64,000 bases of DNA. Origin: Myxococcota bacterium. Its GTDB lineage: Bacteria > Myxococcota > UBA727 > JABDBI01. The DNA lies in assembly GCA_040387835.1 (NCBI GenBank), contig JAZKCZ010000002.1, positions 1 to 64,000 of the forward strand, given 5' to 3'. Within the stretch, counting starts at the first letter, position 1. Each line of letters begins with the position of its first letter. Shown here piece after piece: positions 1 through 64,000 of the stretch. The notes beneath the pieces are model-generated. The model was not told the origin of the DNA and made no database searches. It worked only from the letters and a program-made list of their open reading frames with translations. A program made the position numbers and the translations under genes.

Positions 1-415
1 AAGGCCCAGCCGCATTGGTCGCGACATTCCCCCCAACTGTACAACCGATCATCGAGTTGGGATCCGGCGGATAAAACAGCCCTTGAGCCTCAACCGCCGC
101 CTTAAAATCTGCCAGAATCACCCCCGGCTGCAAACGAGCGGTGAGATTTTCCCGGCTAATCTCCAAAATTTGGTTCATCTTCGAAAAATCAACCACAATG
201 CTATTTTCGGAAGGCACGCATCCGCCCGCCTTCCCAGTCCCAGCCCCCCGAGGCGTCAAGACTTTCGAAAGCCTTCTGGCTTCGAGCACCACCGCCTGCA
301 CCTCTGCAAGCGTCGTAGGCTGAGCTACCCCAAACGGCAAAACAGGCTCAAGCCCGCCCGTTTCGTCATGGCTATAAAGCTCAAGGAGCTGGCTATCGGT
401 GGAGTCTATTTGCAT
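1..415 (-). CDS. FAD-linked oxidase, GlcD-like, N-terminal part (runs off the window)
   Basis: This gene reads on the minus strand from an ATG at 413-415 and leaves the window at base 1, so only the first 138 or so codons are present. The visible part is the FAD_binding_4 (PCMH) nucleotide-binding fold of glycolate/lactate oxidase-type enzymes. The stretch TPRGAGTGKAGG (the conserved P-x-G-x-G-T segment) is followed by VVDFSKMN, then LQPGV and PPDPNSMIGCTVGGNVA, as in GlcD and D-lactate dehydrogenases. Such enzymes oxidise 2-hydroxy acids and pass electrons to quinone or a partner subunit. The start codon overlaps the TAA of the upstream small secreted-protein gene by one base (TAATG), which suggests translational coupling. 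The substrate cannot be told from this fragment. Confidence 0.85.
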   Translation of the reverse strand, partial: MQIDSTDSQLLELYSHDETGGLEPVLPFGVAQPTTLAEVQAVVLEARRLSKVLTPRGAGTGKAGGCVPSENSIVVDFSKMNQILEISRENLTARLQPGVILADFKAAVEAQGLFYPPDPNSMIGCTVGGNVATNAAGP

Positions 416-912
416 TATTCACTTACACTATCAAAGTCAGATGCTGGACTTGAGCAATTTCGTTCCCCGCGCCTTAAATCTGGCATGGCTTCTTGCATTG
501 CACCCATAATATCTTCTACATCTTCTTCAGGGTTACAGTCCACCCATTCGGTATCATCGCCCTCGAATGCCGCCTCCGTTGTGCTAACAGGGCCTTCGCC
601 AGCAGGAAGCGGTGCCGCTACGACAACAAACCCACCTTGACACAAGTTCTTAAGCGTTTTTATTTCTGCTTTAAGAATACTTTTGAATTTTTCCAGCCGG
701 CCGGCGTCATGGTTATTGCTAAGGCTTCTGACGATATCGAGAGCCTTTTGACCAGCAGCAACCCTATCTTCAATTGCTATTTCCAAGTTACGAAAGCGAG
801 AGATAGCAACTTTAAAGTCGGCTGCCGTAGGCTTAATCTTGCAAACCACCTTACCCGCGAACGAGAACCCAGAGGTAACAACCACTATGGTAACAATCTT
901 GAACCATTTCAT
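415..912 (-). CDS. small secreted protein, paralogue of the protein at 988-1449
   Basis: Family not recognised. The 165-residue product begins with a clear signal peptide (MKWFKIVTIVVVTSGFSFAG), and the remainder is polar and probably helical. It shares three things with the neighbour encoded at 988-1449: a near-identical signal peptide ending FSFAG, a central helical region, and a late PLPAGEG/PLPAGDG motif followed by an acidic stretch with D, E and W. The two are therefore tandem duplicates that have diverged. Both start codons lie 9 bases after the same 11-mer, AGCATGCTAGG read on the minus strand. The stop codon overlaps the start of the FAD oxidase gene. Export to the periplasm or outside is likely; function is unknown. 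Confidence 0.75.
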   Translation of the reverse strand: MKWFKIVTIVVVTSGFSFAGKVVCKIKPTAADFKVAISRFRNLEIAIEDRVAAGQKALDIVRSLSNNHDAGRLEKFKSILKAEIKTLKNLCQGGFVVVAAPLPAGEGPVSTTEAAFEGDDTEWVDCNPEEDVEDIMGAMQEAMPDLRRGERNCSSPASDFDSVSE

Positions 913-921
913 TCGCTCACG

Positions 922-932
922 CCTAGCATGCT
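922..932 (-). promoter_or_regulatory. conserved 11-mer upstream of secreted paralogue 1
   Basis: AGCATGCTAGG on the minus strand ends 9 bases before the ATG at 912. The identical 11-mer sits at the identical distance before the ATG of the paralogue at 1449. It contains the palindrome GCATGC, and its TAGG could serve as a weak ribosome binding site. It is either a duplicated leader or a shared control site; the sequence cannot decide. Confidence 0.4.
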
Positions 933-987
933 GTGGCTCGAAAAGAAGCCCTTTTGTTAGCTCGCATAGATAACGCCAGGGGCAGTG

Positions 988-1449
988 CTATCGACAGCTT
1001 GCTCCACGATTAAAGTTAGCTATGGTGGCTAATGCAAGGGCAAACTCATCTTCCGCCATCACAATTTCCCATTCGTCACAAATATCATCGTCAGCGTTAA
1101 CCACTGGCGTATCAATTTGCCCATCGCCAGCTGGAAGTGGCCCGTTTATCGTAGCCATTGAAGCCCTAAGCGCCGTCCGTTGGGCCTCTAACGCTTGTCT
1201 TTGATTTTGGAACTCCACTGCTGAATTACCATGCCTTCTCCGACATTTAGTAATCCTTCCAAGAATTTCAATAGCTTTTGATAAAAGTTCGATTCTAAAA
1301 TTGATAGTTGCGTTATCCGAATTTTGAAGTTCTTGAAGCGCAGCCTCTAACTGCTCCGCTAAAGTTACTCTACTGGGGACTGTCTCGTTTCCAGCGAATG
1401 AAAACCCAACTACAACAATCACCATGGCGACAATCTGAAACAATTTCAT
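988..1449 (-). CDS. small secreted protein, paralogue of the protein at 415-912
   Basis: Family not recognised. The 153-residue product starts with a signal peptide (MKLFQIVAMVIVVVGFSFAG) that closely matches that of the downstream neighbour. The mature part has a helical, leucine-spaced region (QLEAALQELQNSD), a basic patch with one Cys (KCRRRHG), the shared PLPAGDG motif, an acidic run (NADDDICDEWE) and a C-terminal Cys. It is probably transcribed with the second copy at 415-912. The pair stands divergent from the plus-strand gene that begins at 1551. The duplicated, fast-diverging secreted form fits an envelope or external role, but no activity can be assigned. Confidence 0.75.
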   Translation of the reverse strand: MKLFQIVAMVIVVVGFSFAGNETVPSRVTLAEQLEAALQELQNSDNATINFRIELLSKAIEILGRITKCRRRHGNSAVEFQNQRQALEAQRTALRASMATINGPLPAGDGQIDTPVVNADDDICDEWEIVMAEDEFALALATIANFNRGASCR

Positions 1450-1458
1450 GCACGCTGA

Positions 1459-1469
1459 CCTAGCATGCT
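1459..1469 (-). promoter_or_regulatory. conserved 11-mer upstream of secreted paralogue 2
   Basis: Second copy of AGCATGCTAGG (minus strand), again ending exactly 9 bases before the start codon (ATG at 1449). Identity in sequence and spacing with 922-932, in an otherwise diverged leader, suggests functional constraint or recent duplication. Confidence 0.4.
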
Positions 1470-1516
1470 TATTTTAAGTTGCGAGGGGATATTCGCCTCG
1501 TTCGAAACAGACCCTT

Positions 1517-1544
1517 TTGCAAGTTTATCAAACCTGTATTTAAT
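1517..1544 (+). promoter_or_regulatory. candidate leaderless promoter for the LRR protein gene
   Basis: TTGCAA (1517-1522), a 16-bp spacer and TTTAAT (1539-1544) are followed after 6 bases by the ATG at 1551. No Shine-Dalgarno is present. This geometry puts the transcription start at or beside the A of the start codon, and it recurs at several other first genes in this window. Confidence 0.5.
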
Positions 1545-1550
1545 AACTGC

Positions 1551-2303
1551 ATGTATTACGTTTTAGCTCTATCTCTCCTTTCGTCCTCCGGACTGCCGGA
1601 TTATACCCAAGAAGTTCAGCAGCCCAAGCAAGTGAGGCAGTTTAACTGGGAAGAATTTGGGCGCCTGGAAAGCGCGAGCGAAAAGGGCCAGTATATGTCT
1701 GTGGCCGACAAATGGCTCTATGCAACTTTAATGGCACTATACGACAGACTAACGCAGCAATTCGATGTCAGTCATGCGCCTTCCACCAGTAAAAAGCTGC
1801 CGATTCATAAAATCCCAGCTGTTCCCGGCATACGCACGGCTGGAACGGGCTGCTCAATTAATGCGGCTGCGCGAGATATTCAAAAGATTGAAGCTGATTT
1901 AAAAACTCGCATGAAATCTTTGGACGCCAAAGTGTCAGGCTCAATATTTAGTATTCTGGCAGATGCAGAGTATCGTGCCGCTGAAAGTAAAGTGTTAGAT
2001 CTCAGTGCTTCTGGCTTGGGATATAAGATTATAAATGAGTTTTTAGGAACTTTTCCTCCCGAACTTGCACTTCAAATCCTTGAACTTGACCTCACCGAGT
2101 GCCAACTACTATTTGAGCCGAACATAGCTCGTTTCCTCAATCTTCAAAAAGTCAATTTGAGCAGCAACGGCATGACAATCTACCCAAAAACCACCCACAG
2201 ACATTTAGGTCGTCACCAGACTACCACCACTCTGATTCTGACCGGAAACCCGATCGCAACAACCCCAGAAAATTTAAGCCCGAGTGTAGAGGTTCAATAT
2301 TGA
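1551..2303 (+). CDS. secreted protein with leucine-rich-repeat-like C-terminal half
   Basis: A 250-residue protein starting at ATG 1551, where a short signal peptide (MYYVLALSLLSSSG) begins. A longer reading from TTG 1479 is open but has no signal-like start. Residues 25-150 are polar and mostly helical. From about residue 155 the pattern LDLSASGL, LELDLTEC, LQKVNLSSNGM, LILTGNP follows the LxxLxLxxN rhythm of leucine-rich repeats, about three to four units. LRR proteins usually bind other proteins; the ligand is unknown. It is the first of four same-strand genes for small exported or membrane proteins (to 3742) and may lead that transcript. Confidence 0.65.
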   Translation: MYYVLALSLLSSSGLPDYTQEVQQPKQVRQFNWEEFGRLESASEKGQYMSVADKWLYATLMALYDRLTQQFDVSHAPSTSKKLPIHKIPAVPGIRTAGTGCSINAAARDIQKIEADLKTRMKSLDAKVSGSIFSILADAEYRAAESKVLDLSASGLGYKIINEFLGTFPPELALQILELDLTECQLLFEPNIARFLNLQKVNLSSNGMTIYPKTTHRHLGRHQTTTTLILTGNPIATTPENLSPSVEVQY

Positions 2304-2339
2304 TATTTTAAAATCTAAGAATCTCTCCTAAAGGAGCAC

Positions 2340-2582
2340 ATGATCCTGAAAAACAACATCGTTTTCATTTTCTGCCTCTTCTTTTTACTCGCATCAGCGC
2401 CCACCCATGCAGAAGGCCGGCTGCGCCGAGTCATTGACTACATGGTTGATGTGTACGGAGGCGCTTTGTCCCTCGTAATAGGGGTCTCCACCTGCCTGTG
2501 GGCCATAGATAAGCTAAGTCATATGCTTGGAAACGCGCCAGACGGATACGCCATTGCGCCATGGGGCATAGAGCCCTTTTAA
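2340..2582 (+). CDS. small exported or single-pass membrane protein
   Basis: An 80-residue product with a strong ribosome binding site (AAAGGAG, 5-6 bases before the ATG). It has a typical signal peptide ending at about THAEG (residue 25), then a basic patch RLRR and a second hydrophobic segment (about residues 40-58, GALSLVIGVSTCLWAI), then a short tail. The arrangement of cleavable signal, short amphipathic part, one membrane span and tail recurs in the next two genes despite no clear sequence identity. Family not recognised. The unusually good Shine-Dalgarno, in a region where first genes often lack one, suggests it is translated as an internal operon gene. Confidence 0.7.
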   Translation: MILKNNIVFIFCLFFLLASAPTHAEGRLRRVIDYMVDVYGGALSLVIGVSTCLWAIDKLSHMLGNAPDGYAIAPWGIEPF

Positions 2583-2613
2583 ATTTAAAAAGCTTCCTCT
2601 ACGAGTTAGCCCC

Positions 2614-3366
2614 ATGAAAACGAAAAAAATTCTCGTCGTCATAGGATGTTTACTATTTGCCCTTGGAGGAGCAAGTCCGCTGCAGGCTAAGGCTGTAAAT
2701 TCTAAACCAAAAGATACCTATTCTCAAAAAATATGGGACTGGATCAAAGAGCATAAAATCATTTCAACCACTATCGCAGCCGCCGCCGGGGCTGCATGGA
2801 TGCTCAAAAAAAGCGTTAAACAGCAGAAAGAGCCTCAACCAGATTCAGATACGACAACCAATGATCAGCCCTCCAATGATCAGCCCTCAGAGCACGATGG
2901 CAGCCAAGATGAACAGACAGCGGATAACAATAAGCCACCAACTGTTCGGCCCTCACGTCATAATGGCTATGAAGCTGAAGAGATTAACGAATGGTTTCAA
3001 ATTTTCGGAGACTTTGCCAAAGAAATTCCCCTTCTCAGGGTTCATGACCTTTCTATCAGACCCGATCCTGCGTCGCAGTCAGACGGTGCCGCTACGGCAG
3101 GCAATTCGTCCCAAGCTGATGAAGAGACCGACGATGAAGGCATTAGCCCTACAAGGATAATAAGTGACAGACCAGAGAGCAGCCCTGCTCCAAACGCACC
3201 TCAAGCAGCGGGCGCACCAGAGAATCAATTAGTCCCGTCAGATGACATGGTGTATTATGTAAGCCATCCACTTATTGACCGGCCTTTATACGGTCCCAGA
3301 GTCACCCTACCTAGGCACAAACCTCATGATGTGCGGGAGACCAACAAAAAGAAGGCGCTCCAATAA
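2614..3366 (+). CDS. exported protein with one membrane span and a long disordered acidic tail
   Basis: A 250-residue product with a signal peptide (MKTKKILVVIGCLLFALGGASPLQAKA). After it come a short amphipathic segment (KIWDWIKEHK) and a hydrophobic Ala-rich span (about residues 52-66, STTIAAAAGAAWML). The remaining 180 residues are low in hydrophobics and rich in D, E, P, Q, S and N, so probably disordered. A perfect 15-bp tandem duplication at 2858-2887 encodes NDQPS twice. Family not recognised. It shares its topology with the genes at 2340 and 3410 and probably sits in the same transcript. No ribosome binding site is visible. Confidence 0.65.
   Translation: MKTKKILVVIGCLLFALGGASPLQAKAVNSKPKDTYSQKIWDWIKEHKIISTTIAAAAGAAWMLKKSVKQQKEPQPDSDTTTNDQPSNDQPSEHDGSQDEQTADNNKPPTVRPSRHNGYEAEEINEWFQIFGDFAKEIPLLRVHDLSIRPDPASQSDGAATAGNSSQADEETDDEGISPTRIISDRPESSPAPNAPQAAGAPENQLVPSDDMVYYVSHPLIDRPLYGPRVTLPRHKPHDVRETNKKKALQ
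2858..2887 (+). repeat. 15-bp perfect tandem duplication in coding DNA
   Basis: The unit CCAATGATCAGCCCT occurs twice head to tail (2858-2872 and 2873-2887), adding one NDQPS unit to the disordered tail of the protein at 2614-3366. Probably replication slippage in an unconstrained region. Confidence 0.8.
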
Positions 3367-3409
3367 TCCATCTTTTAAATTGAGACGAGCTGGACTACGA
3401 GAGCAGGTC

Positions 3410-3742
3410 ATGAAATCTGTTCTCGTCAGTCTTTTCTGTTTTTTTCTTCAAAGCGCTCATGCGCTGGCACATACAAACCAAAAACTCAGTTCAAATAGAA
3501 TTGACTCGCAAGCCCTAAACGCAATCGGTCAGTATAGTGCATTCCTCTTTTGCGTAGTCGGTGCTTTCGCCTTTATGAAGCGGGCCTTGGAGCGCAATAA
3601 GGCCATTAAAACAATAAGCCGAACGAGCGTGCTCAATCGCGTGGAATCTTTTCCAGATTTATTCTCACGAGAAGATTTAACATTGCCTAATCCGCGCGAA
3701 CTTATGCGTTTTACGCCCCCACCCGAACCCGATATTCCTTGA
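3410..3742 (+). CDS. small exported or single-pass membrane protein
   Basis: A 110-residue product. The ATG at 3410 was chosen because it begins a signal peptide (MKSVLVSLFCFFLQSAHALAH). The frame is open further upstream, but that would hide the signal inside the protein. A second hydrophobic segment follows at about residues 40-55 (YSAFLFCVVGAFAFM), then a basic KRALERNK and a polar, Pro-rich end (PPPEPDIP). It is the last of the four small envelope-protein genes and ends two bases before the convergent ABC-F gene. Family not recognised. Confidence 0.65.
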   Translation: MKSVLVSLFCFFLQSAHALAHTNQKLSSNRIDSQALNAIGQYSAFLFCVVGAFAFMKRALERNKAIKTISRTSVLNRVESFPDLFSREDLTLPNPRELMRFTPPPEPDIP

Positions 3743-3744
3743 TG

Positions 3745-5325
3745 CTATTCTTCGAAAAACTCGGCGTAACTGACTTGATGGTCAATGAGCTGGGTGCCCT
3801 GCACTTCGAATAGGCGAGTGCTGACGGTTCGAGCGAAGTATTGGTCGTGTGTCGCGAACAAAACTGTGCCCGGGTAAGCCTTGACCGCGTTATTAAGGGC
3901 CGTGATCGATTCCAAATCCAAGTGATTGGTTGGGTTGTCCAAAACCAACAGATTGGGGCTTAGAAGCATCGTGCGAGCCATCATGCATCTCACGCGCTCG
4001 CCTCCAGAGAGGACACCTACTTTTTTCAAGGTTTCTTCACCAGAAAACAGCATTCGGCCTAAAAAGCCGCGGATGAAGTTTTCAGATTTGTCTTCTGAAT
4101 ACTGTCTCAGCCAGTCGATTAGGTTTAAATCGACGCCTTCGAAATAAGCGTTATGGTCTTTCGGCAAATAAGCCGGCGTGATGGTCGAGCCTAGGCGCAA
4201 GGTACCCGCGTCTGGGGCTTGCTCGCCCATGATGGCGTCAAAAAGAGCTGTTTTGGCGAGCTCGTTTTCGCCTACCAAAATCGCTTTGTCGCCTTTTTTC
4301 AAGTAGAACGAAGCATCAACCAGCATTTTTTGGCCATTTTTGCTAAGCGTCAAATCTTTCACATCCAAAACCAAGTCGCCCGCTTCACGTCTTTGGGTGA
4401 ACAGAATATTAGGCTTTTTACGGGTGGAGATTGGCAGGTCTTCTAGCGTCAGCTTTTCAAGCTGTTTTCTTCTTGAAGTGGCCTGGCTCGATTTGGAGGC
4501 ATTCGCGCTGAATCTGGCGATAAAGCTTTCTAGGTCTTTGGCTTTATCTTCGCGTTTTTTGTTTTCATTGCTGCGAAGCTCTAACGCTAGCTGGCTGGAT
4601 TGCTCCCAGAAATCATAGTTCCCAACATATAACTTGGCTTTGCCGTAGTCGATGTCCACCATGTGCGTACAGACTTTGTTTAAAAAGTGTCGATCATGGG
4701 AGACCACAATAACGGTGTTTGGATAGTCTAAAAGATAGTTTTCCAGCCAGCGAATGGACTTTTCATCTAAGTGATTGGTGGGCTCATCGAGCAGCAGGTT
4801 CGTGGGTTTACCGAACAAAGCCTGGGCGAGCAAAACTTTCAATTTATCAGCATCTTTCAGCTCTTTCATCAAGGAATACAAGAGGGTTTGAGATACACCC
4901 AAACCATCTAAAAGAGTGGCTACGTCGGTCTCTGCTGTGTAGCCCCCGAGCTCTGAATAGAGGATTTCTAGCTCGCCCGCTTTTTCACCGTCTGCGTCTG
5001 AAAAATCTGGTTTTGAATAGAGGGCATCTTTTTGGGCTGCCACTTCAAAAAGCTTGGGGTTACCCATGACCACTGTGTCAAAGACGGTCTTTTCGTCGTA
5101 CTTGAAATGGTCTTGGCGCAGAAACGACAAAGTGTCCATTGAAGACATTTCGACTTTGCCTGAACTAGACTCTTGCTCGCCCGACAGAATTTTTAGAAAA
5201 GTTGATTTACCAGCCCCATTGGCGCCAATAACGCCGTAGCAGTTGCCATCTGAAAACGCGAGACTGACTTGGTCAAACAGCTTACGGCCGCCAAAAAATA
5301 GGGATATCTGGTTCGTTTTAATCAT
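3745..5325 (-). CDS. ybiT: ABC-F family ATPase, YbiT type
   Basis: A 526-residue soluble protein with two ABC domains and no membrane span. ABC-F proteins act on ribosomes, typically at the E site. The order and wording closely follow E. coli YbiT: Walker A GANGAGKST (domain 1), LLLDEPTNHLD, SHDRHFLNKVCTHMVDID, a linker with FSANASKSSQATSRRKQLEK (the P-site tRNA interaction motif region), then domain 2 with LSGGERVR and LVLDNPTNHLD. Oddities: the second Walker A reads GENELAKT, losing the glycine before the lysine. The domain-1 signature is LKDADKLK rather than LSGGE, a degeneracy YbiT also shows. It lies 19 bases downstream of kamA and could share its transcript. Confidence 0.9.
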   Translation of the reverse strand: MIKTNQISLFFGGRKLFDQVSLAFSDGNCYGVIGANGAGKSTFLKILSGEQESSSGKVEMSSMDTLSFLRQDHFKYDEKTVFDTVVMGNPKLFEVAAQKDALYSKPDFSDADGEKAGELEILYSELGGYTAETDVATLLDGLGVSQTLLYSLMKELKDADKLKVLLAQALFGKPTNLLLDEPTNHLDEKSIRWLENYLLDYPNTVIVVSHDRHFLNKVCTHMVDIDYGKAKLYVGNYDFWEQSSQLALELRSNENKKREDKAKDLESFIARFSANASKSSQATSRRKQLEKLTLEDLPISTRKKPNILFTQRREAGDLVLDVKDLTLSKNGQKMLVDASFYLKKGDKAILVGENELAKTALFDAIMGEQAPDAGTLRLGSTITPAYLPKDHNAYFEGVDLNLIDWLRQYSEDKSENFIRGFLGRMLFSGEETLKKVGVLSGGERVRCMMARTMLLSPNLLVLDNPTNHLDLESITALNNAVKAYPGTVLFATHDQYFARTVSTRLFEVQGTQLIDHQVSYAEFFEE

Positions 5326-5344
5326 GTGAGAGGCAGGCTATACC

Positions 5345-6595
5345 TCACGGTTCATAATACGTAAACGTCTCATTCTTATAGTTTCTTAAAGTCCACTTCT
5401 TGCCTTCATGACTTTTGATATAATTTGGCTGCAACGGTATTTTGCCGCCACCGCCTGGACCGTCAATCACATAGGTCGGAATGGCTAACCCAGAGGTGTG
5501 ACCTCTGAGATGTTCCATGATTTCAAGACCGGTTTCGACCGAGGTCCTGAAATGGCTGATACCTTGCGCTAAATCGCATTGATACATGTAATACGGACGA
5601 ACACGCATCAACAGCAGTCGATGATTTAACTCCCGCACAATGCGCCAATCATCGTTAACGCCTTTTAAAAGCACCATCTGATTTCCAATGACGCAACCTG
5701 CATCGGCTAATTTGCGGCACGCATCCAAAGCTTCGGCGGTACATTCTTTCGGATGGTTGAAATGGGTGTTCACAAAAACCGGCTGATGCTTGCGTAGCAT
5801 CTTCACAAAATCATCGGTAATGCGCTGAGGCAGTGTAACCAGGTTACGCGTGCCCATTCTAAAGATTTCAACGTGCGGAATCGCTCTTAAGCGGCCTAGA
5901 ATATAATCGAGGCGATCGTCTGAAAGTGAGAGCGGGTCGCCTCCAGACACAACAATATCTCGCACTTCCGTATGCTTAGAAATATAGTCCAAAGCGACTT
6001 CGATCTGTTCTTTACTCGCCATACTGCCTGGGTCGCTCACTTTGCGCTTCCTCGTGCAGTGCCGGCAATAAACAGGGCAATTATGATTGGTGTAAAAAAG
6101 CACGCGGTCGGGATAGCGGTGGGTGATGCCTGGAACCGGCATATCTTTTTCTTCGCCTAAAGGGTCTTCCAAATCGGTTTCTAAAATATCCAGCTCGCCC
6201 ATTTGGGGTACAGACTGCAACCTAATGGGGCAGCCCGGATCATCCACATCCATGAGCGCCGCATAGTAAGGCGTAATGCCCATATGAAACATGGCATCTG
6301 ACTTTTCAAAAGCTTCCTGCTCTTGCGGGCTGACTTTGATTATTCGCTTCAATTGCTCAATGTTGCGAAAGCGTTCGCGCTGCTGCCAACGCCAATCGTT
6401 CCAGGATGCCTCGTCTACTTCTCCCCGCGGACTATGAACAAAGCGCTGCGCCTGTGAATCTGGCATGGCCCTGGTTTCATCGCGAGAATTCGGCAAATCA
6501 CGCGCGTCACTGGTCGCATTTTTGGCGTTAAAGACAAAACGAATGTCATTTTGAGGCAAGTCGAAAGGCTCTGCTTTACTGGGAGTGTCAACCAT
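5345..6595 (-). CDS. kamA: lysine 2,3-aminomutase (radical SAM, PLP)
   Basis: A 416-residue radical SAM enzyme that converts L-lysine to L-beta-lysine. The iron-sulfur motif CPVYCRHC is at residues 173-180. PLP-binding Lys385 lies in GPGGGGKIPL. Asp341 (YQCDLAQG) and Asp378 (YVIDGPG) match the substrate-binding aspartates of clostridial lysine aminomutase, which argues against glutamate aminomutase. Its length and these motifs also argue against the shorter EpmB. It lacks the Cys-rich C-terminal tail (CNCDVC) of the clostridial enzyme and stops at YYEP. Homology begins near residue 63 (DEASWNDWRW), so Met44 is a possible alternative start. No other lysine-fermentation genes or efp are nearby; a beta-lysine osmolyte role is possible. 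Confidence 0.88.
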   Translation of the reverse strand: MVDTPSKAEPFDLPQNDIRFVFNAKNATSDARDLPNSRDETRAMPDSQAQRFVHSPRGEVDEASWNDWRWQQRERFRNIEQLKRIIKVSPQEQEAFEKSDAMFHMGITPYYAALMDVDDPGCPIRLQSVPQMGELDILETDLEDPLGEEKDMPVPGITHRYPDRVLFYTNHNCPVYCRHCTRKRKVSDPGSMASKEQIEVALDYISKHTEVRDIVVSGGDPLSLSDDRLDYILGRLRAIPHVEIFRMGTRNLVTLPQRITDDFVKMLRKHQPVFVNTHFNHPKECTAEALDACRKLADAGCVIGNQMVLLKGVNDDWRIVRELNHRLLLMRVRPYYMYQCDLAQGISHFRTSVETGLEIMEHLRGHTSGLAIPTYVIDGPGGGGKIPLQPNYIKSHEGKKWTLRNYKNETFTYYEP

Positions 6596-6610
6596 GGTTA
6601 CGCTATAAAC

Positions 6611-7594
6611 ATGTTACTCACCAGTTTTATTGCCGGATTCTTAGGCAGCTTATCACCCTGCGTGTACCCGCTCATACCCATCACACTTAGTGTGATGGGT
6701 ATTCGGCGTTATGATTCTCATTGGCACGGCTTTCGAATCGCGCTGAGCTATGTGGCTGGCATGGTCTTGCTGCATACCGCTTTAGGAGTCCTGTTTGCCT
6801 ATTTAGGAATTTTAGCGGGTTCAAGCCTGCAAAGTCCATGGCTCAATGCTTTTTTGACCATCATGATGCTTTTGATGGCGCTTAGCTTAATGGGTGTCTT
6901 CAACTGGACACTGCCCCCTAAGTTCACCCACATGCTCACGCGAATCGGCGCCAAGCGTGGCCATAAAAGCAGTTTTCTGATGGGTTTGGTTGCCGGGGTT
7001 ATTGCTGTACCCTGCACCGGGCCAATTCTCGCAGGCATCTTGACTAAGATTGCTGAAACGCAAGACATGGTCGAAGGCTCCTATTTGATGTTTTCCTATG
7101 GGCTTGGCATGGGTCTGCCATTTTTGGTCTTGGGAACTTTTTCGTCTTCGATTAGTAAATTGCCCAAGGGCGGGCCTTGGATGAACCGCATTAAGATTTT
7201 GCTAGGGCTTATCCTGATTTGGATGAGTTTTAATTATGCGGTGGCCGCATGGAGCGGCTTTGCTCACCCCTCGGCCAGCGAGCAAAACATCGAAGCTCAA
7301 ATCGACAAAGCGCACGCGGCTAATAAAACCGTCGTTTTGGATTTCTGGGCAGACTGGTGCACGCTATGTCATGAGATGGATGAGAAAACCTTCGGAAATG
7401 AGACCGTGAAGGAAGCTTTAAAGAACGTGGAAGTCATTCGGGTAGATGTCACTGTAGACTCGTCAGAAACAAGAGCACTGCAAGAAGCCTACGGAATCGT
7501 AGGGCTACCAACCTTGGTGTTTTTAGACAGCGGCAGGAAAGTTAGCGGTTTCGTAGGCCCGAAAGACTTTCTGGAATTGCTAAACGAGCGGTAG
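6611..7594 (+). CDS. dsbD: short DsbD: membrane thiol:disulfide interchange protein with thioredoxin domain
   Basis: A 327-residue protein that moves reducing power from cytoplasmic thioredoxin across the inner membrane. The beta domain (residues about 1-210, eight spans) carries the two transport cysteines in SPCVYP and VPCTGP. The C-terminal gamma domain is thioredoxin-like with WADWCTLC. The usual N-terminal periplasmic alpha domain of E. coli DsbD is absent, so another protein must pass electrons onward. The start at 6611 places the first span directly at the N-terminus; the frame is open to 6551. The start is only 15 bp from the divergent kamA start, so promoter elements must overlap coding DNA. 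TTTACT-18-TACGCT-6-ATG is a weak leaderless candidate. A perfect hairpin lies in codons 22-31. Confidence 0.87.
   Translation: MLLTSFIAGFLGSLSPCVYPLIPITLSVMGIRRYDSHWHGFRIALSYVAGMVLLHTALGVLFAYLGILAGSSLQSPWLNAFLTIMMLLMALSLMGVFNWTLPPKFTHMLTRIGAKRGHKSSFLMGLVAGVIAVPCTGPILAGILTKIAETQDMVEGSYLMFSYGLGMGLPFLVLGTFSSSISKLPKGGPWMNRIKILLGLILIWMSFNYAVAAWSGFAHPSASEQNIEAQIDKAHAANKTVVLDFWADWCTLCHEMDEKTFGNETVKEALKNVEVIRVDVTVDSSETRALQEAYGIVGLPTLVFLDSGRKVSGFVGPKDFLELLNER
6674..6702. repeat. perfect 13-bp inverted repeat, 3-base loop, inside dsbD
   Basis: ATACCCATCACAC (6674-6686), loop TTA, GTGTGATGGGTAT (6690-6702). All 13 base pairs match. It lies 63 bases into dsbD and about 80 bases upstream of the divergent kamA start. 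It could be a hairpin in the dsbD mRNA or a dyad operator serving either gene. Confidence 0.8.
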
Positions 7595-7600
7595 CACTGG

Positions 7601-9073
7601 CTAAACAGCGATCACTCGTACATCCCCGATGTCTTTAGGTAAAATTAGCCGCAACTTGCCATCTTTCCGCTTTTTATCATGGCGCATCGCGTCCCAAAGG
7701 TCTTTCTTGGAAATCTCTTTTGGAACGTCCGTGGGCAAACCTAACTTGGTCAGTAATGCTCTGAGGCGCGTCACCATCTTCGGCTGGCATACCTCCTGTT
7801 GAAGGGCGTACTCGGCCGCTTGCACCATTCCTATGGCCACAGCTTCTCCGTGGCGGATTTCATAGCAGCTTAATAGCTCGATCGCGTGCCCGAAGGTGTG
7901 ACCCAGGTTTAGCAGTATGCGCTTATCTTGCTCATATGGGTCTTCACGAACAATTTTAATTTTGACAGCTATGGCTCGGCGAATCACCCATTCGAGGTCC
8001 ATTTTGCCTTGTTCTAAGTGTTCAAATAACTCCAAATCGCCTATTACCGCGTGCTTTACCACTTCTGCCAGGCCGCATTTCAGCTCTCGTTCAGGGAGCG
8101 TTTTTAAAAAGGCGGGGTCGATTAATACCCCGATGGGGTTTTTGAAGGCTCCGACCAAATTTTTGCCCTGGGGCAAATCCACGCCTGTTTTCCCGCCAAC
8201 ACTGGAATCCACCATGGCTAGCAGGCTTGTGGGAACTTGAATGTAATTCATGCCGCGCCAGTACGTGGCTGCCACAAAGCCTGTTATGTCGCCCACAACG
8301 CCGCCGCCTAAAGCCATCAATGTGTCATGCCTAGTGAAATCGCCATCTAACAGTGCGTTGTACAGACTCGCTACAGTGGCCAGAGTTTTGTGCGACTCGC
8401 CTTCTGGAATATTGATAAGCTCACCAATTTTCGGTTGGTGCTGCGCTGCTATTTCAGGGTTACTAATCACCGCCAACTTTCGCTGCGTCAATCCTAGCCA
8501 TTCCAAAAAGTCCGGAAGCTCCTCGTAAGCTCCTGAGCGGATTATCACTGGATAAAAGCTATCTTTGGGGACTTCAAACCTGGCATCGAGCTCATAAAGA
8601 CGTGCAATGCGCTCCGCAATCTTATCGGGCGCTTCTTTGTGGCTTTCTACCTGATGAAATATCTTGTCATAAATTGGTTGGCGCTCTACCCACAACTGCT
8701 TGGCATGCGGCGCCAGGGGCCGTTTTTGATTGCGAGACAATCGCTCAGCCAGCACTTCAAAGGGCGCTCTTAAACAAAAGATTGAATGCTCAGCAAATAA
8801 ATCGCGATTCCCCTGGGGAATTAAGGCTCCGCCCCCTGAAGCAATAATAACGCCCGACTTTCGAGATAATTCAAAACAAAGTTGCCGTTCTAATTCCCTG
8901 AAAAAAGGCTCACCGTATTCCGCAAAGATTTGTTGGACCGTTTTACCTTGTCGCTCTTCGATGGTGCGATCCATATCCACAAAAGGCATGGACAGTTTTT
9001 CGGCCAAAATTCGACCAATTCGGCTTTTGCCGCTGCCCATAAAACCAGCCAAAATGATATTTCGGCCTAGCAT
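7601..9073 (-). CDS. aroKB: shikimate kinase / 3-dehydroquinate synthase fusion
   Basis: A 490-residue fusion of two shikimate-pathway enzymes. Residues 1-165 are shikimate kinase (P-loop GFMGSGKS at 10-17, VDMDRTIEER, ASGGGA). Residues about 170-490 are 3-dehydroquinate synthase (NAD-binding GGGVVGDITGF, VDSSVGGKTGVDLPQGKN, AEVVKHAVI, and zinc ligands in HTFGHAIE and HGEAVAIGM). In most bacteria aroK and aroB are adjacent separate genes, so the fusion couples a middle and an early step. The start at 9073 has AGGA 7 bases upstream. An open extension to 9328 is rejected because it runs antisense through rluD. It ends 6 bases from the convergent dsbD. Confidence 0.93.
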   Translation of the reverse strand: MLGRNIILAGFMGSGKSRIGRILAEKLSMPFVDMDRTIEERQGKTVQQIFAEYGEPFFRELERQLCFELSRKSGVIIASGGGALIPQGNRDLFAEHSIFCLRAPFEVLAERLSRNQKRPLAPHAKQLWVERQPIYDKIFHQVESHKEAPDKIAERIARLYELDARFEVPKDSFYPVIIRSGAYEELPDFLEWLGLTQRKLAVISNPEIAAQHQPKIGELINIPEGESHKTLATVASLYNALLDGDFTRHDTLMALGGGVVGDITGFVAATYWRGMNYIQVPTSLLAMVDSSVGGKTGVDLPQGKNLVGAFKNPIGVLIDPAFLKTLPERELKCGLAEVVKHAVIGDLELFEHLEQGKMDLEWVIRRAIAVKIKIVREDPYEQDKRILLNLGHTFGHAIELLSCYEIRHGEAVAIGMVQAAEYALQQEVCQPKMVTRLRALLTKLGLPTDVPKEISKKDLWDAMRHDKKRKDGKLRLILPKDIGDVRVIAV

Positions 9074-9115
9074 AGCTCTATCCTGGCAGTGGTTTTTTTG
9101 ATAAAAATCTGGCTC

Positions 9116-10012
9116 ATGCCTGTCCATAACATGCTTTATACTACGACAAAAGCCGACGAAGGCCTGCGTCTGGATTTGATTTGGTCTCGTCAAATCCCAG
9201 ATGGCTCGCGCTCGCGCGTTCAATCCTGGCTCAAAAGCATGGGCGAGAAACCATCTAGATTGGTAAAGGCTGGCGAAATTATATCCTTGGATATTCCAGC
9301 GCGCAAACAAACAAATCTCATCGCTCAAGATTTACCCATCGAGATTATTTACGAAGACGCAGACCTAATCGTATTAAATAAAAATGCGGGCGTGGTGGTT
9401 CATCCAGGCGCTGGCAATCCAGACGGCACCTTAGTTAACGCCCTGCTACATCATTTCCCAGGCTTAGTGGTCGGAGACAGCGAACGCCCGGGCATTGTGC
9501 ACCGCTTAGACAAAGATACATCGGGCTTAATGATCATTGCTCGGCATGATTTAAGTCATAAACGTTTGAGCGAGGCGTTTAAAAATCGAGAAGTTCGCAA
9601 AATCTATCGTGCTTTGTGCGTGGGCGGATTTAAACAAAGCGAGTTTGAACTAAAAACCGGACATGCCAGACATCCGACTAACCGCAAACGCTTTACCACC
9701 AAAAAGCAAACCGAGCGTCTTGCTCACTCGAAATTTCTAGTGACCGGTCTTTTTTCATTGAGCAAACTAGTGCCCAAAGTGAGCGAGCTGGTCATCGAAA
9801 TTTTCACGGGTCGAACACACCAAATTCGGGCACAACTCGCTGATATCGGACATCCACTGTTGGGTGACAATCTATACGGCGGGCCGAAAACACCGGGCTT
9901 TGACCGGCATGCCTTACATGCCGAAGAGCTGTTTTTTAATCATCCCATCACCGGCAAAGCCATGCACTTTCATGTTCCAGCTAATTTTGATATCGCCTTA
10001 AAAGCATGCTGA
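9116..10012 (+). CDS. rluD: RluD-family 23S rRNA pseudouridine synthase
   Basis: A 298-residue protein of the RluA/RluC/RluD family that isomerises uridines in 23S rRNA. An N-terminal S4-like RNA-binding domain (about residues 10-70, RSRVQSWLKSMG) precedes the catalytic domain, with HPGAGNPDGTLVNALL, the catalytic-aspartate motif HRLDKDTSG, and GRTHQIRAQLADIGHPLLGD. Overall similarity is to RluD (uridines 1911/1915/1917), though RluC specificity cannot be excluded. ATG 9116 or ATG 9131 could be the start; neither has a ribosome binding site. It is divergent from aroKB by 42 bases and overlaps the next gene by 7 bases, forming a small operon. Confidence 0.88.
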   Translation: MPVHNMLYTTTKADEGLRLDLIWSRQIPDGSRSRVQSWLKSMGEKPSRLVKAGEIISLDIPARKQTNLIAQDLPIEIIYEDADLIVLNKNAGVVVHPGAGNPDGTLVNALLHHFPGLVVGDSERPGIVHRLDKDTSGLMIIARHDLSHKRLSEAFKNREVRKIYRALCVGGFKQSEFELKTGHARHPTNRKRFTTKKQTERLAHSKFLVTGLFSLSKLVPKVSELVIEIFTGRTHQIRAQLADIGHPLLGDNLYGGPKTPGFDRHALHAEELFFNHPITGKAMHFHVPANFDIALKAC

Positions 10013-10698
10013 ACAAAATCTACCCAAATGCCGGCGCCGCTTTATTCGACTTATTCGATGGTGCTAGCATTATGAGCGGTGGGTTTGGGCTGTCAGGCCT
10101 TGCTGAACATGCCATTTCAGCGATTAAAGACTCAGGCAAAAAAGAGCTTACCATTATCAGCAATAATTGCGGCAACCAGCACCAAGGGTTAGCCATTTTG
10201 CTTCAAAGCGGGCAAGTTAAAAAAGTAATTTGTTCTTATGTGGGTGGCAATCCAGACCTGGAACAGCAAATGCTGGCCGGTCGATTAGACGTTGAATTAA
10301 ATCCACAAGGCACTTTTGCAGAACGCATCCGGGCTGGCGGCGCCGGTATTGGCGGGTTTTTCACTCCAACAGGTGTAGGCACTGTCGTTGCCGAGGGCAA
10401 AGAACAGCGGCTGTTAGACGGCAGGCAAATGATTTTTGAAAAGGCTCTCAAAGCAGACTATGCGATTATTAGAGCCAAGACAGCTGATGCCTATGGCAAT
10501 CTCCGATTTTATCGTACCTCCAGGAACTTTTCTCCCATCATGGCCATGGCAGCTAGTATTTGCGTTGTAGAAGCTGAGGAGATTGTGCCGGTCGGTACTT
10601 TAGATCCCGATGATATCCACTTGCCTGGGATTTTCGTCAAAAGGCTATTTGAAGCCAAAGACCATCAAAATGTAATCGAGCACAGGATGGTATCGTGA
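10006..10698 (+). CDS. 3-oxoacid CoA-transferase subunit A (orphan)
   Basis: A 230-residue class I CoA-transferase alpha subunit (AtoD/ScoA/PcaI type). Seen are IMSGGFGLSGLAEHAISAI (the glycine loop), a Y-V/G-G segment (CSYVGGNPDLEQQ), and GAGIGGFFTPTGVGTVVAEGK, typical of this subunit. The enzyme needs a beta subunit carrying the catalytic glutamate to move CoA between acyl donors such as acetoacetate and succinyl-CoA. The beta subunit normally follows directly, but here the next gene is a DUF2520 protein overlapping by GTGA. The partner must be elsewhere or lost. The start ATG overlaps the end of rluD. Confidence 0.87.
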   Translation: MLNKIYPNAGAALFDLFDGASIMSGGFGLSGLAEHAISAIKDSGKKELTIISNNCGNQHQGLAILLQSGQVKKVICSYVGGNPDLEQQMLAGRLDVELNPQGTFAERIRAGGAGIGGFFTPTGVGTVVAEGKEQRLLDGRQMIFEKALKADYAIIRAKTADAYGNLRFYRTSRNFSPIMAMAASICVVEAEEIVPVGTLDPDDIHLPGIFVKRLFEAKDHQNVIEHRMVS

Positions 10699-11408
10699 AG
10701 TGCGGTATTTACGCACTTGGGCGTGCCGGCAGAGCAATGAAGTTCTCATTACAAAGTTTAAATCCAAACGAATCGGATTTTCAGCTTGCCTCCCCAGCAG
10801 ACATTCTATTTTTAAGTGTGCCAGATGATGCCATCAAGGCGGTTGCAAACGAGCTTAGCGTTGAAATGCCAGCCATGGTGGTCCATCTTTCGGGGGCCCA
10901 CTCTTATAAAATCCTAGCGGACTTAGAAAGCAAAACTGCTATCGCTCAATTTCATCCTTTGGCAGCACTAAACGGTGATGGCCCGATACCTGCGGGCAGC
11001 CTATGCACCATATCCGCCAGTCAGGCATGGGCAGAGGAAGCTTTGAAGAAGCTTGCCTTAGCGCTGGATTTAATTCCAGTTTCGGTAAACCCGGACAAAG
11101 CAGTTCACTATCATGCTGCCGCCGTGCTCACGGGTAATCTGAGCCTAGGGCTGGTATCTAAATCCATCGATTTGATGTTGGAAACAGGCATCGATGAGGC
11201 CTCCGCTCGCAGAGGGCTCGCAACCTTGCTGCAATCAGTGGCAAACAATTTGCAGCGCCACGAAATTAAAAATGCGCTAACAGGTCCCATTGCCAGGGGC
11301 GACACCAAAGTGATCCAAAGCCACCTGGAAGTTTTGGAGCCCGAGCTCAAGCAGGTGTATAAAACCCTCTCGCATTGGCTGGGATTTCCAGAATCCCCTG
11401 ACGTCTAA
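10695..11408 (+). CDS. Rossmann-like and DUF2520 domain protein
   Basis: A 237-residue protein with an N-terminal dinucleotide-binding fold (IYALGRAGRAM, a variant of GxGxxG, then SVPDDAIKAVANEL) and a C-terminal DUF2520 domain (FHPLAAL, YHAAAVLTGNL, ALTGPIARGDTKVIQSHLEVL). The architecture resembles ProC/TyrA-like NAD(P)-dependent dehydrogenases; the substrate is unknown, and in other genomes this family often lies near pantothenate genes. Start is GTG at 10695, overlapping the stop of the CoA-transferase gene (GTGA). Its 3' end overlaps the convergent gene on the other strand by 62 bp. Confidence 0.82.
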   Translation: MKCGIYALGRAGRAMKFSLQSLNPNESDFQLASPADILFLSVPDDAIKAVANELSVEMPAMVVHLSGAHSYKILADLESKTAIAQFHPLAALNGDGPIPAGSLCTISASQAWAEEALKKLALALDLIPVSVNPDKAVHYHAAAVLTGNLSLGLVSKSIDLMLETGIDEASARRGLATLLQSVANNLQRHEIKNALTGPIARGDTKVIQSHLEVLEPELKQVYKTLSHWLGFPESPDV

Positions 11409-12573
11409 GCAATATCACCAAGGCGCCTCGAGTTGGTATGCCTTCTTCATCAAACCAAGACTCGTCGGCGCCCATTTCGCCCAATGCAGCGCTTACCAAC
11501 GTCAAAGAAATTTTCCGCCTAAGTATCTGAGCGATGACTTCATCAATAATTTTTTCAGCGGTGTAGATCCTAAAAAACCGCTCAATATTGTAATTTTTTT
11601 CTTCGCTACCCATGGGCTTTGCCAATGGATCGAAAAAGCTCGCGCTGGATACGCCCAAGACACCGCCCAATTCGCGTTTAAATTGATTGTGCCAATGCGG
11701 ATCATTTTTGGGCACCAAGCCGGTTAAGATATTAAACCTAAGTTGATGCAGCACGGACTTGATTTGTTCACCGAGGGCCGCCTCTTCTCCTACACCGCCT
11801 AAAATTAAGTCAGGCTTTAACATAGATACGAAGTTTCTGAGTTCTTCAAAATGTCTGCTACCGCACCAAATCCCTGCCTCCGACAGCGCCTGCAGCGTGG
11901 CTTCTCTCTCAGGCACCGGTTTTTGCCGAAGCGCTGAGTAAATATGCTTGAGCGCGTGGTTCATATTATCAAAGAACTGCCTAAACTCTTTTGCCGTTTG
12001 TGCTGGATTAGGTGTTCCTATGTAGGGCTGACGCGCGGTCACTCGCTGGTGCAACAGGCTCAAGCCGTCAGCCGTTTTCCGAGACATTCCAGATTGGGCA
12101 ACAAACTCCTTCCACGTCAGAGCAGGCATATCACCCTTGGGCCCGATGTCGGGAATTGCAGTGGGAGCTGCCACATATAAATACCGATGATATTCTGAGG
12201 GAGCACTGAAGGCTTCATCAACCCAGGCCTGAAGTTTTTGGGCCAAAGCTGGCTTATAGGCCTTAAAACCCACGTACCAATCTTTGAGGGCTAAAGCCCC
12301 CGCTTCATCCAAATAAACATTGATCCAGTGGCTAAATAAACTTTGCTGAGAATTCGAAGCGGCGAACTCCAATTGCGCAAATCGATTGGGGACATACGGC
12401 GTAGGAACTAACCGGCGGCTGGAGGCTGATCCCGCTGGCTCGAAGCGATGCTGCTCGTCTCTCACCGGCAGGAAAGAAGTCTGCACCGAAGTAAAGCGAC
12501 GGTTTTCACACGGAACAGGGTGCGCAAGACCCACATGAGTCACCAAGAACCCCAAATCATTTATGCCTGGCAT
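11347..12573 (-). CDS. protein of unknown function (408 residues)
   Basis: Family not recognised. The protein has no signal peptide or membrane span. It has an N-terminal polar region (1-90) and a long, probably all-helical body. Recognisable features are KDWYVGFKAY, a segment ATLQALSEAGIWCGSRHFEEL around residue 225, and a C-terminal helical part ending with an RxxILEIP tail. The helical repeats with an 'AGIWCG' pivot recall host-directed or scaffold proteins of intracellular bacteria, but this is only an impression. The gene is convergent with the DUF2520 gene, and its last 62 bases are antisense to it. Upstream is a 46-bp divergent gap shared with the small acidic ORF at 12620. Confidence 0.65.
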   Translation of the reverse strand: MPGINDLGFLVTHVGLAHPVPCENRRFTSVQTSFLPVRDEQHRFEPAGSASSRRLVPTPYVPNRFAQLEFAASNSQQSLFSHWINVYLDEAGALALKDWYVGFKAYKPALAQKLQAWVDEAFSAPSEYHRYLYVAAPTAIPDIGPKGDMPALTWKEFVAQSGMSRKTADGLSLLHQRVTARQPYIGTPNPAQTAKEFRQFFDNMNHALKHIYSALRQKPVPEREATLQALSEAGIWCGSRHFEELRNFVSMLKPDLILGGVGEEAALGEQIKSVLHQLRFNILTGLVPKNDPHWHNQFKRELGGVLGVSSASFFDPLAKPMGSEEKNYNIERFFRIYTAEKIIDEVIAQILRRKISLTLVSAALGEMGADESWFDEEGIPTRGALVILLRRQGILEIPANARGFYTPA

Positions 12574-12607
12574 ATGAGCTTAACAACGCCAAACTGGCAT
12601 TCATTTC

Positions 12608-12613
12608 TATAAT
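12608..12613 (+). promoter_or_regulatory. -10 box for a leaderless small gene
   Basis: A perfect TATAAT at 12608-12613 lies exactly 6 bases before ATG 12620. The best -35-like site (TTAACA, 12580-12585) is 22 bp away, too far for normal spacing. The geometry equals that of other first genes in this window. Confidence 0.45.
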
Positions 12614-12619
12614 TGAAGC

Positions 12620-12799
12620 ATGTGGCCAATGACACTCCTCACTTTACGATATTTGATGGCCACAGACCCGAGCTTTTTGCAAAAGCCTAAAGCGCCCGAA
12701 TCTAATGAGGATCGCGAAGAAGAAGACGAACCCGAACCCGAGAACGAGGACGAAATCAAGCTGTTGCCTATCCAGCTGTTAGCCGGTCTGCGTGCTTGA
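12620..12799 (+). CDS. small acidic protein (59 residues), candidate
   Basis: A 59-residue reading frame: a hydrophobic-leaning start (MWPMTLLTLRYLM), then a strongly acidic centre (EDREEEDEPEPENEDE), then a short hydrophobic end (LLPIQLLAGL). No family is recognised. Support comes from a perfect TATAAT ending 6 bases before the ATG. Against it, the last 32 bases are antisense to the 3' end of hemA, and acidic low-complexity frames can occur by chance. Without it, 12574-12767 would be an unexplained 194-base gap. Confidence 0.42.
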   Translation: MWPMTLLTLRYLMATDPSFLQKPKAPESNEDREEEDEPEPENEDEIKLLPIQLLAGLRA

Positions 12800-13934
12800 G
12801 TGCTCTCACCGCCTGGTGAAACAATTTTGCGCTTAAAGTTTTAGCAAAATCTTCGATCAACTGGTTTTGTGGCCCACTAAAATTTCCTTGAAGCATCAAC
12901 TTGCTAAGCTCAGTCTCCGCTGCCAACAAATTTTGGCTTTGCAGCTCACTGATCACTGGTACGAGCTGTCGCTCTCTCGTTTTTAAACGATAAGACTCCA
13001 ACTCCTCCGCAATAATTTGCTCAGCTTTCAAAGCTTCAGCCCTGCGTTCTTCCAGATTATTTGCAACCACCTGTGCCAAATCATCTATATTGTACAGGTA
13101 GACGTTATCCAATGCGGCTACTTTGGGGTCAATATTTCTTGGAACCGCGATATCAATGAGAAATAACGGCTTATAGCGCCTAAAGCGCATGACTGCTTTT
13201 AACTGGGCTGGGTCAATCAAATATTGCGTTGCCGATGCCGCTGCGACCACAAAATCAGGCTTGGCCAACATGATCATCAAATCACTGGAGCGAGTGGCCA
13301 ACTCGATTTTGGCGCCTTTTTGACGAAAATGAGAAGCAGCCAGCGTGCCCATCTCTCCAGCACCAATCAATAAACCTTGTAGACCTTTAAGCTCGCCAAA
13401 TACCTTGCCTGCCAACTGCACCGCGGCGTAAGCGACCGTCACCGCGTTTTTGCCCAAGTCTGTTTCGGTGCGCACGCGTTTAGCCGTTAAAAATGCCCTC
13501 GAAAATGCGCGGGTTAAAATAGGACCAACAGCGCCGTGTTCTCTGGCCCTCACATAGGCATCCTTCACTTGGCCTAAGATTTGTGGCTCACCGACCACCA
13601 GGGAATCGAGCGAAGAAGTCACACGCATCAACTGCCCTAAAACTTCTGGCCCTCTCAAGCTGTACAAATGGGGCGTCAGCAGCTGATTGGGAATCTGATG
13701 AAAGCGATGCAGGAACGAATCAAGTGCCATAGGCCCGTGTTCGCTTGAGCCTTGCGCGTAGATTTCAATGCGATTGCAAGTGCTCAATATAGCCGCTTCT
13801 TCAATCACTTCTTCCAGTAGCGCTTCACGCAGCGCATCTTTCAAGGCGCTGCCGGGGAATGCGACCCTTTCCCGAAGCTCAATGGGCGTCTGAGCATGAT
13901 TCAGCCCAACACAAATTAAATCAGAGCTCGGCAT
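12768..13934 (-). CDS. hemA: glutamyl-tRNA reductase
   Basis: A 388-residue enzyme that reduces glutamyl-tRNA to glutamate-1-semialdehyde, the first committed step of C5 tetrapyrrole synthesis. Seen are the substrate region NHAQTPIELRERV, the catalytic cysteine in LSTCNRIEIYA, a NADPH-binding fold (LLIGAGEMGTLAASHF) and a C-terminal dimerisation helix. Start ATG 13934 (MPSSDLICVGLNH) matches the family; the frame is open to 13964 but the extra residues are hydrophobic and derive from ccsA coding sequence. It overlaps the ccsA/hemX gene by 14 bp and ends the thr-hem operon. The next enzyme, hemL, lies nearby at 18754. Confidence 0.94.
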   Translation of the reverse strand: MPSSDLICVGLNHAQTPIELRERVAFPGSALKDALREALLEEVIEEAAILSTCNRIEIYAQGSSEHGPMALDSFLHRFHQIPNQLLTPHLYSLRGPEVLGQLMRVTSSLDSLVVGEPQILGQVKDAYVRAREHGAVGPILTRAFSRAFLTAKRVRTETDLGKNAVTVAYAAVQLAGKVFGELKGLQGLLIGAGEMGTLAASHFRQKGAKIELATRSSDLMIMLAKPDFVVAAASATQYLIDPAQLKAVMRFRRYKPLFLIDIAVPRNIDPKVAALDNVYLYNIDDLAQVVANNLEERRAEALKAEQIIAEELESYRLKTRERQLVPVISELQSQNLLAAETELSKLMLQGNFSGPQNQLIEDFAKTLSAKLFHQAVRALKHADRLTAG

Positions 13935-14382
13935 GCCTGCTCCAACTAAAATAATGAAGAACAAAAAAACCTAAAAGCACGAGCGTCACGCCCCCCAGCG
14001 TGGTCAAAACCGCCAGACGTCCCCGCCAGCCCACCAGAAATCGAGCAAGCAACACAAAAGCAAATAGCGCCCAGTTCGCGATCGACCAAAGTTGTCTGAG
14101 ATCTAGATACCATCCATCGCCCCACTGCTCAAAGGCTAACCGAGATCCCGCAAGAATGCCAAATGTCATCAAAACAAAAGCCGCAATGAGCAGACGCAAG
14201 CTCCATAAATCCATGGCTTGTATCGAAGGCAGCGCCACGACTTGCTTACGATATTTCAATGTATGATCCTGATACAAATACAAAAGTGACGTCACTGCCG
14301 TGAGCATCAACAGAATATCGGAAGCAATCGCTGAAAATAGATGTATCAGTAACACGTGATACCAACCATTTTGTCTCGACAA
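13921..14382 (-). CDS. CcsA/HemX-family membrane protein, short form
   Basis: A 153-residue membrane protein with about four spans. The C-terminal half of the CcsA/CcmC-type cytochrome c assembly family is recognisable: GDGWYLDLRQLWSIANWALFA resembles the WxWDPKExWSLITW segment, followed by RFLVGWRGRLAVL. Family members run 270-300 residues with eight or more spans; this one lacks the first half. HemX-type members sit beside hemA and lower its level, and the gene here lies directly before hemA with a 14-bp overlap, which favours a HemX-like role over haem transport. The WWD motif is degenerate. It is either a genuine short variant or a decayed gene. Confidence 0.68.
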   Translation of the reverse strand: MSRQNGWYHVLLIHLFSAIASDILLMLTAVTSLLYLYQDHTLKYRKQVVALPSIQAMDLWSLRLLIAAFVLMTFGILAGSRLAFEQWGDGWYLDLRQLWSIANWALFAFVLLARFLVGWRGRLAVLTTLGGVTLVLLGFFVLHYFSWSRHAEL

Positions 14383-14392
14383 AGTGGGCCCG

Positions 14393-15526
14393 TCAAGACA
14401 TTACGGGATCTTTGAGGACGTGCCCGGTTAAAATGCACACAACCGTATCATGACTCTTCACAAATTTCTGATCAACTAATTTTTTAAGGCCTGCCAGACT
14501 CGCTGCGCTCGCCGGCTCGCAGCCAATGCCGCTGTGGTCTATAACCCTTTTTGCTTCCCGAATTTCCTCGTCGTTCACCTGTTCAACGCGGCCATTTAAA
14601 TCTGAAATGACCCGTTTGGCTTTCGTGAAGTTGACCGGCATGCCGATATTAATGGCACTGGCTTTGGTTTCAGCTTTAACGCCAGCAAAAGTTTTAAAAC
14701 CGTTCAGAAAGCTTTGATAGAATGGATTTGCAGCTTGCGCCTGAATCACCGCAATCCGAGGCTTTTTTTGAATCCATTTCGCTTCAAAGGCTTCTAAAAT
14801 GGCTTTACCAAATGCACTGGTGTTTCCCAAGTTCCCGCCAGGCACCACAATCCAATCTGGTGGTTGCCATTGCAGTTGATCAAACAGCTCCCACATGATG
14901 GATTTTTGACCCTCGAGTCTAAAAGGATTTATCGAGTTAACCAAATAGAGTCCGTCTTTATCAGCCGCTTTGACCACTTCCTGCATGGCCAAGTCAAAAT
15001 CGCCGGCTATGGCGCGACATTCAGCACCATAAGCAACAGCTTGGGAAAGCTTGCTCGGCGCCACTTTGCCTTCCGGTAAAAAAACGAGCGTCTTAAGTCC
15101 CGCCTGAGCCCCATATGCAGCCAAAGAAGCGCTGGTATTTCCTGTTGAAGCGCATGCCAAAGTTTTTTGCCCCAAGCGTTTAGCTTGGGTAACGGCAACA
15201 GTCATGCCGCGGTCCTTAAAAGATCCCGTGGGATTTTCACCCTCGTGTTTAAACAACACCCGCTCTACGCCGGCCCATGCAGATAAGGCGTCTCTTTCAT
15301 ACAGACGAGTATTGCCTTCAGGATGTGAAACAATTTCAGCATCGTCTATGGGCAAAATAACTTCTTTAAAACGCCAGACACCGCTGGCTGAACCATCTGC
15401 TTTTGGCGGCTCTTTAGGAAAAACCGGATGTTTCACTTCAATCAGCCCGCCGCATTCACAGCCATAGATGATTTTATCCAGGTCAAATCGTTGTTGACAC
15501 TCCACACAAGACTGAAAACTTAGCAT
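14393..15526 (-). CDS. thrC: threonine synthase
   Basis: A 377-residue PLP enzyme that converts O-phosphohomoserine to threonine. It starts with a small zinc-ribbon-like region (CVECQQRFD...YGCECGG), as in class I plant-type synthases. The PLP lysine is in PTGSFKDRGMT, and CASTGNTSASLAAYG and VVPGGNLGNTSAF bind phosphate. It overlaps thrB by 7 bases in the order thrA-thrB-thrC, so the pathway from aspartate to threonine (apart from aspartate-semialdehyde dehydrogenase) is in one transcript. It is followed after 10 bases by the ccsA/hemX gene. Confidence 0.93.
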   Translation of the reverse strand: MLSFQSCVECQQRFDLDKIIYGCECGGLIEVKHPVFPKEPPKADGSASGVWRFKEVILPIDDAEIVSHPEGNTRLYERDALSAWAGVERVLFKHEGENPTGSFKDRGMTVAVTQAKRLGQKTLACASTGNTSASLAAYGAQAGLKTLVFLPEGKVAPSKLSQAVAYGAECRAIAGDFDLAMQEVVKAADKDGLYLVNSINPFRLEGQKSIMWELFDQLQWQPPDWIVVPGGNLGNTSAFGKAILEAFEAKWIQKKPRIAVIQAQAANPFYQSFLNGFKTFAGVKAETKASAINIGMPVNFTKAKRVISDLNGRVEQVNDEEIREAKRVIDHSGIGCEPASAASLAGLKKLVDQKFVKSHDTVVCILTGHVLKDPVMS

Positions 15527-16398
15527 AAGCGAATTCCTTCTTTGGCAATGGCCCCCACATGACCTTGGTGGCTCCTGGCAAAATCGTAAGCGGCAAGCCT
15601 ATCGTCAAACAAAGCAAAAATACTTGGCCCCGCACCGCTGATAGAACATCCCAATGCGCCCGCTTTTAAAGCGCTGTCTTTCAATTCATAAAAATCCGGG
15701 ATCAAATGTGCTCTTCTTGGCTCAGCGTAAGGATCCACCAAGGCCTTTGAAATGCCCAGCGCGTCGCCTTGTTGCCAAGCGCATACAAGCGCACATGATA
15801 ACGCCATTTGTCTAACCCAGTCAGCCTGAGGAAGCTCTTTTGGTAAAACAGAACGCGCCAGCTTGGTGGACAGTCGGCTACTTGGCAATAAAACGACAAC
15901 CCATAGCGGACAGCCCTCGGACACCTTGCTCACACCGGCTGGAGATGAAACCGTCAGCCCCCCAAAACAGGCCGGTGCTAGATTGTCCAAGTGCCCCTCT
16001 AAAATCAGCGCCTGGTCTAAAATCTGCTTTTGGGCATTATTGTCCGGCTGCTCGCCAGTCACCAAGCAATAAGCGCCGTAAGCGCCAGCCAAACAGGCGG
16101 CGGCACTCGAGCCTAACCCGCCGCCCACAGGCAGCTCCTGATTAACCATTAACGCAAAATGCCAGACCTTCCCCAGTGACTGCGCCATATTATCGGCCGC
16201 CAGCAAGGTCAAATTCTTCTCGGGATTCTGCGGCAGCCTTTCAACGTCAATCCCTGTCACTGAAACGACTTTAGATGCATCGTCACATACTGCGAGCTTA
16301 TAGGTATTGCCCAAGCCGTCTAGAGCGAGCCCTAGCACATCAAAACCTGGACCGACATTGCCAATAGTCGCCGGCACATAAAGTCTAACCTGCTTCAT
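15520..16398 (-). CDS. thrB: homoserine kinase
   Basis: A 292-residue GHMP-family kinase that phosphorylates homoserine. The N-terminal VPATIGNVGPGFDVLGLAL and the ATP loop PVGGGLGSSAAACLAG are typical, as is the C-terminal GCSISGAGPSIFAL motif. Length matches the family (about 300). The start codon overlaps the stop of thrA (ATGA), and the end overlaps thrC by 7 bases, indicating tight translational coupling. Confidence 0.93.
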   Translation of the reverse strand: MKQVRLYVPATIGNVGPGFDVLGLALDGLGNTYKLAVCDDASKVVSVTGIDVERLPQNPEKNLTLLAADNMAQSLGKVWHFALMVNQELPVGGGLGSSAAACLAGAYGAYCLVTGEQPDNNAQKQILDQALILEGHLDNLAPACFGGLTVSSPAGVSKVSEGCPLWVVVLLPSSRLSTKLARSVLPKELPQADWVRQMALSCALVCAWQQGDALGISKALVDPYAEPRRAHLIPDFYELKDSALKAGALGCSISGAGPSIFALFDDRLAAYDFARSHQGHVGAIAKEGIRLC

Positions 16399-18716
16399 CG
16401 CCGCACCCTCACAGCCAAGGCAACGATATCATTTAAAACCCCAGCGGCAGTTACACCGGCACCGGCCCCAGGGCCAGTCACAACCAAGGGGCTATGCTCG
16501 TAACGCGGCGTACTAATACTGACTTGGTTCGTTGTGCCAACCAAATAATAAAATGGCGAATCCGGTCCGACCTCATGCAGCCCGACAGAAATTTCCTGGT
16601 GGGCAACCACCTTGGCAATATATCTTAGTCGCTTGCCGGCCTGATGCGCCCGTCCCACTCTCTCTTTAAATTCTTCATCGCTGATATCGGCCAGTGATTC
16701 GGTCTGAATATCTGAAAGCTCTAAATTCCAACCCAGCTCGCGGGCTAAAATCAGCGCCTTTCGCGCGACATCAGTGCCCCTCAAATCGTCTTTAGGGTCA
16801 GGCTCGGTTAAACCCAGAGCTTGAGCCTGCGCCACGGCCGTAGAGAATACTGTGCCAGAATCTAGCGCACTCATGAGATAACCTAGCGTCCCAGAAAAGC
16901 AGCCTTCCAACTTCGAAGGCGCGTCGCCCGCTTGAACCAACTTATCCACCGTATCAATAATGGGTAAACCTGCACCGACCGTCGCTTCATAACGCAGTTG
17001 GCATCCGTTTATCTTGGCCGTCTCAAACAAATCGGCATATTCCAAAAAAGGGCCGGTCAAAGGCTTTTTATTCGCTAAGACCAAATCAAAATGATTTCGC
17101 AGCGCATCCATTAAAGTCGCGTGATGGTCGATAGCCGTCACATCCACACAAATGCCTCGATGCACCAGCAGTTGACTAAAAGGTATCGGTCCAGACATTC
17201 CCGCACGAAAGCTCTTCGCTTTTTTCTGTTCAATTAGCTCCATAAGCTGCGAGCCGCTCGCAATAGGGTCAAACAAGCGATGCCCTTGAGAATCAACCAG
17301 CGCTTTGACGCCAATCAATGCCCCAAATTCTTTGCGCAAATAATCTTCTTGAGAAACTAGCTGTTGAATCAGCGCCTGCCCAATTTGGCCAAAGCCTTCG
17401 ATAACAAGTTCAACTTGGAGCGGATCTTCCGCACCGAAAAACTCATGATGCAACGTCTGAATCGCAAACGAAGTTTCACTTTCGGCAATGGCCATGGAGA
17501 TATTAAACTCGGAAGAGCCTTGAGCTATCGCCATGATATTCACATTCGCATGTTTAAACGCTCCGAACACGCGCGCAGACAAACCGCGATACCCCTTCAT
17601 GCCTCGACCGACACAAGCCACTACAGCCACGTTTTCGACAATTTGAATGCGTTCAATTAGCTGGTTTTGCAGCTCAAAAGCAAACTCTTTACGAAGGGCC
17701 TCGTGGCTCAAGGCGCAATCGCTTTTTGCGATGGTAAAGCAAATCGAAGCTTCACTAGAAGCCTGCGAAATCAGCGTCACCGAAACGCGATTTTCCGCCA
17801 TGGCCTTGAAAGTCCGCATGGCAACCCCAGGAACGCCCATCATGCCGCAGCCTTCCACCGAAATCAAAACTTGCTGCGTAATGGCCGTTAGCGCGCGTAC
17901 GGGATTTAAGTTTTCAGACACCTCGCCCGAAATTTTTGTCCCTGGCCTGTCTGGATAAAAAGTGTTTTTTAAATAAAGCGGAATCTTCGGCTTAATTAGC
18001 GGCACAATTGAGCGGGGATGCAAAATCTTCGCGCCGTAATATGATAGTTCAGCCGCTTCTTGATAGTGCAATTCCGCAATAGGCTGAGGCTTAGGGATAT
18101 ACTTGGGGTCTGCCGTCAGGAGGCCGTCCACCTCTTTATAGAGCGTCACCCGCTCAGCATTTAAGCTCGCTCCTAAAATCGTTGCCGTATAATCAGAACC
18201 ACCCCGCCCTAAAGTTACGAGCTCTCCATTAGGCCCAGAGCCAATAAATCCAGGCACAATTGGGCGTTGGCCTGCGCGCAGCAGAGGCATTAGGATTTCA
18301 TGAGCGCGCTCTGCGCAAACCCTGGCATCATAGACCAGTCCTGCCGGCCCCATTTGAGTGTGAATAATTTCAAGCGCGTCAACGTAAATCGCATCCACGC
18401 CTTGCTTTTGCAACAGCGCGGTCATTATCTGGGCCATCAAGCGCTCGCCACTGGCCAATCGAGCTGCCATGCCATGACCCAGGACCGGTGCTAAATCAAA
18501 ATTTCCATCTAGCCCAAGAGTTCTAATCGCATCTTGGTGTCTATTTTTATATTCAGCAAAATCAGTGCGAGCAATAAGCAAATCGGTGATGCCGCCCATC
18601 GCAGATACCACCGTCACCAAAGAACCCGGGGCGCTTTTAATTAGCTCCGCTGCCCTTAAGATCGTTTTGGCTTCATTTAACGACGACCCGCCAAATTTAA
18701 AAATCTGGATTTGCAT
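16395..18716 (-). CDS. thrA: bifunctional aspartokinase / homoserine dehydrogenase
   Basis: A 773-residue fusion of the first and third enzymes of threonine synthesis. Residues 1 to about 270 are aspartokinase (FKFGGSSLNEA, TLGRGGSDYTA), followed by paired ACT domains (VSVTLISQASSEASICF; NVNIMAIAQGSSEFNIS) that usually bind threonine for feedback control. Residues about 435-773 are homoserine dehydrogenase (LVIEGFGQIGQAL, ALVDSQG, VGAGLPIID, FSGTLGYLMSAL). It is somewhat shorter than E. coli ThrA (820). No Shine-Dalgarno is present; a promoter 6 bases upstream suggests leaderless expression. It leads thrA-thrB-thrC-ccsA-hemA. Confidence 0.95.
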   Translation of the reverse strand: MQIQIFKFGGSSLNEAKTILRAAELIKSAPGSLVTVVSAMGGITDLLIARTDFAEYKNRHQDAIRTLGLDGNFDLAPVLGHGMAARLASGERLMAQIMTALLQKQGVDAIYVDALEIIHTQMGPAGLVYDARVCAERAHEILMPLLRAGQRPIVPGFIGSGPNGELVTLGRGGSDYTATILGASLNAERVTLYKEVDGLLTADPKYIPKPQPIAELHYQEAAELSYYGAKILHPRSIVPLIKPKIPLYLKNTFYPDRPGTKISGEVSENLNPVRALTAITQQVLISVEGCGMMGVPGVAMRTFKAMAENRVSVTLISQASSEASICFTIAKSDCALSHEALRKEFAFELQNQLIERIQIVENVAVVACVGRGMKGYRGLSARVFGAFKHANVNIMAIAQGSSEFNISMAIAESETSFAIQTLHHEFFGAEDPLQVELVIEGFGQIGQALIQQLVSQEDYLRKEFGALIGVKALVDSQGHRLFDPIASGSQLMELIEQKKAKSFRAGMSGPIPFSQLLVHRGICVDVTAIDHHATLMDALRNHFDLVLANKKPLTGPFLEYADLFETAKINGCQLRYEATVGAGLPIIDTVDKLVQAGDAPSKLEGCFSGTLGYLMSALDSGTVFSTAVAQAQALGLTEPDPKDDLRGTDVARKALILARELGWNLELSDIQTESLADISDEEFKERVGRAHQAGKRLRYIAKVVAHQEISVGLHEVGPDSPFYYLVGTTNQVSISTPRYEHSPLVVTGPGAGAGVTAAGVLNDIVALAVRVRR

Positions 18717-18722
18717 GGGGGC

Positions 18723-18751
18723 AGACTAAACGAAAGCCAAGTGGCGTTCAA
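18723..18751 (-). promoter_or_regulatory. candidate leaderless promoter of the thr operon
   Basis: On the minus strand, TTGAAC (18751-18746), a 17-bp spacer and TAGTCT (18728-18723), then 6 bases to the ATG of thrA at 18716. The site fills the 37-bp gap after hemL. No attenuator-like leader peptide fits in this space, so thr regulation here is probably through the ACT domains. Confidence 0.55.
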
Positions 18752-18753
18752 TG

Positions 18754-20040
18754 TTAATTAGCCAGTTGCCCCATGACTAAATTAGCATCCGCCAAAGTTT
18801 TCTCAATATCGCCCGGCGTATGGGCAGCACTCACAAAGCCCGCCTCAAAAGCACTCGGCGCAAAATAATGTCCTCGCGCCAGCATCCCGTGGAAGAAGGC
18901 AGCGTAACGTTTTGCATCGACCAGTTCTTTTGCTTCTTCATAGTTGGTCACTTCGCCAGGCTTATTCAAGAAATAGATACCAAACATGGTACCCACAGAC
19001 GCAGTCTGAATTGGCATGTTATGTAGTTCAGCCAGCTTTTTAAAACCGTCAACCAGCTGGCTTGCTCGCTCGGCCGCTTTCTCAAACACACCGGGCTGTA
19101 AAATTGCGTTCACATTCGCAAGCCCCGCGGCCATGCCCAGCGGATTGCCTGAAAGTGTCCCTGCTTGATACATCGGACCAAGCGGCGCAACTTGCTGCAT
19201 AATTTCCCGGCGAGCCCCATAAGCAGCCACAGGCAAACCGCCACCTATAACTTTGCCTAAACAGGTAATGTCGGCCGGAACGTCATACAAACTTTGAGCG
19301 CCAGAGGGAGCGACCCGAAAGCCAGTCATCACTTCATCAATAATCAACAACGCATCATGCTGGTCGCATAATTTGCGCAGACCAGGCAAAAACGCAGGCT
19401 TTGGTTGGACCAGCCCAATATTTCCGGCCACAGGCTCAACAATAATACCGGCGATTTGGCCAGGAAACTTGGCAAACATATCGGAAACGGCTGTCAAATC
19501 GTTGTAAGGCACGACCAAAGTATCGCTCACTGCTTCCTCAGGCACCCCGGCGGATGTGCTGAGCGACAAGGTCGCTAAACCGCTGCCTGCCTGCACGAGT
19601 AACATATCCGCATGACCATGATAGTTCCCCGAAAACTTAATTACTTTCGACCGCTTGGTGTAGGCACGCGCAAGCCTGAGCGCACTCATGGTCGCCTCAG
19701 TACCGCTATTCACAAAGCGAATCATGTCCATCGAAGGAAACCGAGAAATGAGCAGCTCCGCCAATTCGATTTCAGCGGCCGTCGGTGCACCAAAACTGGT
19801 GCCATTTTTAGCGGCCGTAATCACTGCTTCAATCACTGGCGGATAAGCGTGCCCCATCACCAACGGGCCCCAAGATAGAACATAATCGGTATAGGATTTA
19901 CCAGACTCGTCAAAAATCTTGCTACCTTCACCCTTTTTAATAAAAATCGGCGTGCCACCAACACCATTAAAAGCTCGAACCGGGCTATTAACGCCGCCAG
20001 GCATCAATGAACACGCTTTTTCGTATAATTTTTCGTTCAT
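18754..20040 (-). CDS. hemL: glutamate-1-semialdehyde 2,1-aminomutase
   Basis: A 428-residue class III aminotransferase-fold enzyme that makes 5-aminolevulinate from the product of HemA. Seen are GGVNSPVRAFNGVGG near the start, FVNSGTEATMSALRLAR, IIDEVMTGFR, and the PLP lysine in CLGKVIGGGLPVAAYG. It has AGGA before its ATG and starts 2 bases after tenA ends, so it is the last gene of the run TPP enzyme-KASIII-thiM-thiE-thiD-tenA-hemL. Both hemL and tenA/thi gene products concern cofactor supply. Confidence 0.95.
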   Translation of the reverse strand: MNEKLYEKACSLMPGGVNSPVRAFNGVGGTPIFIKKGEGSKIFDESGKSYTDYVLSWGPLVMGHAYPPVIEAVITAAKNGTSFGAPTAAEIELAELLISRFPSMDMIRFVNSGTEATMSALRLARAYTKRSKVIKFSGNYHGHADMLLVQAGSGLATLSLSTSAGVPEEAVSDTLVVPYNDLTAVSDMFAKFPGQIAGIIVEPVAGNIGLVQPKPAFLPGLRKLCDQHDALLIIDEVMTGFRVAPSGAQSLYDVPADITCLGKVIGGGLPVAAYGARREIMQQVAPLGPMYQAGTLSGNPLGMAAGLANVNAILQPGVFEKAAERASQLVDGFKKLAELHNMPIQTASVGTMFGIYFLNKPGEVTNYEEAKELVDAKRYAAFFHGMLARGHYFAPSAFEAGFVSAAHTPGDIEKTLADANLVMGQLAN

Positions 20041-20042
20041 AA

Positions 20043-20690
20043 CTATTTTCCTAAATTAAAGGCGCTTTGCCAAAATTCCAGTTCATATTGCGTTGAGTTT
20101 CTATAAATTTCAAGCATCGCTCTTTGCTCAGGCGCACCCTGAGCTGCGAAAACAGTATCTGAAATATCTTCGATTTGTCTGGTATGATTGTCAAAGCCAG
20201 GCGACGCATAATGTTTAATCCAATTACCGTAAGGATTATTTGCCGTTGAATGATTATAAAGCCATTCGGCGACGGTCGCATAGACGGTGTAACAAGGCAA
20301 TATTGCCGCGAGGCCCTGCTCAAAAGACGCGTCAACTTGCGCCCTTTCATATCTCGAATACGCACTGCAGCTAGGGCACTGTGTTCGGTTTTCAGTTGGT
20401 ATTAACGCCTGCGTCGTCCGCAAAGCAGCGCTAAACAGAAACACCTTAGTGGAAATCGTCTCGGTTTTGGTGGCCAACAACGCAAGGGTATCGGCATAGT
20501 GTAAGTTATACAGGTTATCTTGAGCTCTATAATATCGAAATTTGGTATTGATCAAGGTCCCATTGCTCAACTCTTGAATAAACGGAGTCTTAATAATTTG
20601 ATCGAGCAAAGAATGCGTCAATCCTTGCGCCTGCTCCATAAAAGTAGCCGCATGGATGGTAACCGAAAAAAACAGAATCGCTATGCGCAT
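20043..20690 (-). CDS. tenA: TenA-family aminopyrimidine aminohydrolase / thiaminase II, apparently exported
   Basis: A 215-residue TenA/thiaminase-II protein. Family residues are in place: FRYYRAQDNLY with Asp58, Cys133 (ILPCYTVY) as nucleophile, and Glu203 (STQYELEFW). TenA hydrolyses aminopyrimidine breakdown products of thiamine for salvage and is normally cytoplasmic. Here the protein begins MRIAILFFSVTIHAATF, which looks like a short signal peptide. The start is secure: GGAGGG lies 7 bases before ATG 20690. An extra CPSC pair (105-108) could form a disulfide outside the cytoplasm. It lies between thiD (overlap 10 bases) and hemL in a salvage operon, so periplasmic pre-processing of thiamine degradation products is possible. 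Confidence 0.87.
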   Translation of the reverse strand: MRIAILFFSVTIHAATFMEQAQGLTHSLLDQIIKTPFIQELSNGTLINTKFRYYRAQDNLYNLHYADTLALLATKTETISTKVFLFSAALRTTQALIPTENRTQCPSCSAYSRYERAQVDASFEQGLAAILPCYTVYATVAEWLYNHSTANNPYGNWIKHYASPGFDNHTRQIEDISDTVFAAQGAPEQRAMLEIYRNSTQYELEFWQSAFNLGK

Positions 20691-21475
20691 GGTATTGCCC
20701 TCCAATCATGGCGCACTGGCCCAAAACCTTGACCAATGTTCATCTCACTGCCCGCTTGCAAGGCGCCAGATAAATAAGCCTTAGCCATCTTGACCGAGTC
20801 TGACAGGCTAAAATCCAATGCCATATAGCAGGCGATAGCCGCTGCCAAAGTACACCCCGTGCCGTGCGTATTTTTCGTTTTGACCCATGGTGCCGAAAAT
20901 GTCGTACTCTGACCTGCATCCAAAAGATAATCTTCAGCATGTTCACAACTAGGTAAGGATCGGTGCCCACCCTTGATTAAAACCGCCTGAGGACCCATCG
21001 CCAAGATTTTCTGCGCTGCCGCCTTTGCCTCGCAGGTACCAACCAGGAAAATAGCTTCATCAAAATTAGGCGTTACTAAAGCCGCCATAGGAAACAGGTC
21101 TCGCTTCAAAGCCTCTACGGCATCGTCTTCAAGCAACGCATGGCCTGAGGTGGAAATCATCACTGGATCTAAGATAATTGGAATGTGCGCAAATCGCTTC
21201 AGACTGCGTGCCACTGCCTCAATAATCGGCGCGTTGAGTAGCATGCCAATCTTAATCACATCCGCGCCAATATCACTTAAAACGGAATCGATTTGCTGCG
21301 CCACAAAGGCCGGCGTCACTGGAAACACACCTTGCACACCCATAGTATTTTGCGAGGTCAATGCAGTAACGGCGGTCGTACCGTAGCATCCCAAGGCAGC
21401 AAAAGTTTTTAAATCCGCTTGAATGCCAGCGCCGCCACCTGAGTCGGAACCTGCAATGCTTAAGACTTTTTTCAT
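20681..21475 (-). CDS. thiD: hydroxymethylpyrimidine / phosphomethylpyrimidine kinase
   Basis: A 264-residue ribokinase-family enzyme that phosphorylates HMP and HMP-phosphate for thiamine synthesis. Typical segments are SIAGSDSGGGAGIQADLKTF at the N-terminus, DPVMISTSGHALL, VLIKGGH and the anion-hole motif KTKNTHGTGCTLAAA. The start overlaps the end of thiE by 4 bases, and its end contains the ribosome binding site and start of tenA. With thiM, thiE and tenA it forms a salvage set; no thiC or thiG is present here. Confidence 0.94.
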   Translation of the reverse strand: MKKVLSIAGSDSGGGAGIQADLKTFAALGCYGTTAVTALTSQNTMGVQGVFPVTPAFVAQQIDSVLSDIGADVIKIGMLLNAPIIEAVARSLKRFAHIPIILDPVMISTSGHALLEDDAVEALKRDLFPMAALVTPNFDEAIFLVGTCEAKAAAQKILAMGPQAVLIKGGHRSLPSCEHAEDYLLDAGQSTTFSAPWVKTKNTHGTGCTLAAAIACYMALDFSLSDSVKMAKAYLSGALQAGSEMNIGQGFGPVRHDWRAIPCA

Positions 21476-22074
21476 AGCACAAATGCCTTGGCTGCCTCAT
21501 AGGGCGACTGCGCGCGCATGATGGCACTCACGACCGCCACGCCGTCGACGCCTATTTGCCTCAGGGTCGAGACGTGGTGGGCTTTAATCCCGCCAATCGC
21601 TACCAATCGATGCCGGCTCATCTTGCGAGCTTTTTCCAGCCCGTCAAAGCCAAAAGGCGGCGCCAAATCAGTTTTCGTTGCTGTTTTAAAAACTGGGCTG
21701 ATGGCAAGATAATCCAAATCCAAATCGGCTGCTTTTTCTACATCTTCCAAAGACTCAGCCGATATACCAATCGCCACATGGTCAGGCAAAATTCGCCTGG
21801 CCACGTGAAACGGCATGTCCTTTTGACCCAAATGAACAGCTTCAGCACCAATCGCCAACGCCATATCGAGCCGGTCGTTGATAATTAAGGGCACTGAAAG
21901 ATCCGAGCAGACCTGCTTAATGACCTTCGCCTGTTCATAGAAATCGTGGTCACTAAAAAACTTATCCCGCCATTGCACGCAGGTAACACCGCCCCTGACA
22001 GCTTCGCTGATAAGCCAAGGTAAGTTGGAATGAGGTTCTAAAACGAGTTGTAGACTAATATTAAGATTGCGCAT
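21472..22074 (-). CDS. thiE: thiamine-phosphate synthase
   Basis: A 200-residue TIM-barrel enzyme that couples HMP-pyrophosphate to thiazole phosphate. Seen are VQWRDKFFSDHDF (pyrophosphate-binding region), LIINDRLDMALAIGAEAVHLGQKDMP, ISPVFKTATK and AIGGI. Length is that of the family. It overlaps thiM by 14 bases and thiD by 4, so the three are translated as a unit. HTKT-type loop residues are replaced by FKTATKTD, which is within family variation. Confidence 0.93.
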   Translation of the reverse strand: MRNLNISLQLVLEPHSNLPWLISEAVRGGVTCVQWRDKFFSDHDFYEQAKVIKQVCSDLSVPLIINDRLDMALAIGAEAVHLGQKDMPFHVARRILPDHVAIGISAESLEDVEKAADLDLDYLAISPVFKTATKTDLAPPFGFDGLEKARKMSRHRLVAIGGIKAHHVSTLRQIGVDGVAVVSAIMRAQSPYEAAKAFVL

Positions 22075-22876
22075 GAGACTCCACTGTTAAATATTGAGCG
22101 ATTGACGACTGGTTAACATGACTGAGAAAATCAAGAAATGAAACAGAATAACTTCCAGGGCCGTTGGCGTTCGTCAATGCTATCTCGCCGACGATGCCGC
22201 AAGTTGCCATGGTATGGGCTGCTGCAATAAAAGGATCGTCCTGCACGGCACAAAAAGCGCCCATCAAAGCCGATACCAAACAACCCATGCCCGTCACGCG
22301 CGTCATCATCGGCGTGCCATTATACACCCGCAACTGTGAGCCAGCGGCGATAACAATATCTTGCTTGCCGCTAATAACGACGACGCAACCAAATTCATGC
22401 TCGAGCTTTTCCGCTGCCCGCAACGCTTCATCTGGGGTCAGCGATGAATCTACCCCTCTGGTCGTTAGCTTTTCACCCGCCAATGCGCACACCTCCGAAG
22501 CATTGCCCTTCACCACGCTCACACCGCCCTGAGCCAATAAATCATGGGCCGTATGCGTTCGAAAACGTGTTGCTCCGGCCCCGACGGGATCCAAAATAAC
22601 CGGGATGTGGCATTCCAAAGCAGCATCCAGAGCTGTCTTCATGCTGTTAATCCAACGAGCTTCCAGAGTTCCGATATTTAAAACAAGAGCGTTCGATATA
22701 TGCACCAAATCGGACACTTCTTCGATCGCATGAGCCATGATGGGTGATGCTCCCAGGGACAACAGCCCATTGGCCACCCAATTCATTGTCACAAAGTTGG
22801 TGACACAATGAATGAGCGGTTTTTTTTCGCGAATTAAAGCAAGATCGGCGGCAATAGACTGAGCATTAATAACCAT
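22061..22876 (-). CDS. thiM: hydroxyethylthiazole kinase
   Basis: A 271-residue ribokinase-fold enzyme that phosphorylates the salvaged thiazole moiety. Characteristic stretches are PLIHCVTNFVTMNWVANGLLSLGASPIMAHA, ILDPVGAGATRFRT, VVKGNASEV and TGMGCLVSALMGAF. Being a salvage enzyme rather than a de novo one, it agrees with TenA in pointing to scavenging of thiamine pieces. A 31-base gap separates it from the ketosynthase gene upstream; no ribosome binding site or TPP riboswitch is visible in that gap. Confidence 0.93.
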   Translation of the reverse strand: MVINAQSIAADLALIREKKPLIHCVTNFVTMNWVANGLLSLGASPIMAHAIEEVSDLVHISNALVLNIGTLEARWINSMKTALDAALECHIPVILDPVGAGATRFRTHTAHDLLAQGGVSVVKGNASEVCALAGEKLTTRGVDSSLTPDEALRAAEKLEHEFGCVVVISGKQDIVIAAGSQLRVYNGTPMMTRVTGMGCLVSALMGAFCAVQDDPFIAAAHTMATCGIVGEIALTNANGPGSYSVSFLDFLSHVNQSSIAQYLTVESHAQS

Positions 22877-22907
22877 ACTACAAGAGTCATTAACGTTTCA
22901 AATAATC

Positions 22908-23894
22908 TCAGGCAAGAGGCCCCAAGTTAAGAACCATGCCGGCGGCGAAATCTCCGCCGTTAGAAAAAGTACCCAGCGCTATTTTTGAGTCTTTTTGTAA
23001 TTTTCCCGACTCAGCCAACACGGAGAGCGTCACAGGAATCGAGTTTTGAAACAAATTGCCAAACTGATCAAACGTATCGAACGCACGAGGTCCGACAATG
23101 CCTACGCCCTCTCGCCAAAGTTGAATTAAACCGCGATTTGGTTGGTGCGTCACCAAAAAGTCGATTTGGTCTTTGGTAAGCCCTGCGGTTTCAATACTCT
23201 TATTGATGGCGCTCACCACTAAACCCAGTGAGTTTTTCTTAATCTTTTCAACTTGCTCAGGATCAAATTCGACTTGTAATGGGCCTGTGCCTGACTCCCA
23301 ATAATTCTGAGGCTCGCCCTGCTCGCTTCGCGGCCTACAAATAAACAGGCCATAGTTCTCGCCATGAGATTCTTCCACGCTGGCTAAAATACTTTGCTCG
23401 CCAGCCGTAATCAGAGTTGCCGAGGCACCATCTCCTAAAACTTTAGATTTAGGAGATTCCTGAAATTCTTTTAATCTCGAAACAAAATTGGTGATGGTTA
23501 CCAAGACGATTTTTTGATGAATGCCGGCTCTAATAAACGCATCCGCTGTATTGAGCATCGAAATATAAGATGCACAACCTGTATCAATATTCAAAACCTG
23601 TGCCCTGGTGGCACCCGCTCGATATTGAATGTCCGGCACCACCGAAATATTGACGTAATCTTGGATCGAGCAAGAACAGATAATCAAATCGATGTCAGAT
23701 CCCTTAAGGCCCGTTTGCTGCAGCAAGTTTTGCAGCGCACGCACCCCTAAATCAGCTGCGTTGTATTCGGGCCAGGCAAAGCGTCTTTCTTTGGGCGCTT
23801 TAAAAAACTCGCCTTCAGAGCCAGCCTGGCCTTCATTTCTAACAACATGCTCAGGCATAAAGCGGGCAATATGGTCAATATGTGCTCTTTTCAT
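22908..23894 (-). CDS. 3-oxoacyl-ACP synthase III-like ketosynthase
   Basis: A 328-residue thiolase-fold enzyme of the FabH (KAS III) type. The catalytic triad is visible as Cys in IDTGCASYISML, His in VTHQPNRGLI and Asn in FDQFGNLFQNSIPV. Unlike housekeeping FabH, it is not among fatty-acid genes. It overlaps the upstream TPP-dependent enzyme by ATGA, so the two probably act in succession: a 2-oxoacid-derived aldehyde, acyloin or acyl unit, followed by a Claisen-type condensation or acyl transfer. A specialised-metabolite or unusual lipid role is inferred, not shown. GAGG lies 11 bases upstream. Confidence 0.8.
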   Translation of the reverse strand: MKRAHIDHIARFMPEHVVRNEGQAGSEGEFFKAPKERRFAWPEYNAADLGVRALQNLLQQTGLKGSDIDLIICSCSIQDYVNISVVPDIQYRAGATRAQVLNIDTGCASYISMLNTADAFIRAGIHQKIVLVTITNFVSRLKEFQESPKSKVLGDGASATLITAGEQSILASVEESHGENYGLFICRPRSEQGEPQNYWESGTGPLQVEFDPEQVEKIKKNSLGLVVSAINKSIETAGLTKDQIDFLVTHQPNRGLIQLWREGVGIVGPRAFDTFDQFGNLFQNSIPVTLSVLAESGKLQKDSKIALGTFSNGGDFAAGMVLNLGPLA

Positions 23895-25609
23895 AGGTCA
23901 ATAACCTCTGCGTCTGGCGGCAAGAAGGCCGTAAATGGTGGTATTTCTTCTCTTGAGATTCTTAGGTCTAATACACCAGGCAAGTGCTTAAACGACTGAT
24001 ATTCATCCAACAATTGGTTCACCTCATCCAGACTCGATGCCTTACCAACCCAAAGCGCCTCAGCGCCGCCCAAGCCTCTAGCAACGCCGGCAATATCTAC
24101 TGAGGGATAAGCAACACATTCCAGGCGTCCTTCAAAATAAAGCTGCTGGCGGGTAACGCACATGCCGTGCTGATTATTATTAAACACCACGTATAATATG
24201 GGAAGTTTCAGCGCGACGGCAGTGTGAATTTCCAGTCCCACCATCAAAAAAGCGCCGTCTCCCAAAAACACCACAGTTCGAGAATCGGACACTGAGCCTA
24301 GCTGAGCCCCAATCGACCCACCCACGGAATAACCCATGCCGCCCATGCCGAGCGCAATGGTAGCCGTCGTCTTCCAAGGAATCACACTGTAATGCATGGC
24401 TGCGGCGGCGCAATTGCCAGCATCAAATAAAACATGCCCATGAGTCGGCAGGATACTTTGCAAAGCACCAATGGCTTGGCTTTGAAGCAAATTACCATCC
24501 CAGTTATGACTGTCTGAATTTTTCGATAAGACGGCCTTGTAACATTGCCTTCGATACGATGCAGGCATGGACCATTTTAAATCGTGCGACTGCTTCAATA
24601 GCTTGGCAAAAAAATCTCCCGCCTCAGCCGAAACAAACTGTGCTTTGGGAAACGAGCGCTTAATGCTTGAGCTATCGAGATTGATAAAAACAGTTTTATC
24701 GCTGTCTATCACCGGCCCTAACGGCCCCCGATTTAAAACGCTTAGGCCAGATGCGACCACCAAAATCAAATCTGCTTCTTGCTGAATATAGCGATGCACC
24801 GAAGGATGACCTGCCATACCAATCATGCCTAGATAATTTTCAGCTTGGTTAGGATACTCACCAATCGAAGACATTGTGGTTGCCACCGGGATGCCCGTTT
24901 CCAATGCAAACTGCGTGACCGCTTCCTGCCGCCTGGAAAAATGGATTCCCTGTCCTAAGATGAGCACAGGCTTCTTCGCAGCGCGCAAACGAGTTGCAAT
25001 AAGCTCGATCTCTGCTTCGTTAGGCTCCGCTGGAACAATTCTGGCCCGCAATTTTTGCAGCCAATCTGGCGGCGGCGCCTCAACCTCCAACTCAAAGACA
25101 TCTCTGGGGATTAACAAGACTGCGGGCCCTGGCCTGCCACTGACGGCAGCTTCTAAGCATTCGAGAAACTCAGACCAAAAATCTTTAGCCTGAGTAATCT
25201 TGGCCATGTATTTCGCAACCGCGCCCCAAAGCTGCTCGCCCATGACGCTGTGTTCCAAACCTGAAGAGTCTTGAAACGCTCCCTTACCTTCAAGGCCAAT
25301 GGGCGCTTGCCCTACCAGAGCGAGAACAGGCACCGACTCCATATAAGATTCGGCCACCCCAACCAACAGATTGAGCATGCCGCCCCCCGAAGTCGCGCAG
25401 CAAACACCTAAACGATTGTGGACTCTGGCATGGGCATCGGCCATAAAGGCTGCTCCTGATTCATGTTTCGCCATGATCGAAACCAGCTTGCCCTCGCCTA
25501 AACGATTGATGGAATCATGAATATGCTCGATATTGGCGCCGCTAACGCCAAATATGAATTCGACGCCAAATTCCTTTAAGCAAGTTACGATTGCGTCGCA
25601 TATTTTCAT
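23891..25609 (-). CDS. thiamine pyrophosphate-dependent enzyme, acetolactate synthase / benzoylformate decarboxylase-like
   Basis: A 572-residue three-domain TPP enzyme. The Pyr domain has the cofactor-activating glutamate in AKHESGAAFMADAHAR, the central domain LILGQGIHFSRRQEA, and the PP domain the metal motif GDGAFLMVG ending in VVFNNNQHG. This superfamily decarboxylates 2-oxo acids and may ligate the product; the exact reaction is not readable. Start ATG 25609 fits the family N-terminus (MKICDAIVTCLKEFGVEFIFGVSG); the longer frame to 25762 overlaps cydA. A promoter 7 bases upstream suggests leaderless expression. It heads the operon with the ketosynthase and thiamine-salvage genes, so an enzyme using TPP is co-expressed with TPP supply. 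Confidence 0.83.
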   Translation of the reverse strand: MKICDAIVTCLKEFGVEFIFGVSGANIEHIHDSINRLGEGKLVSIMAKHESGAAFMADAHARVHNRLGVCCATSGGGMLNLLVGVAESYMESVPVLALVGQAPIGLEGKGAFQDSSGLEHSVMGEQLWGAVAKYMAKITQAKDFWSEFLECLEAAVSGRPGPAVLLIPRDVFELEVEAPPPDWLQKLRARIVPAEPNEAEIELIATRLRAAKKPVLILGQGIHFSRRQEAVTQFALETGIPVATTMSSIGEYPNQAENYLGMIGMAGHPSVHRYIQQEADLILVVASGLSVLNRGPLGPVIDSDKTVFINLDSSSIKRSFPKAQFVSAEAGDFFAKLLKQSHDLKWSMPASYRRQCYKAVLSKNSDSHNWDGNLLQSQAIGALQSILPTHGHVLFDAGNCAAAAMHYSVIPWKTTATIALGMGGMGYSVGGSIGAQLGSVSDSRTVVFLGDGAFLMVGLEIHTAVALKLPILYVVFNNNQHGMCVTRQQLYFEGRLECVAYPSVDIAGVARGLGGAEALWVGKASSLDEVNQLLDEYQSFKHLPGVLDLRISREEIPPFTAFLPPDAEVIDL

Positions 25610-25616
25610 ATATACA

Positions 25617-25645
25617 ATTAAATTACCACATAGCGACTTTTGAAA
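25617..25645 (-). promoter_or_regulatory. candidate leaderless promoter of the TPP-enzyme/thiamine operon
   Basis: Minus strand: TTTCAA (25645-25640), a 17-bp spacer, TTTAAT (25622-25617), then 7 bases to the ATG at 25609. No ribosome binding site and no room for a TPP riboswitch exist between promoter and start codon. Confidence 0.5.
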
Positions 25646-25651
25646 GCCAAT

Positions 25652-25678
25652 TGCAAACATTCTGAGATTTCGTTTGCA
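25652..25678. promoter_or_regulatory. inverted repeat TGCAAAC-N13-GTTTGCA between cydA and the TPP-enzyme gene
   Basis: Perfect 7-bp arms (25652-25658 and 25672-25678) lie in the 99-bp divergent gap. The centre-to-centre distance of 20 bp (two helical turns) fits a dimeric or tetrameric regulator. It lies just upstream of the thiamine-operon promoter and about 30 bases before cydA. The regulator is unknown; redox control of cydAB is one possibility. Confidence 0.4.
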
Positions 25679-25708
25679 TTTAAATCTGCAGAGTTGCAAA
25701 AGTGTTTT

Positions 25709-27004
25709 ATGACTGATTTGCTCGCCGCCCGTTCTCAGATGGCCATGTCGCTCGGCTTTCACATTATCTTTGCCATTATGGGCATTGGTATGCCTTTGCT
25801 TATGATTCTGGCCGAATATTTTTATTTGAAAACCAATGACTTAACCTATCTCACGCTCGCCAAACGTTGGGCTAAGGGAACTGCCATCATGTTTGTGGTG
25901 GGCGCGGTGTCTGGCACAGCGCTTTCGTTCGAACTGGGGCTTTTGTGGCCAGGCTTTATGCGCTTTGCGGGCCCGATTATCGGCATGCCCTTTTCTTTAG
26001 AAGGCTTCGCCTTCTTCCTGGAAGCGATTTTTCTAGGCATCTATTTTTACGGCTGGGACAAAGTATCGCCCAAAGCGCATTGGTTCGCAGGCATCATGGT
26101 ATTTGTGACAGGCTCCCTCTCAGGCATTTTCGTTATCTGCGCCAACGCCTGGATGAACACGCCAGTTGGGTTTACGCTCGAAAATGGCGTTGTCACGCAT
26201 TTTGACCCATGGGTTGCCATGTTTAACCCTGCCGCTTTTTCTGAAACTTTCCATATGACACTGGCAGCGTACGTTAGCGTAGGCTTTGCCGCAGCAGGCG
26301 TCCATGCCATGGCACTACTTAAAAATCCCAACAATGCCTTTCATCAAAAAGGCCTGATGATTGCCTTTTGTGTGGGGGCATTTTTCATCCCCATCCAGCT
26401 TTTCAGCGGTCATATCAGTGCGGAACATGTGGCCAAATACCAACCAATTAAGCTTGCCGCTATGGAGGGCCAATGGGATACCCAACGTGGCGCCCCTTTG
26501 AGAATCTTAGGCTGGCCCAATGAAAAACTCGAAAAGACGGAATACGCCATCGAAATTCCTTACATGCTCAGCTTTTTAGCCTACGAAAATTTTGATGCAG
26601 AAGTACGCGGCATTAAGAGTTTTCCAGCAGACGAGCGGCCTCCTATTTGGCCAATACACGTTGGGTTTCAAGTGATGGTGATGGCCGGCATGGCCATGCT
26701 CGGCATGGCTTTTTTCGGAGCGATGTTCCTTTGGAAAAGAAGGCGATGGTTTTTTCATCCTAGATTCTTAAAACTTCTAGTTTGCGCTTCACCCTTAGGA
26801 TTTATCGCGGTCGAAGCTGGCTGGATGGTGACCGAAATCGGCCGCCAGCCCTGGATTGTCTTTCATGTGATGCGTACTGCCGATGCCATCACTCCCATGC
26901 CCCACCTGCAAATACCGTTCATCGCCTTTTCCGCGCTGTATTTTATCTTGGGTGTGGTCGTAATCTATCTTCTCAGAAAGCGGGTGCTACATGTTGATGC
27001 CTGA
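25709..27004 (+). CDS. cydA: cytochrome bd-type quinol oxidase subunit I (short Q-loop, CioA-like)
   Basis: A 431-residue multispan membrane protein that carries the haems and quinol site of a bd oxidase, reducing oxygen to water. Seen are ARSQMAMSLGFHIIF (haem b595 His), the quinol loop QPIKLAAMEGQWDT with the conserved Lys and Glu, and GRQPWIVFHVMRT. At 431 residues it lacks the long Q-loop of E. coli CydA (522), which places it with the CioA / short-loop group, often cyanide-resistant. Start ATG 25709 gives the family N-terminus (MTDLLAARSQM); an earlier ATG at 25640 is rejected. It overlaps cydB by 14 bases. Confidence 0.92.
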   Translation: MTDLLAARSQMAMSLGFHIIFAIMGIGMPLLMILAEYFYLKTNDLTYLTLAKRWAKGTAIMFVVGAVSGTALSFELGLLWPGFMRFAGPIIGMPFSLEGFAFFLEAIFLGIYFYGWDKVSPKAHWFAGIMVFVTGSLSGIFVICANAWMNTPVGFTLENGVVTHFDPWVAMFNPAAFSETFHMTLAAYVSVGFAAAGVHAMALLKNPNNAFHQKGLMIAFCVGAFFIPIQLFSGHISAEHVAKYQPIKLAAMEGQWDTQRGAPLRILGWPNEKLEKTEYAIEIPYMLSFLAYENFDAEVRGIKSFPADERPPIWPIHVGFQVMVMAGMAMLGMAFFGAMFLWKRRRWFFHPRFLKLLVCASPLGFIAVEAGWMVTEIGRQPWIVFHVMRTADAITPMPHLQIPFIAFSALYFILGVVVIYLLRKRVLHVDA

Positions 27005-27992
27005 GTACTATTTGGCCGGAATTTTATTTTTAGTTCTATGCATTTATCTGCTCACCGGAGGAGCAGATTTCGGTGGCGGCATTTTGGATCTTTTGTGCGT
27101 TGGCCACAGAAGTAAAGACCAAAGGCATCTAATCGCCAACCGCATTGCGCCGATTTGGGAAGCTAATCATGTCTGGTTAATCCTAATCATTGTATTGCTT
27201 TTCGTGTGCTTTCCCCCGGTTTTCGAAACCATTTCGATTGCGCTGAACATCCCGCTCACCATAATGCTGCTCGGCATTACTTTCCGCGGCACGGCATTCG
27301 TATTTAGGTCGCACGATTTAAACGCCAGCGAATACCAGAAACGCTGGAATGTCCTATTCGCCATCGGCAGCATTATCACCCCTTTAATGCTAGGCATTTG
27401 CCTAGGCTCGGTCGCTTCCGGCTTTTTGCCCACCAATCTTACGGGTAAAGAAGACTTCTGGCTAAGCTACGTGGCTCCTTGGACAGCTCGCTTTCCCCTT
27501 TTAGTCGGCCTGCTTACCTTATGGCTATGCGGCTTTTTAGCTTCTCTCTATGCGGTAAACGGCGCGCAATATGATGCTTTAAAACAGGATTTCAGGTATC
27601 GCGCGATGGCATTCGGCGTATTGATCGCTTTCACCGGAATTTGGATTTTGGTTGTCGCAAAAATCGATGCCCCACTAATTTATCGGCAATTGCTCGGTGA
27701 GCCCTGGTCTTTAGCCCTTCAAATCTTCACTGCCTGCGCTGCCGCAGCGGTCTTCATTGCTCTATGGCTACGCCATGACCTGCTGGCAACTTTAGCCGGC
27801 ATCCTGGAAGTCATCTGCATCCTGTGCGGCTGGGCCTTTTCACAATTTCCTTATATGATTGTGAGCACGCACACCATAATCAACAGCTCGGCCTCCCCAA
27901 GCATCCTAAACCCTGTCTTAGCAGCTTTAGGTATCGGCGCCTTAGCACTCATCCCATCTTTTGGATGGCTTTACTGGGTATTTAGAAAGTAA
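26991..27992 (+). CDS. cydB: cytochrome bd-type quinol oxidase subunit II
   Basis: A 333-residue partner of the preceding subunit with about eight to nine spans. Family segments are YLLTGGADFGGGILDLL near the N-terminus, WEANHVWLILIIVLLFVCFPPVF, GITFRGTAFVFR and PYMIVS. A start at 26991 or 26997 is possible; both overlap the cydA stop. No small CydX-like ORF was noticed downstream, since the next gene begins 18 bases on. A promoter for that next gene lies within these 18 bases. Confidence 0.92.
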   Translation: MLMPEYYLAGILFLVLCIYLLTGGADFGGGILDLLCVGHRSKDQRHLIANRIAPIWEANHVWLILIIVLLFVCFPPVFETISIALNIPLTIMLLGITFRGTAFVFRSHDLNASEYQKRWNVLFAIGSIITPLMLGICLGSVASGFLPTNLTGKEDFWLSYVAPWTARFPLLVGLLTLWLCGFLASLYAVNGAQYDALKQDFRYRAMAFGVLIAFTGIWILVVAKIDAPLIYRQLLGEPWSLALQIFTACAAAAVFIALWLRHDLLATLAGILEVICILCGWAFSQFPYMIVSTHTIINSSASPSILNPVLAALGIGALALIPSFGWLYWVFRK

Positions 27993-27998
27993 CTGTTA

Positions 27999-28004
27999 TA
28001 TAAT
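27999..28004 (+). promoter_or_regulatory. -10 box for the leaderless 877-residue protein gene
   Basis: Perfect TATAAT (27999-28004), then 6 bases, then ATG 28011. No -35 with good spacing and no ribosome binding site. It makes the large gene independent of cydAB. Confidence 0.45.
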
Positions 28005-28010
28005 TTAGGC

Positions 28011-30644
28011 ATGCCTAGTCGCGTGCAAAATGACAGACGTATTGAGAAGTGGCTAACCGAAACCAGCTTGCCGTCCAAGCTACCGGATGCCGACAAGCTC
28101 GAGGCGCCCCGCCCAGTGCGAGCTGTTCCGCCTCGACTACCACCGATAGATCGTACCGCGAGCCGACGACCAACGCCGGCCTCGGGCCGACAGACTACGG
28201 TATCGGTAGCAACAAAGACCGCAGAACGCCCTGTCTCCGCAGCCCCTGCTCTGGCGCCCGTGCCTTTAACAACACATCCGGAAGGCATGAAAGCAACTTT
28301 AGAAACCCAGAAGCAGTTGCAAAGCGCATTGCCTTTTTTTGCAAAAAAAGGCGAAGCAGCACCATCTTCCATGGCGGATATTTCTCTTCCTACCACGTGG
28401 AGACGGGCGCTCGGTCGCGTAGGCTTGCTGGCGTTGACCCCTTTGGAAAAATCCTTAGCGGATGCCAATCAAGCACGTAGAAAATTAGAGAATAAAAACG
28501 ATAGACCTGATTTGGAGTTGCTAAGAGATCCTTCAAGACCATTGCATCAAGTCCAGAACCAAGTCGGCAAACTTAAGGAGGGAGTGCGGCTGGTTCAAAG
28601 CTATATCGATGCACTAAAAGAAGTACTGACAAAAAATCCTGACCCGGACATAGAAACAGCAGTAAAGCAGCGCATTACGCTTTTGGAGGCTCAGAGACAA
28701 AGCGTCCAGTCTTACATCCATTTCGAAACGAGCATTTTAACGGGAAGAAATCTTTTTATCCAAGGATCTCCTAAACTGCTCCCCCAATTTAGGGACGCGC
28801 TGAGCGGAATCTCTCTTATTACTGAACCAGAAGAAGCTCTGAAAATACTGAGGACCTTGCGGGAAACAGCAATCTTGCATCAGCCTTTTGCAAATGAGGA
28901 ATCCTTAAGCGACATCAAAAGTGCCCTAGATATTATACAGCAAGAAACGTTAGCCCGAATTGACCAAGTGCAAGAAAAAGCGGCAAAATCTTACGCTGCC
29001 CAACAGAAATTATACAAGCAAAACATCAATGAAACGAACAGGCGAATAAAAGACCTAACGGTTCAGCTGGCTCAAACAACGGCAGATGACGAAATCAGGT
29101 CGCTCAACAGGCAAATAGAACGATTGAAATATAATTACCGTCTGGCGATACATTCTTTTCAAGAAGCCAATTTTAAGCACGTCACTAAAGTGGAAGATTT
29201 AAATGACCTAAGATACCAAATATCTAGTGTTCGCTACTTAAAAAATAAAGCAACATTCGCATTTCAAAAATCAACAATGCAACTTGATTTTTCTAGACTT
29301 GAAAGAGAGCACCAACTTTCCCTAAATGGCATGGATATTAACGAAGCTAGAAAGCGGCTGGCAACTCGTCTAAACGGGCAGGACATTTTCTCTGCTCTTA
29401 ATTTAAGAAATGGTGCAAGCGCCCCTTTGGTCATTAAACAACTCCTGGAAAAGCTATATTCTTGGGCGAAAGAACATCCGCGAGAAGCTATTTTTTTGAG
29501 TGGTGATTTACAACAACTTTATGACCAAATTCAGGGTACGGGCATCATTGGATCGATTTGGAGCCGATCCGACATGGAAACGCAAGTGCGAGAAATGTTG
29601 ATAGGCGACCGAACCATCCTTGAAGCCAGCCAGCATACGGTTGCTCCAATGCCTCCAGAGCTTATCGCCTTGCTAGATCTTTTAAGTATGGCGCCAGAAG
29701 GAGTCAACGTCACGACAGCATTGATGGGCCAAAATCCCGTTGCCAACACGATTAGCGCAATAACAACCGTGGTAACCGGCAGTTGGATCCCTGGATTAAT
29801 AGCTGCCGGCGCGGTGGGTTACTACACCAGCACAATCAAACGAGCGGCGGCATCCACCCTAAACGAGTATACCGACAATCAGATAGCTATCAGCGCATTG
29901 ATAAATGGGATTACGTTTGAAGGGGACTATGGGGCTAAGTTGGAAACGGCCTTAAACACTGTGGCCAATCGGCAGTTTACCACCTCGATTGGTTCTTTTT
30001 ACAGCGACTTTAAAGAAGGCGGGCTACAGAAAGCGATGCTCAACATGAGGAGGAAATTTTCGCATTGGTGGGAAATCTCCGAGCCTACGGAAAAGCGTCA
30101 ACGCGCTATTTATCAAACCTTGGGCGCAGTAGGTGGTACTGCCGTGGTCGGCGCTTTAGGTGCCGGAGCGATCTTTACAACAATTGCCACCGGCGGCATA
30201 GCAGCAGGAGTTGGAGCAGCTATATTGCTGGGCGCTGGCGCTGTATGGGCGGGTTACCGGGTATACACCGCGGTTAGAACCACACTCGACACCAAATTCG
30301 CCACCACTCGCCGTCTAGTGAAAGAAGCTCTCACCCGCGACCGCATGTCTGATTTGAAGAAGGAAATTATGCGAGGCGTTCAACATAAACATCTTTCAGA
30401 ACTGTTTGATACCTCGCAAAATAGAGGCGATTTCTTGAAGCTCCCGAGTACGGCGGCAAGAACTGCGTGGCTAAAACAAGAATTCGAAACCCAACTAGCG
30501 AAGCGCAATGGACCGCCGACCGCTTACCAAGCGCAACTCAATCAATGGGGGGACGATTTAAATAGAAAAATAGGTGAACAGAGCGTTGAGTTTTGGGAAG
30601 AAGAGGCAGACAAATTCCACAGCGAACTCAGAGCCTCAACCTAA
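28011..30644 (+). CDS. large coiled-coil protein with two hydrophobic segments, function unknown
   Basis: Family not recognised. An 877-residue protein in clear parts. Residues 1-95 are Pro/Arg/Thr-rich and disordered. About 130-470 is helical with long coiled-coil stretches (QIERLKYNYRLAIHSF, LVQSYIDALKEVL). About 470-570 is a mixed globular part. A hydrophobic segment at about 580-606 (WIPGLIAAGAVGYYTS) and a Gly/Ala-rich hydrophobic pair at about 700-752 (ATGGIAAGVGAAILLG) could insert in a membrane. The end is helical and charged. There is no signal peptide. Such architecture resembles secreted host-interaction proteins, or an envelope tether. Its 3' end overlaps convergent aroQ by 9 bases. 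Confidence 0.75.
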   Translation: MPSRVQNDRRIEKWLTETSLPSKLPDADKLEAPRPVRAVPPRLPPIDRTASRRPTPASGRQTTVSVATKTAERPVSAAPALAPVPLTTHPEGMKATLETQKQLQSALPFFAKKGEAAPSSMADISLPTTWRRALGRVGLLALTPLEKSLADANQARRKLENKNDRPDLELLRDPSRPLHQVQNQVGKLKEGVRLVQSYIDALKEVLTKNPDPDIETAVKQRITLLEAQRQSVQSYIHFETSILTGRNLFIQGSPKLLPQFRDALSGISLITEPEEALKILRTLRETAILHQPFANEESLSDIKSALDIIQQETLARIDQVQEKAAKSYAAQQKLYKQNINETNRRIKDLTVQLAQTTADDEIRSLNRQIERLKYNYRLAIHSFQEANFKHVTKVEDLNDLRYQISSVRYLKNKATFAFQKSTMQLDFSRLEREHQLSLNGMDINEARKRLATRLNGQDIFSALNLRNGASAPLVIKQLLEKLYSWAKEHPREAIFLSGDLQQLYDQIQGTGIIGSIWSRSDMETQVREMLIGDRTILEASQHTVAPMPPELIALLDLLSMAPEGVNVTTALMGQNPVANTISAITTVVTGSWIPGLIAAGAVGYYTSTIKRAAASTLNEYTDNQIAISALINGITFEGDYGAKLETALNTVANRQFTTSIGSFYSDFKEGGLQKAMLNMRRKFSHWWEISEPTEKRQRAIYQTLGAVGGTAVVGALGAGAIFTTIATGGIAAGVGAAILLGAGAVWAGYRVYTAVRTTLDTKFATTRRLVKEALTRDRMSDLKKEIMRGVQHKHLSELFDTSQNRGDFLKLPSTAARTAWLKQEFETQLAKRNGPPTAYQAQLNQWGDDLNRKIGEQSVEFWEEEADKFHSELRAST

Positions 30645-31064
30645 ATAGTTAAGTAGAGCTAACATAGCCAGCTCATACCCATAGGCACCCAAACCAGCAA
30701 TGTGACCGATACAAGCGGGGGCCGTGACTGAGGTATGCCGGAAAGATTCGCGCTTAGATAGATTGGTCAGATGTACTTCCATGGCAGGCTTAGCGATCGA
30801 GCTTAATGCATCTCGGATTGCATAAGAAGTATGTGCATAAGCCCCAGGGTTAATCACCAGGCCATCACAGGCAATCGCTCCATGAATGGCATCGATCAAA
30901 TCGCCTTCATGATTGCTCTGAAAAAATTCTAGCTGATGTTTCGTTCCGAAAAGCTTTCGTAGATTTTCATGAATCTCATCCAAAGTGGTGTGGCCATAAA
31001 TATGAGGCTCTCTTGTCCCGAGGAGATTGAGATTGGGGCCTTGAATGATGCTGATTTTTGCCAT
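30636..31064 (-). CDS. aroQ: 3-dehydroquinate dehydratase, type II
   Basis: A 142-residue type II dehydroquinase (shikimate pathway step 3, after the AroB part of the fusion at 7601). Seen are IQGPNLNLLGTREPHIYG with the catalytic Tyr/Arg loop, FFQSNHEGDLIDAIH, INPGAYAHTSYAIRDAL with the catalytic His, and EVHLTNLSKRESFRHTS. Start ATG 31064 has AAGGTGG five bases upstream; the open extension to 31088 is not used. Unlinked to aroKB, it is divergent from dcd by 47 bases. Confidence 0.93.
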   Translation of the reverse strand: MAKISIIQGPNLNLLGTREPHIYGHTTLDEIHENLRKLFGTKHQLEFFQSNHEGDLIDAIHGAIACDGLVINPGAYAHTSYAIRDALSSIAKPAMEVHLTNLSKRESFRHTSVTAPACIGHIAGLGAYGYELAMLALLNYLG

Positions 31065-31111
31065 GAGATCCACCTTAGCAAGCTTCAAAGTTTGGTGCTA
31101 TAGGCTGCAGC

Positions 31112-31654
31112 ATGATCTTGAGTGACTCTGCCATTAAAGCTTGTATTACCTCTGGCGATATCAAAATTGAGCCTTTTCGTGCGGGAGCCTTGGGTTCCAA
31201 CAGTTATGATGTTCACTTGGGCAAGACTTTGGCGCTTTATGAGTTTCATGTGCTGGATTCTAAATCTCACAACCCGGTGCACTATTTTGACATCCCTGAA
31301 GAAGGCTTTGTTTTGGAGCCGCAGCGCTTTTACTTAGGGGTTACGGAAGAATATACCGAGACTCACAAGCATGTGCCGTTTTTGGAAGGCAAATCCAGTG
31401 TCGGGCGCCTTGGGATTGATATCCATGCAACAGCTGGCAAAGGCGATGTCGGTTTTTGCAACTACTGGACCTTAGAAATCTCCGTGAAGCAGCCGGTGCG
31501 CGTCTATGCCGGCATGCCGATTGGGCAGCTGATTTATTTTATGGTTGAGGGGACGATCGACACGCCTTATGACAAAAAGGGCTCTGCTAAATACAACCAA
31601 AAGACGGCTAAGCCAGTCGAATCCATGATGTGGAAGAACTTTAAGCATGTTTAA
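31112..31654 (+). CDS. dcd: dCTP deaminase
   Basis: A 180-residue trimeric nucleotide deaminase/dUTPase-fold enzyme that makes dUTP from dCTP for dTTP synthesis. The family core is clear: NSYDVHLG, EGKSSVGRLGIDIHATAGKGD, the catalytic glutamate in WTLEISVKQP, MPIGQLIYF and KGSAKYNQKTAKP. A bifunctional dCTP deaminase/dUTPase cannot be excluded from sequence alone. A possible promoter (TTAGCA-18-TATAGG-7-ATG) again leaves almost no leader. It overlaps the biotin carboxylase gene by 8 bases. Confidence 0.9.
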   Translation: MILSDSAIKACITSGDIKIEPFRAGALGSNSYDVHLGKTLALYEFHVLDSKSHNPVHYFDIPEEGFVLEPQRFYLGVTEEYTETHKHVPFLEGKSSVGRLGIDIHATAGKGDVGFCNYWTLEISVKQPVRVYAGMPIGQLIYFMVEGTIDTPYDKKGSAKYNQKTAKPVESMMWKNFKHV

Positions 31655-32957
31655 GCGCGTTCTCGTTGCGAATCGAGGAGAGATTGCGGCGCGTATTATC
31701 AAAAGCTGCGAGGATCTCGGCGTTCAAACGGTTGCGATTTACAGCGATGCTGACGCTGATTTGGCCTACCTGAAGCAGGCAACGGTTGCGGTGAATATTG
31801 GCCCGGCTCCGGCCAGTCAAAGCTACTTAAACCAAAATGCCATTTTAAAAGCCGCCAGGGAAAACGACTGCGAAGCGTTACATCCAGGTTATGGCTTTTT
31901 ATCCGAGAATGCTCTTTTTGCGACGCGATGTGAGCAACAAAAGCTGACTTTTATTGGACCTAAACCAAGGCACCTTCGCCAAATGGGCGATAAAGCCACT
32001 GCGATTGCGACCATGCGAGAAGCTGGCTTGCCCGTGCTTGCAGGCTCTTCTAAAATATTGAGTTCTGTCGAAGAAGCGCTCAACGTAGCCGAAGTCCTAA
32101 AGTACCCGGTCCTGCTCAAGGCCACAGCCGGCGGCGGTGGCAAAGGTATGCGTTTAGTCAATACGCCGGCTGACATGGCGCCAGCTTATCTGGAAGCTAG
32201 CGCGGAAGCTGGAAAAGCATTTGCGAATCCTGAGCTCTATCTCGAGAAATTTATCGTTGGCGCCAGGCATATCGAATTTCAAATCCTGGCAGATGCTTAT
32301 GGCAAAGTGATTCACTTGGGCGAGCGCGATTGCTCCATCCAACAACGACACCAAAAGCTTCTGGAAGAAGCCCCTGCTCCCGGTTTCTCTGCGCATCTAA
32401 GACATGAAATCGGCGAGCTGATTATTCAAACGATTTCAAAAATCGGCTATTTAGGCGCTGGCACACTTGAGTTTCTGATGGACGCACAAAATAATCTCTA
32501 TTTTATGGAGATGAACACGCGCATTCAGGTTGAGCACCCCATTACCGAAGCGGTAACCGGTCTCGATTTAATCGCCTGGCAAATTAAAATCGCAGCGGGG
32601 CAGCCTTTGACAGCTGTCTATACCAAACCAGAAGGTCACGCGATTGAATGCCGCATTAATGCCACCGCCCCCGGGACGGTGAGTAAGCTGCAAATTCCTA
32701 CCGGCGTCAGGTTTGACACCTACTTAACCGAAGGCACTGTCGTGACGCCTTATTACGACAGTATGCTGGCCAAACTCATTGTTCATGCACCCACTCGCGC
32801 GGAAGCGGTGGCGCGGCTTAAGCTGGCGCTTTTAGAGCTGGTAATCGACGGGGTGCCTACCACACAAGGTCTGCACCAGGCGATTGTACAAGACGCGCGA
32901 TTTATTGAAGGCAAATATTCTTGCCGCTTTTTTGAGGAATTTGCATGGCCAAAGTGA
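31647..32957 (+). CDS. acyl-CoA carboxylase biotin carboxylase subunit
   Basis: A 436-residue ATP-grasp enzyme that carboxylates biotin on a carrier domain. Seen are [80 protein letters not shown]. The C-terminal BC domain is complete, and no biotinyl domain is fused here. Its partner directly downstream, overlapping by 13 bases, supplies both carboxyltransferase and biotin carrier, so the pair is a two-gene carboxylase, probably for propionyl-, methylcrotonyl- or another acyl-CoA rather than the standard AccABCD enzyme. Confidence 0.9.
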
Positions 32958-34975
32958 TTTTGAATCCCATCGGCTCGAAACTGAATTTGCCGCCAAAAGA
33001 ATCGCCGCTTGAAGATATCCTTGAGGCTAAGCGGCAGGAGATTAAGCTAGGTTGGGGTGAGAAGTATCGAGAGCGGGTGCATGCCAAGGGGAAGATGACG
33101 GCTTGGGAGCGGGTGGAGGCGTTGGCTGACTGTCATCCCGGGCATCGACCCGAGATCCAGCACCCAGCACAACCCTGGACCCCGGCTCAAGGCCGGGGTG
33201 ACAGCGGGGGCCCCAGCACCCAGCACCACATCCTTCCCATTGGAACTTTTGTTCAGACAGGCAGCGCAGATAAAATTGCGCCGGCGGCGGGTGTGATTAC
33301 GGCGTTTGTTCGGATTGAAAATCGTTGGTGTATGGTCATTGCAAATGACAACACAGTCGCTTCGGGATCTTGGTGGCCTAAGACGCCGGAAAAGATAATC
33401 CGGGCGCAAGAGATGGCTCTAAAGCTTACAATCCCGGTGGTTTATTTGGTGGATTGCTCCGGGCTTTATTTGCCAGAGCAGGCAAAAAGTTTCCCCGGTC
33501 AAAAAGGTGCTGGTCATATTTTCAAAATGAACAGCTTGTTAAGTAACGCCGGAGTGCCTCAAATCGCTGGCGTATTTGGGGACTGCATTGCGGGTGGTGG
33601 TTACATGCCCATCATTTCTGACAAAGTTTATATGACCGAGCAAGCATATATGGTCATTGCCGGCGCGGCTTTGATTCAAGGCGCCAAAAGTCAAAATTTA
33701 AGTTCCAAAGACATCGGTGGACCCAGTGTGCATGTGCATCTTTCCAATTGTGCCGATTTCAGAGTGCCTGATGATCAAACTTGTCTAGCCCGCATTCGAG
33801 AAGAAATTGGGCGCTGCAATTCCAGCAGTGCGGATTATTATCGAAATGACGCTGAAGCGGCCCTGCCAAACTTTGAGACCACTGAACTTAAAGACATGAT
33901 TTCAGCGAACGAGGCATATGACATTAGACAAGTTTTAGCGCGTTTGGTTGATGACAGCTTGTTTATGGAAGTCTTTGAGCACATGGGCCATGAAGTTATC
34001 ACCGGCATTGCCAAAATATCTGGCTTGTACGTGGGCATCGCTGCCAATGTGCAAGGGCTGCTGCCTCACCCAGACGCACCTCAGCAAAAGCGGCCGGGTG
34101 GCATTTTATATAAAGAAGGCGTCGCAAAACTTGCCACCTTCGCCAGAGCCTGTGATAGCGACGGCATTCCGCTGGTTTGGCTGCAAGATGTTTCAGGATT
34201 CGACGTAGGCGCTGAAGCAGAAAAGCAAGGTCTATTGGGTTATGGCTCAAGTTTAATTTATGCGAACTCGGTCAACCAAACACCTTTCATGACCGTATTA
34301 CTGCGCAAGGCCTCAGGCGCAGGCTATTATGCGATGGCTGGGCTACCTTACGATCCGGTAATTCAGCTATCGACTTGTTTTTCACGCCTTGCGGTTATGG
34401 AAGGCAAAACACTGGCGCTGGGGGCGTTTAACACCAGGCCCGGTGAAACCGATGCCATGAAGAGTTTGTCTGAGCGTATCGAAGCCGACATGGATCCCTA
34501 CAAAGCCGCAGGGCAAATGGATACGGACGAGATTATTAAGCTCTCTGAAATTAGGTCCTATCTCGAATGCCTTGTCGAATGCTGCTACCAAAACCAAGGC
34601 AGTCGTAGAATTAAAAACCCGAGGATTTGGAGCCTTCATGATTTGGCATTGCTAGGCTATCCAAGTGCCTCCGCCATCGAGTCTAACATCACGGCTAACA
34701 CGCCAATAGCGAACAGCAGTCCGGTTTCTGGCGAGACATTTAAAGCCCCTCTGGAAGGCCTGTTCTATCTCAGATCTTCACCTACTGAACCAGCATTCAT
34801 CGTTGAGGGCCAAAAATTAAATCCTGGCGATACCGTTGGGCTCATAGAAGTGATGAAATGTTTTCATCCTTTGAAATTCGAAGGCCAAGTGCCCATGATT
34901 ATAGATAAAATTTGTGTCATGGATGCAACCCCCATCAAAGCAGGCGAGAATATTTTGCTGTTTAAATCAGTTTAA
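32945..34975 (+). CDS. carboxyltransferase fused to biotin carrier domain, with in-frame palindromic insert
   Basis: A 676-residue fusion. Residues about 20-560 are a PccB/MccB-type carboxyltransferase ([75 protein letters not shown]). Residues about 600-676 are a biotinyl domain whose attachment lysine is Lys638 in [10 protein letters not shown], with Cys in place of the usual second Met. CT-BCCP fusion in one chain is uncommon; BCCP is normally fused to the biotin carboxylase. Residues about 62-95 (between EALAD and ILPIGTF) come from a repeat element at 33131-33230 and have the look of translated palindrome, low in hydrophobics. Substrate acyl-CoA not determined. Confidence 0.87.
33131..33203. 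repeat. palindromic repeat element inserted in frame in the carboxyltransferase gene
   Basis: Imperfect terminal inverted repeats TGTCATCCCGGGC (33131-33143) and GCCGGGGTGACA (33192-33203), with an inner GATCCAG/CTGGAC pairing. The type resembles the GTCATCCC...GGGGTGAC elements known from many proteobacteria and, in Rickettsia, inside coding genes. A 14-bp direct repeat, CCAGCACCCAGCAC, occurs inside it (33157-33170) and just after it (33213-33226). The whole inserted stretch keeps the reading frame and adds about 33 codons. Confidence 0.75.
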
Positions 34976-34984
34976 GCTGATTAT

Positions 34985-35857
34985 ATGCGTGTCACACGAC
35001 CCTCCTCTGCAGCGAGCCAATCAGGCGACATGGCTACATTAGCGGAGTTAGAACTTCCCGATCTGGAGCATGCAACGTTTGACACTCCAGAAAATTCGTT
35101 TGAGCCGGGCCATTTGACGCCTCTAGGGCGAAGCATCAAAACGCCTAGAGCTCTGATTCCGTCATTTGAGAGACGCCAACCGACCGCGCTTGGACGGGGC
35201 GCTTTCGGCAGAGTTGTCCTTGTCAAACGTTATAATGGCCAATCCATGGCGATTAAAACGATAGATATTGGTCATATTGCGCAGCGAGAATACGGGGGTG
35301 TTGTGCAACAAGGCCTGATCGAATATCATGCTAAAAAAATGCGAGTGGAAATTAAAGTGCTTGCACAGCTGTCCCCACACCCTCACATCCCAAGATTTAT
35401 CGGCAGCTCAGAGAAAGATAACTACCTGCAAATTGCGACCACAGTAGCCCCTGGAGCCCTCTTGCAGGATCAAATCTTAAACGAAGCCGATGCGCAACTT
35501 GCGATTCGGCAGCTGCTTTCAGTCTTAGATTACTGCCATCAACAAGGCATCGCTCATCTAGACGTTAAGCCAACCAATATCATGTGGGATTCAGAAACTC
35601 GCCACCTAACGTTAATCGATTTTGGTGAAGCGCGTTTTTTTACTCCAGGCAGACCTTTGATCCCTTCGCACCTCTCTAGTGGAACTTTAGCCTATCGAAA
35701 GCTAGGCTCGATAAATGCGGTGGAAATTGACCTATACGCAGCGGCTTTAACCTGCAGAGCCATGCTAGGCGCAAATACAAGCCCAAAGAGCGAACGACTT
35801 ATCGAACTTTGTCTACATGGCAACAGCTCAATCGTTCAAATTTTAGAAAACTATTAA
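34985..35857 (+). CDS. eukaryotic-like Ser/Thr protein kinase, soluble
   Basis: A 290-residue Hanks-type kinase without membrane span or PASTA repeats. An N-terminal 65-residue polar tail precedes the catalytic domain: glycine loop GRGAFG (70-75), Lys91 in AIK, catalytic loop HLDVKPTN (about 190-197, HLD replacing HRD), metal motif DFGEA (about 212), GTLAYRKLG where APE is expected, DLYAAALT (helix F), and a final QILENY. Core residues for phosphotransfer are kept; the APE motif is lost. The lack of a sensor domain leaves an intracellular or secreted role open. Directly followed by a fragment of a second kinase at 35905. The first ATG has no ribosome binding site; Met16 (35030) is an alternative. 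Confidence 0.85.
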   Translation: MRVTRPSSAASQSGDMATLAELELPDLEHATFDTPENSFEPGHLTPLGRSIKTPRALIPSFERRQPTALGRGAFGRVVLVKRYNGQSMAIKTIDIGHIAQREYGGVVQQGLIEYHAKKMRVEIKVLAQLSPHPHIPRFIGSSEKDNYLQIATTVAPGALLQDQILNEADAQLAIRQLLSVLDYCHQQGIAHLDVKPTNIMWDSETRHLTLIDFGEARFFTPGRPLIPSHLSSGTLAYRKLGSINAVEIDLYAAALTCRAMLGANTSPKSERLIELCLHGNSSIVQILENY

Positions 35858-35859
35858 TA

Positions 35860-35872
35860 TGGCAATTTGCCA
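35860..35872. promoter_or_regulatory. short perfect dyad TGGCAA-T-TTGCCA
   Basis: A 13-bp near-palindrome (6-bp arms, 1-base centre) between the kinase gene and the kinase fragment. Its right arm contains TTGCCA (35867-35872), usable as a -35 box with TATGAT (35888-35893, 15 bp) or TATTAT (35893-35898, 20 bp). It may be an operator for the fragment gene. Confidence 0.35.
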
Positions 35873-35892
35873 AAAATATTAAAGGATTATGA

Positions 35893-35898
35893 TATTAT
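35893..35898 (+). promoter_or_regulatory. -10 box candidate, leaderless, for the kinase fragment
   Basis: TATTAT followed after 6 bases by ATG 35905, the same spacing as at 1551, 12620, 28011 and 53830. No ribosome binding site. Supports expression of the small gene rather than a dead remnant, although the AT-rich context makes chance matches easy. Confidence 0.35.
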
Positions 35899-35904
35899 AT
35901 TAAT

Positions 35905-36144
35905 ATGCCAACAGAAATTAAGCCTTCGATAGGCAAATCACCAGCCATAGATGAGCAGTCAAACCCTGTCAGAGTCGACATTCATGCAGCTGGTGTCACT
36001 TGTGAGCGCCTTTTAGGTCCGGGCGAGCATTCACAGATTGCAAACGATTTTGTTGCCCGCTACAAAGCCGCCGATGAACCCATTTCCGCATTGTTGCAGC
36101 ATCCTTGGCTAGTTTCGGCCGCGAATCTTGGAGAACAAACGTAG
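35905..36144 (+). CDS. protein-kinase C-lobe fragment (79 residues)
   Basis: A 79-residue product matching only the last part of a Hanks kinase. VRVDIHAAGVTCERLLG parallels VEIDLYAAALTCRAMLG of the kinase just upstream (helix F), and FVARYKAADEPISALLQHPWL matches the subdomain XI end with its typical HPWL. ATP-binding and catalytic loops are absent, so it cannot phosphorylate. The first 25 residues are polar and do not resemble kinase sequence. It is probably the remnant of a tandem-duplicated kinase after a large internal deletion; it might still be made and act as a decoy or dimer partner. Its end overlaps the convergent BI-1 gene by 36 bases. Confidence 0.6.
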   Translation: MPTEIKPSIGKSPAIDEQSNPVRVDIHAAGVTCERLLGPGEHSQIANDFVARYKAADEPISALLQHPWLVSAANLGEQT

Positions 36145-36846
36145 CATCTCTAGATAGAGCCAAACCATGGTCACCATAAGACCGAATGCACCTACCCATT
36201 CCATATACTTAGGCGCGCCAGCCTTGGCGCCTTGTTCGATTAGATCAAAATCTAAAATGAGATTTAATGCGGCGATGCCTGCGACCACCACACTAAATAA
36301 AATTCCGGTCAAACCGTTTCCATAAACAAAGGGCAGAGATACGCCAAACCAATGAAGCGCCATAGATAACAAATAAATTGCCATTACACCGCCGGTCGCA
36401 GCAATCACGCCCGTTCTAAATTGCTGAGTGGCTCGCATCACGCCGGTCTTATACAAAAGTAACATGACGCCCAAAGTTCCGAAGGTACCCGCGATGGCCT
36501 GCAAAGCGATGCCAGGATAAGCCGCATTCATAATTGCTGATATACCGCCTAATACCAAACCTTCAGCTGCTGCGTAAAGAGGCGCACCAATAGGTGCCCA
36601 AGTTGGCTTAAAACTAATAATCACGGCTAATATAAATCCAGCGATCATGCCGCCCCATAAAAGGCCGTTAAGCTCAGCAGTGCGAGCCTCAGTGAGCAAA
36701 CTCCAAGGGTAGGCTGCCACTGCCGATGCAATCACCAACAACAAGCCAGTCTTATTAACTGTGCCACCCACAGACATTCGATCGCCTGTTAAATATTGCC
36801 CAGGTTGGTCAAAAACTCTCGCTAAAACAGGATTCGATGATTTCAT
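36109..36846 (-). CDS. Bax inhibitor-1 / YccA family membrane protein
   Basis: A 245-residue protein with seven predicted spans after a polar N-terminus (MKSSNPVLARVF, a start shared by the bacterial BI-1 subfamily that also carries MSVGGTVNKTG). The end has the acidic pore-type segment NLILDFDLIEQGAKAGAPKYMEW with its conserved aspartates, as in the calcium-leak BsYetJ/BI-1 fold. GAGGG lies 6 bases before the ATG, so this gene has a conventional leader. The role in bacteria is poorly defined: a pH-sensitive calcium leak or interaction with membrane proteases. Confidence 0.85.
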   Translation of the reverse strand: MKSSNPVLARVFDQPGQYLTGDRMSVGGTVNKTGLLLVIASAVAAYPWSLLTEARTAELNGLLWGGMIAGFILAVIISFKPTWAPIGAPLYAAAEGLVLGGISAIMNAAYPGIALQAIAGTFGTLGVMLLLYKTGVMRATQQFRTGVIAATGGVMAIYLLSMALHWFGVSLPFVYGNGLTGILFSVVVAGIAALNLILDFDLIEQGAKAGAPKYMEWVGAFGLMVTMVWLYLEMLRLFSKIRGRN

Positions 36847-36880
36847 ATTTTTCCCTCAAATTTGGTTTAAACTAACATAG

Positions 36881-37150
36881 ATGATCGACAATTCAAAACT
36901 TGATATCAAGCATGACGCGGGCCAGGGAAAGTATTTCGCTTTAATCAACGGCCAAGAATGTTTGCTACGGTACAAAGAAACGGGCCCTGGCGTGGTGAAT
37001 TTTTACAGCACCTATGTGCCGCCAGAGCTCGAAGGTCATGGTTACGCCGCGCAACTAACAAGATATGCGCTTGAAGATGCAAAGGCGCAAAATCTTAAAG
37101 TCATCCCAGGCTGCTCGTATGTAAGAAACTACATCGAAAAACATTCTTAA
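36881..37150 (+). CDS. small GNAT-like N-acetyltransferase (YjdJ type)
   Basis: An 89-residue protein of the short acetyltransferase family (Acetyltransf_CG). Seen are YFALINGQECLLRY, FYSTYVPPELEGHGYAAQLTRYAL (the acetyl-CoA-binding turn, with E-G-H-G-Y replacing the usual R/Q-G-x-G) and VIPGCSYVRNYIEKH, which is diagnostic of the family's end. Substrate unknown. Divergent from the BI-1 gene by 34 bases; TAAACT 7 bases before the ATG may be its -10. Its stop codon abuts the 3' end of the tRNA gene, which is on the other strand. Confidence 0.85.
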   Translation: MIDNSKLDIKHDAGQGKYFALINGQECLLRYKETGPGVVNFYSTYVPPELEGHGYAAQLTRYALEDAKAQNLKVIPGCSYVRNYIEKHS

Positions 37151-37151
37151 A

Positions 37152-37228
37152 TGGTGCTCTCAACAAGATTCGAACTTGTGGCCTTCGCTTTAGGAAAGCG
37201 ACGCTCTATCCACCTGAGCTATGAGAGC
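37152..37228 (-). tRNA. tRNA-Arg (anticodon CCU)
   Basis: Read on the minus strand, a complete cloverleaf of 77 bases. The acceptor stem is GCTCTCA/TGAGAGC, the D stem GCTC/GAGC, the anticodon stem TCGCT/AGCGA around loop TTCCTAA (anticodon CCT), and the T arm ACAAG-TTCGAAT-CTTGT. The discriminator is A with CCA encoded. It decodes the codon AGG. No attachment-site duplication or integrase was noticed nearby. Confidence 0.95.
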
Positions 37229-37244
37229 AAGCACGTAGATTTGG

Positions 37245-37955
37245 CTATTGCTTTAAATATAGTTCGGGGTCAACCGGGGTACGATTTTTGCGAATTTGGA
37301 AATAAGTTCGAGGCGAATCCACGCCACCGGACGTGCCTACCGTGCCTAAGCGCTCTAAACGTTTTACCTGCTGGCCTTTGGTAACATCTACCGCATCTAA
37401 ATGCGCGTAAATTGTCACAAAAGGATCCGCATTTTTAACAATGACAATACGCCCATAACGGGTACCGTCATCGCCCACGTAGATAACTTCGCCTTCGGCC
37501 GCAGCTTGCACAGGTGTGCCACGCGGCGCTGCTAAGGCGATGCCTTCATAAAGGCGATTGGGGTTTAAATCGAAAGTTTTGAATAAAACGGCGCCTTTCA
37601 CTGGCCAGGCAAAATCCATTTTCTTGCCATCTGTGGTGAGCTCAGCCTTCGCAGCAGGCTTAGGGGTCTTAGCCTGCTGCTTGGCCACAGCCAAAGGCAT
37701 ATCAGACTCAGGAATATACAGTTTTTGGCCAGGTTTTACGGCACTCGAATCAAGAATGCCGTTGACTTCCATCAAATCAAACGCAGAAACTCTCTTCTTT
37801 TGAGCAATCGTGTGAACGGTATCGCCACGTTGAACCGTGTAGACCCCGCCCGCGTAACCGCCTGTTGCTGTTCGCAAGCCACTGCTTGTACGACAGCCCA
37901 CCGTCAAACTTAAGAGGCCTAGAAAGGCCCATATGCTTAAGTAATTAAGCCGCAT
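37245..37955 (-). CDS. NlpD-like lipoprotein: LysM plus degenerate M23/LytM domain
   Basis: A 236-residue lipoprotein. Start ATG 37955 gives a signal peptide with lipobox LTVGC (lipidated Cys near residue 21). One LysM domain (YTVQRGDTVHTIAQKKRV...LYIP) binds peptidoglycan, and a C-terminal LytM/M23 fold follows (AAPRGTPVQAAAEGEVIYVGDD). Metal-binding residues are largely lost: the usual HxGxD is YEGIA, and the final HFEIR is YFQIR; only the His of YAHL remains. This matches NlpD/EnvC-type factors, which activate amidases at division instead of cutting peptidoglycan. It overlaps pcnB by 11 bases. An open extension to 38039 is not used. Confidence 0.85.
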   Translation of the reverse strand: MRLNYLSIWAFLGLLSLTVGCRTSSGLRTATGGYAGGVYTVQRGDTVHTIAQKKRVSAFDLMEVNGILDSSAVKPGQKLYIPESDMPLAVAKQQAKTPKPAAKAELTTDGKKMDFAWPVKGAVLFKTFDLNPNRLYEGIALAAPRGTPVQAAAEGEVIYVGDDGTRYGRIVIVKNADPFVTIYAHLDAVDVTKGQQVKRLERLGTVGTSGGVDSPRTYFQIRKNRTPVDPELYLKQ

Positions 37956-39150
37956 GTTCTCCCGAAGGATGTCTGCCGCGATGCCTGCCTTGCGGGCGAC
38001 GTCGCCGATTAAAATGTGGTCTAATTTTCGGCGCACCACGTTTGGTTTGCAAGTATGGCTTATTGGACTGCAAGGCCATCGCTTTTAGGACACCAACTGG
38101 ATCTAAAGACTCACCATGCGCAAACAAATGCAAAGTATAAAGCAACAACGCTTCTCTAAACCATGACTTTTGAATAATCGCTGGCTTAAATGAAGAGATT
38201 GTCGAAAGCAAGCTTCGAATCTTATCTTGGTCATGACGCGGTAAGCGAATGCGCTCAGCCCAGGCCACACAAAGTTTATCGATCCAATTGCGCTCGTTGT
38301 GTTCTGATTGCTCGAGCGCCAAATAGGTTGGCAGCATCAAAGCAGATAGCGCCACAGCTGAAGAAATATCAACTTCCCGCGTATGCGCTTCATCCAAGAC
38401 AACCAACATCTTGCTGAAGTCTTCTGTAAGCTCCGGCATGAAGATATCGATAATACCAAGCTCTTTACACAGGCTGAATGCTTTGACCGCATGGCCAGAA
38501 AGCAACAGGCGCAAAAACTCTTCAAGCAGTCTTGGCGGCGCACATCTTGGGATCTCTGCGACATGCTTTTTCATGGCCGCAAAGGTATTTTCTTCGATGT
38601 CGAATTCAAGCCTGCAAGCAAACTTAATCGCACGAAGAATCCGCACCGGATCTTCCTGGAAGCGAATGTCCGGATCGCCTACCGTTCGAATTGAACGCGC
38701 CTCCAAATCGACTCTGCCACCGACGTAATCGATAACTTTGCCCTCGATTGGATCGTAGAACAAGCCGTTGATGGTTAAGTCACGTCGCTTGGCATCTTGT
38801 TCGATATCCCCATAAACATTGTCATGGGTAACCAGCAAGTCTTCCGGAACGTCTTCTTGTACATCCAAAGGGTTCGCTCTAAAAGTTGCCGTTTCAACGA
38901 TTTTGTTGCCGGGGAAAAATACATGCGCCAGCAAAAACCTGCGACCAATTAGCCTAGAGTTTCTGAAAATCTGACGAACTTCTTCAGGCTTCGCGCTGGT
39001 CGCAACGTCAAAATCCTTGGGCGTTTTGCCAAGCAACAAATCTCTGACACAACCGCCTGTTAAATAGGCTTCGTGGTTTTTAGCACGTAGCCGCTTGACT
39101 ACCCACAATGCATTCAAATCTATTTGAGATAAAGGAATCTCGGGTTCCAC
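37945..39150 (-). CDS. pcnB: poly(A) polymerase I / tRNA nucleotidyltransferase family
   Basis: A 401-residue class II nucleotidyltransferase. Seen are YLTGGCVRDLLLGKTPKDFDVAT with the metal-binding D-x-D, GRRFLLAHVFF, LLVTHDNVYGDIEQDAKRRDLTINGLFYD and FQEDPVRILRAIKFA. The DNVYG-IEQDA-RRD pattern and the very basic C-terminal tail (RPHFNRRRRPQGRHRGR) favour poly(A) polymerase, which tags RNAs for decay, over CCA-adding enzyme. Start is GTG 39150 with AGGAG 7 bases upstream. It overlaps the end of coaX by 71 bases, an unusually long same-strand overlap. Confidence 0.87.
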   Translation of the reverse strand: MEPEIPLSQIDLNALWVVKRLRAKNHEAYLTGGCVRDLLLGKTPKDFDVATSAKPEEVRQIFRNSRLIGRRFLLAHVFFPGNKIVETATFRANPLDVQEDVPEDLLVTHDNVYGDIEQDAKRRDLTINGLFYDPIEGKVIDYVGGRVDLEARSIRTVGDPDIRFQEDPVRILRAIKFACRLEFDIEENTFAAMKKHVAEIPRCAPPRLLEEFLRLLLSGHAVKAFSLCKELGIIDIFMPELTEDFSKMLVVLDEAHTREVDISSAVALSALMLPTYLALEQSEHNERNWIDKLCVAWAERIRLPRHDQDKIRSLLSTISSFKPAIIQKSWFREALLLYTLHLFAHGESLDPVGVLKAMALQSNKPYLQTKRGAPKIRPHFNRRRRPQGRHRGRHPSGEHAA

Positions 39151-39913
39151 TTTGATACTCCTGATACAACAAGCATAGCCCCGACAACGTTAAGTCAGGT
39201 TCAACCATTTGAATTGTTTTGGATGCTTGTTTCATAAATGGCGCCAAACCGCCCGTCGCAATCACTTGGGCTGGGACGCTCAGCTCATTTTGCATTGCTT
39301 TAACCAAACCGTCAATCAGGCAGGCATAACCTTGCACCAATCCAATTTGCAGATGTTCTTCTGTATTTTTGCCGATCATCCGTGCCGGATGCTCCAGCGG
39401 CACACGGCTTAGCTTCGAGGCAGACTGAAATAGCGCCTCACTGGCGATTTCAAGGCCGGGTGCAATCGCGCCGCCCAAATACTCGCCCTCTCCACTAACC
39501 ACATCAAAAGTGGTGGCAGTCCCCAAATCAACAATGATAGAAGGACCTCCAAACTGCCGATAAGCGGCATAGGCTGTTACTAAGCGGTCGGCACCCAACT
39601 CATCCGGCCTATCTACCAATAAAGGCATGTTCGGCTTAAGCTCTTGCTTCACCCAAAGGGGCTTTCGACCTAAATATCGCTCGCAACTTTCGGCAAAAAT
39701 ACGATCCAACTGGGTAACAACTGAACTAATGCAAACATCATTGATTTGTTCTTTCGAGATATCGTGATGCTTCAGCAGTGCGGTAATCCAGTGGCCAATC
39801 TCATCAACGGTAGCTTTGCGTTCCGTCCGAAAACGCAAGCGGCACTGCAGCAGCGAGCCTAGATAGACCCCCACCACAATATTCGTGTTACCAATATCTA
39901 TTGCCGCCAACAT
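39080..39913 (-). CDS. coaX: type III pantothenate kinase
   Basis: A 277-residue ASKHA-fold kinase for the first step of CoA synthesis. Family motifs are MLAAIDIGNTNIVVGVY (phosphate 1), DRPDELGADRLVTAYAAY, IIVDLGTATTFDVV and IATGGLAPFM. Homology ends near LTLSGLCLLYQEY; the last 22 residues are an extension produced by read-through into the pcnB start region. This makes the 71-base overlap with pcnB, whose own start is well supported, so both frames are used. It begins 12 bases after the protease gene stops. Confidence 0.92.
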   Translation of the reverse strand: MLAAIDIGNTNIVVGVYLGSLLQCRLRFRTERKATVDEIGHWITALLKHHDISKEQINDVCISSVVTQLDRIFAESCERYLGRKPLWVKQELKPNMPLLVDRPDELGADRLVTAYAAYRQFGGPSIIVDLGTATTFDVVSGEGEYLGGAIAPGLEIASEALFQSASKLSRVPLEHPARMIGKNTEEHLQIGLVQGYACLIDGLVKAMQNELSVPAQVIATGGLAPFMKQASKTIQMVEPDLTLSGLCLLYQEYQSGTRDSFISNRFECIVGSQAATC

Positions 39914-39924
39914 TTAACGGGCTT

Positions 39925-41253
39925 CTAGCATTTTTTCCGTCTTCTGGGAACCAAGATTCCTAGCGCCACCAAAAGCATGCCTAAGGCACCTGGAGGGCCC
40001 GCGCTAGCGCAAGAGCTTGAAGAGCCGCCTGAAGAGCCGCCGGTTGCCGCTAGACTTTCGCCCGTTGTACTTTGTTGACACTTCTCAGCGCTACACGAGT
40101 AGCCTGTCGGACACACAACAGGGACATTATCGATAACACCACATCGCTCGTCCGTAGCGGTCGCCACTTGAATACACGCTTTAGAAGCGATGGCTTCCTC
40201 CTTCGAGTTTTTCAAAGTGCGGCAAGTATCTCTATCTTTAGAGCAGGCGCTGCTTTCACTACAGTCTTCGAAGCAATAGTAAGCTGGCTCTGAGGCAACG
40301 TTCACGCCAACACAAATCAGGCCCTGATCGCAAGGGCTTTCAGAGCATTCTTCATGCAAATCAGCCGCACCCAAAGCTGACCCGGCCGGAAACTCACAAA
40401 ACCCTGAAGTACACATCAAATGATTGTCGCAATCAGCATCTTCGGTACAAGCATGACTGCAATATTTGCTTCCATTTTGCGTGTGGCACTGAAGGCTGGC
40501 TGAGCAGTCTGTGTTGCTGCTACACCGAGTTGCGTACGCACCCGAAGAGCCATCCGCATAGAGCGCACGAATCCCTTGCTGGTCATCAAATAGAGGATAC
40601 TGAACCAAGTAAGCCGCCGTCGCACACATAATAGCAGACGAGCTGTCCACACATGGATGCCCAAGGCCCAAAAAATGACCCAGTTCATGAGTTAACGTAC
40701 TTCGAATCGACTGACATGAATTACTCAACCGACTACATTCAGGCTGCCATTTAAAACCTGCCGTAGGCGTTCCATTCAAAATCAAATCAGCGTCTTGAAT
40801 AACCCTGAATTTGGCAGAGCTGGTTTGACAAGCGTAGGGTGGCAAAGTCACCCCGAGGATGCCATCAGGTGCAGCACCCACATACTCCATCCACTCATCA
40901 TCGTTGTTAACCCAAAAAACGTCATGATGCTCGCTGTCGTCACCAAAACTTCGAGGAGAAACAACGTCCGACGAATAGTTAGTCGTCAAGTGAACGCCCG
41001 AAACGGTATTCCAAGAAGCAAAGCAACTATTAACCAAGGAAATCCAAGACGAAGCGTTAAGCGAAGCCGGAAGTTCGGTGGTACTTACCCAATATTGCAA
41101 ATAGCTGTTGCGCCACTTGGTCGCAGTTGTGTCATCGCAAACACCGCAAGTATCTTGCTCACTTTGGCCTTCCGCATCAACGCCATTGCATAGAAATGCA
41201 TATCCATTTGCGTAGCCACTTAGCAGAAAAAGCAATAAAACAACCTGCCTCAT
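39925..41253 (-). CDS. secreted matrixin-type metalloprotease with Cys-rich repeats and MYXO-CTERM-like tail
   Basis: A 442-residue exported protease. A signal peptide (MRQVVLLLFLLSGYANGYA) is followed by a zinc metalloprotease domain with HELGHFLGLGH (residues 189-199, HExxHxxGxxH). Next comes a Cys-rich region of about 120 residues with repeated C-x-x-D-x-D-C and C-x(5)-C spacing (NTDCSASLQC, DADCDNHLMC), resembling EGF/Dickkopf-like modules. The end, SSSSCASAGPPGALG plus a hydrophobic span and PRRRKKC, is a MYXO-CTERM-like surface-sorting signal. It overlaps the upstream gene by ATGA. Such pairs of matrixin and small exported protein are familiar in myxobacteria. Substrate unknown. Confidence 0.88.
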   Translation of the reverse strand: MRQVVLLLFLLSGYANGYAFLCNGVDAEGQSEQDTCGVCDDTTATKWRNSYLQYWVSTTELPASLNASSWISLVNSCFASWNTVSGVHLTTNYSSDVVSPRSFGDDSEHHDVFWVNNDDEWMEYVGAAPDGILGVTLPPYACQTSSAKFRVIQDADLILNGTPTAGFKWQPECSRLSNSCQSIRSTLTHELGHFLGLGHPCVDSSSAIMCATAAYLVQYPLFDDQQGIRALYADGSSGAYATRCSSNTDCSASLQCHTQNGSKYCSHACTEDADCDNHLMCTSGFCEFPAGSALGAADLHEECSESPCDQGLICVGVNVASEPAYYCFEDCSESSACSKDRDTCRTLKNSKEEAIASKACIQVATATDERCGVIDNVPVVCPTGYSCSAEKCQQSTTGESLAATGGSSGGSSSSCASAGPPGALGMLLVALGILVPRRRKKC

Positions 41254-41768
41254 AAAGCCCCTCGGATTTCAGTCTTAAAAGCTTCTAAAGACGGAAAGCG
41301 CCTAGGTTTCGGCGTTTGGAAAGACTTGCCATTTAAAACGTGAACATCATGGATATCTTCCACCACCTCAGCCCCGTGATGTGTGCGCACAACGTTAAAC
41401 TTGCCGAGGCCTAACCCATAACTAACAATTTGACTGCGAAAGGGCTGAGCAAACAGCACCACCCGCTCGCCCGGTCGATAGATACTAGCTCCCTGGATAC
41501 GCGCCACTCTGCCGTCCAGCTCGCCCCCTACCTGGTACAAAACGAGCTCCTGGCCCAGCTTTGCGCCTTTAAGTCCTTCGCTCACTTTTAGGGTGCTGAG
41601 CGTGATAATCCTACCCTTTACATCCAAAAATACTTTTTGATTGGTCACTTCAGCATCGACAATCACCGCACTTTTACGGGTCATCTGTTTTACCGATGGT
41701 ATTTGAGATGCCAAGGTCGCATAAAGGGAAACCGACAAGGCACTAAATAGCAGCCAGAGCATCTTCAT
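41250..41768 (-). CDS. exported partner of the matrixin protease
   Basis: A 172-residue protein with a signal peptide (MKMLWLLFSALSVSLYATLAS). The mature part looks like an all-beta domain: SAVIVDAEVTNQKVFLD, LKVSEGLKGAKLGQELVLYQVGG, YRPGERVVLFAQPF, GLGKFNVV. The pattern (exposure of a resource, 'VxEGLKG...GxxVxVxxPGG...FxxGExVVLFL...G.xqGKFxV') is common in exported proteins of myxobacteria encoded beside matrixins. Direct ATGA overlap with the protease suggests a chaperone, inhibitor or substrate-anchoring role, which is inference from context only. Confidence 0.75.
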   Translation of the reverse strand: MKMLWLLFSALSVSLYATLASQIPSVKQMTRKSAVIVDAEVTNQKVFLDVKGRIITLSTLKVSEGLKGAKLGQELVLYQVGGELDGRVARIQGASIYRPGERVVLFAQPFRSQIVSYGLGLGKFNVVRTHHGAEVVEDIHDVHVLNGKSFQTPKPRRFPSLEAFKTEIRGAL

Positions 41769-41815
41769 GGCTCTAGTTTAGGCAGTTCAGCCCTTCAGGA
41801 CATCCGTTGTTTGCC

Positions 41816-42190
41816 CTATTTCAAAATCCGTAGCCATTCGGGAAACACTTCAACGATATCCTCAACGATATCACGATCGAGCACCGTATGTGCCAAGCCG
41901 CTGTTGGACATATATGCCGTCAAGCCCGCATCTCCGCTTTGAATTTTCGCAATGACATCCGCATCCAGGCTCAGCCAACTAACGCTTTTATCTGCTTTCT
42001 CGAAAAAGAACTTCTCGGTCCCGATGCCTCTGTCCAGGCGATTGCGATCCACCCATTTGCGAATGACATCGTATTGTTCTGCCTTCGGCATGCCTTTCAA
42101 TTTATTAGGTGGCCTTTTTTGCCCAGCCCGCTCAATCTGCTTTTCAGTAACAAGCCCTGCCGCTAACAACTTAGATTTCAGGTCAAGCAT
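41816..42190 (-). CDS. DUF2058 (YaiL-like) protein
   Basis: A 124-residue protein of the DUF2058 family (E. coli YaiL). It starts MLDLKSKLLAAGLVTEKQIERA as in that family, is followed by a basic segment (KRPPNKLKG), and ends with a small domain containing FFFEKADKSVSWLSLDADVIAKIQSGDAGL. It is shorter than YaiL (179), lacking most of the charged linker. Function unproven; the family has been linked to nucleic acids. Its start overlaps the end of serS by 13 bases. Confidence 0.78.
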   Translation of the reverse strand: MLDLKSKLLAAGLVTEKQIERAGQKRPPNKLKGMPKAEQYDVIRKWVDRNRLDRGIGTEKFFFEKADKSVSWLSLDADVIAKIQSGDAGLTAYMSNSGLAHTVLDRDIVEDIVEVFPEWLRILK

Positions 42191-43446
42191 GTAAGCCCTC
42201 CCATATAAGGCTGAAGGACCTTCGGAATGTGAATACTGCCGTCTGCCTGCTGATGGTTTTCCAAAATCGCTACCAAAGTCCGACCCAAAGGCAGACCTGA
42301 CCCATTCAACGTTGTCACCGGCTGAGTTTGGCCTTGCTCATCTTTATACCGAATCTTCGCGCGACGAGCTTGAAAAGTCCCAAATGAGCTACAGGAGCTG
42401 ATTTCCCTAAAAGTATTTTGTGCCGGCAACCAGACTTCCAAATCATAAGTCTTTTGCGAATGAAAACCGATATCGCCCGTGCACAGCGCTACCACACGAT
42501 GCGGCAATTCAAGCTCGCTTAGCATTTGGCTAGCGCGCGCCACCATAGCGTCAAGCTCCGCTTCAGCTTGCGCAGCCGTACAAAATCGCACCATTTCAAC
42601 CTTTTCAAATTGGTGGACACGAATAAGGCCCCGGGTATCTCGTCCTGCAGATCCTGCTTCAGCCCTAAAACAAGCTGAGTACGCGCAATACCTCATCGGC
42701 ATCGCCGCAATATTTAAGATCTCATCTGCGTGATAATAGGTCACAGGGACTTCGGCCGTAGGAATTAAGTAAAATGGCTCACTCTCAGGCACCTGGATTT
42801 CGAAAACATCTTCTTTAAATTTCGGAAACTGCCCAACGCCAACCATGGCGGCTGCACGAACCAAATATGGTGGCGTGAGTTCAGTATCCCCTAGATTGGT
42901 ATGGAAATCACAAAAGTACTGAATCAGCGCTCGATTAAGTTTACTTGCCTGCCCCTTTAAAAAGGCAAATCTCGAACCGGAAGTCTTCGCAGCTCGTTCA
43001 ATATCAATAATATCCAACCGACTGCCAAGCTCCACGTGATCAAGCGGCGTAAACTCAAATTCCCGAGGCGTTCCCACGCGCCGAACTTCCACGTTATCTT
43101 CGTCGCCTGCGCCCGTAGGGACATCATCTGCAGGCATATTCGGTATACGCAGTGCAACAAAGTTCAAAGCGTCTTCAAGCCGCCGGAGCTCTGCTTCTTG
43201 ATCTTTAATTTTTTGGCCGAGCTCTTTCAAAGCGCCCCGTTTGAGCTCAATCTCTTCCTTGGCAGCCTTGCCGAGCGATTTATTAGCCTCGTTACGCTCT
43301 TCCTGAAGCTTTTGCGACGCTGCAATCAACGCTTTACGCTCTTTGACCAGCTTTAACAGCTCGGGCAAATTTTCAATTTCCCCGCGGCGTTTCAATTTTT
43401 GCGCAAACAGCTCAGGATCTTTTTCAAAGGCCTTTAAATCGATCAT
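42178..43446 (-). CDS. serS: seryl-tRNA synthetase
   Basis: A 422-residue class II synthetase. The N-terminal antiparallel coiled-coil arm (about residues 30-100, LQEERNEANKSLGKAAKEEIELK) binds the long variable arm of tRNA-Ser. Motif 2 is FRAEAGSAGRDTRGLIRVHQFEKVEM and motif 3 is NGSGLPLGRTLVAILENHQ. TAEVPVTYYH binds serine. Length and motifs are standard. It lies 27 bases after uup ends and overlaps the DUF2058 gene. Confidence 0.96.
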   Translation of the reverse strand: MIDLKAFEKDPELFAQKLKRRGEIENLPELLKLVKERKALIAASQKLQEERNEANKSLGKAAKEEIELKRGALKELGQKIKDQEAELRRLEDALNFVALRIPNMPADDVPTGAGDEDNVEVRRVGTPREFEFTPLDHVELGSRLDIIDIERAAKTSGSRFAFLKGQASKLNRALIQYFCDFHTNLGDTELTPPYLVRAAAMVGVGQFPKFKEDVFEIQVPESEPFYLIPTAEVPVTYYHADEILNIAAMPMRYCAYSACFRAEAGSAGRDTRGLIRVHQFEKVEMVRFCTAAQAEAELDAMVARASQMLSELELPHRVVALCTGDIGFHSQKTYDLEVWLPAQNTFREISSCSSFGTFQARRAKIRYKDEQGQTQPVTTLNGSGLPLGRTLVAILENHQQADGSIHIPKVLQPYMGGLTCLT

Positions 43447-43473
43447 AAGCTGCGTAGGAAATCACACTCCGGA

Positions 43474-45231
43474 TTAGGAGGCAAGCGATTCCAGATATTG
43501 CCATCGCTCATAAAGCTTTTCAACTTTTGACTCAACCGCCTTAAGTTCCTTAGCATAAGCCCCATACTCAGCATATTTCGCCGGATCCGAAAGCAAAGCC
43601 TCAAGCTCCCCTTTTCGCGTCTCCACCGCCAAAACATCTGCCTCTATACTGGCATATTCCTGCTGCTCCTTAAAACTCCGCTTAGGTTTCTTAACCCGCG
43701 CGTCTTGCCCTGAACTACTCGTGGGCTTGTCTGCCGTAGCGTCAGCAAAGGCAGAAGAGGGCTTCCCCCCCTCCGCCACCAACCTCTCATAAGTAGAATA
43801 ACTCCCCGCATAATGCGTAATCACCCCACCCTCAAACACCAACATATCCGTACAAACCCGATCCAAGAAACGCCGATCATGGCTAACTATAAACGCCACC
43901 CCTTCATGCGAGTCGAGTCGTTCTTCCAAAACCCCCAGCGTCGCCGTATCCAAATCATTGGTAGGCTCATCCAGCAGCAGACAATTAGCCCCATGCTTCA
44001 AAAGCTTGGCCAGCAACAACCGATTCTGCTCGCCACCCGACAATGTCGAAACTTTCCGATTCTGATCCGAAGGCGAAAATAAATAACGCTCTAAATAACT
44101 CGCAATATGAACCGGCCTATCTTCCACAAACACTGTCTCACCTTGATCCGCCAAAGTCTCTTTCAAACTTTTATTCGGATCCAGCTGCGCGCGGTTTTGG
44201 TCAAACTGAATAATCTGCGTATGCGGCCCGCGAATAATTTCGCCCTCTGTTGCCTCGCGAGTCCCCGAAATTGCCGATAAAAGTGTCGTCTTACCAGAAC
44301 CATTGGGCCCCAAAATCCCATAGCGTTGCCCAGCGGTAACAATCAAGTTCAGGCCTTTAAACAACGGCTCAAATCCAAGATTTTTGAATTCCAAAATTGT
44401 CTTAGCCAAACGCTTATTCTTAGTTTTTTCAATCTCAACCTGTTTCAGCCGCGTGCGCTCAAACTCCGCCGAAACCTCTCCAATCAAATCCTGCGCTCGC
44501 GAGATACGCGCACTCTGCTTGGTCGTACGAGCCGGCGTTCCCGCCCGAAGCCAAGCAAGCTCTCTGGCCATCAATCTATCTTTACGATGCAACGTCCGGC
44601 CTTCAATATCGCTTCGAATCAACTTGTTTTCAATAAAAGTCGCATATGAGCCTTCGTGCGCGAAAAACTTCGCCGAATCAAGCTCAACAATGCGATTAGC
44701 GACTTCATCAATGAAGGCGCTATCATGGGAAATAAACAAAAGCGGCTTGTTCGTGGCTTTAAAATAATCCACCAAAAACTTAATCGCCCCCAAATCCAAA
44801 TGGTTGGTAGGCTCATCCAGCAAAAAGATATCCGGTTCTTCTAATAAAACCCGCGCTAAATCCACCCGCCGCCGCTCTCCCCCAGACAGCGTCTTAATCT
44901 TCTCATCCCGAGCCTTAATATGAAGCCGAGATAAGACTTCTTCAATCTGGTAATCTTCTCCATGAAATCCATGCCGAAGCGCATGGACCACGCTTTGCTC
45001 CAACTCGAGTTGCGGCTCTTGAGTCAAAAAGCCAATGCGCTTGCCTTTTGCCTTATCAATGGAACCCGCATCCAGCTCCAGCTGGCCGGTCAGCAATTTA
45101 AGAAATGTGGATTTACCCGCCCCATTTTGCCCGACCAAAGCAACGCGTTCGCCTGGAAGCAGAGAAAAAGAAAGGCCTTTAAACAGTAATTTAGACCCAA
45201 AAGAGAGAGATATATTGGTAGCGCTGAGCAT
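43474..45231 (-). CDS. uup: ABC-F family ATPase, Uup type
   Basis: A 585-residue twin-ABC protein without membrane spans. Domain 1: GQNGAGKST, TLSGGERRRVDLARVLLEEPDIFLLDEPTNHLD. The linker is followed by domain 2: GPNGSGKTT, TLSGGEQNRLLLAKLL, LLLDEPTNDLD. The C-terminal coiled coil (residues about 515-583) resembles the DNA-binding domain of E. coli Uup. Both Walker A motifs are intact, unlike in the YbiT protein at 3745. Between domain 2 and the coiled coil, residues about 489-503 (SSAFADATADKP) derive from a palindromic repeat element. Divergent from clpS with a 116-base gap. Confidence 0.9.
   Translation of the reverse strand: MLSATNISLSFGSKLLFKGLSFSLLPGERVALVGQNGAGKSTFLKLLTGQLELDAGSIDKAKGKRIGFLTQEPQLELEQSVVHALRHGFHGEDYQIEEVLSRLHIKARDEKIKTLSGGERRRVDLARVLLEEPDIFLLDEPTNHLDLGAIKFLVDYFKATNKPLLFISHDSAFIDEVANRIVELDSAKFFAHEGSYATFIENKLIRSDIEGRTLHRKDRLMARELAWLRAGTPARTTKQSARISRAQDLIGEVSAEFERTRLKQVEIEKTKNKRLAKTILEFKNLGFEPLFKGLNLIVTAGQRYGILGPNGSGKTTLLSAISGTREATEGEIIRGPHTQIIQFDQNRAQLDPNKSLKETLADQGETVFVEDRPVHIASYLERYLFSPSDQNRKVSTLSGGEQNRLLLAKLLKHGANCLLLDEPTNDLDTATLGVLEERLDSHEGVAFIVSHDRRFLDRVCTDMLVFEGGVITHYAGSYSTYERLVAEGGKPSSAFADATADKPTSSSGQDARVKKPKRSFKEQQEYASIEADVLAVETRKGELEALLSDPAKYAEYGAYAKELKAVESKVEKLYERWQYLESLAS
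43723..43764. repeat. small palindromic element in the linker of uup
   Basis: TCTGCC (43730-43735) and GGCAGA (43750-43755) form an inverted repeat, bracketed by direct copies of GGGCTT (43723-43728 and 43759-43764). Translated, it reads SSAFADATADKP, close to the 'AFAKATADK' wording I recall from many uncultured-bacterium proteins carrying an in-frame palindromic repeat. It sits in the flexible linker, where an insertion is tolerated. Confidence 0.55.
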
Positions 45232-45347
45232 ATTGTTAGCAACAGGCTAAACATTGTGAACCTTTATAACAATACAGGTCCCAAACCCTTCAAACCCAGT
45301 ATGCTTGTCAGGTCCGGATATAGAGTGTTAAGCTTTTCCTAACAGCC

Positions 45348-45668
45348 ATGCCCACCAAACCGCACCACCAAGAAGAAGGCGATGTCTTAACTCGGCAGGA
45401 TACCGAATTTAAAAAGCCTAAGCGATATTTCGTCATTATGCATAATGATGATTATACGACTCAGGAATTTGTGACGCATGTGCTGGAGTTTTACTTTCAT
45501 AAAAACCCAGCGGAAGCTCAAAAGCTGATGATGACCGTGCATTTGGAAGGCAAAGCGACTGTGGGGCAGTACTCCAAAGATGTTGCGGAGACTAAGGCGC
45601 ACCAGGTGATGCAGTATGCTAGGGAGAACGGCATGCCGCTTAGGTTAAGTACCCAAGCAGAGAGTTGA
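45348..45668 (+). CDS. clpS: ATP-dependent Clp protease adaptor ClpS
   Basis: A 106-residue adaptor that delivers N-degron substrates to ClpA(P). After a 25-residue flexible N-terminus comes the core: YFVIMHNDDYTTQEFVTHVLEFYFH (N-degron pocket Asn/Asp), LMMTVHLEGKATVG and ETKAHQVMQYARENGMPLRLS. clpA is not beside it in this window. The upstream gap has TTGTCA with TTAAGC at 17 bp, a poor promoter candidate, 12 bases before the ATG. A palindromic repeat follows its stop codon. Confidence 0.94.
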   Translation: MPTKPHHQEEGDVLTRQDTEFKKPKRYFVIMHNDDYTTQEFVTHVLEFYFHKNPAEAQKLMMTVHLEGKATVGQYSKDVAETKAHQVMQYARENGMPLRLSTQAES

Positions 45669-45680
45669 CGCCCAACGCCA

Positions 45681-45771
45681 TCGTCATTGCGAGGAGGCGC
45701 AGCCGACGCGGCAATCCAGCCTTTCGAGCGGGGCGTGGATTGCCACGTCGCTTTGCTCCTCGCAATGACGA
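45681..45771. repeat. palindromic intergenic repeat, GTCATTGCGAG family, copy 1
   Basis: Perfect 16-bp terminal inverted repeats TCGTCATTGCGAGGAG (45681-45696) and CTCCTCGCAATGACGA (45756-45771), with inner GCAATCCA/TGGATTGC pairing. It fills the gap between convergent clpS and pmbA and would form a cruciform or a bidirectional mRNA hairpin. A second copy is at 53698-53777. Confidence 0.88.
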
Positions 45772-45775
45772 GGAG

Positions 45776-47104
45776 CTACAACGTCAGGTTGAAATTGTTG
45801 ATGATCGCACCGGGCAAATGCGCGCTGCCGGTTGAGCGTTCCTCATAGGTGCTTGGATCGAGCATGAAGTCGCACTCTTTGGTCAGCGCTTCGAGGTTCT
45901 CACCTAGCAACGCGTAAAGGCTATCGTCAAAGCGCATCACGTTCAAAGGCGCGACAATTTGACCATCTTCTACCCAAAAGGTTGCAAAACGAGTCATACC
46001 CGTAATGCGAGCTGATTGCCTATCGGAGTAGTTGAGGTACCACAGATTGCCGATATAAATGCCGGTGCCCAAAGCTTTTAGAACATCTTCACGCGGCAAA
46101 TTACCCGGCGCAACATCGTACGCCTCAGGTGTTTCTGAACCGTCCGCCCCATTGGTATGCGTGCCGTACTCTTTGGCGGTTCTTGGTGAAATAAGACTTC
46201 CAACCAGCTCGCCTTCTTTGATAAGGCTCACGCAATCTGGTTTAATAAAGCCTTGCGCTTGAAATAGCGGACCTGTGCCCTTGCCCGTATGCTCATAAAG
46301 GGAAAACAGCGCACTAAGCGTTTTACCTTCATCCCGCATTTTATTAAGCGAAGACTGTTTGGTTCTGAGCGCTTTTTCACTTAAGCCGCCCCATCCGAGC
46401 ATGGAAACCAGATCATGCAAGGCTGCCGGTGTCAGATAGGCGCGGTATTTACCCGGGCTTAAATCCCTGGATGGCTGTTCTAGGGCCCTGAGCTTTTCTT
46501 TCACCAAGGTAAGTTCGCGTTCAAAATGCAACGGATCGAATACAAAGCCTGCATAAGAAGCCTTCACCGCTTTATCGGCTCTTAAATAGACGCTGAAATC
46601 CAAATTAAAATTATGCTTCGTGAGCCAGTTCTTCTGACCGAACGAATTAGCAAAACCACGATAGATGGTACCACCAGCATAAATGCCGACCAAATCGAGG
46701 CCTTGAGCCATGGCAAGCGTGTATTCCACCACTTGCCTTGGATCCGAAAGCTGGCTTTCTTCGACTGAATCGCTTGAGTGCGGCACCGTTGAAATTAACA
46801 GATAGGGATCATCGGGGATAAATTCCATCTTAACGCGCTGTTCATTGAGCAGGCGCTCCAATGCTTCGCCATCTTTTTCAATATCTTCACAAATGCCCAT
46901 GGTGAAGACGCTTTGTTTTTGACCTTGAATTAAAGAGGCTCTCAAAAAGCCTTGTTTAACCGAGCCTGCCTGGCGCACAGCTGCATGATTGAAGCGGACA
47001 AAATCGGAACTTTCACCGGAAAACCAGCAAGTAAAATGTTCATCTGCCTTCATCCCAGCAGCCAGTCTTTCAGTTAATGCAAAAAAATATTCACGAGTAT
47101 TCAC
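45776..47104 (-). CDS. pmbA: TldE/PmbA-type metalloprotease-complex subunit
   Basis: A 442-residue TldD/PmbA family protein, the subunit without the protease motif. Seen are FTCWFSGESSDFVRFNHAAVRQAG near the start and an end with GNLWYLNYSDRQSARITGMTRFATFWVEDGQIVAPLNVMRFDDSLYALLG, typical of the C-terminal domain. With TldD it forms a heterodimer that degrades unfolded peptides and matures some peptides such as microcin B17 (E. coli) and modified peptides. The start overlaps the end of the tldD gene (4 bases), so the two are co-translated. Confidence 0.88.
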   Translation of the reverse strand: MNTREYFFALTERLAAGMKADEHFTCWFSGESSDFVRFNHAAVRQAGSVKQGFLRASLIQGQKQSVFTMGICEDIEKDGEALERLLNEQRVKMEFIPDDPYLLISTVPHSSDSVEESQLSDPRQVVEYTLAMAQGLDLVGIYAGGTIYRGFANSFGQKNWLTKHNFNLDFSVYLRADKAVKASYAGFVFDPLHFERELTLVKEKLRALEQPSRDLSPGKYRAYLTPAALHDLVSMLGWGGLSEKALRTKQSSLNKMRDEGKTLSALFSLYEHTGKGTGPLFQAQGFIKPDCVSLIKEGELVGSLISPRTAKEYGTHTNGADGSETPEAYDVAPGNLPREDVLKALGTGIYIGNLWYLNYSDRQSARITGMTRFATFWVEDGQIVAPLNVMRFDDSLYALLGENLEALTKECDFMLDPSTYEERSTGSAHLPGAIINNFNLTL

Positions 47105-48540
47105 TGATGTCCTCCGAAAACATCGACTTGATTAAATAAACAGGCTGGCGAGGCATGGCCCACACGAATTACTTGATTTGGCTCGCCCTTGCCGCAATTA
47201 GGGGTTCCGTATACGCCCACCGTGCTTTCATTGCCGACCTTGGCTAAGTTGCGCCAGAAGGTCGCAGAGATGCCGCGGTAGTTGGGATTGCGAACCACCT
47301 TAGTTAATCGACCATTTTCGATTAACTGGCCTCGCTCACAACCGAACTGGAATTTATTTCGTGAGTCATCGATAGACCAAGAAATATTAGACTCCATGAA
47401 AACGCCGCGTTCAACCGAGCTAATCATGTCTTCCATTGAATGCGAGCCGGCTTCCAAGTTCAGATTTGCCATACGATCGATGGGTGGGCGATTCCAGCTA
47501 GAAGCTCTGGTATTCGACACGCCTTCCATATCAGCACGGGCTTGCGACAATGGCCCGCCTAATGGGCGTTTTAGAATCCCTTTTTCAATGAGAAACACTT
47601 TTTCGGCTGGCGTACCTTCATCATCAAAGGCATAGCTTGCAATCTCGCCGGCTCTGGCCGGATCAAAAGTAACGTTCAAGTGCTCAGAGCCATATTGATA
47701 GTTGCCAAACATATTTTGAGTGACAAAGCTGGTGCCCGCATAGTTACGCTCATCGCCCAAGATTCTATCGAGCTCTAAAGGATGGCCAATTGACTCATGG
47801 ATTTGCAGCATCATTTGGTCAGGTGCCAAAAGTAAGTCTAGCTCACCGGATGGGCAATTATCGGCTAAAACCAACTCAACGGCTTCCTGGCCAATGCGAA
47901 CAGCTGATTCTTTAAAGTTAATCTGGTCCAAGAGCTCAAAGCCAGCCTGGCGCCCAACCCCATGTCCAGCCAAAGTACGCGTTTGAGTTTGGCCCGCTTC
48001 ATGAGCTGTAGCCGTCAGGTTTGGAATAAAAATCTCAAAATCCTGTTGAATGCGCGCACCTTCGGAGTTGCAATAGAACTCTTTAGACTGCGTGTGAGAA
48101 AATGACGCCGTCCAATCCACAATTCTGTCATCGCTTTTCAAAAGCGCAGCGGCTTCTTTCAGTCGATCAATGCGGTCGCTCAAAGAAAACTTGAGGTAGG
48201 ATTTTTTAACATGACTTTTATAGCGGCCACTCAAAGTCGATTTGGGAAACAATTTAGCATCAAAGAGGGCTTGGCGCGCAGACTGTCTTGCCCAAGCGGC
48301 AGCGCGCTCAAAAGCATCTGCTAAGCCAGCTTTGGAAGAATCAGGGCTCGCCGCATAACCCACGCCGCCATCTTGCACCACCGTCACATAAATGCCTATG
48401 TCGACACACTGGTAAGGTGGTTCTAAAACGTCTTGGCGCACCTTAAGATGTTCGGAGCGTGCTTCGACGTGTCTCAGTGACCAAAAATCAAATTGTGGAT
48501 TTAATGTATTTACTCGTTCCAACAGACTAGATCCGGGCAT
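47101..48540 (-). CDS. tldD: TldD-type metalloprotease
   Basis: A 479-residue TldD protein, the catalytic partner of the preceding one. The zinc motif HESIGH (HExxxH) is visible in MMLQIHESIGHPLELDRIL, and the family segments GTSFVTQNMFG, YAFDDEGTPAEKVFLIEKGILKRPL and NPNYRGISATFWRNLAKVG are present. The start has AAAGGAG 7 bases upstream, a conventional leader. No peptide precursor or maturase gene lies beside the pair, so general peptide turnover is the safe reading. Confidence 0.9.
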   Translation of the reverse strand: MPGSSLLERVNTLNPQFDFWSLRHVEARSEHLKVRQDVLEPPYQCVDIGIYVTVVQDGGVGYAASPDSSKAGLADAFERAAAWARQSARQALFDAKLFPKSTLSGRYKSHVKKSYLKFSLSDRIDRLKEAAALLKSDDRIVDWTASFSHTQSKEFYCNSEGARIQQDFEIFIPNLTATAHEAGQTQTRTLAGHGVGRQAGFELLDQINFKESAVRIGQEAVELVLADNCPSGELDLLLAPDQMMLQIHESIGHPLELDRILGDERNYAGTSFVTQNMFGNYQYGSEHLNVTFDPARAGEIASYAFDDEGTPAEKVFLIEKGILKRPLGGPLSQARADMEGVSNTRASSWNRPPIDRMANLNLEAGSHSMEDMISSVERGVFMESNISWSIDDSRNKFQFGCERGQLIENGRLTKVVRNPNYRGISATFWRNLAKVGNESTVGVYGTPNCGKGEPNQVIRVGHASPACLFNQVDVFGGHQ

Positions 48541-48595
48541 TATAAGTCTCCTTTAAGGGAATGCATTGCCAACACTAACTCGTTGTTGATAAAAT

Positions 48596-49666
48596 ATGAA
48601 GCCCCCATCTGAACAAGAACGGCTTGAACAGCGGTTCGTCACGCGGGCACGGGCGCTGACGCTCGTGCGGGCGGCGCTGTTAACTGGTACTCAAATATAT
48701 TTTCCCAACGCCGTTTTTGCTGCCCTGATACTTGCCGGCATCGCTTTATCTCACCAGTTTGCGCCAAATAAAAAATGGGGGCCCATTTTAGTATTCAGTA
48801 CATTAAGCTGCGATTTAATCTGGCTCATCAATGTCATTTCACATACGGGCAATTTCGCCAGTCCCTTAATCGCCATCCTGCCGGCCGTAACGCTCCTATT
48901 TGCGATGATTTTTCATCAACCATTGACGATGCTTCCGCCGCTGTTAATTCTGCCGATTTTAACAGCGCTACACCCGGATGTATCGCTGCAGGCTTTGGCC
49001 CTCTACAGCTTGCTAAACGGCTGCACGATCTACCTCACCAACAAGATTTTGGGCGAAGAGGAAGCCACCAGCCGTCACATTATGCATTTGGAGCAAGCGC
49101 TCAAAAAACAAGCCATCATTGAAGAACGCCAGCGCCTATCCAGAGACATTCACGATGGCGTAGGTTCTGTTTTATCAGCATTAATACTGCAGGCTGAGCA
49201 GGCCGGCTCGATTGAGATTCAAGACCTAGCCAGAGAAGCCCTGCAAGAAACCCGCTACGCCATTTCAATCATGCGGGATGACCTAGACTTAAACTTACAA
49301 ATTAAAAACTGCTTAGACCTTTTCGCTAAGCGCAATCACATCAACAGCCGGTTAAACATACCAGGCAATCTTTCCAGTATTTCGCACACCCGCGCATTGT
49401 CTATTTTGCGCATTCTCCAAGAAAGCCTGACCAACATCGCCAAACATGCTCAGGCACATAATGTCGAAGTCAATGCATCCTTCGAACAAAATCAGCTGTT
49501 GCTGGATATCAAGGATGATGGCATTGGATTCGATCCCACAAAGATTCCAAAGAACCATTATGGGATTCGAAACATAGAGGAGCGGGTTCAACAAATGGGC
49601 GGCACTTTTAAGATCCAGTCTCAACCACTTTGCGGTACTCACATCCAAATCGGAGCTAGTCTATGA
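48596..49666 (+). CDS. sensor histidine kinase, NarL-class (HisKA_3)
   Basis: A 356-residue membrane kinase. Residues about 18-155 form five or six spans without an evident large external domain. A helical linker follows, then the HisKA_3 phosphorylation motif with the His in RLSRDIHDGVGSVLSALILQAEQ (about residue 187), then the ATPase domain (RILQESLTNIAKHAQAHN, DIKDDGIGFDP, GIRNIEERVQQMGG). The signal is unknown, perhaps membrane-derived. A promoter candidate (TTGCCA-18-TAAAAT) abuts the ATG itself, so the true start or promoter is uncertain. Its end overlaps the regulator gene by 4 bases. Confidence 0.9.
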   Translation: MKPPSEQERLEQRFVTRARALTLVRAALLTGTQIYFPNAVFAALILAGIALSHQFAPNKKWGPILVFSTLSCDLIWLINVISHTGNFASPLIAILPAVTLLFAMIFHQPLTMLPPLLILPILTALHPDVSLQALALYSLLNGCTIYLTNKILGEEEATSRHIMHLEQALKKQAIIEERQRLSRDIHDGVGSVLSALILQAEQAGSIEIQDLAREALQETRYAISIMRDDLDLNLQIKNCLDLFAKRNHINSRLNIPGNLSSISHTRALSILRILQESLTNIAKHAQAHNVEVNASFEQNQLLLDIKDDGIGFDPTKIPKNHYGIRNIEERVQQMGGTFKIQSQPLCGTHIQIGASL

Positions 49667-50328
49667 AACCAATTCGCGTCTTCATTCTGGAAGACCAGCC
49701 GGCCTTGCTAAAAAACCTCGCTTCGCTGCTCGACGCGCCTGCCAATTTAGAGGTCGTAGGCACAGCGCTTAGCGCCGAAGAGGCGATTGTCACCATCGAC
49801 AAGCTGCCCGATCCACCGCACGTCATTTTATGTGACATAGGCCTTCCCAAAATGAGCGGCATCGATTTTTGCCGGCTCATCAGAGTCAAATACTCCAAAA
49901 TCGAAGTCCTCATGCTAACTGTGTTTGACGACGCTGATCGAGTACTAGAAGCCGTCAAACATGGCGCAGCAGGTTATTTGCTAAAAGGCGGCGAAACAGC
50001 CAAAATCATCGAAGCCATCGAAGACGTCCACGACGGCGGCAGCGTCATCCAGCCTGCCCTAGCCCGCAAGCTATTAAAACACTTTCAACCAGCCGTCACC
50101 CAACGCACCCTCCACCCAGAACCCTATCGCCGCTCCCTAACTGAGCGCGAACTGGAATGCCTGCAAATTATTGCCAAAGGCCTAAGCAACACAGAGGCAG
50201 CCGGCGTTTTGGGCCTATCGAAAGCCACAATCCGCACCCACCTGGAGCATATCTACCAAAAGTTAGACGTTTGTAACCGAGTAGAAGCTGTCACAGAAGG
50301 CCTAAGACAAGGCCTAATCGGCATCTAA
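49663..50328 (+). CDS. LuxR/NarL-type response regulator
   Basis: A 221-residue regulator. The receiver domain (1-120) has the acidic pocket (ILEDQ), the phospho-acceptor Asp in HVILCDIGLPKMSG, the conserved Thr/Ser region (LMLTVFDDADR) and Lys in YLLKGG. The C-terminal LuxR helix-turn-helix (about 155-215) reads SLTERELECLQIIAKGLSNTEAAGVLGLSKATIRTHLEHIYQKLDV. It overlaps the histidine kinase gene by ATGA, so they are a cognate pair. Targets are unknown; no matching operator could be singled out by eye. Confidence 0.93.
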   Translation: MKPIRVFILEDQPALLKNLASLLDAPANLEVVGTALSAEEAIVTIDKLPDPPHVILCDIGLPKMSGIDFCRLIRVKYSKIEVLMLTVFDDADRVLEAVKHGAAGYLLKGGETAKIIEAIEDVHDGGSVIQPALARKLLKHFQPAVTQRTLHPEPYRRSLTERELECLQIIAKGLSNTEAAGVLGLSKATIRTHLEHIYQKLDVCNRVEAVTEGLRQGLIGI

Positions 50329-50376
50329 GTCATCCCAGTTTACGCGTCAAGAATTTAGAACTATGTTCTAATTCTT

Positions 50377-51366
50377 ATGCTGATAATGACTCCAAACGGA
50401 TTGTATTGTCCAGCTGGAAATTTTCATATTGATCCAAACGGCAAGGTGGACACCGCGGTCGTAACGCATGCCCATAGCGACCATGCACGCCGTGGCAGCC
50501 GAGAGTACCATTGCACCACACCAGGCTTGGGTGTTCTAAAAGCTCGCATCGGCCAAAATATCTCGGTTAACCATCACGCTTATGGCGAAGCGTTTTATAT
50601 ACGCGGCGTTAAACTTTCGTTTCACTCCGCAGGTCACATTTTAGGCTCTGCCCAAGTGCGCATAGAATTTGGCGGCGAAGTTTGGGTTGCCTCAGGCGAT
50701 TACAAACGAGAGCCAGACGGCACCTGTGCGCCTTTCGAGCCTGTCCCGTGCGATGTCTTTATCACCGAAGCCACCTTTGGTACGCCTGGCTTTGTGTGGG
50801 GCAAAGACATCGATTTGGGCAAGCAAATCCACGACTGGCATTTGGAAAATCAGGCCGCCGGTAAAAATAGCGTCGTTTTGGCCTATTCATTGGGCAAAGC
50901 CCAAAGAGTACTCAACCTTCTACACCCATGGGCCAAAGAGCCCATATTCTGCGATGCTGCAACGTCTGTTATCAACGATTGTTACCGGGACGAAAAGGTT
51001 ATCTTGCCCGAAACGATTCAAGTCACCCGTCAAACAAGTCCGGTCCAATCTCGATTATTCGTGGTGCCCCCGTCCTTTTTGCGCGGTGAATTTGCGCCTG
51101 TTTTAGGTGACGATTTTGAAACAGCATTCGCATCCGGCTGGTCCAAGCGGCCACGCTGGGGCAACTCGCATCCGGGATTCATCCTATCCGACCATGCCGA
51201 TTGGAACGATTTATTAAAAACCGTTTTAGAAACCGGCGCCAAAAGAGTCTATGTCCAACACCGAGGCAGCGGTGCATTGGTCAGACGTCTAAACTCGCTC
51301 GGCATTAAGGCCTATTCAGACTCAGCCTTGTTTCCTAAAAACCCTCAGCAATTGAGTCTGCTATGA
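50377..51366 (+). CDS. MBL-fold DNA exonuclease, 'ligase-associated' type
   Basis: A 329-residue metallo-beta-lactamase/beta-CASP protein. Metal motif VVTHAHSDHARR, then HSAGHILGSAQVRIEF and WVASGDYKREPDGTCAPFEPVPCDVFITEATFG match the exonuclease usually encoded with an ATP-dependent DNA ligase and a large Lhr-type helicase. The C-terminus carries LSDHADWNDLL, with the His/Asp of the fold. Here neither ligase nor Lhr is adjacent; instead a helicase with a fused nuclease overlaps by 4 bases. A role in end-processing during repair is likely. Starts at 50377 or 50386 (MTPNGLYC) are both possible. Confidence 0.85.
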   Translation: MLIMTPNGLYCPAGNFHIDPNGKVDTAVVTHAHSDHARRGSREYHCTTPGLGVLKARIGQNISVNHHAYGEAFYIRGVKLSFHSAGHILGSAQVRIEFGGEVWVASGDYKREPDGTCAPFEPVPCDVFITEATFGTPGFVWGKDIDLGKQIHDWHLENQAAGKNSVVLAYSLGKAQRVLNLLHPWAKEPIFCDAATSVINDCYRDEKVILPETIQVTRQTSPVQSRLFVVPPSFLRGEFAPVLGDDFETAFASGWSKRPRWGNSHPGFILSDHADWNDLLKTVLETGAKRVYVQHRGSGALVRRLNSLGIKAYSDSALFPKNPQQLSLL

Positions 51367-53696
51367 AAATCGCTTTAAGCGTGGTGGATTTCGCATTGCC
51401 CAGCCCCATGGTTGGTAGCATTGAATCGGGCTCAGGCCTAACTGGCCTGGAAACTGGCATCGAGATTCATCAAAAGCTGCAAGCAAAGCGCGTCAGTGAA
51501 TCTACCAATTACGAACCAGAAGTCTTCATTTCATTCGAAATCTCCCATCAAGGCTACGACTTCAAAATCACCGGTCGCATGGACGGTATTTTTCAAGACG
51601 AACCGATGCAAATCGAAGAGATAAAATCGAGCTTTGATTTACCAGCCCTGCAGCGCGCGTTGGAGACTAACCTCGAGCACCCTTACCGCCTACAGCTTCA
51701 AAGCTATGGCTACTTCCACTATAAAAAGACCGGCCATATCCCAAAGCTCACGCTGCATTTAGTGTCGGCACGCACAGGTGCATCTGCAGATATGCCAGTC
51801 GCGCTAGACGTCCCCGCCTACGAAGCTTGGCTGAATAGCCGCCTAGATGACCTAATCGTTCAAATCAAACTGGCTCAAAAAACCATCCAGCGTCGCAAGA
51901 AAGCAGCGTTAAGTTTAGAATTTCCTTTCGAAACCAAAAGAGAAGGCCAAACTGAGCTTATCTCCCAAGTAGAAACCGCGTTCGAAAACGGCCAAACACT
52001 TCTAGCGCAGGCGCCCACCGGCCTCGGCAAAACCATGGGCGTTTTATACCCGGCCCTAAAAAATGCGCTGTCTCAGGGGCAAAAAGTCGTCTATTTAACC
52101 CCGAAAAATAGCCAACATGTCCTAGCAGAAGAAGCCGCTACCCTTTTATCAACTTCAAAATCACCGATTAAAACGCTGACTCTCACTGCCAAGCAAAAGC
52201 TTTGCTTAAAAGACGAACCCATCTGTAACCCAAGTTACTGCGAGTTTGCCAAAGACCATTTCACCAAAGTCGCACAAAACAATCTGCCCGGGCTGCTAAT
52301 CAAAAAGCGCAAATGGCGTGCCAAAAGCTTGCGCGTTTTAGGACAAGACCACCAAGTTTGCCCCGTAGAGCTTCAATACGAAGCCGCCAAACATGCCGAT
52401 GTGGTCATTGCCGATTACAACTACGTTTTCTCCCCAAATTCGGGCGGTCGCATCTCTTTGAACAACATCTCTGAACGCGGCAAACCCAATCTCATCATCG
52501 ATGAAATCCACAATCTGCCGCAACGAGGCATGGATTATTACTCCCCTTCCCTCGAAGTCCATACCTTCGAGCAACTGGCCGCGCGACTCGAGTCAGTTCC
52601 CGAGGCTTTAAAACCACAAGCTCACGCCCTACTCGGTCAATGCGTGCATCTCGTTGCCCATTGCCCAGATGAAGAGCTGAGCCGTGCCTTCTTAGCACAC
52701 GATGAAGCCATCCGCGAATTTTTAGGCACCTATTTAGCCAGCGATGTTGCTCTCAGCGCCAGCGATCCGATCTTGCAGATGTCCTTTTATTGGTCTGAAT
52801 TCACCTCGGTTTTAGCGCTTATCGAGCAAGATGCCCCTGAGTTCTTCATCACGCGCGATAAAAGCCCGGCCGCCATTCACATCACCTGCTGCGATGCAGG
52901 CAAAATGATAAAGCCTAAGTATCTGGATTTCAAACATGTGGTTGGCTTCTCAGCCACCCTAAAACCCTTCGAATTTTACGCCCGCTTAACCGGCCTAGAA
53001 GGCGCCAAGCTTACAACCACAGAACTCGCATCGCCGTTTCCCAAATCTAATCGCAAGATATTGCTGATTCCCCAGATATCGACCAAATACACGGACCGCG
53101 CCCAAAATTACGGCCGCATCGCCGAAACCATTGAACGCATTTCGAGCGTCAAGCAAGGTAACTATTTCGCCTTCTTCCCCAGTTTTGATTTTCTTGAACA
53201 GGTGTTCACTCGAATGAAAGCCAGCGATGGTTTTGAGCTCGTTCGTCAAAGCAAAGGCATGAACAAATCGCAAATTGACGACCTAATGGAAAATTTACGC
53301 GATGATAACAAAGCACACATTGTCTTTGCCGTCCAAGGCGGCATATTATCTGAAGGCGTAGACTATCCTGGCAATATGGCCATCGGTGCTTTTATCATTG
53401 GCCCGCCTTTGCCTAACTGTAACAAACAACAAGAAGGCAAAAAGGCCTACTACCAAAAGCATTATGACGCCGGCTTTGATTACGCCTATGTCTACCCAGC
53501 CATGGCAAAAGCGATTCAAGCAGCGGGCCGAGTGATTCGCTCGCCCACCGATAGGGGCGTGATCGTGTTAATGGATAATCGCTTTCTACAACCAAGCTAT
53601 GCCGAATGCATGCCCGAAAGCTGGTTCGAGAAAAGCGCTACCGAGCTAGTCTCGTCCAGCATTCTGCACGATGTGAGCATTCATCACCGAGGGTAG
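51363..53696 (+). CDS. XPD/DinG-type helicase with N-terminal PD-(D/E)XK nuclease domain
   Basis: A 777-residue protein. Residues 1-185 look like a Cas4/RecB-like nuclease: GRMDGIFQDE and QIEEIKSS provide D and ExK, and Q-x-x-x-Y is in LQLQSYGYF. The helicase follows: Walker A QAPTGLGKTMG (about 215-225), four cysteines for an iron-sulfur cluster (KLCLKDEPICNPSYCEF...QVCPVEL, about 280-333), DEIHN (about 379), and motif VI QAAGRVIRSPTDRG (about 718). It belongs to the 5'-3' superfamily 2 group. Overlap with the exonuclease gene indicates a joint DNA-processing function. A GTCATTGCGAG repeat begins 1 base after the stop codon. Confidence 0.87.
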   Translation: MKIALSVVDFALPSPMVGSIESGSGLTGLETGIEIHQKLQAKRVSESTNYEPEVFISFEISHQGYDFKITGRMDGIFQDEPMQIEEIKSSFDLPALQRALETNLEHPYRLQLQSYGYFHYKKTGHIPKLTLHLVSARTGASADMPVALDVPAYEAWLNSRLDDLIVQIKLAQKTIQRRKKAALSLEFPFETKREGQTELISQVETAFENGQTLLAQAPTGLGKTMGVLYPALKNALSQGQKVVYLTPKNSQHVLAEEAATLLSTSKSPIKTLTLTAKQKLCLKDEPICNPSYCEFAKDHFTKVAQNNLPGLLIKKRKWRAKSLRVLGQDHQVCPVELQYEAAKHADVVIADYNYVFSPNSGGRISLNNISERGKPNLIIDEIHNLPQRGMDYYSPSLEVHTFEQLAARLESVPEALKPQAHALLGQCVHLVAHCPDEELSRAFLAHDEAIREFLGTYLASDVALSASDPILQMSFYWSEFTSVLALIEQDAPEFFITRDKSPAAIHITCCDAGKMIKPKYLDFKHVVGFSATLKPFEFYARLTGLEGAKLTTTELASPFPKSNRKILLIPQISTKYTDRAQNYGRIAETIERISSVKQGNYFAFFPSFDFLEQVFTRMKASDGFELVRQSKGMNKSQIDDLMENLRDDNKAHIVFAVQGGILSEGVDYPGNMAIGAFIIGPPLPNCNKQQEGKKAYYQKHYDAGFDYAYVYPAMAKAIQAAGRVIRSPTDRGVIVLMDNRFLQPSYAECMPESWFEKSATELVSSSILHDVSIHHRG

Positions 53697-53697
53697 A

Positions 53698-53777
53698 TCG
53701 TCATTGCGAGCGCAGCGAAGCAATCCATTCCGTGCGTTGGGTGGATTGCCGCGTCGCTACGCTCCTCGCAATGACGA
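53698..53777. repeat. palindromic intergenic repeat, GTCATTGCGAG family, copy 2
   Basis: Perfect 13-bp terminal inverted repeats TCGTCATTGCGAG (53698-53710) and CTCGCAATGACGA (53765-53777), with inner GCAATCCA (53720-53727) and TGGATTGC (53742-53749). Same family as 45681-45771. Positioned immediately after the helicase stop codon, it could stabilise the 3' end of that mRNA or end transcription. Confidence 0.88.
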
Positions 53778-53793
53778 GTCACCCTTGCTAGGA

Positions 53794-53823
53794 TTGACGA
53801 ATCCAGCACATCAGCCATACTAT
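53794..53823 (+). promoter_or_regulatory. leaderless promoter of the SRPBCC gene
   Basis: TTGACG (53794-53799), an 18-bp spacer and TACTAT (53818-53823), then 6 bases to ATG 53830. It is the best -35/-10 pair among the leaderless candidates in this window. Confidence 0.6.
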
Positions 53824-53829
53824 TGAAAG

Positions 53830-54276
53830 ATGAAAACTCCAATAATATTTAATACATCATTAATTGCAAATCTTCCGATCGCGAGCGCATGGAACTATCT
53901 TACCGACCCGGCATTTCTAATCAGCTTAGACCCGAAGACAAGGATTAAGTCTGTGCAGAATTCCGGTCCGATGACACCGGGGGCTGTCGTTATAGTTAGG
54001 CTAAAATATGGTCAGGTTTCATTGCATGTTGATGAGGTAATGCCAAACCATAAGTTTGTTTTTCACTACAACTCATTCCCAGCGCAAAAGGTTACTTGCG
54101 AGTACGTATTTACTTCAATCAGCGATAAAGAAACCAGAGTTGCCGTGAAAACAGAACTTAGACTTCTTCTGCCTATCTTTTTTCGAATTTTTCGTCGTTC
54201 CATAGAGAAAGCTATGATAGCGAATTTTGAGGCTGTCTTGCGCAAAGCGGAAAAAATGCACGTATCGGATGGCTGA
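53830..54276 (+). CDS. SRPBCC-fold (START-like) protein
   Basis: A 148-residue soluble protein of the polyketide-cyclase/CoxG-like SRPBCC group. The N-terminal strand plus IASAWNYLTDPAFLISLDP matches the usual 'pxexVWxxLtDpexlpxw.P' opening; later come GPMTPGAVVIVRLKYG, VDEVMPNHKFVFHY and a C-terminal amphipathic helix (FFRIFRRSIEKAMIANFEAVLRKA). Members bind lipids or hydrophobic ligands in a deep cavity; the ligand here is unknown. It stands alone between a repeat element and the convergent antiporter gene. Confidence 0.75.
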   Translation: MKTPIIFNTSLIANLPIASAWNYLTDPAFLISLDPKTRIKSVQNSGPMTPGAVVIVRLKYGQVSLHVDEVMPNHKFVFHYNSFPAQKVTCEYVFTSISDKETRVAVKTELRLLLPIFFRIFRRSIEKAMIANFEAVLRKAEKMHVSDG

Positions 54277-54297
54277 GAGTATTACCTACCAGACAAA

Positions 54298-55551
54298 CTA
54301 AAAATAAAAACAAAATGCCGCTATTAGGGTTGGTAATAAAGCATATCTAAATAGCTGAATGGAACTAATACCAGTCGGTCCAAAGAACGGTTTAAGAATC
54401 AAAAAGCCAGCCGGATTCGGCGCATTTGCTAAAACGGTGAGGCCCCCACCGCACACAGCGCCTGCAAGAAGAGCGTAGCGGCTTGCTTCCGGCAAGACAG
54501 GAATCAAAGACCCCATATAAGTAATTGCTGCGTTATCCATTAACGCTGACATTCCAAGGCTCCCAAAGAACAACAAGTCCCTGGATTTACCAGTCATTAA
54601 CGGCTCAAGCCACCAACTCTGAGGACCGCTCAAAATCACGACGCTGGCCAAAAACATACCCACCAGAACCCCTTCTTGGATTCTTAGCGGCGTTTGATGC
54701 TCCGAAGTAACATGGTGCAGCACCAAGAAAGCCAAGAAGATAGTGGTAAATGCCGACAAATTGTGCGCAAAAATAACAATAAGAACAAGAACGCAGACAT
54801 GGGCTATGCGTAGCCAGAGAGGGGTTAAAGCTGACTTGTCCTTCGGCACAAGAGGCTTCATAAATTCCTCTCGAAACCACCAGGCAAGTCCTAAGGCATT
54901 AACAACACACACCAGAACACCCTTAAGCCCAAAGTTTAAAAACATGTATGGCAAATCAAAGCCCCAACTCCGAGCTACCATCAAAACCGGCGGTGCCGCA
55001 TAAGGTGTCAGAGTGCCACCCACCGAAATATTCACAAATAACACGGCCAGCGAGCAATATTTAAAACTTACTGACCACCCGTCATGAAAATAATGTCGCG
55101 CCAATAAAACCGCTGTGATGGTCATTGCCGCAGGCTCAGTAATAAAACTTCCTAATAGAGGACCCAAGGTTAACATCGATACATACTGCCCCATCGAACG
55201 ATTTACAGACAAATGACGAGGCAGCCACAGGATAAATAATTCAGCGACTTCAAGAATTGGCTTCGTAAAACAAAGAGCCACCATCATTATAATAAACGCT
55301 GGTTCCGTGAAATTGCAGCTGGCCAAATAATCGCTGGTACCCACATATCCTACGGCATACACTAAATAGGCTAAATAAAGCGATGCCCACATTGCAAATG
55401 CAACTTCAACCTCACTGAGCAACTCAAAGATATTCTGCATACTTGAGCCGGCCTTACATTTAAGGGCCGCTCGCGCGAAAAAGTTGGTTCCCGCACTATG
55501 AAGCACGGCCAGGGCCAAAGCGATGCTTGCCACAATATTAGGCTCGTTCAT
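54298..55551 (-). CDS. putative Na+/H+ antiporter (Na_H_antiport_3 family)
   Basis: A 417-residue membrane protein with about eleven spans. The sequence order HSAGTNFFARAALKCK, NIFELLSEVEVAFAMWASLYLAYL, GPLLGSFITEPAAMTITAVLLARHYF, NISVGGTLTPYAAPPVLMVA and MDNAAITYMGSLIP resembles the putative Na+/H+ antiporter family also seen in Chlamydiae and is related to the ArsB/NhaD transporter group. It would exchange sodium for protons at the inner membrane. It overlaps the photolyase gene by ATGA and ends an operon that starts with lepB. Confidence 0.82.
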   Translation of the reverse strand: MNEPNIVASIALALAVLHSAGTNFFARAALKCKAGSSMQNIFELLSEVEVAFAMWASLYLAYLVYAVGYVGTSDYLASCNFTEPAFIIMMVALCFTKPILEVAELFILWLPRHLSVNRSMGQYVSMLTLGPLLGSFITEPAAMTITAVLLARHYFHDGWSVSFKYCSLAVLFVNISVGGTLTPYAAPPVLMVARSWGFDLPYMFLNFGLKGVLVCVVNALGLAWWFREEFMKPLVPKDKSALTPLWLRIAHVCVLVLIVIFAHNLSAFTTIFLAFLVLHHVTSEHQTPLRIQEGVLVGMFLASVVILSGPQSWWLEPLMTGKSRDLLFFGSLGMSALMDNAAITYMGSLIPVLPEASRYALLAGAVCGGGLTVLANAPNPAGFLILKPFFGPTGISSIQLFRYALLPTLIAAFCFYF

Positions 55552-56831
55552 TCAGCCCTCAACTTCTTATAGGCATCAAGCGCATTTACCCTACTCAGTT
55601 TTACATCGACGATTGGTTTGATTCGTCTGTCTCCCAACCAACGGCGAATATAGCTTTCGTCAGCATCAAACCTACCGGCCTGGGTCAGCGGGTTGAAAAT
55701 ACGGAAATAGGGCGCGGCATCCGCACCAGAGCCTGCCACCCACTGCCAGCTGGCACTATTGTTCGCCAAGTCGGCGTCAACCAGACAATCCCAAAACCAC
55801 CTGGCCCCATGACGCCAATCGATGAGCAAGTTCTTGACCAGAAATGACGCTGCCACCATGCGCACTCGGTTATGCATGTATCCCGTTTCCCAAAGCTCTT
55901 TCATCCCGGCATCAACCAAAGGCACACCAGTCTCCCCTTTTTGCCAAGCTTCCAGATAATCTGTACGATGCTCCCACTGAAACTTATCAAATTTCGATTG
56001 GAAGTTTTTGTGAGGCAACTCCGGAAAATGATAAAGCAAGTAATAGGAAAACTCTCGCCAAACCAGCTCTTTTAAAAACACCGATTTCTTATTCGGAACC
56101 TGGTGCCAGATTTGCTGAGGCGAAATCTCCCCGAAATGCAAATGAGGCGATAGCTTCGAAGTGCTGTCTAAACTAGGGAAGTCGCGATCGTTGTCATATG
56201 TCTGCACGAAGTTTTCCAAGAATTCGCATAGCTTTACCTGAGCGGCTTTCTCACCAACTTCCCAATGAGACGCCAGCTTCGCTTGCCAAGGCCTGGACGT
56301 GAACCAACCATCTTGATGCCCTTTTTCAACCAGTTGCAAACTTGGAGCACTCAAAGGCTTTCTCGGCGCCGTCCCCTTCAAACAGCCATTCTGATAATAG
56401 GGCGTAAAAACTTTATAATTGGTTTTATCGCCTTTAAGAATCTCCCAAGGCTCCCAGAGCAAAGAACCATTAAAACTCTCGCAGATGAGTTGGCGTTTTC
56501 GAAGATCGTCTTTAATAACTGTGTCTTGAGCAATACGCCAAGGTTCATAGCAACGGTTCCAATACACGGCTCGCACGGGGTACCGCTCACACAGCGATTT
56601 TAAGATTTCTTGAGCATCGCCTTGGTAAATATGAAGCTTGTGGCTCAAAGATTCGTCAAGCTTAGCCAAACTTTCATACAGCCACCAACGGCTAGCGGCT
56701 CCGACGGTGTCATCCACGATATAGACTGGCAATATCACGCCATGCTTGGCTGCTTCGACTAGGGCTGGGTTGTCTTCGAGTCTTAAGTCTTGTCTAAACC
56801 AGACAATAGAAATCGGTGTCGGCGTGGTCAT
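55548..56831 (-). CDS. phr: deoxyribodipyrimidine photolyase (class I)
   Basis: A 427-residue light-driven repair enzyme that splits cyclobutane pyrimidine dimers. The N-terminal antenna domain begins ISIVWFRQDLRLEDNPALVEA. The FAD domain has SPHLHFGEISPQQIWH, VDAGMKELWETGYMHNRVRMVAASFLVKNLLIDWRHGARWF, and NNSASWQWVAGSGADAAPYFRIFNP. The Trp residues for electron transfer appear kept. The start codon overlaps the lepB stop (TAATG) and the end overlaps the antiporter gene. A photolyase suggests exposure to sunlight at some life stage. Confidence 0.93.
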   Translation of the reverse strand: MTTPTPISIVWFRQDLRLEDNPALVEAAKHGVILPVYIVDDTVGAASRWWLYESLAKLDESLSHKLHIYQGDAQEILKSLCERYPVRAVYWNRCYEPWRIAQDTVIKDDLRKRQLICESFNGSLLWEPWEILKGDKTNYKVFTPYYQNGCLKGTAPRKPLSAPSLQLVEKGHQDGWFTSRPWQAKLASHWEVGEKAAQVKLCEFLENFVQTYDNDRDFPSLDSTSKLSPHLHFGEISPQQIWHQVPNKKSVFLKELVWREFSYYLLYHFPELPHKNFQSKFDKFQWEHRTDYLEAWQKGETGVPLVDAGMKELWETGYMHNRVRMVAASFLVKNLLIDWRHGARWFWDCLVDADLANNSASWQWVAGSGADAAPYFRIFNPLTQAGRFDADESYIRRWLGDRRIKPIVDVKLSRVNALDAYKKLRAE

Positions 56832-57523
56832 TAAGACAACAGCTTAAACCAACGATTTCTAAATTGCGAAAGCCTTTGATCGCGGCTCATCCAAACCAAC
56901 CATGGCCTGCCGATGATATTCTCCACCTGCACTGCCCCGTAATCCCTGCTATCGGTCGAGCCGCCGCGGTTGTCGCCCATGACGAACATAAAGCCTTGTT
57001 TGACCACGCACGAGACGGCGTCGCATATGAGGCCAGGTAAAGCGAGCTGGCCTGATATGGGCCAGTATTCCTCAGCATTGCCCATATATATCGGGTGAAT
57101 ATAACCAGCGGTATTTTCTTCGGTGGCCCAGGCTTCTTGCTTTTGCCAAACGCCGTAGCTCATGAAATCCATAAAACGGACGACTCGGTTTTTCTTTAAA
57201 TGCAAATACGGTACATTGTTGACGTAAACCGTGCCGTTGTCGATTCGGACACGCTGGCCTTCGGTCGCAATAACGCGTTTGATCCAAATGGAATCTCTAT
57301 CATGCGGTACATAAAGCGGTGCTTTGAAAGCCACCAACTCACCGGGCTTTGGCTGACGCCATGAAATCAAGTTTTGAAAGTTATAGGCGAGTTTAAAAAT
57401 CAAAACATGATCGCCTATCAGAATTTCAGGCACCATCGAACCCGAAATTATATAGATCGGGTCGATGATGACCAAACGCAACAACAGAAAAAACAACAAA
57501 ATGGCGAACGATGGTCTTAGCAC
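56831..57523 (-). CDS. lepB: signal peptidase I
   Basis: A 230-residue membrane peptidase with a single N-terminal span. Catalytic Ser29 is in IISGSMVPEIL, and Lys82 in SIWIKRVIATEGQRV; later GDNRGGSTDSRDYG closes the fold. It removes Sec/Tat signal peptides. It lies 3 bases after the spore-coat-U-like gene and shares its strand, and may be co-transcribed with the chaperone-usher genes, whose products all carry signal peptides. It is shorter than E. coli LepB, having one span instead of two, as in many bacteria. Confidence 0.92.
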   Translation of the reverse strand: MLRPSFAILLFFLLLRLVIIDPIYIISGSMVPEILIGDHVLIFKLAYNFQNLISWRQPKPGELVAFKAPLYVPHDRDSIWIKRVIATEGQRVRIDNGTVYVNNVPYLHLKKNRVVRFMDFMSYGVWQKQEAWATEENTAGYIHPIYMGNAEEYWPISGQLALPGLICDAVSCVVKQGFMFVMGDNRGGSTDSRDYGAVQVENIIGRPWLVWMSRDQRLSQFRNRWFKLLS

Positions 57524-57526
57524 CTA

Positions 57527-58486
57527 CTAATAATACACCAAAACTCGCACCCGATCCCGATATTGCCCTACCCAAGAATCAGGCTGAGCGGGGATAAAGC
57601 CGTAGACTGTGTAAGACTGGCGAAGGCCCGTACCGGTTCCTTGAACGGTATCTTGATTAACAATATTACCCCAAGGCCTCATATGGGCGGAGTCTTGGTA
57701 TAAGCCGTAATAGAGGACATGCATGTCCGGGGTTTTCAGCTCTCGCCTTTCTGGATTCCATGCGCCGCTTTCACCACCATTGAGGCTAATCTGATAGGTC
57801 ATGGTGTTCGAACATTGCACCTCGATTTGAGTCGTTCCCATAGTCGGAAATCTAAAATCGATGGTGCCAAAATTAAGCGGCTGCGTTGTTACCGTACAAG
57901 TGGGCGGATAGTTCATTTGCACATTAAATGGAACGACAGTTGGTGTCAGCTGTGAAAACATTACCAAACAATTATTGCTGGTATCACCGTATACCACCTG
58001 AGACTGGTTGCCGCTAAAAGTCGACAAATAGTAACCAGGCGGCAACGATGACTGATTGCCGTAAAGCCTGGCATATATCGGTATCTCCCGGGTACTTTGC
58101 CCATTTTCATCCAAAGTCAAAACAATATCTGGTGGAACAGGCGGTGGGCTTGTCCATAGTTTCCAGGGGTTAAGTCTGCTGACATCACTAAACAAATTAT
58201 AGCGAAGCTGAGCCAGCTGTGAGCTTTGATTTAACATGTATCTGGGATCGCCGGATGCATCCATCCCACCCGAGCCGGTGCTTAAATTCAAACAAACTCT
58301 AACCTGCTCGTCGGGCTCGCCATTTCGGCAATTAACGTCGAATATGCCCTGGATATCTGATGCATTCGTGGAAAACAGAAGGTCAATATTGCCCCAATTG
58401 AAGTTTCTAATTGAGAACGAACAATCAGCACTCAAAGCGTTGAGAGCAAACACAAAAAGGGCGATAAAAACTATTTTACTTGGCAT
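57527..58486 (-). CDS. exported protein with two spore coat U (SCPU) domains, tip adhesin or pilin
   Basis: A 319-residue exported protein (signal peptide MPSKIVFIALFVFALNALSA). Two SCPU domains follow in tandem, each with its cysteines: the first from DCSFSIRNFNWGNIDLLF with VNCRNGEP, and the second from TCTVTTQPLNFGTIDFRF with VQCSNTMTY, ending with VLVYY (the usual C-terminal donor-type strand region). SCPU proteins are the subunits of archaic (Csu-like) chaperone-usher pili and of the Myxococcus spore coat. With two domains it resembles the tip adhesin CsuE. No single-domain major subunit is present beside it. It overlaps the usher gene by 16 bases. Confidence 0.87.
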   Translation of the reverse strand: MPSKIVFIALFVFALNALSADCSFSIRNFNWGNIDLLFSTNASDIQGIFDVNCRNGEPDEQVRVCLNLSTGSGGMDASGDPRYMLNQSSQLAQLRYNLFSDVSRLNPWKLWTSPPPVPPDIVLTLDENGQSTREIPIYARLYGNQSSLPPGYYLSTFSGNQSQVVYGDTSNNCLVMFSQLTPTVVPFNVQMNYPPTCTVTTQPLNFGTIDFRFPTMGTTQIEVQCSNTMTYQISLNGGESGAWNPERRELKTPDMHVLYYGLYQDSAHMRPWGNIVNQDTVQGTGTGLRQSYTVYGFIPAQPDSWVGQYRDRVRVLVYY

Positions 58487-60873
58487 ACCAAAGGTCCTAC
58501 TTCCTGTTGCGCTGATGGGTCAGGCTTGAAATCAAAACTGGCTTCGCAAGGCTGTCCGTTAATAAAGGACTGCAAGGTGTTCTTAGCGCCAAGCCCGGTA
58601 ACGTATGACATCCCATAATTCCCCACCATAAATATCTCAGTGTTACCTTTGAGCAACACTGGTGAGCCTAGCTCCAAAACCTTTCCTTTATCATCCGTTA
58701 AGGTCACAATAGCGCCAGCCAAAATCGTCAGCTTGCCCATTTCCACCACAACACCACTCAAGTTTCTAGGAACAACGACTGTCTCCGTATTATCAATCTG
58801 CGCCATCACCGGCAAATCACCCAAATCCAAGGTAATTCGGTTCGACGAGAAGCTGGTTAAGCCCGGAATCAACAGTTTTCCCGACTTGCCCGTAATCCCA
58901 TAAGAGCGCCCTCTGGCTTTAACCTCAATCCCGGCACCATCCGTTTTAACCAACGCAAAGGCATCAGTGATTTGGTTACTTAAAAAGACGCCATCCTTCA
59001 ACATTACCACGCCACCGTCTAAGCTCAGGCCCAAATCTGAATAACCATTATTATAGCCAACGTTAGCCGCAGCCCTGGCTTTTTGCGCGGTATAATCTGC
59101 TCTAACGCGAATATTTCTAAAACTGCCACCTTCTTGGTAAGCGCCTTGGACCCCGTAATCACCCGGAACACCTGAGTTGCTCTTCGCAATTTGAGCAATA
59201 CCCGACCATTGACCTGAGGAGTCTGCAGAGGCGCTCACTGTGGGCGCCAGGGTCCGCAAAAACGGCAGCGGGACATTCAGCCCGAAGTTAAATCCAAACT
59301 GATTATTCCCGCCCGCCCAACTGCCATAGACATTGCCTATAATCGATCCAAACTTACCCAAAGAAGTTGAGACGCTCCCTTGCAGATTCCAAGTTTCCAA
59401 TTGGTTCCTGTCAACACTATGCAGTCCATTGACCGACAAGCTCAATCGCCACAGTGCAAAACCAAGACCCAACTGCTCCTGGCTCAAAGCAAAAATTGTA
59501 TTAACCAAAGGGTTCAAAGACAGCGAGTTGCTCATCGTCGCCTGCCCCAAAGTCATAAAATTGCCCAAATCTCTTCTCACCAACCCATTAATGCTAAAAA
59601 TGCTTAGCTGCGTAATTACCCCCGCTGCCAGCTGCGCGCCCCATTGGCTATTCCAATAGCTTCCCTCAGCCGAAAGATTGAGCAAATGATAAGGGATAAG
59701 GTTGGTAACCGCCCCCAGTCCGCCACCAATCAAACCCGCACCACCCTCAATATGCGTCTCCCCGGTAATGCGATTGCTAAGCCCTAGACGACTGGTAGCG
59801 CTGCCAAGCGGCCGTGGGTCATAGTCAAAGGAAAACGTGCCATACCCAATCCGAGCAAACCCACCTTCAACCGAATAATCCCACAACCCCTTTTTAAGCA
59901 TCTGCGAAGTCGCCCAAAAGTTTCTGGTGATGGTTCGAGTCTGGCCGTTAACATCCGTTACTTTCATCTGAATGGTGGAAGGTCCAGTAAAAGTCGGCAG
60001 ATTATCAATCTCAAACGGCCCACTACCAACCGAACGCTGATAAAGCAGCCGATCGTTAATATAAACATCCACCGCAGAAGGCAAAACCGCGCTCCCAGAC
60101 AACTGCGGCAAGGCTGTGGTAACCAAATCCGGCCGAAGCCCAAAGTTCTTTTTAAATTGCAGGCCCCCCATGCGAATCGATTGCGACCAACTCACCGAGC
60201 TGGTGCTTAAATCCCCGGCCTGCCAAACCCAAGCAAATCGCGGACTGGCATAGGTCCAACTGGTATCTAATCGGTTGGCCAGCAACGAGCGGTAGTCATT
60301 GCTCACCAAACCCACGCCCTGTGTAAAAGTACCAATGGGCGAAAACTGATTAGCAATCAAAGTGAGCGAAGTCCCACCCAAAGAGGCTCCAAACTGCGCC
60401 CAATCCAAATATCCGGTGCTGTAGAGGTTATAATTAACAAACATTCCGATGGCAGACGGCGTGGTCTTAATATAGGAATTATTTTCCGCAGTGGAAAAAG
60501 TCTTTTTCACCCGATAAGAGTCAGGAACAACAAGATTCAACCGCTGCTGCTGCTCGTCATAGTCACACTTCACGTCCGGCAATTGGCATACGTCTATCAA
60601 CTCATCCGGAGTGCCCTTGGTCGGCAGCACGAGCCCAGCCGTAGCCAACTCGCCCCGCATGGCCTGAAATTTCTTTTTATCGAATACAAAGAACGGGATA
60701 ATGCTTTTGGTGTTTTCCCCGCTGAGCAATAGCTCCAGGTACATGAGATCGGTGCTCGCGGAGGCTGGTGGCGCTGCGCCAGGCGTAATGGGTGTCTCAG
60801 TCGCGCTCTGCGCACACAAAAGCCGGCTTACACAGCAAACTGAAATCAATATGAGCCGAACTGGCCAATTCAT
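58471..60873 (-). CDS. outer-membrane fimbrial usher (archaic, CsuD-like)
   Basis: An 800-residue usher. After a signal peptide (MNWPVRLILISVCC...LCAQS) come the periplasmic N-domain (about 40-140), then a 24-strand beta barrel with internal plug (VDVYINDRLLYQRSVGSGPFEIDNLPTFTGPSTIQMKVTDVNGQTRT), and C-terminal domains (AGIEVKARGRSYGITGKSGKLLIPGLTSFSSNRI, and Cys-containing GQPCEASF ... PLVCQVK). It translocates subunits handed over by the chaperone. The start codon at 60871-60873 forms part of a long hairpin (60872-60914), and no Shine-Dalgarno precedes it. Downstream it overlaps the SCPU gene. Confidence 0.9.
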   Translation of the reverse strand: MNWPVRLILISVCCVSRLLCAQSATETPITPGAAPPASASTDLMYLELLLSGENTKSIIPFFVFDKKKFQAMRGELATAGLVLPTKGTPDELIDVCQLPDVKCDYDEQQQRLNLVVPDSYRVKKTFSTAENNSYIKTTPSAIGMFVNYNLYSTGYLDWAQFGASLGGTSLTLIANQFSPIGTFTQGVGLVSNDYRSLLANRLDTSWTYASPRFAWVWQAGDLSTSSVSWSQSIRMGGLQFKKNFGLRPDLVTTALPQLSGSAVLPSAVDVYINDRLLYQRSVGSGPFEIDNLPTFTGPSTIQMKVTDVNGQTRTITRNFWATSQMLKKGLWDYSVEGGFARIGYGTFSFDYDPRPLGSATSRLGLSNRITGETHIEGGAGLIGGGLGAVTNLIPYHLLNLSAEGSYWNSQWGAQLAAGVITQLSIFSINGLVRRDLGNFMTLGQATMSNSLSLNPLVNTIFALSQEQLGLGFALWRLSLSVNGLHSVDRNQLETWNLQGSVSTSLGKFGSIIGNVYGSWAGGNNQFGFNFGLNVPLPFLRTLAPTVSASADSSGQWSGIAQIAKSNSGVPGDYGVQGAYQEGGSFRNIRVRADYTAQKARAAANVGYNNGYSDLGLSLDGGVVMLKDGVFLSNQITDAFALVKTDGAGIEVKARGRSYGITGKSGKLLIPGLTSFSSNRITLDLGDLPVMAQIDNTETVVVPRNLSGVVVEMGKLTILAGAIVTLTDDKGKVLELGSPVLLKGNTEIFMVGNYGMSYVTGLGAKNTLQSFINGQPCEASFDFKPDPSAQQEVGPLVCQVK

Positions 60874-60914
60874 CTAAACACCGTGGATTTCAACAATCCA
60901 CGGTGCGTTTAGAT
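60872..60914 (-). promoter_or_regulatory. long hairpin spanning the usher start codon
   Basis: Arms ATCTAAACACCGTGGATT (60872-60889) and AATCCACGGT-GC-GTTTAGAT (60895-60914) pair over 18 bp with a single 2-base bulge (60905-60906) and a 5-base loop. In the mRNA the 3' arm ends within the usher ATG (60871-60873), so the first two bases of the start codon are paired. It fills almost the whole 47-base gap between the chaperone and usher genes. There is no U-run typical of a terminator. It may set the chaperone:usher ratio by blocking usher translation or by protecting the upstream mRNA. Confidence 0.8.
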
Positions 60915-60920
60915 TTCCTA

Positions 60921-62033
60921 CTATTTAGCTGGTTTCACAGGCACGTCCGCCTTGACTTCGGGATTAGGCACAGCAGCAGGCGCTGCTACTTCGGGCGCAG
61001 CCTTGATAAGGTCAGCTCGCACAATGGTTGTTCCCGTCATTGGACCTAGGTTGGTGTCCGCAGTCAAAGTAACTTGAGAATTATCTGCAAATCCTTTCTC
61101 GAGCTTGGCAGACACCCATTTTTCATTAATGCTTACAAAACTGGTTGTTGTCGTGTCTTTTTCCAGAGGAACAACTTGCCCAGTACTGTCTCTAGCTAGG
61201 ATAGATTTTACAGTTACGGCCTTACCGCCTTCAATACCTAACTCAACTTCCAGCTTGCCGGCACTCTTTTTGGCGAGCCATAGAAAGTTCATCTCAGGGG
61301 CAGTTATCGCTGCACTCACTGTTACCGGTTCTTTGGGCGTATTAATGTTTAAAATAACAGGCTGGCCTAGAGCAAATCCGCCTTTTAAGGGTTCAGAAAT
61401 CCAAAGCTCCGAAGCTCCTGGCAAAATTCTGGCAGCGCCATTGGAAACAAGCGGGATTTTAACTGGCGCTCCTCCCTTAGGGCTAGCTTGCTCCGCAATA
61501 ATCTCTCTGGCGAAAAAATGCTTCTTCCCCGTGTTGGTGCCTTTAACAATTAGCCTATCTCCTTGACGAATGGCTTTCCATTCAACTGCGGGTTGGACAT
61601 CACGAGCGCTAAAAAACACTGGAATTGACATCGTGGTAACAAACATCGCACCAGCAGCTGATTTTTGCAGCATAAGCGGCGGTGGAGGCAATCCGTCTAA
61701 CATGATGCGATAGGCCTCTTCCCCTTCGACGGGGGTAGATTTGACTCGAACGACTCTAATAATTTGAACTCGATCAGGAGGAACCAAAATCATGGGGGGC
61801 GCAATGATCACGTCTTTTGTTGGCACCAGAATGTCCTGACCATTAATCCTTTCCCATTTCGCCACACTGCCTTGGATCGTCACCCCTGCTTTTGAACTAT
61901 TGCCTATCTGCAGATTATCCATCTTTTTTGGGGCTATTACCTGCAGCTCCAGAGGTGTCACAGAAAAGGCTGTTGCCAAACTGGCATAACCTAGAAAAAT
62001 TCCTATAAAAGTAGCTTTCGACTTAATCCTCAT
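60921..62033 (-). CDS. pilus assembly periplasmic chaperone with C-terminal extension
   Basis: A 370-residue exported protein. ATG 62033 has GGAGAGG 6 bases upstream and opens a signal peptide (MRIKSKATFIGIFLGYASLATA). The first about 230 residues are the two immunoglobulin-like domains of a fimbrial chaperone: LELQVIAPKKMDNLQIGNSS, WERINGQDILVPTKDVIIAPPMILVPPDRVQIIRVVRV (G1-type strand region), YRIMLDGLPPP. CsuC-type chaperones stop near 250; here a further 110-residue beta-like region (FLWLAKKSAGKLEVELG, VSAKLEKGFADNSQVTL) and a Pro/Ala/Lys-rich tail (PAAVPNPEVKADVPVKPAK) follow. The extension may bind the usher or cell wall. Confidence 0.87.
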   Translation of the reverse strand: MRIKSKATFIGIFLGYASLATAFSVTPLELQVIAPKKMDNLQIGNSSKAGVTIQGSVAKWERINGQDILVPTKDVIIAPPMILVPPDRVQIIRVVRVKSTPVEGEEAYRIMLDGLPPPPLMLQKSAAGAMFVTTMSIPVFFSARDVQPAVEWKAIRQGDRLIVKGTNTGKKHFFAREIIAEQASPKGGAPVKIPLVSNGAARILPGASELWISEPLKGGFALGQPVILNINTPKEPVTVSAAITAPEMNFLWLAKKSAGKLEVELGIEGGKAVTVKSILARDSTGQVVPLEKDTTTTSFVSINEKWVSAKLEKGFADNSQVTLTADTNLGPMTGTTIVRADLIKAAPEVAAPAAVPNPEVKADVPVKPAK

Positions 62034-62079
62034 AGCAAACCTCTCCAATAATAAAGCATAACATAGAATCCCCTATGAC

Positions 62080-62109
62080 TTGTTTTCGAAATGAGCCTTC
62101 TCATACGAT
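62080..62109 (+). promoter_or_regulatory. candidate promoter of the large membrane protein gene
   Basis: TTGTTT (62080-62085), an 18-bp spacer, TACGAT (62104-62109), then 10 bases to ATG 62120. The expected leader is only about 3-4 bases, so translation is nearly leaderless. It lies in the 86-bp gap divergent from the chaperone gene. Confidence 0.45.
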
Positions 62110-62119
62110 GGCTTAGTCT

Positions 62120-63985
62120 ATGACGAAAGCAAAACTCGGGTTGTATTCGGTCTATTTCAGCATTTGTGCAGTGCTCACGATTGCCATGGTGAGATGCGCT
62201 TGGTTGGTGCCCTACTTGCCCACCAATGATGGACCGATGCACCTTTATGGTGCGTATCTTAAGAATCGTTGTACAGATTTAAACCTACTTGGCTTCGCAA
62301 AATTGGGCTTCATACCCTTAAATCCCTATCAAGGATTTATGATTATTATGGCTCCATTGGAAAAATGGCTGGGTTGGCAGGTAGGAATTAAAGTCGCGCT
62401 AAGTATCATCCTAGTTTTAAACGCCTGGGGGTTCTGCGCACTGGTAATCGCTTTTAAACCAAAAAGAATCTGGATTTCATTTTTAGGATTTCCGTTAGCT
62501 TGGTCTTGGAATCTCTATATGGGATTCTTCGCTTTCGCGATCGGTACGGGGATTGGCTACTGGATATTGGCATATGTACTGATTGTAAAAAACTGGAGAT
62601 GGAAAAAGTGGTTAATTCTATCAATTCTCTTTTACGTTCAAGCCTCAGCCCATATATTCACGGCCGTTTTAACAGGCTTTACCGTTGCGACCTTCATATT
62701 AGCGGCTGAGCCCACATGGCATAAGCGGTACCAAAAGTTGAAAACACTGGTTTGGACTGGCATGCCTGCCTTAATAATCGTCATGGGAACCCTGATTTCG
62801 CTAGAACGCCATCCTGACCTGGGTACTTTTAATATTGTAACCAATGGGGTTCACGAACTACTGAATATATTGCCCAAAATAGTGGCACCTGGACCAACTT
62901 GGTACGCCAATCTTTGGATGCTGGCTATCCTACTAAGCATTATTTATTCAGTTACTAAATTCAGAAAAGGGCAGCTAAGTTTTCCAGAGAAAATCTTTTT
63001 AGGAATTGCCCTATTATTCTGGTTTCTTGCAATCTTTATTCCCCGCGACATCAGCAGCTGGCAGTTTTTTTCTCAGAGATTCGTAACCTTGGGTGCTGTA
63101 TTTTCACTTTTGCTGATTCGACTAGAGGATCTTGGCTCATCAAAACGAGCTATGACATTGAATGGCATTGCGTTCGCACTTATCTCATGCGGATCGCTTT
63201 GGGTTATAGGGAGCACCAACAAGGCCCTGGCAGAAGGATGCCCAAGTATCACAGCTCTATTAGACATGCCTGCAAACCTTGAGCTCAATCGTTCTAATCA
63301 TTTCGTCCCTTTAGAAGCCAACTGCGGCGAAAGCGGCCTTAAATCGAGCACCTTAGTGCCCTACTTAAACAGAGATCTTCAAGCAGGCGCGCTAGCTGCG
63401 GTGGCAACAGGTTCATGGAGCACATTTGCGTTCAGCGTTTATGCGCCCTGGATGAATTGCGCTTTAAAAGCGAAAGAAGACGCGTTGCCGCCTGCTCCCT
63501 ATGACGCATTCGGGCTAAAACTGCTGAACAGCCCAGATGTCCAAGGCCTCATGCTACAAGGGAAAAAACCTCCACATAGCGCAGTTTTACGCATGGCTGG
63601 CTCGGGCGTCGCCTATCAATATGATGGTATCTTTGTAACCGGCCTAAACGATACATATATAGAATGGCTTAAAGAACTCGGCTTCATAGAAGACTGGGCA
63701 AATGGATCAACAGGGTTTTGGCATTTCAAACCGTGCAGCGTTCAATTAAAGCTCGCACCAGGGGCCCCACCACCTGAGAAAGTAGACCTTGGCTGGCAGG
63801 GATATGATAATAATATCATAATTGGCGCGCACTTAGACCGGATCTCTGCAAACCAATACAGCATTCCGTATGCCCTATGCGGCCGAACTTGGCTTAAGAC
63901 TTACCCAGAAATTAAAGGCGAATTAACGATTATTGATCCTTTTGGACGCAAAAACCTAAATAATAACGTCAAATTGATAGAGTAA
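62120..63985 (+). CDS. large multispan membrane protein, GT-C glycosyltransferase-like
   Basis: A 621-residue protein. About the first 370 residues contain roughly ten membrane spans; the rest is a mostly extracytoplasmic soluble part with Cys residues (EANCGES, APWMNCALK, ALCGRTW). The first external loop has TNDGPMHLYGAYL, resembling the acidic first-loop motif (D-G-P-x-H) of GT-C-type membrane glycosyltransferases that use lipid-linked sugars. No family is firmly recognised. It could decorate envelope glycans or proteins. Downstream only 15 bases remain in the window. Confidence 0.7.
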   Translation: MTKAKLGLYSVYFSICAVLTIAMVRCAWLVPYLPTNDGPMHLYGAYLKNRCTDLNLLGFAKLGFIPLNPYQGFMIIMAPLEKWLGWQVGIKVALSIILVLNAWGFCALVIAFKPKRIWISFLGFPLAWSWNLYMGFFAFAIGTGIGYWILAYVLIVKNWRWKKWLILSILFYVQASAHIFTAVLTGFTVATFILAAEPTWHKRYQKLKTLVWTGMPALIIVMGTLISLERHPDLGTFNIVTNGVHELLNILPKIVAPGPTWYANLWMLAILLSIIYSVTKFRKGQLSFPEKIFLGIALLFWFLAIFIPRDISSWQFFSQRFVTLGAVFSLLLIRLEDLGSSKRAMTLNGIAFALISCGSLWVIGSTNKALAEGCPSITALLDMPANLELNRSNHFVPLEANCGESGLKSSTLVPYLNRDLQAGALAAVATGSWSTFAFSVYAPWMNCALKAKEDALPPAPYDAFGLKLLNSPDVQGLMLQGKKPPHSAVLRMAGSGVAYQYDGIFVTGLNDTYIEWLKELGFIEDWANGSTGFWHFKPCSVQLKLAPGAPPPEKVDLGWQGYDNNIIIGAHLDRISANQYSIPYALCGRTWLKTYPEIKGELTIIDPFGRKNLNNNVKLIE

Positions 63986-64000
63986 CCTCGGATCTGATCT

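Follow-up and report, generated by a model that had tools for sequence, protein, structure and literature searches.

How does a palindromic repeat come to be translated inside an enzyme, and to which kind of element does it belong? The question is raised by a carboxyltransferase gene of a Myxococcota bacterium, located within the 64,000-nucleotide stretch of DNA that was analysed as a whole (hereafter the window). The first-pass annotation had described an in-frame palindromic insert in this gene and likened it to the elements of Rickettsia. As argued below, the insert is very probably a non-autonomous, CGTC/TGTC-tagged REP dimer that landed in a tolerant loop of the carboxyltransferase and is now translated within the enzyme, which passively tolerates it.

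The carboxyltransferase gene and its insert

The product of the gene matched Carboxyl_trans (Pfam, 2.2e-92), and BCCP-type NCBIfam matches indicated the biotinyl domain at its C-terminus. The best PDB fold matches of its structural model were glutaconyl-CoA decarboxylase subunit A chains. The biotin carboxylase gene adjoins the carboxyltransferase not only here (table 1) but also in three relatives, that is, NORP243 (a metagenome-assembled genome of the sister genus, G004), G006 and G010. Compared with its NORP243 homologue, the gene showed a pN of 0.18 and a pS of 0.77, and thus looks maintained under constraint.

Table 1. Coordinates of the carboxyltransferase locus and of the parts of its insert (window numbering)
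Feature	Position	Strand	Remark
Biotin carboxylase gene, carboxyltransferase partner	31647-32957	+	Pfam and NCBIfam matches
Acyl-CoA carboxyltransferase gene with C-terminal biotinyl (BCCP-like) domain, 676 aa	32945-34975	+	Insert = residues 63-95
Left REP unit TGTCATCCCGGGCATCGACCCGAGATCCAG: TGTC tag, imperfect palindromic stem, CCAG tail	33131-33160	+	Covariance model R1, 43.0 bits
Direct repeat, copy 1: tail (CCAG) and spacer of the dimer	33157-33173	+	Similar spacers in other dimers
Dimer spacer, 14 nt	33161-33174	+	Same length in 8/10 inward-facing dimers of the window genome
Right REP unit, inverted, CTGGACCCCGGCTCAAGGCCGGGGTGACA	33175-33203	-	Covariance model R1, 47.8 bits
Extra 26 bp, resembling a REP 3′ arm and tail followed by a second spacer copy	33204-33229	+	Direct repeat and spacer comparison
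Direct repeat, copy 2	33213-33229	+	16/17 match to copy 1

The 676-codon frame stays open straight through the palindromic dimer (TGTCATCCC...GGGGTGACA, 73 bp, 33131-33203). In the protein, the insert lies between ...ALAD and ILPIGTF. At this site 34 of the 35 aligned homologues have four residues, against 33 in the window protein; the exception is the NORP243 homologue, in which the site is slightly shorter still. The net gain is therefore 29 codons (87 bp). All 35 homologues show a gap opposite residues 63-91, and since the element is missing from every one of them, it is to be regarded as an insertion. Among these homologues, no distant one had the same peptide in the absence of the repeat DNA, a finding that would have spoken against this. 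Judging from the alignment, the insert is real and in frame, as had been proposed at first sight, and, among the genomes seen, it is confined to this lineage.

The element had been delimited at 33131-33230. The insert is indeed located there, but the palindromic dimer proper ends earlier, and the last 26 bp are additional to it. Within this extra segment, the second copy of the direct repeat is preceded by GGGGGCC, which is similar to the 3′ arm of a REP unit. Probably the segment was left over from a second REP, or it arose by partial duplication.

In the AlphaFold2 model of the carboxyltransferase (mean pLDDT 76.9), residues 67-92 scored below 50, and no secondary structure was predicted from the helix at 53-60 to the strand at 96-99. 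This suggests that the insert is probably a disordered, floppy extra loop. A search of Rfam with the region 32900-33400 gave no match with E up to 1.

A dispersed repeat family with in-frame copies

A nucleotide search of the window genome with the element returned dozens of matching places. A pattern of the half-repeat had 28 matches there, as opposed to none for the reversed control pattern, and a covariance model found 50 half-unit matches in the 1.83 Mb of this genome; the element is therefore not a product of chance. Merging of the pattern and model matches resulted in 35 sites, namely 10 inward-facing dimers, 2 outward-facing pairs and 23 single units. Twelve of the 35 sites are placed between convergent frames and none between divergent ones. 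NORP243 contains at least 150 half-unit matches according to the same model. From the other eight relatives searched with it, G006 had four matches and the remaining seven had none.

The units show conserved features along their whole length. The T or C preceding GTC in the tag was found in 46 of the 49 halves of the window genome and in all 83 halves of the NORP243 sample. This sample comprises 20 contigs and the carboxyltransferase locus (231 kb), picked for containing matches, and its inward-facing pairs outnumber the outward-facing ones by 25 to 2, besides many single units. Across the eight pairs of the stem, 95.8% of the cells are paired. Five of the eight pairs change on both sides, which none of 500 shuffles reached, and shifting of the partner abolishes the signal; these compensatory changes indicate that the hairpin is conserved. 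In the 21 aligned units, the first stem pair is A-U in 18 cases, the second is U-A in 15 and C-G in 6, and at the 3′ end CC is invariant and followed by A in at least 90%. The loop has 5 nt in units of 29 nt and 6 nt in units of 30 nt.

There are many further copies, several of them in frame. In the window genome, a unit is located in frame inside the kinase match of a protein kinase-AAA protein, another inside the Formyl_trans_C domain of methionyl-tRNA formyltransferase (Fmt), and a third separates the anticodon-binding domain of methionyl-tRNA synthetase (MetG) from its tRNA-binding domain. An in-frame unit was also found in an ImuB-like protein, which has no Pfam match and was named by reading of its sequence. 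In the case of a gyrase A-like and a glycosyltransferase-like protein, similarly named by reading, the units extend the C-termini.

The NORP243 sample holds 59 elements, of which about 14 are in frame within recognisable genes. For seven of these genes (TrpA, PdxJ, RsmH, RsmE, PurH, an epimerase and an amine oxidase), one and the same Pfam match extends to both sides of the element. The carboxyltransferase of NORP243 lacks the insert of the window gene; it carries instead one unit close to the N-terminus, and a dimer occupies the linker that leads to the biotinyl domain. A degenerate unit is located in this same linker in G006. As far as the sequences can tell, three different loops of one carboxyltransferase have been hit among related genera. 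In-frame copies are a genome-wide habit of the family.

In NORP243, similar helix-turn-helix proteins (IRQQTLADLLGCSRRSIYRALKQLKEQG...; L203, L204 and L210) contain REP units at different positions. They form a repeated gene family which is seemingly often hit by these units.

A second palindromic family (CGTCATTGCGAGGAGC...) was detected in the window genome, with 17 pattern matches compared with none for the reversed control. In the window it forms intergenic dimers at 45683-45769 and at about 53700-53776. To judge by its CGTC tag, this family may be a further REP of the CGTC type. At one locus (L010, 1485-1592; G000 C1:150764-150872), a dimer of the TGTC type is located symmetrically within an inverted pair of second-family units, as if the one element had been inserted into the other.

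Origin of the insert and alternative explanations

In the most probable scenario, the REP dimer was moved into the carboxyltransferase gene by a transposase of the single-strand (HUH, IS200/RAYT-like) type, supplied in trans. It would have entered a tolerant loop; the reading frame and the remainder of the enzyme are preserved, and the 33-residue peptide would be a passive, disordered spacer. The consensus unit is without stop codons in four of its six frames. This property, together with selection against frame-breaking insertions, may account for the survival of the insert. The flanks of intergenic copies were searched for split genes: none was found among 10 pairs of same-strand frames, of which a few frames lack a Pfam match. 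The simplest reading is that frame-breaking insertions are removed by selection.

It is improbable that the insert has been co-opted, either as a loop for protein interaction or as an RNA hairpin which tunes the translation of the carboxyltransferase. The gain of elements at three loops of the same enzyme in related genera would fit such a role, but the insertion sites differ from genus to genus, the decorated proteins are unrelated to each other, and the inserted segment is predicted to be disordered. Similarly, the RNA of the insert region folds somewhat better than its shuffles (z = -2.05), a signal which is explained by the palindrome itself.

The 14-bp direct repeat of the first-pass annotation exists and proved to be longer (17 bp, 16/17 identical), but the suggestion that it marks a duplication linked to insertion did not hold. 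A standard transposition with a target-site duplication of 14 to 17 bp would explain this repeat, and 73 plus 14 adds up to the 87 bp of net gain. However, the first copy is placed inside the element and not at its left edge, and it consists of a tail and spacer common to other dimers. In addition, none of the 36 dimers tested from the window genome and NORP243 has adjoining direct repeats of more than 2 bp. For these reasons, the direct repeat was rejected as a target-site duplication, and so was a transposon or MITE that duplicates its target. A standard transposition of this kind is very improbable.

HUH transposases, which act by single-strand transposition, make no target-site duplication. 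Movement of the REP dimer by such an enzyme is inferred because these enzymes leave no duplication and are encoded in this genome: it has three transposase genes of the IS200/IS605 type, along with a single RAYT-like gene that also codes for a DnaA-like domain. Around the Y1/RAYT-like genes that were inspected, no copy of the repeat was located at a distance of less than about 1.5 kb. The RAYT-like gene was also considered as a predictor of the repeat and was rejected, since relatives devoid of the repeat have such genes. Two IS200/IS605-type transposase genes (L138 and L139) have long inverted flanks of their own, unrelated to the TGTC REP.

A misjoin of a repeat into the carboxyltransferase gene during assembly is equally hard to credit: the species is known from one assembly, repeats can produce misjoins and one copy (L022) adjoins a run of N, but the contig is 929 kb long, the reading frame runs unbroken through the insert, the neighbourhood is conserved, and a second, independent assembly (NORP243) has in-frame copies in many genes.

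A broader proposal starts from the three loops hit in one carboxyltransferase and from the sizeable proportion of copies that are translated: REP insertion would be a main route of protein change in this family of bacteria, providing a steady source of new segments which may sometimes be favoured and not just tolerated. This is considered unlikely.

Relation to known palindromic repeats

The CGTC-tagged REPs have a CGTC or TGTC tag, a stem of 8-9 bp which opens with A-T pairs, a loop of 4-5 nt and a CCA tail (Di Nocera et al. 2013, PMC3733652). They form opposed dimers, are without a flanking transposase and sometimes have in-frame genic copies, whereas most copies are found near 3′ ends, between genes that are convergent or in the same direction (PMC3733652). 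The hosts described so far are mainly alphaproteobacterial (PMC3733652).

The repeat of the window shares with these REPs the TGTC/CGTC tag, the 8-bp stem with A-T pairs first, the CCA tail and the opposed dimers (PMC3733652). Its sites are likewise often between convergent genes, no transposase gene is flanked by the repeat, and in-frame copies occur within genes. It differs in the 6-nt loop of some units, and in its host, a family of reduced genomes outside the mainly alphaproteobacterial range. On these features of sequence, the repeat is classified as a CGTC-type REP, filed under the type and not under one of the four published families.

The genomes of the family to which the window genome belongs (G001-G007) range from 0.3 to 1.8 Mb, compared with 2.8 Mb or more in the other families of the order. 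This suggests genome reduction and perhaps a host-associated life. A literature search returned no earlier report of in-frame REPs for this myxobacteria-related host lineage.

REPINs (PMC3116915), which are associated with RAYT, likewise pair two inverted REPs across a short spacer and behave as one non-autonomous unit. The tag here, however, is TGTC and not GTAG, and no RAYT gene is flanked by the repeat. Membership in the REPIN/RAYT system was rejected, as the RAYT-like genes additionally fall below the family cut-off.

The likeness to Rickettsia that had been noted initially is upheld by the classification, since RPE-6 is placed in CGTC-1 and RPE-4 in CGTC-4 of the same superfamily (PMC3733652). 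By description, RPE-4 and RPE-6 are also palindromes which, in a small genome, are translated in frame within many genes that are unrelated to each other, and the difference lies in the distant host. With at least 150 half-repeat matches and about 14 decorated genes in a sample of 0.23 Mb, NORP243 is suited to the study of tolerance, frame choice and the putative transposase, and together with the window genome it provides pairs of filled and empty sites in the same gene. In conclusion, the element is of a known kind and its host lineage is new: the in-frame decoration of proteins by REPs, best known from Rickettsia, reaches a distant lineage of reduced genomes.
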